A stretch of 12,627 nucleotides of DNA from Desulfobacteraceae bacterium UBA2230. Its GTDB lineage: Bacteria > Desulfobacterota > Desulfobacteria > Desulfobacterales > Desulfosarcinaceae. A program made the translations under genes and the position numbers. Location of the stretch: positions 1 through 12,627 of the forward strand of contig DDYQ01000155.1 in assembly GCA_002348005.1 (NCBI GenBank). Reading direction: 5' to 3'. The notes under the pieces are model-generated. The model was not told where the DNA came from, made no database searches, and was given only the letters and a program-made list of their open reading frames with translations. Shown here in pieces: positions 1 through 12,627 of the stretch (positions are counted from its first letter, which is position 1; each line of letters opens with the position of its first letter).

Positions 1-213
1 GGCGGCGAAATGATGATCACCGACCCTATCATCCACAACTGGCTGCATCCTTCAAAAGGAGTTGAATACGGTGTCATGGCCTTCTTCACCGCTGCCGTTG
101 TGGTGGTGAGCAGAATGCTGTTGGCCTCCAGGAAAAAGAGAGTTGCGGAAGCTCCAGCGGCCGCTCCGGATATCGCCGCACCGCAGCCCAGCGCCATTGC
201 CCACGAGGTTTAA
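1..213 (+). CDS. C-terminal end of a small or truncated membrane-anchored protein
   Basis: The frame is open to the left edge (Gly-Gly-Glu precede two tandem Met codons at 10 and 13) and stops at 211-213. No Shine-Dalgarno sequence precedes the Met codons, so this is more likely the tail of a longer protein than a complete 67-residue one. It shows one hydrophobic segment (about residues 20-38 counted from the first Met), a basic stop-transfer cluster (RKKR) and an Ala/Pro-rich tail, which suggests a single-pass or last membrane helix with a cytoplasmic tail. I do not recognise the family. A strong hairpin at 260-290 ends the transcript. Confidence is high that it is coding and low for any role. 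Confidence 0.55.
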   Translation, partial: GGEMMITDPIIHNWLHPSKGVEYGVMAFFTAAVVVVSRMLLASRKKRVAEAPAAAPDIAAPQPSAIAHEV

Positions 214-259
214 CAGTAACACACCTCTTCCCGGCCAGGGATTATCCAGCACCACCCCG

Positions 260-290
260 CCGCCCGTCCGGAACTCTTCCGGCCGGGCGG
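260..290 (+). terminator. GC-rich hairpin terminator after the left-edge gene
   Basis: Arms 260-272 and 278-290 pair over 13 positions with one mismatch (267/283) around a 5-base loop. It lies 47 bases after the stop codon of the left-edge gene. The 3' flank (TCCTGCTCCT) is pyrimidine-rich but is not a run of T, so intrinsic termination may be incomplete. Confidence 0.6.
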
Positions 291-1047
291 TCCTGCTCCT
301 AAGCTATAGAAAAACTTCACCTCGAGACCCGTGTTCCCCTGCCCCAGCTTGCGAAACCTAATCCACCGAACCGGCGACGGTCCAATGGGTGATCAACCGC
401 TTCCAGGCTTTCTGCGCGCAAAGGTTGGTTGTCATCGTGTACAGCAAATCGTTCCTTGAAGAGACGGCCGCTTTCGGGCCGGTTCCGATCGCGATGCCGA
501 CAGCGCCCCCGGGCACTCAGTACCCGTCTGCGCGGCCGTTGGCTTGGCATCGGCCCGCAATCGGAACCCGCCGGCCATCCGAAAAGCCCCAGAACGCTGC
601 GCTCGGGTGGAATAAACCAGCCTGAGTTGCCAGGGCGCGATCGAACTGCTGGGCGTGGCCTCGGAAGCCCCGCCTGGCGCAGCGGAGGATCGGCATCCCG
701 CGCTATTTTGAGCGCGGCAAGTTTGCGGGCCGCGTATCACCCGCAAAACGGTACGGCGCGAACTTTCGGCGTCCCTGCCGCTTACGACGTATCCATTGTC
801 GGACCCCGTCGCACCGGCGCTCCAGGCAAGCCAATGGTCAGTTACCCTCGAATTGACGACTGTGAGGATTGGAACAGGCAGGTCCGAACAGCGGAAGACA
901 GGGGGAGGGATGGTCCTGGGTTGATGAATGCCTCACCCGGGTGCGCTTAACGCAACTCGCTAAAGAGAATGTTGCGTCGATCGGAGCATTATGGGTTCGA
1001 CGAGGCCTTCGTGAGGTGGAACTTTTTACTGCTTGATGCAATCATAA
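291..1047. other. about 0.75 kb with no convincing gene
   Basis: The open frames here (for example 429-950 + and 432-746 -) translate to Arg/Pro/Ser/Gly-rich, low-complexity proteins typical of non-coding GC-rich DNA. They have no domain motifs and no Shine-Dalgarno sequence. I found no tRNA-like T-loop and no transposase remnant. The only structured part I see is the pair of palindromes at 934-977. The stretch may hold a small RNA or a decayed gene, but nothing in the bases shows this. Confidence 0.5.
934..977. repeat. adjacent palindrome and inverted repeat
   Basis: A perfect 10-base palindrome CACCCGGGTG (934-943) is followed six bases later by a perfect 7-base inverted repeat, ACGCAAC (950-956) and GTTGCGT (971-977), with a 14-base loop. 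It stands alone in the gene-free stretch, so it could be an operator pair or the folded end of a small transcript. No function is assigned. Confidence 0.35.
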
Positions 1048-1106
1048 GGGCCCCGGGAGGGGCGGGCAGCGCCTCCCCCGGGGCCCCGGGGCTGCACGAG
1101 TGCAGC
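1048..1106 (-). terminator. two tandem hairpins downstream of the TauE-family gene
   Basis: On the minus strand the gene's stop codon (1118-1120) is followed by a perfect 6-base hairpin (1091-1096 with 1101-1106, loop CGAG). Next comes a very stable GC stem (1048-1060 with 1072-1086, 13 pairs and a 2-base bulge). The sequence after the second stem begins TTATGATT on the minus strand, only a weak U tract. A termination and 3'-end protection role is likely. Confidence 0.6.
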
Positions 1107-1117
1107 AGTGGGGTCGT

Positions 1118-2161
1118 TTATTGAGCCAGTTTGGCAATGACGTCCGGAATAACTTTGTAGCACACGTAAGCGGCCAGTATCAGGCTGTAGGTCGGAACGA
1201 TCCAGCGCCATATCCTCTCCGGGAAGGTGCGGGTCATCCAGGGCGCCAGAACCGCGGCCACCATGCTGCCCAGCATCATGGACGGCAGCAGGATGAAATC
1301 GATCACTTCTCCACCGGCCAGCATGGTCAGCCAGACGAGAATGGAGAAGCTGCTGATGGTCGCTTCGCACAGGGCCGTGATGGCCATCATGCTCTTGATC
1401 GGGATGCCGGAGAGAATACCGCCGATCGTCACCACCGGGCCGTAGCCGCCGCCGCCGACCCCCTTGTTGAAAGCCGCCAGGCCGCCCCAGAAGATCATCA
1501 TCCTGGGCTTGTAAGAGCGTTCACGGCTTGCGCTGACCAGGGACATCACCCCCATCATCACCAGAAGCGCCGCCACATACAGGCTGATCCAGACTTTGTG
1601 CACTTTAAAGATCGCATACACGGCCGTGACGGAAATCCCCACCGCCAGACAGCCGGTGACGGAAACGAACAGCCACAGCTTGATGGTTTCCGACATGGGT
1701 TTGAAACTCCACTCGACATTGGCGAATTCCCGGTGCAGGAAGGTGCCCACCCAACCGGCGGTGGCCTGCTGAATCATCACGATGGGCACGATCTGTTTGG
1801 GATTGAAGCCCATCACCAGCAGCAGCGGGGTGATGGCGGTGCCGTACCCCATACCGGCCGAAGCATCCAGAAATTCGAAGATGACCGCCAGGGCTACGAC
1901 CGACCAGACGATGTGCCAGTTGTTGGTGCCTTCATAACCGATGGCTTTGATGTAGGGCGAAGCAATACGCTGAGTGGCCTCGAAAGGATTGCCGGCCAGC
2001 CAGCAGCCGACGAGAAACATTCCTGCAAAGACGGCCATCCCCCACAACGCCGCTATAACGGCACCTTTTTCCGGCATGAAGCGTTCCCAGGTGGTCGTGT
2101 TGGCCTCCAGTTCCTTGGCCACTTCCCAGCCCATCCGTTTCTCTCTGATTTCTGTCGTCAT
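1118..2161 (-). CDS. TauE/SafE family sulfite/sulfonate-type anion permease
   Basis: The 347-residue integral inner-membrane protein belongs to the TauE/SafE family (known members export sulfite, sulfoacetate or related organosulfur anions). Two family repeats are visible: a Gly-rich helix around residues 99-118 (DASAGMGYGTAITPLLLVMG) and its counterpart around 232-252 (NKGVGGGGYGPVVTIGG). About eight or nine hydrophobic segments can be seen. It is longer than the common 250-270 residues because of a charged N-terminal stretch (1-30) and an extra helix (about 33-55). The start is supported by GGAGGT at 2168-2173, 6 bases upstream. A sigma54-like site lies 60-90 bases upstream and two hairpins follow the stop. 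The substrate is not determined; in a sulfur-metabolising anaerobe a sulfur oxyanion is plausible. Confidence 0.9.
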   Translation of the reverse strand: MTTEIREKRMGWEVAKELEANTTTWERFMPEKGAVIAALWGMAVFAGMFLVGCWLAGNPFEATQRIASPYIKAIGYEGTNNWHIVWSVVALAVIFEFLDASAGMGYGTAITPLLLVMGFNPKQIVPIVMIQQATAGWVGTFLHREFANVEWSFKPMSETIKLWLFVSVTGCLAVGISVTAVYAIFKVHKVWISLYVAALLVMMGVMSLVSASRERSYKPRMMIFWGGLAAFNKGVGGGGYGPVVTIGGILSGIPIKSMMAITALCEATISSFSILVWLTMLAGGEVIDFILLPSMMLGSMVAAVLAPWMTRTFPERIWRWIVPTYSLILAAYVCYKVIPDVIAKLAQ

Positions 2162-2231
2162 TGGCTTACCTCCGTTTAGCTTATATGGTTGATGGTCCGT
2201 TTTATGATCTCAATAGGTTGATCTTCTCATG

Positions 2232-2248
2232 ATCAAAAGGCATGCCAG
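2232..2248 (-). promoter_or_regulatory. sigma54-like (-24/-12) promoter of the TauE-family gene, variant -12
   Basis: Read on the minus strand the site is CTGGCATGCCTTTTGAT. The -24 half (CTGGCA) matches the consensus YTGGCAC, and the spacing GG-N10 is exact. The -12 doublet is GA instead of the near-invariant GC. The predicted start near 2221 gives a 60-base leader with a good ribosome site. Similar sites in front of neighbouring genes raise its credibility. Confidence 0.4.
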
Positions 2249-2364
2249 GAAGCAATATCTTCACGGACGCAAGGGCACGCAGCATAATGCTTTGTAAATA
2301 CTTCTGTTTTCGTCTGCAGGGCGACATTCATCTTCAGTGCGGCCGGCGGAGGCTGTAACCGTTC

Positions 2365-2381
2365 AGGTGACAGTGACACCT
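2365..2381. promoter_or_regulatory. candidate activator-binding dyad upstream of the TauE-family promoter
   Basis: AGGTG (2365-2369) and CACCT (2377-2381) form perfect 5-base arms with a 7-base spacer, about 145-160 bases upstream of the predicted start near 2221. This is a usual enhancer distance for an NtrC-type activator. The arm-N7-arm layout resembles the dyad at 7380-7398, but the arm sequence differs. Confidence 0.25.
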
Positions 2382-2560
2382 CCCCCGGCATTGGGCAGAG
2401 GACACGCTGGCATGCATGGTCCACGGGAAATGCCGACGTCTCCTCAAACCCGCTCGGCAGGTGTTGTGGGCCTGACCGACTGTTGCAACGGCGCGCCAAA
2501 AAAGATGCGCCCGCAAGAAGTTCTTCCGGGCGCCTGAAGGCAGGAGGTTTGAAGAGGGTT

Positions 2561-3082
2561 TCAGGAGAGAAAGATCGCGGTCAGAAAAACAAGGCTGCAT
2601 AAGCCGACGCTCCTGCTGAGCGGCCCTTTGCACCAGGGCTTAAAATCGGACTCGGCACAGCGATGGCCTTTCTCACAGACATAGCGGACCCGCGTCTGGT
2701 CAGTCTGACGGCGGGTGTTCGTTTCGCGCTTGACCGCCGAACCGCACGGTTTTGGCTGATCTTTTTCCTTGTAGGCACAAATGCGCCGGGCGCCCGTTCT
2801 CCGGTAAACGGCATTGAAGAGCCGGTCCCATACCGTCGCGAAGATCGAAAGCGTCAACAGCAGGGCTATCAGGTGCTGTTTGGTCAGGCCCAGCGCGGCC
2901 AGCGTACTGCCCAAACGGGCTGGATTGAGAGGGCCTTCGACATCCCCGAACAATCCCAGACTGTAGAAAACGAAACTCAAGGCCATGATGCCCAGCGACA
3001 AGAAAAAATTACCCAGCCGCTGAGCACTGTTCCGACTGACGGGACGCCCCTCACTGATTTCAGGCGAAGGTATTGATTTCAT
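2561..3082 (-). CDS. small membrane protein with cysteine-rich zinc-ribbon-like region
   Basis: I do not recognise a family for this 173-residue protein. Start choice: an upstream in-frame ATG exists at 3154, but ATG at 3082 has AAGGAGAG (3091-3098) 8 bases before it and lies 44 bases after a predicted sigma54-like start. It has two hydrophobic segments (about residues 24-45 and 69-86), a basic region, and cysteines at 102, 113, 136, 142 and 151 with His140. The spacing (C-X10-C, then C-X5-C-X8-C) suggests a metal-binding fold. A last hydrophobic stretch (about 158-173) reaches the C-terminus and could be a third helix or tail anchor. It lies upstream of the TauE-family gene on the same strand, 400 bases away. 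Confidence 0.7.
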   Translation of the reverse strand: MKSIPSPEISEGRPVSRNSAQRLGNFFLSLGIMALSFVFYSLGLFGDVEGPLNPARLGSTLAALGLTKQHLIALLLTLSIFATVWDRLFNAVYRRTGARRICAYKEKDQPKPCGSAVKRETNTRRQTDQTRVRYVCEKGHRCAESDFKPWCKGPLSRSVGLCSLVFLTAIFLS

Positions 3083-3137
3083 GTTTTGCTCTCTCCTTGC
3101 AGGTGGATGATCCTGTTCTGCCACGCTCACTATCGCA

Positions 3138-3154
3138 TCCAAAAGATGTGCCAA
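3138..3154 (-). promoter_or_regulatory. sigma54-like promoter of the cysteine-rich membrane protein, variant -12
   Basis: On the minus strand the site is TTGGCACATCTTTTGGA. The -24 element is a perfect YTGGCAC and the spacing GG-N10 is exact. The -12 doublet is GG where GC is expected. The predicted start near 3127 gives a leader of about 44 bases with a strong ribosome site at 3091-3098. Confidence 0.4.
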
Positions 3155-3209
3155 GCGGCGCCATGGTCAGCGGATGCGCTTTCTCGCGCAAAAACCTGCA
3201 CTTCCAACG

Positions 3210-3261
3210 CGGTCCCGCGACCGGGAACCGCCAGACTGACCAGTGCCAATGGACAGTGGCA
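3210..3261. promoter_or_regulatory. two dyads between divergent sigma54-type promoters
   Basis: CGGTC-CCGC-GACCG (3210-3223) and TGCCA-N8-TGGCA (3244-3261) lie between the minus promoter at 3138-3154 and the plus promoter at 3347-3363. They sit roughly 85-135 bases from the minus start and 115-165 bases from the plus start, within the range of enhancer sites for bacterial enhancer-binding proteins. Arms are only 5 bases long, so chance occurrence is possible. Confidence 0.3.
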
Positions 3262-3346
3262 TCCCCGACTGTCGCTTGCCGGGAGACACTGCGCACGGAA
3301 GCGGATTCCCAAGAGCTCGAAATATAATGGGCCGGCCCGCTCCTGA

Positions 3347-3363
3347 CTGGCAGGACAATTGCA
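3347..3363 (+). promoter_or_regulatory. sigma54 promoter of the CBS-like gene
   Basis: CTGGCAGGACAATTGCA matches the consensus YTGGCACGNNNNTTGCW at every defined position except one (G for C at the seventh), with exact GG-N10-GC spacing. The predicted start near 3374 lies 40 bases before the ATG at 3414. A TATAAT hexamer at 3323-3328, without a good -35, and a 10-base palindrome (3329-3338) lie just upstream. Confidence 0.7.
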
Positions 3364-3413
3364 AAATGGATTCTCAATGGCTGTCAAAACCCTTACGACG
3401 GGGAAGCAGATCC

Positions 3414-3641
3414 ATGAAAAACTACCGTGTGATTGATATCAGCGTTCCTCTGAGCCAGTCCTTGCCGCAGCATCCCAGTGTAGGCCCGGAAGAGGATTTG
3501 ACGCGCGCCATCGAGTTGATGATCCGTTTTAACCGGCACTATATTGCGGTGATGCATAAAAATCGTGCTATCGGCATGGTCGGGTTGAAACAGGCGCTTT
3601 TAAAAATGGGGTTGCGCAACCCGTCCGGCGGCGAGGCCTGA
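3414..3641 (+). CDS. 75-residue single CBS-motif-like protein
   Basis: Residues about 5-67 follow the pattern of one CBS motif: a leading strand VIDISVPLSQSL, then Pro-Ser-Val-Gly-Pro-Glu-Glu-Asp, a helix with Ala-Ile-Glu-Leu-Met, the strand HYIAVMHKN, Ala-Ile-Gly-Met-Val-Gly and a closing helix. CBS modules usually need two such motifs and bind adenosine nucleotides, so this protein may dimerise to complete a site. An in-frame ATG at 3366 lies before the predicted sigma54 transcription start (3374), so ATG at 3414, with GGGGAAG upstream, is preferred. It converges on the response regulator gene, whose end is 33 bases away. CBS membership is a by-eye pattern match. Confidence 0.65.
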   Translation: MKNYRVIDISVPLSQSLPQHPSVGPEEDLTRAIELMIRFNRHYIAVMHKNRAIGMVGLKQALLKMGLRNPSGGEA

Positions 3642-3674
3642 ATCGAAAATGCGGGCTTTACTTCGGAGCCGGAT

Positions 3675-5078
3675 TCATTCTTCCTTTTGCTTGAAGTCAT
3701 CGGCATTGATACCGCTTTCTTTCATCAAGCGGTGCAGATACTGGCGCTGAATACCGGCCCGGTCCGCCGCACGACTGATGTTACCCTTGTTCTCGCGCAG
3801 CAAGGCTTCAATATAGTGGCGGTGGAAATGCTGGGTCATCAGCTCTTTGGCATCCCGAAACGGCAATTGTCCCGCTTCCAGCCGGAATTCACCCACGCAG
3901 GCTTTACCATTCTGGTGAAGCTGCAAATCCTGCTCCTGCAGTGTCGCTCCGCGGCAGAAGATGACGCCGCGTTCGATGATGTTTTCCAGTTCACGCACAT
4001 TGCCGGGATAGTCATAGGCGGTCAGCCTTTGAATAGCTTCAGAAGAAATATCGCGGATGGGTTTGGCATTCATGCGGGCGAATTTTTCCAGAAAATGATA
4101 GGCCAGCAAGGGGATGTCGGCTTTGCGCTCCCTGAGCGCCGGCAGTTCGAAATGGATGACATTGAGCCGGTAATACAGGTCCTCGCGGAACTGCCGGGCG
4201 GCAATGTCGGCCGCCAGGTCGTGGTTGGTTGCGGCGATGAAGCGTAAATCGGCCTTTTTGGTGGTTACGCTGCCCACAGGCTTATACTCCCCTTCCTGCA
4301 GTAAACGGAGCAGTTTGGTCTGCAGTACGTAGCTCAAGTCGCCGATCTCGTCCAGAAACAGGGTGCCGCCCTCAGCCTCTTCCACAAGCCCGCGCTTATC
4401 TTTCCAGGCCCCCGTGAAAGCCCCTTTGACATGCCCGAACAGCTCGCTTTCCAGGACATTCTCGGGAATCGCCGTACAATTGACGGTAATCAGTCTGCGC
4501 GTATTGCGCGTGCTGTACTGGTGTATGGCGCGGGCCAGCAGTTCCTTGCCGGTCCCGCTCGGACCGGTGACCAGGACCGTGGCCGATGCAGGGGCCACCT
4601 GGCGCACCCGGTCGTAAATCTCTTTCATTACGGGGGTGCCGCCGACCAGATTGGCGAAACCGGCTTTCTCGGTCAGGGCTTCCCATAACAGCCGGTTTTC
4701 ACTCGTGACCCTGCGCCACTGCATAACCTTGTCGATGGTCAACAAAATGCGTTCACGCCGGAAGGGCTTGGTGATGTAGTCGTAAGCACCCTTTTGAGTG
4801 GCCTCCACGGCGGTTTCGATGGTTCCAAAGGCGGTCATGATAATGACACTGGCTTGCGGGTCATTTTTCTTGATCTGCTCCAGCAGACTGATTCCATCCA
4901 GCTGGGGCATGCGCAGATCCGTAAACACCAGATCGAAGGAACGCTGCTGCAATTGCTCCAGGGCCTTGACCGGATTGGTTTCGGTGACCACCTCGTGATC
5001 GGTCTCCTCGTTGATGATGCGCTGCAGCAGTATCAACATTTCCGGCTTGTCATCGACGATCAGTATGCTGCCTCTCAT
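3675..5078 (-). CDS. NtrC-family sigma54-dependent response regulator
   Basis: This is a 467-residue cytoplasmic transcription activator with a complete three-domain layout. The receiver domain (about 4-118) has acidic residues Asp9-Asp10, phospho-acceptor Asp54, Thr82 and Lys104. The AAA+ domain (about 143-372) has Walker A GPSGTGKE (172-179), the sigma54-contact loop GAFTGA (219-224), Walker [11 protein letters not shown] (237-246), FREDLYYRL (297-305) and YPGNVREL (357-364). A Fis-type helix-turn-helix follows at about 430-455 ([20 protein letters not shown]). GGAGG sits in the 12-base gap after the kinase stop, so the two are co-transcribed. The intact GAFTGA loop says it activates sigma54 promoters; likely targets are those at 7271-7287, 7295-7311 and 3347-3363. 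Confidence 0.95.
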
Positions 5079-5090
5079 GACTTCCTCCGC

Positions 5091-7253
5091 TTATTGGGTC
5101 ATCAGTTTGATGATGAACGTGGTGCCGCCCGTTGAATCGGGGGACTCGCGAAGCCGGCTCTGGCATTCTATGCTGCCGCCATACTTTTTGATGATCCCGT
5201 AACTGATGAACAATCCAAGACCGGTGCCCTCGCCCTCCGGTTTGGTGGTGAAAAAGGGATCATAAATGCGGTCGATATCTTCCGGCCGGATGCCTTCGCC
5301 TTCGTCCTCTATCTGCACCAGGGCCCGGCGCTTGGTTCGCTCGTAAGCGGTGTGGATATTGAGCCGCCCACCGGCCTTCATCGCTGCCGCCGCGTTGTTG
5401 ATCAGGTTTAGAAATACCTGCCGCAGCTGCCGGCCGTCCCCCCTGACCAGAGGAATACCCTCCCTGAAATCGAGGTCTGGACGGATGCGTTGCATTTCCA
5501 GCGAATAGCGCACGATGGAAATGGTTTCCATCAGACATTGATTCAAATCGCTGAATGTCTCGCTTTCCTGCCCCACCCGGGCGAAACTAAGAAGATTTTC
5601 CACGATCTGTTTGCAGTGCAATCCCTGCTGCTCGATTATTTTCAAGTCTTCATACTCCTGGGCACCCTTCTCCTTTTTACGGACCAGCAAATCACAAAAT
5701 CCCAGAATGACGCCGAGGGGATTGTTCAGTTCGTGGGCTACGCCGGCCGCCAAAGTACCCAGCGAAGCAAGTTTTTCCGTGTTGATCAACTGCTTCTCGA
5801 GCTTTTTGTTCTCCGTGATATCCCGTGCGATGCACAGCACCGCATACATCTCAGCCTGTTCATCTCTCAGCGGCATGCAATTGATGCTGATCCAGATATG
5901 GTGATCTCCGGTCTTCAACTCCAGTTCCTGGCGGATGCTCCGCCGGTTATGAAAAACCAGATCCACGCAGCGAACGATCTTCTGGGTTGCACTCTCCGGA
6001 AAAACCGTGCCGATACCTTTCAGCGACAGCGCCTCGGGCGTGCTGCCGAAAAATGCGGCGGTATAACTATTGACCGACAAGAATTTTTTTTCGGCATCCA
6101 GCGTGAAAATGAAGTCTTCGGCGCTCTCGATGAGGGAGCGGTATTTTTCTTCGGAACGCTTCAGCGCTTCCGTGCGGCTCATAACTCTTCTTTCAAGATT
6201 TTTAGACCAGCGCACCTCGAAGAAGATGGCGGTAGCGGCACCAGCCGCTACGATGCAGATCATGAGTACCTGAAGTAAAATCTGCCACATCTGAAGACTC
6301 TGGATACTTTCATGAATTTCCGACACCGGAGCCACCACCGCAACGGACCAGAACCGGGGTGGAGCGTTGCTGATGCGAATGGGGGTATAGGCGATCAGCT
6401 TTTGTATCTCTCCGGTGACGCCTCGATGCCAGACCGACGTATATTCTCCGAAACCCTCCTCGCCTTTGAGCATGCTTTCGCGCTGAATACGATTGATCTT
6501 GGAGAACGAATGCTGTTTAAAAAATACGGCCCGGATTTCGAAGGCATTGGCGCCGACATAGGGGGCAAAAGGGTGATAGAGAAATGTGCCCTGGCGATCG
6601 ATGATCCAGGCGTAACCGCTGACTCCCGATCGGATATCCTTGATGAAGGAACTCAGAAACCAACCGATGTTGACATGGAAAAGGACGACCCGGTTCTTGT
6701 CGGGGGTCACCGGCACCGCCATTTTAAGCAGCAATTCCGAGTCCGCGATGATCGGGTCCGAAATCCACTCGCTGAGATCTTCCGTCAAAAAACTCTTCTG
6801 GATCTGCTCAAAAACGGCCGGCGTGAGGTCGACGGCAGCCATCATCTGATACGGCAGGTAAACGATATTGCTGTGCTCCCGCAAATCGATGATCTCGATC
6901 CTGCGGACACCGTTTTCAACCACCCGTTTCAGACTTTCCCTGGTGATTTCGGGAATGAGTTCAATTTGCCCCTCGCTCTGCCGAAGGTTTTGAGCCAGCA
7001 GAAGCAGTTCCCGTTTGATCAGGCTCAGTTCACGTTCCACCACACTGCGGATGTTGCGGGCCACCACCAACTGCTGGGCGTTGAATTGATGGGTGATCAC
7101 ACGGCCGATTTCGCGTCGGGTCCACAGGCTGATCAGGGTTCCAACGGCTACCACCAGCACGGCGGTGACCAGAACCGCTGCGATGATCCGATGTTCCAAG
7201 GGTGCGCGTTCGAACGGTTCCATGTCCATCCCGAATGATGCCGGCTCTCGCAT
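5091..7253 (-). CDS. dCache/PAS sensor histidine kinase, partner of the NtrC-type regulator
   Basis: This 720-residue inner-membrane kinase has one helix at about 22-45, a periplasmic region of about 285 residues resembling a dCache sensor (46-325) and a second helix at about 326-346. A coiled linker precedes a PAS domain (about 370-485). The HisKA motif GVAHELNNPLG carries phospho-acceptor His507. The ATPase domain has N box FLNLINNAAAA (Asn617/Asn620), DEGEGI (650-655), DPFFTTK (665-671) and GTGLGL (676-681). It should phosphorylate Asp54 of the regulator 12 bases downstream. Start is uncertain: the predicted sigma54 start near 7260 leaves only 7 bases before ATG 7253, which has no ribosome site. 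Met9 (7229) or Met11 (7223) fit that promoter better. The ligand is unknown; dCache domains commonly bind amino acids, carboxylates or amines. Confidence 0.93.
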   Translation of the reverse strand: MREPASFGMDMEPFERAPLEHRIIAAVLVTAVLVVAVGTLISLWTRREIGRVITHQFNAQQLVVARNIRSVVERELSLIKRELLLLAQNLRQSEGQIELIPEITRESLKRVVENGVRRIEIIDLREHSNIVYLPYQMMAAVDLTPAVFEQIQKSFLTEDLSEWISDPIIADSELLLKMAVPVTPDKNRVVLFHVNIGWFLSSFIKDIRSGVSGYAWIIDRQGTFLYHPFAPYVGANAFEIRAVFFKQHSFSKINRIQRESMLKGEEGFGEYTSVWHRGVTGEIQKLIAYTPIRISNAPPRFWSVAVVAPVSEIHESIQSLQMWQILLQVLMICIVAAGAATAIFFEVRWSKNLERRVMSRTEALKRSEEKYRSLIESAEDFIFTLDAEKKFLSVNSYTAAFFGSTPEALSLKGIGTVFPESATQKIVRCVDLVFHNRRSIRQELELKTGDHHIWISINCMPLRDEQAEMYAVLCIARDITENKKLEKQLINTEKLASLGTLAAGVAHELNNPLGVILGFCDLLVRKKEKGAQEYEDLKIIEQQGLHCKQIVENLLSFARVGQESETFSDLNQCLMETISIVRYSLEMQRIRPDLDFREGIPLVRGDGRQLRQVFLNLINNAAAAMKAGGRLNIHTAYERTKRRALVQIEDEGEGIRPEDIDRIYDPFFTTKPEGEGTGLGLFISYGIIKKYGGSIECQSRLRESPDSTGGTTFIIKLMTQ

Positions 7254-7270
7254 CTTTGAGGGGAAGTTTG

Positions 7271-7287
7271 TGCAAAGAGCACGCCAA
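7271..7287 (-). promoter_or_regulatory. sigma54 promoter of the kinase/regulator operon
   Basis: On the minus strand the site is TTGGCGTGCTCTTTGCA. It matches YTGGC, the G at position 8 and TTGCA, with exact GG-N10-GC spacing; two defined positions differ (GT for AC). The predicted start is near 7260. A two-component activator with a GAFTGA loop downstream of such a promoter suggests autoactivation. Confidence 0.7.
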
Positions 7288-7294
7288 CCCCGGA

Positions 7295-7311
7295 TTGGCC
7301 TGTTTATTGCT
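7295..7311 (+). promoter_or_regulatory. sigma54 promoter of the PEP-synthase-like gene
   Basis: TTGGCCTGTTTATTGCT matches YTGGC, G at position 8 and TTGCW with exact GG-N10-GC spacing; two defined positions differ (CT for AC). The predicted start near 7322 gives a leader of about 180 bases to the ATG at 7504. It is back to back with the minus promoter at 7271-7287; only 7 bases separate their -24 ends. Confidence 0.65.
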
Positions 7312-7347
7312 GGCCTTGCAGTGGGGGTTCAGCCGCACGGCCGGTCG

Positions 7348-7377
7348 CTGTCATCTTTCGCGCGGGACTGTTATAAT
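7348..7377 (+). promoter_or_regulatory. candidate sigma70 promoter in the leader of the PEP-synthase-like gene
   Basis: A perfect TATAAT (7372-7377) lies 18 bases after CTGTCA (7348-7353), a 4/6 match to TTGACA. Transcription would start near 7384, inside the dyad at 7380-7398. This could provide basal expression alongside the sigma54 promoter, with the dyad as its operator. Confidence 0.4.
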
Positions 7378-7379
7378 GC

Positions 7380-7398
7380 CGGGTCAGGGGCGGACCCG
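7380..7398. promoter_or_regulatory. candidate operator/enhancer dyad
   Basis: CGGGTC (7380-7385) and GACCCG (7393-7398) are perfect 6-base arms with a 7-base spacer. It lies 120-138 bases upstream of the predicted start of the kinase operon, an ordinary enhancer position, and directly after the TATAAT at 7372-7377. It is a candidate binding site of the adjacent NtrC-type regulator. Confidence 0.4.
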
Positions 7399-7466
7399 AA
7401 ATGAATCGCCAGCGCGTGGAATGTAAAAGCTCCTGACAGTTCGTAAAAAGATATCAACGTTCCAGC

Positions 7467-7483
7467 GGGGGCTTGATGCCCCC
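7467..7483 (+). promoter_or_regulatory. leader hairpin before the PEP-synthase-like gene
   Basis: GGGGGC (7467-7472) and GCCCCC (7478-7483) form a perfect 6-base GC stem with loop TTGAT, 20 bases before the ATG. No T tract follows, so it is more likely to influence translation or mRNA stability than to terminate. The spacer to the start codon (ACCCCAAAGAAAACTGAATC) has no strong ribosome site. Confidence 0.4.
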
Positions 7484-7503
7484 ACCCCAAAGAAAACTGA
7501 ATC

Positions 7504-10137
7504 ATGCGAATACTTCAGAAACTCAAAATTTTACGCCGGAACTCTCCCCAAGGCGGGCTCTCACGTGAAAACCTGATGGCGGTTTTCCGCCGCAAATACG
7601 CCAATTTCCAAACCCTGCTGGATTCAAACGCCCAGCTGCTGAAGGTCATTTCGGATATCGAACACAAGCTGCAAGGCCAGACCGTATTCGGACCCGCCTA
7701 CATCGAAGCCCAGACCATGCGCAGCATATTTCACTGCGCCCGGATGATCGATTGTCTGGAAAAGATGTCCGGACGCGCCTATCCATCGCTGTATAAGGCG
7801 CTGGACGGCATCCATCGGCAAATCAAAATTGAAAAAGGCGAAGTTACCACCACGGCATCGGCCGGTTCGGACCTGCTGCTGCCGTATCGCCGTATCGGCC
7901 GGGAATCGACCGCTGCGGTGGGCGCCAAAAACGCCAACGTCGGAGAAATCATGAACCGCCTGGCGATCCCCACGCCCCGGGGATTCGCCATTACCACGGC
8001 CGCTTTCCGACATTACATCGCGGCCAATAACCTGGCCGAAATCATCTTGCGCATGAAGGCCAAAGCCGATCTGATCGAAGCCGAAACCATTCTGCAGGTC
8101 AGCCATGAGATCCAGAACAGGCTGATGCAGGCGGCGGTTCCAGCGGATCTGGCCGATGCCGTTTATCGGGCCCACGCGCAGCTGACACAGGAGATCGGCG
8201 GCAAATCCCCCAATATCTCGATGCGCAGCAGCGCCCTGGGCGAAGACAGCACGCTTTCCTTCGCGGGCCAGTATCTGACCGTGCTGAATGTTCCCGCCGA
8301 GCGGCTTCTGGAGGAATATAAACGAATTCTGGCCAGCCTCTTCACGCCCCACGCCATCAGCTATCGGCTGCACATGGCCATCACTTTCCAGGAAGCCGTG
8401 ATGGCCGTTGCCTGTCAGGAGATGATCGATGCAAAGGCCAGCGGGGTCATGTACACGCGCAACCCGATAGACCCGCTGGAAAACCGGATTCTGATCCAAT
8501 CGGTTTGGGGACTTGGGCCATATGTCGTCGAAGGCATCATCACACCCGACACCTACGTCTTCTCCAAACAGACCCCGCCTGTCCTGTTGAAATCCAGCAT
8601 TGCGGATAAACCCGCCCGGCTTGTCGCCCTCGACGACGGAAGTCTGCGCGAAGAACCGGTGCCTGCGCACGAACGCCGCCTGGCGAGCCTGACCGAAGAC
8701 CAGGCTCGCCAGCTTGCCGAATACGGTCTTCGCCTCGAGGCGCATTTCGGCGGCCCGCAGGATGTCGAGTGGGCGCTGGACCCGCTCGGCCGGCTGGTGG
8801 TGCTGCAGACCCGCCCTCTGCGCGTGGATGTCCAGCAGAGAGGCCTTCGAGAAGCTGAAACCGAACCGCTACCCGGTTACCCGCTCCTGCTGGAGGGCGG
8901 CGATATCGGGTGTATCGGGGTCGGTTGCGGGCCGGTCTTTCGGGTGGCGACCGAATCCGATCTGGCCGCCTTTCCGGATGGAGCCGTCCTGGTATCGGCA
9001 TCCGCTTCCCCCCAACTGGTCATGGCCATGCCCAAAGCCCGGGCCATTCTGACCGATACGGGCAATATCGCCGATCACATGTCGTCCCTTGCCCGGGAGT
9101 ACATGGTTCCCACGCTGCTGAATCTCGGCCGGGCCACCAAGATCCTGACGCCGGGAACGCTGGTCACCGTGGATGCAATCCATGGCAGAATTTACCTCGG
9201 ACACGTCCGGGAACTGACCGATGCCGGTATCCGCTTCAGTGGTATCATGCACAACACTCCCACCTACCACGCCCTGCGCCGCAGGGCGGATCTGATCGTG
9301 CCGCTTAATCTGAAAGACCCCAAGGCGCCCGATTTTACCCCCTCCCGCTGCCGCACCCTTCACGACATTACGCGGTTTATCCATGAAAAGTCCTATGAAG
9401 AAATATTCCAGCTCGGCGATCTGGTTACCGACCGTGGAAAATTGTCGGTACGTCTCAAGGCGCCGCTCCCCCTGGACCTGTATGTCATCGATCTGGGTTC
9501 CGGGTTGCGTGTGGACGCCACTCAGGTGTCTGAGATCCGGCCTGCGGATGTCATATCGGCGCCGTTTGAATCGCTGCTCGCGGGAATGACCTGCGATGCG
9601 TTGTGCTGCCGGGAGCCCCGTCCCGTCAACCTGGGTGGGTTTTTCGCGGTCATGGGCCGGCAGATGCTGACGCCGCCCCATATAGCCGCCGAGCGCTTCG
9701 GCGACCGTAGTTATGCGATCATTTCCGACCGCTATCTGAATTTCAGCTCGCGGGTCGGCTACCACTACAGTGCACTGGACAGCCATTGCGGCCAGACGGC
9801 AGCCAAGAATTACATCAACTTTCAATTCAAAGGCGGGGCTGCCGACGAACTACGCCGCAACCGGCGGGCGCTTGTCATCGAAAAAGTACTGATCGCCAGC
9901 GGCTTCATGGTCAATACGGTGGGCGATCGGGTGACGGCCAGGATAGAGAAACTGGAGGCGCCGGAGATTCGCCGGAAACTGGATACGCTCGGCAGGCTGC
10001 TGATCTACACCCGTCAGATGGACATGCTCATGCACCATGGATCCATGGTGGACAAAATGGCCGAATGCTTCTTAAGCGGCAACTACAACCTGGATCCGGA
10101 TGACGGCACACCGGTGTGCGGGATACCTCCCGGATAG
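7504..10137 (+). CDS. PEP-synthase-like ATP-dependent phosphotransferase with an unassigned C-terminal domain
   Basis: The 877-residue protein is related to PEP synthase and pyruvate phosphate dikinase. Residues 1-125 are helical and unassigned. The ATP-binding domain (about 130-440) has VGAKNANVGE (Lys142), MRSSALGEDS (Arg241), SGVMYTRNP, SVWGLG-PYVVEG-PDTY and DVEWALDPLGRLVVLQTRPL. The swivelling phosphohistidine domain (about 465-567) has TDTGNIADHMSSLAREYMVP; His524 aligns with the phosphorylated His of the family, although the usual G-G-x-T-S-H-A-A is altered. The last 310 residues show none of the PEP/pyruvate TIM-barrel signatures. They do contain the short motif HCGQT (761-765), reminiscent of the catalytic Cys-Gly-Gln of PEP synthase, which may be coincidence. 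The ATP and His modules suggest phosphotransfer to an unknown acceptor. It is divergent from the two-component operon; the next gene starts 5 bases after its stop. Confidence 0.85.
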   Translation: MRILQKLKILRRNSPQGGLSRENLMAVFRRKYANFQTLLDSNAQLLKVISDIEHKLQGQTVFGPAYIEAQTMRSIFHCARMIDCLEKMSGRAYPSLYKALDGIHRQIKIEKGEVTTTASAGSDLLLPYRRIGRESTAAVGAKNANVGEIMNRLAIPTPRGFAITTAAFRHYIAANNLAEIILRMKAKADLIEAETILQVSHEIQNRLMQAAVPADLADAVYRAHAQLTQEIGGKSPNISMRSSALGEDSTLSFAGQYLTVLNVPAERLLEEYKRILASLFTPHAISYRLHMAITFQEAVMAVACQEMIDAKASGVMYTRNPIDPLENRILIQSVWGLGPYVVEGIITPDTYVFSKQTPPVLLKSSIADKPARLVALDDGSLREEPVPAHERRLASLTEDQARQLAEYGLRLEAHFGGPQDVEWALDPLGRLVVLQTRPLRVDVQQRGLREAETEPLPGYPLLLEGGDIGCIGVGCGPVFRVATESDLAAFPDGAVLVSASASPQLVMAMPKARAILTDTGNIADHMSSLAREYMVPTLLNLGRATKILTPGTLVTVDAIHGRIYLGHVRELTDAGIRFSGIMHNTPTYHALRRRADLIVPLNLKDPKAPDFTPSRCRTLHDITRFIHEKSYEEIFQLGDLVTDRGKLSVRLKAPLPLDLYVIDLGSGLRVDATQVSEIRPADVISAPFESLLAGMTCDALCCREPRPVNLGGFFAVMGRQMLTPPHIAAERFGDRSYAIISDRYLNFSSRVGYHYSALDSHCGQTAAKNYINFQFKGGAADELRRNRRALVIEKVLIASGFMVNTVGDRVTARIEKLEAPEIRRKLDTLGRLLIYTRQMDMLMHHGSMVDKMAECFLSGNYNLDPDDGTPVCGIPPG

Positions 10138-10142
10138 GAACA

Positions 10143-10814
10143 ATGCCAGAAAGCCGCCGCACCCACTACGTCCATGCCAACTACAGGATCCCGGCGGGCA
10201 TGCTGCTGGGACTTCTCCTGGGGGTCTCGGCCGGATTCTGGTTTGTCAGGGGGCAGGAGCGCTTCGTGACGTTCTATACGGCAGGCGCCATCGGCCTCTT
10301 CAGCGGCTTCTGGGCCGGATTGGGGTGGCATTTAAAATCCCGGGCGCATGAAAGACCGTACGCGATGATGATCATTCTGGGCCTTGCGGCCCACCTGCTC
10401 GCCTACAGCGCCTATCTGAACCTTTCGATGCACGTCGGCGGCACCGCGGTATTCGATGAACTGCGGGCGCTGGACCCTGCCCGCATCGACAAGATCTTCA
10501 TTATGCGGCAGTACCGCACCGACTCCATCGCCATCATCGAGAAACGGCGCGCCATAACCGAATTTGCGCGTGCATGCCGCACCATCCGGCCGTATATCCC
10601 CATGCCCGATTACGCGCCGCGGATTATTTTTTCGTGCTACGTAGATCTTGGCGACGCTTTCTCCCACGTCCTATACATCCATTTTTTCCATAATGAAGAG
10701 GATCGGCTGATGGGCGTCTTCGCCAGCCGGCGGGGGGAAACGGAAACGTATCGCGGCGCCTTCGTCAGCCGGGAATTGAGGCTCTGGTTCGACACCTACA
10801 TAGAAGTGCCGTGA
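10143..10814 (+). CDS. three-helix membrane protein of unknown function
   Basis: I do not recognise this 223-residue protein. Three hydrophobic segments (about residues 17-35, 44-63 and 74-95) form an N-terminal membrane unit. A soluble part follows (about 100-223) with no motif I can name. The ATG at 10143 is preferred over an in-frame GTG at 10116: it has AGGA just upstream and starts 5 bases after the stop of the PEP-synthase-like gene, whereas GTG would overlap that gene by 22 bases. The tight spacing implies co-transcription and possibly translational coupling, so it may be a membrane partner of that phosphotransferase. Its stop codon lies in a hairpin shared with the convergent gene. 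Confidence 0.75.
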   Translation: MPESRRTHYVHANYRIPAGMLLGLLLGVSAGFWFVRGQERFVTFYTAGAIGLFSGFWAGLGWHLKSRAHERPYAMMIILGLAAHLLAYSAYLNLSMHVGGTAVFDELRALDPARIDKIFIMRQYRTDSIAIIEKRRAITEFARACRTIRPYIPMPDYAPRIIFSCYVDLGDAFSHVLYIHFFHNEEDRLMGVFASRRGETETYRGAFVSRELRLWFDTYIEVP

Positions 10815-10830
10815 TGGTGGAAACCATCAT
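10811..10830. terminator. compact hairpin overlapping both convergent stop codons
   Basis: TGATGGT (10812-10818) and ACCATCA (10823-10829) form a perfect 7-base stem with a GGAA tetraloop (GNRA type on the plus strand), extendable by one G-T pair. The stem contains the plus-strand TGA (10812-10814) and the complement of the minus-strand TGA (10827-10829). No T tract follows on either side, so termination strength is uncertain. Confidence 0.45.
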
Positions 10831-11888
10831 CTGAAGAGTCTGCGGATCAATCCCATGGAGGGCACATTCTCGCTGATGCTTTTCAGGGCCGAAAGGAAGG
10901 GGAGCGCGAGGATCACTCCCGGGACTCCCCACATCCAACCCCAGAAAAATATGGAGAGGGCGACCAGCAGCGGATTTACGGTCAGACGCCGGCCCAGCAC
11001 CGTGGGCGTAATGAATTGTCCCTCGAGCAGGGTCAACAGAAAAAAGCAGGCCGGCGGCAAGGCCATACGCACCCAATTCTCGAACCAAATCACCGACACC
11101 ATACCCAGGATCAAAATGGTTACGGCGGGGCCCAGATAAGGCACATAATTCAGCACTCCGGCAACCACCCCCCACAAAACCGGGTTGGGCATTCCCAGCA
11201 GGCCCATCACCACACCCGTTACGATCCCCAGCAGGATATTCAGGATCGTGATGGTGCCGATGTACGTGCTGATATCTCTCTCTATGGTATCGATCGTCAG
11301 AACCAGTCCGTCCCTGGAACCGTTTTCGCTCAGGTGATGCAATGCCCTTTGGCCGTATGCCAGGATAAAGTAGAGCAGCACGATCACCGCCACGATGCTC
11401 AGCACCAGTGACTTGGCGCTGGCATACAATTGGTCGCTCAAACTTGGCCCCTTGACCACCACCTCTCTGCCGTCGCCTTCGGACTCCGTAAGATCCTGAA
11501 TTTTACGGGAAGCTTCCCTGGCCTGCTTCATGGTCGCAAAGAAGGTGTCCATTTTGAATTCGATCTGCCTCACGAACGAAGGTACGCGGTCGACCCACTC
11601 ACCGGCCGGTTCGGCGAGTTGATAGGTGCCGAACCCGGCTGCCGCAACGATCATAAAGACCACCAACACCGCCCCCGCAGCATCCGGAATTTTCAAGCGG
11701 TTCATGAACCTGATCAGCGGCAGGAGCGCCAGGGCGATCAGAGCGGCGACGGCGACAGGCAGAAGCAGCGTGCGGAAGAAATAGATGGCATGCATCAGGG
11801 CGAGGATCAGCAGGCCGATCAGGATTCTCTCCTGCGCAAGGAAACGCGACAGATGCGAAAGGCGGGTTGATGTGGGCTCCTGACTCAT
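10827..11888 (-). CDS. AI-2E family (TqsA/YdiK-type) membrane transporter
   Basis: The 353-residue inner-membrane protein has the typical AI-2E layout. Paired helices at about 22-60 and a helix at 72-88 are followed by a soluble amphipathic region (about 92-150) and then five helices. Family motifs are clear: PNPVLWGVVAGVLNYVPYLG (235-253), EGQFITPTVLGRRLTVNPL (289-307) and WGVPGVILALP (320-330). Length is normal. Members have been linked to export of autoinducer-2 or other small molecules and, in some bacteria, to Na+/H+ exchange; the substrate here cannot be read. No good ribosome site precedes ATG 11888. It converges on the membrane protein gene at 10143, with 12 bases between their stop codons. 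Confidence 0.92.
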   Translation of the reverse strand: MSQEPTSTRLSHLSRFLAQERILIGLLILALMHAIYFFRTLLLPVAVAALIALALLPLIRFMNRLKIPDAAGAVLVVFMIVAAAGFGTYQLAEPAGEWVDRVPSFVRQIEFKMDTFFATMKQAREASRKIQDLTESEGDGREVVVKGPSLSDQLYASAKSLVLSIVAVIVLLYFILAYGQRALHHLSENGSRDGLVLTIDTIERDISTYIGTITILNILLGIVTGVVMGLLGMPNPVLWGVVAGVLNYVPYLGPAVTILILGMVSVIWFENWVRMALPPACFFLLTLLEGQFITPTVLGRRLTVNPLLVALSIFFWGWMWGVPGVILALPFLSALKSISENVPSMGLIRRLFR

Positions 11889-11979
11889 GCGCTGTTCAAA
11901 ACGTTGGAGTTGAAAACTCCCTCTACAATCTTCCCGAAATCGGCATAAGCGATGGGTTCAACATCGTATTCGAGAAAAG

Positions 11980-12001
11980 CCGGAGGTGTATTTTACTCCG
12001 G
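11980..12001. promoter_or_regulatory. inverted repeat, candidate operator
   Basis: CCGGAG (11980-11985) and CTCCGG (11996-12001) are perfect 6-base arms around an AT-rich 10-base spacer (GTGTATTTTA). This is the most AT-rich spot in a GC-rich stretch. It lies about 90 bases before the AI-2E start codon and about 80 bases before the sigma70-like site for cstA, so it could serve either gene. Confidence 0.3.
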
Positions 12002-12077
12002 ATCCGATCCGGTCCGGCATGATACCGACGTTCCAACCGGGAAGGGGGTGCCAGGGCGGCAGGGGGGCATAAAATCA

Positions 12078-12104
12078 TTGACACTCCAGCGCCCAGCGCA
12101 TAAA
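12078..12104 (+). promoter_or_regulatory. candidate sigma70 promoter for cstA
   Basis: A perfect TTGACA (12078-12083) is followed after 15 bases by CATAAA (12099-12104, 4/6 match to TATAAT). The spacer is shorter than the optimal 17. It would give a leader of about 310 bases before the cstA start codon. Confidence 0.35.
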
Positions 12105-12318
12105 CATCAAGCCGTTCTGCGCTGTAGAAAAAAGGTCTGAAGCAGCCCTGAAAAGCATTTCGCGCCTCAGCGCCCCGCGCCGGACCATGCGAAGCAAACC
12201 GGTGGACTGCCCCCCGTGTTCGCTATGCAGGACATCGAAGCTCCCTCGTGCCTGTGCGGCTTTCGTTTGACGGAAAGCGCCCGGATCCCGGGACAGCCCT
12301 ATCAACCCCAACACAGAA

Positions 12319-12425
12319 AGGAGGAGATGCCCGCCAACCCAGCTCCTTAAGGCCTCACTCACCCGCCCTCCGCATGGAAACCGATCCTGGCGAGGCGGAC
12401 GCGAACGGAAAGAAAAGGAGAAGTC
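12319..12425 (+). promoter_or_regulatory. cstA leader with clustered GGA motifs, possible CsrA target
   Basis: GGA triplets occur at 12320, 12323, 12376, 12397, 12407 and 12417. The last three are 10 bases apart, and the final one is part of the Shine-Dalgarno sequence AAGGAG. CsrA binds GGA motifs and is known to repress cstA translation in E. coli. Whether this organism has CsrA is not visible. A short frame of seven codons (12327-12350, MPANPAP) follows an AGGAGG, but with only 2 bases between them. Confidence 0.35.
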
Positions 12426-12627
12426 ATGGACGTTTTGTTGATGATGCTCGTTGCTTTTGCCGGCTATATTGCGATGTACCGGCTCTACGGCCAGTATATC
12501 GGCAAAAAGATCTTCGCCCTGTCGCAGAAAAACCGACCCCCATCGGTGGAGTTCGAGGACGGAGTCGACTACGTACCAACCCGCAAGGAAATCATTTTCG
12601 GTCACCACTTCACCTCCATCGCCGGCA
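12426..12627 (+). CDS. cstA: carbon starvation protein CstA family transporter, N-terminal part
   Basis: The first 67 codons of a large multi-helix inner-membrane transporter are present; the right edge cuts the gene. After a first helix (about residues 2-22) comes the family hallmark: an acidic stretch, then DYVPTRKEIIFGHHFTSIAG (48-67). This matches the CstA/BtsT signature Y-V-P-T-x-x-x-x-x-F-G-H-H-F-x-x-I-A-G. Known members import peptides or pyruvate under carbon limitation. AAGGAG lies 5 bases before the ATG. The leader carries several GGA motifs compatible with CsrA control. Family assignment is firm; the substrate is not, because only the N-terminus is seen. Confidence 0.92.
   Translation, partial: MDVLLMMLVAFAGYIAMYRLYGQYIGKKIFALSQKNRPPSVEFEDGVDYVPTRKEIIFGHHFTSIAG

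Follow-up and report, generated by a model that had tools for sequence, protein, structure and literature searches.

Genes of the locus

The window, by which we mean the whole 12,627-nucleotide stretch of contig DDYQ01000155.1 (Desulfobacteraceae bacterium UBA2230) that was analysed, carries genes for a TauE permease, a small membrane protein, a CBS-like protein, an NtrC-type response regulator, a sensor kinase and a PEP-synthase-like protein (Table 1). The regulator has the makeup of an NtrC-family σ54 response regulator, namely a receiver, a Sigma54_activat domain with GAFTGA and a Fis-type HTH. As an earlier sequence-only reading had it, the GAFTGA is intact and the gene lies amid the σ54-type sites described below; the motif was present in 41 of 41 loci read, the window included. 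AtoC is the best NCBIfam model for this regulator, but the name was not applied because the match scored 441 bits against a cut-off of 714. The PEP-synthase-like protein gave no match to the PEP/pyruvate-binding barrel and no C-terminal Pfam match, and the full-length PEP-synthase model TIGR01418 covered only residues 126-569 (298.9 bits, cut-off 739.75). Two things had escaped the sequence-only reading: the TerC-family 3' end at 1-213, whose full-length relative in locus L100 is a Pfam TerC protein, and the two kinds of candidate activator site.

Table 1. Genes, σ54-type sites and candidate activator sites in the window; sites are given as 16-base cores, which begin or finish one base inside the 17-mers of the sequence-only reading.
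Feature	Position	Strand	Properties
TerC-family membrane protein gene, 3' end	1..213	+	tblastn 49-64% to L086, L100, L102, L116, L117
TauE/SafE (TSUP) permease	1118..2161	-	Pfam PF01925 TauE, 69.8 bits (cut-off 32.6)
TauE σ54-type promoter	2232-2247	-	TGGCATGCCTTTTGAT; score 14.2, rank 4; -12 GA (A/T class)
UAS1	2354..2372		score 17.1; 106 bp upstream of TauE promoter
Small membrane protein	2561..3082	-	six cysteines; no Pfam family
Small-membrane-protein gene σ54-type promoter	3138-3153	-	TGGCACATCTTTTGGA; score 13.1, rank 5; -12 GG
UAS1, second copy	3237..3255		score 12.1; between the membrane-protein and CBS promoters
UAS1, exact TGTC-N11-GACA	3270..3288		score 16.8; between the divergent promoters
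CBS gene σ54-type promoter	3348-3363	+	TGGCAGGACAATTGCA; score 16.4, rank 1; full GC
CBS-like protein	3414..3641	+	75 aa; Pfam CBS 21.8 bits, below curated cut-off 24
NtrC-type response regulator	3675..5078	-	Response_reg, Sigma54_activat, HTH_8; GAFTGA; candidate UAS1 binder
Sensor kinase	5091..7253	-	dCache-PAS-HisKA-HATPase; dCache 40 bits, under its cut-off 45
Kinase-regulator operon σ54-type promoter	7271-7286	-	TGGCGTGCTCTTTGCA; score 15.8, rank 2; full GC
PEP-synthase-like gene σ54-type promoter	7296-7311	+	TGGCCTGTTTATTGCT; score 14.8, rank 3; full GC
Element E2	7422..7448	+	GTAAA-N6-YGACA at 7423-7438, then CGTAAA; aligned in L001, L002, L045
PEP-synthase-like protein	7504..10137	+	PPDK_N 295.8 bits; PEP-utilizers swivel domain 52.2 bits

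Five σ54-type promoters

The sequence-only reading had placed five GG-N10 sites in three intergenic gaps, each facing a gene, with the full GC at -12 in three of them and nothing comparable before cstA, and a weight matrix run over both strands bears this out. The five sites, at the positions proposed, are the top five σ54 matches in the window (13.1-16.4, the next being 9.2); all are intergenic and oriented toward genes, and GG-N10 is present in 5/5, followed at -12 by GC in three, GA in one and GG in one. With the same matrix, the gap before cstA (11889-12425) holds no σ54 site scoring 8 or more. The matrix follows the published consensus with weights set by us, and the check was repeated without weights by counting mismatches; the five sites, and no others in the window, had at most two mismatches to 12 fixed letters. 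Set against shuffled sequence, as that reading had suggested, the sites stand far above expectation: five sites of at least 13 in the window compare with 0.59 +/- 0.78 in 200 dinucleotide shuffles, and five in the three gaps compare with a shuffle mean of 0.058, a count of five being reached in 0/2000 shuffles. Transcription would thus be predicted to start at five points.

Related genomes, another of the checks proposed, also speak for the sites. The module of TauE, small membrane protein, CBS, NtrC-type regulator and dCache kinase genes recurs in Desulfobacterales, and its promoters recur with it. A site of at least 12 was found in 16/29 TauE upstream regions versus 1/29 on the opposite strand (usable regions came from 28 related loci), in 18/22 versus 5/22 CBS regions and in 21/44 versus 9/44 kinase regions; the upstream regions of the response regulator (RR) gene, which are operon-internal, had one in 1/41. 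The membrane-protein promoter is not general, reaching 12 in 2 of 26 regions, one of them the window's, and the gene itself follows TauE in each of the 25 relatives where both were found, whereas it precedes TauE in the window. The promoter of the PEP-synthase-like gene recurs too: six of the eight loci that encode a protein of 60% identity or more have it, counting the window. A kinase gene arranged divergently to the close PEP-synthase ortholog was seen in the window, L001 and L002 only. In at least 10 further genomes, judged by eye, a more distant PEP-synthase-like gene (35-43%) immediately precedes a distant kinase gene, both being on one strand, and locus L086 also has such a pair. Judging from gene order, then, linkage between the kinase and the PEP-synthase-like protein is found elsewhere as well.

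UAS1 adjoins the TauE, membrane-protein and CBS promoters

Two elements, UAS1 (TGTC-N11-GACA) and E2 (GTAAA-N6-YGACA), were spotted by eye in alignments, and the tests reported here came after. UAS1 lies 106 bp from the TauE promoter, 83 and 116 bp from the membrane-protein promoter and 59 and 92 bp from the CBS promoter. As background, the best of 210600 coding positions scored 12.2 with the UAS1 matrix, and exact half-sites occurred 38 times at N11, compared with 4-13 times at any one of the other spacings between 4 and 17. UAS1 was found in 21/28 TauE and 15/22 CBS regions of relatives versus 2/43 RR regions, and at 8 or more upstream of 28/28 TauE-operon sites (124-130 bp off in 23), counts that are partly circular since the matrix was trained on these relatives, and not on the window. 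The spacings cluster; in an analysis of helical phasing the best period, 12.0, coincided with a limit of the range scanned, and no claim is made.

Across the order, searched with fixed-letter patterns for both elements, UAS1 with a promoter occurred in 53/389 genomes, and the reversed pattern gave 3 matches. The combination was present in 29/52 genomes with a close kinase ortholog, by a cut-off picked afterwards at a gap in the match list, versus 24/337 others (Fisher p 1e-15, a guide only, as our P values count related sequences as independent). The latter 24 genomes thus show a match without a close kinase ortholog, and UAS1-linked promoters precede other genes too, such as the TerC genes in L086, L170 and L174 (L174 named by eye). 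These data make UAS1 a conserved candidate activator site adjoining the TauE, membrane-protein and CBS promoters, and we infer that it is bound by the local regulator.

E2 marks kinase promoters of relatives and extends beyond the module

UAS1 was not found in the gap between the kinase and PEP-synthase-like genes, which holds the single E2 of the window. In relatives, E2 was present in 15/21 kinase promoters versus 0/91 TauE, CBS and RR upstream regions, in forward orientation and 85-121 bp (mostly 85-97 bp) from the promoter. The window's copy is reversed relative to the kinase gene, lies 136 bp upstream of its promoter and is downstream of the PEP-synthase promoter, and its role is therefore unsure. 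Order-wide, E2 with a promoter was found in 173/389 genomes, with 0 control matches. E2 thus appears to mark a much wider σ54 circuit of the order, reaching far beyond this module, and it would be bound by an activator other than the local regulator.

These distributions bear on the proposal, made in the sequence-only reading, of a self-contained local regulon, in which the adjacent regulator would activate all five promoters by binding both E2 and UAS1 or by acting from a distance. The regulator and the promoters do adjoin, autoregulation is common in systems of this kind, E2 and UAS1 have a GACA half-site in common at different spacing, and PEP-synthase-like and kinase genes are paired in other genomes too. 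However, the 91 TauE, CBS and RR regions lack E2 and the kinase/PEP-synthase gap lacks UAS1, and a kinase match at 1e-130 is present in 80 genomes, so that at least 93 of those with E2 and a promoter have no such match. We give this proposal an outside chance. What stands of it is the grouping of σ54-type promoters around an activator gene, their retention in relatives and the presence of UAS1 at three of them; what does not stand is the self-containment, given the E2-bearing gap, the spread of E2 and the UAS1-linked promoters before other genes.

The base after TTG differs between the two groups

The base after TTG is highly conserved in σ54 promoters. Each of the 28 loci in which a site was found shows TTGA or TTGT at the TauE-operon promoter, never TTGC, whereas CBS promoter sites have TTGC in 15/15 (blind scan) and kinase promoter sites in 15/16. 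The same split is seen order-wide: UAS1-linked sites have A or T at -12 in 56/76 and C in 18/76, and among the 30 E2-linked sites tallied, namely those that came with loci, 28 have C. This sharp difference also counts against one regulator activating all five promoters. At the lowest threshold (12.5), UAS-linked sites in the relatives' loci have C in 10/56. The A/T form is not exclusive to UAS1, because 12/45 promoter-like sites without UAS1 have it, and some UAS1-adjoining promoters have TTGC (CBS; TerC in L086, L100, L102 and L116).

The GA and GG sites before the TauE and membrane-protein genes could instead be decayed, fortuitous or meant for another DNA-binding protein, which would leave the three GC sites as the only σ54 promoters. 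The TauE site speaks against such an account: in 28 loci it keeps TGGCAY or TGGTAY, the spacing, the strand and the TTG; UAS1 lies upstream at restricted spacing; trees show at least 5-7 switches between A and T without any C, which is unlike free drift; and TTGA or TTGT also stands before other UAS1-linked genes. For the membrane-protein GG site the relatives offer no comparable support. We hold this alternative quite improbable, and the TauE -12 element, which looks imperfect for want of GC, is on this comparison a conserved form that would be a trait of the promoter.

Local AT-richness is disfavoured as the source of the A/T base because C is present at E2-linked promoters, which were collected from the same genome set using the same blind pattern for promoters. 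A second RpoN of altered specificity might read the A/T class, several RpoN proteins of differing promoter preference being known from some bacteria. The RpoN domain PF04552 was present in 18/18 relatives searched, with a single match in 16 of them, two partial matches to different domain parts in G281 and two full matches in G308, and we give a second RpoN hardly any weight. Genome-wide counts in 10 genomes gave no support for the A/T reading, the excess being similar for TGGCACGN4TTGC (56 versus 15 reversed) and TGGCACGN4TTGW (94 versus 25), in counts that include a repeated copy in genome G329 and a control unmatched in composition.

A proposed meeting of two circuits at one locus

The promoters, UAS1, E2, their conservation and the -12 split, all read from the DNA, point to five σ54 promoters divided between two circuits, one of UAS1 and the local regulator and one of E2 and another activator, with the locus as a cascade node; we put the probability of this reading at roughly two in three. 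The locus would join the circuits, and not be self-contained, because E2, which is different from UAS1, marks the kinase promoters and occurs order-wide. The dCache kinase would phosphorylate the neighbouring NtrC-type regulator, and the regulator would then bind UAS1, which lies about 80-130 bp upstream of both the TauE promoter and that of the small membrane protein and probably serves the CBS promoter as well. Bound there, it would drive RNA polymerase-σ54 at promoters that mostly carry TTGA or TTGT in place of TTGC (as in the TauE operon and most UAS1-linked promoters, the exceptions being CBS and some of the TerC genes). Ordinary TTGC promoters near E2 would be used by the kinase-regulator operon and, in the window organism, by the divergent PEP-synthase-like gene. 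In the direction we infer for the cascade, the E2-dependent activator would set the amount of the two-component system, and transport and membrane genes would be switched on via UAS1.

A further, tentative step, which we hold rather less probable than not, is that a single σ54 acts at two classes of promoter distinguished by the base that follows TTG: the ordinary TTGC and a TTG[A/T] form that one two-component activator prefers. Selection would hold the A/T base in place, either because opening at the fork edge is then easier for that activator or because its targets are thereby shielded from the numerous other σ54 activators of Desulfobacteria, and activator identity would thus reside in the -12 base together with the upstream site. 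σ54 promoters are usually searched as GG-N10-GC, so that regulon surveys would overlook the A/T class or rank it poorly. Desulfosarcina ovata has 69 σ54 activator genes, by the account in part of PMC12316311; if the -12 base is matched to the activator, it could be used to study how a single form of RNA polymerase separates dozens of activators. The class also lets one ask whether the fork-edge G-C pair is tuned: structural passages of PMC9770992 suggest that the stable G-C pair at -13 in their numbering might contribute to a hydrophobic wall at the point where σ54 region I threads through the DNA, and by our count this pair is the C of TTGC in the nifH promoter printed there, the pair replaced in the A/T class. 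Literature listings on the topic gave no description of an A/T -12 class of σ54 promoter.

Comparison with known systems

The window regulator resembles NtrC/AtoC-type regulators in its receiver, AAA+ domain with GAFTGA and HTH_8. The closest system by description is that of Desulfovibrio vulgaris, where, in the main-text parts of PMC4641369 and PMC3333781, the TSUP operon DVU0132-DVU0133 is under the σ54-dependent response regulators DVU0110 and DVUA0057, and nine operons of the sigmulon encode TSUP or PSE transporters. In both cases two-component NtrC-type regulators act, or would act, on a TSUP-family transporter operon, a likeness drawn from the descriptions; a plasmid search for a D. vulgaris relative gave, in the best 15 of 3498 matches, distant regulators and no D. 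vulgaris record. Those parts give the promoter consensus as tGGcacg/tTGCt, describe no -12 A/T class and list three motif groups with TGT/ACA half-sites 9, 11 or 12 bp apart, compared with 13 for UAS1 and 11 for E2 when counted in the same way. The canonical -24/-12 consensus, mrNrYTGGCACG-N4-TTGCWNNw as quoted in PMC2725144, has the same -24 element, spacing and TTG as the window sites, which likewise are intergenic and, at TauE, the membrane protein and CBS, have a candidate activator site upstream; it differs in its TTGC, the C of which is A or T in the TauE-operon and many UAS1-linked promoters.

Sigma54-type promoter sites of the window

A 16-position sigma54 matrix, based on the published consensus, ranked the five sites above every other position of the 12,627-base window on either strand (16.4, 15.8, 14.8, 14.2 and 13.1; the sixth scored 9.2). 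Against these five sites, all scoring at least 13, 200 dinucleotide shuffles of the window yielded 0.59 ± 0.78; within the three intergenic gaps the shuffle mean was 0.058, and none of 2000 shuffles held five. When mismatches were counted without weights, these were the only sites in the window with two or fewer mismatches to the twelve fixed letters. The sequence-only reading had proposed five such sites, and ranking, shuffles and mismatch count all support them beyond the strength it claimed, the scoring against shuffled sequence that it called for leaving them far above the shuffles. It was also right that three have the full GC at -12; the others have GA and GG.

Features of the window: genes from left to right, then promoter sites and candidate activator elements
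Feature	Position	Strand	Details
TerC-family gene	1-213		3' end
TauE/SafE permease
Small membrane protein			without Pfam family
CBS-like protein			75 residues; slightly below Pfam cut-off
NtrC-type regulator	3675-5078	-
dCache-PAS sensor kinase	5091-7253	-
PEP-synthase-like protein	7504-10137		877 residues; ATP-binding and swivel domains of PEP synthase
TauE promoter	2232-2247	-
Membrane-protein promoter	3138-3153	-
CBS promoter	3348-3363	+
Kinase promoter	7271-7286	-
PEP-synthase promoter	7296-7311	+
UAS1	2354-2372		score 17.1
UAS1	3270-3288		score 16.8
UAS1	3237-3255		score 12.1
E2	7423-7438		sole copy; aligned with L001, L002, L045 copies
E2 with trailing CGTAAA	7422-7448		leader of PEP-synthase-like gene; compare L001, L002, L045

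Gene module in related bacteria

Kinase matches at 1e-130 occurred in 80 of the 389 Desulfobacterales genomes. Our module sample comprised 43 loci: L001, L002, L004 and 40 regions (L085-L124) drawn from ranks 1-43 of the kinase list, two of those ranks being L001 and L002 and genome G337 being omitted. The TauE, small membrane protein, CBS, regulator and kinase genes recur across these loci in varying order, and the set is sometimes incomplete. TauE precedes the membrane protein in the 25 relatives in which both were detected, the reverse of the window, where each has its own promoter (1118-3082). By eye, the gene preceding TauE is CaCA-type exchanger-like in L087, L105, L118 and L123, and resembles another transporter in L099.

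Among named relatives, the PEP-synthase-like protein is closest to those of a Desulfatitalea MAG, a Desulfobacterales MAG and Desulfosarcina cetonica (61-64%), and another genome reaches 70% among the matches listed. A domain search gave no match to the PEP/pyruvate-binding barrel, and the family lacking a barrel match is present in 222 of the 389 genomes at E <= 1e-100. Among the loci examined, the divergent arrangement with a close ortholog is confined to the window, L001 and L002, and TauE, membrane-protein and CBS matches were absent from the 40 loci selected by the PEP-synthase-like gene (L045-L084). Directly upstream of this gene, 15 of 44 loci have a match to the sigma54-activator AAA+ domain (by eye; compare L047-L083). 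The kinase/PEP-synthase pairing does appear to recur in a form other than the window's, since distant PEP-synthase-like genes (35-43%) precede distant dCache-type kinase genes, on the same strand and by no more than 300 bp, in at least ten genomes (by eye; among the matches listed, G087, G100, G112, G124, G136, G183, G225, G235, G252 and G276), and in L086 the distance is 339 bp. This adjacency suggests that the two proteins are functionally linked.

Conservation of promoters

We took the best same-strand site scoring at least 12 upstream of each estimated start, with the window included throughout. Such sites precede TauE in 16 of 29 loci (opposite strand, 1), CBS in 18 of 22 (5, a strand on which the divergent TauE promoter can fall), the kinase in 21 of 44 (9) and the PEP-synthase gene in 3 of 4 (3); the regulator had 1 of 41 (1) and the membrane protein 2 of 26 (1). 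In a wider PEP-synthase set 7 of 44 regions reached 12, as did 6 of the 8 with a protein identity of 60% or more (window included). In L045 a strong sigma54-type site (TGGCCCGCTCTTTGCA, about 9640) points away from the PEP-synthase gene, and a search across that locus found no kinase match; the site is possibly the promoter of an RNA, or a remnant.

UAS1 and a proposed local circuit

Aligned TauE upstream regions contain a visible inverted repeat, TGTC-N11-GACA (UAS1, a candidate activator site). The 44 loci (545 kb) contain 38 copies, compared with 4-13 for each other spacing from 4 to 17. With a matrix trained without the window, the three window copies were found to adjoin the promoters of TauE, the membrane protein and CBS. 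A further match, at 11017-11035 (10.7), falls within an AI-2E-like gene and was taken as chance. Above-threshold copies occur in 21 of 28 TauE and 15 of 22 CBS regions, and in 7 of 44 kinase, 2 of 43 regulator, 2 of 26 membrane-protein and 0 of 6 PEP-synthase regions. An upstream UAS1 scoring at least 8 accompanies each of the 28 TauE-operon sites, in 23 cases at 124-130 bp and for some with a second copy at 91-96 bp; the window's TauE copy is at 106 bp.

An order-wide pattern blind to the -12 base (UAS1, 90-120 bases, TGGCAYN5TTG) was present in 53 of 389 genomes, and its reversed form gave 3 hits. Among genomes carrying a close kinase ortholog it was found in 29 of 52, versus 24 of 337 others (Fisher p 1e-15, the ortholog cut-off of E <= 1.7e-177 having been picked post hoc at a gap in the list). 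Beyond the window's gene set, UAS1-linked promoters precede genes for, among others, a response regulator, a second dCache kinase, a sigma54 activator, and proteins of cytidylate-kinase-like, AMP-binding and HD-domain type.

The -12 base and the upstream element

When sites were scanned without regard to the -12 base (the base after TTG) and its neighbour, 20 of 21 loci had A or T at the TauE site, the exception being a weak match within the preceding gene in L123; C was present at 15 of 15 CBS sites and at 15 of 16 distinct kinase sites. Eight loci, L123 included, have another operon-first gene, and TTGT or TTGA stands ahead of that gene. TauE-operon sites thus counted have A or T in 28 loci and C in none; in the 29th, L101, the contig ends about 110 bases upstream of TauE. 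Trees of TauE and of the regulator require at least five and at least seven A/T switches, respectively, none passing through C.

Across 125 sources predating the order-wide search, UAS1-linked sites above 14.5 comprised C 3, A/T 38 and G 1, versus C 33 and A/T 12 without UAS1 (p 2e-10); at 12.5 the counts were C 10, A/T 45, G 1 versus C 72, A/T 23, G 10. The 76 distinct order-wide UAS1-linked sites have A in 42, T in 14, C in 18 and G in 2. The four T sites of L176-L179 share a near-identical sequence, one per genome, and are probably coding, not promoters. CBS genes account for seven of the 18 C sites (by eye), and TerC promoters have A in L170 and L174 and C in L086 and, by matrix, L100, L102 and L116; CBS and some TerC promoters are exceptions to the UAS1-linked A/T class. 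Bare TTGC and TTGW site counts in 10 genomes did not separate the two classes.

A second element, E2, mostly accompanies TTGC promoters

GTAAA-N6-YGACA (E2, a second candidate activator element) occurs, in either orientation, in 15 of the 21 kinase promoters scoring at least 12, and in 0 of 28 TauE, 0 of 22 CBS and 0 of 41 regulator regions. Forward copies lie 85-121 bp upstream of kinase promoters, 8 of 11 at 85-97. TTTAC-N5-GTAAA, present in 9 of 44 kinase regions versus 0 of 91 TauE, CBS and regulator regions, merges into E2 where seen in kinase regions. The role of the window's E2 is less sure than in relatives, because it lies 136 bp ahead of the kinase promoter in reversed orientation, and downstream of the PEP-synthase promoter.

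E2 with a promoter was found in 173 of 389 genomes (control hits, 0). Among the 30 matches that came with loci, out of many more, 28 have C at -12, and the two exceptions have unusual spacings (108 and 109); older loci gave C in 15 of 17. E2-linked C 28 : A/T 1 versus UAS1-linked C 18 : A/T 56 gives p 5e-12, a guide only, as the sequences are related. The E2 set is the best control for the -12 split because genomes and blind promoter pattern are equal and the upstream element differs. In L192 and L195, from other genomes, E2-linked TTGC promoters precede genes for CBS-like proteins (by eye); the CBS gene may therefore be part of either one of the circuits.

A possible tuned promoter class

The sequence-only reading had proposed a self-contained local regulon. 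Half of this reading is supported: a probable local activator circuit, marked by UAS1. Self-containment is not, and the locus looks like a junction of this circuit and a widespread one marked by E2. The activator-linked -12 class is the notable result, as a finding at the level of sequence. A single RpoN match in 16 of 18 genomes argues that one sigma54 reads both promoter classes, and we favour the reading that A/T promoters are a tuned class. Such promoters might plausibly have a looser fork edge and open more easily, form a less stable closed complex, or respond less well to other activators. In PMC9770992, the -12 base is flipped out in the nifH promoter structure, and the authors suggest that the G-C pair at -13 keeps a hydrophobic wall where region I threads the DNA. 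Relative to that promoter, which has GC at -14/-13 as counted here from the printed oligonucleotide, the A/T class has an A-T pair in place of the G-C pair at -13.
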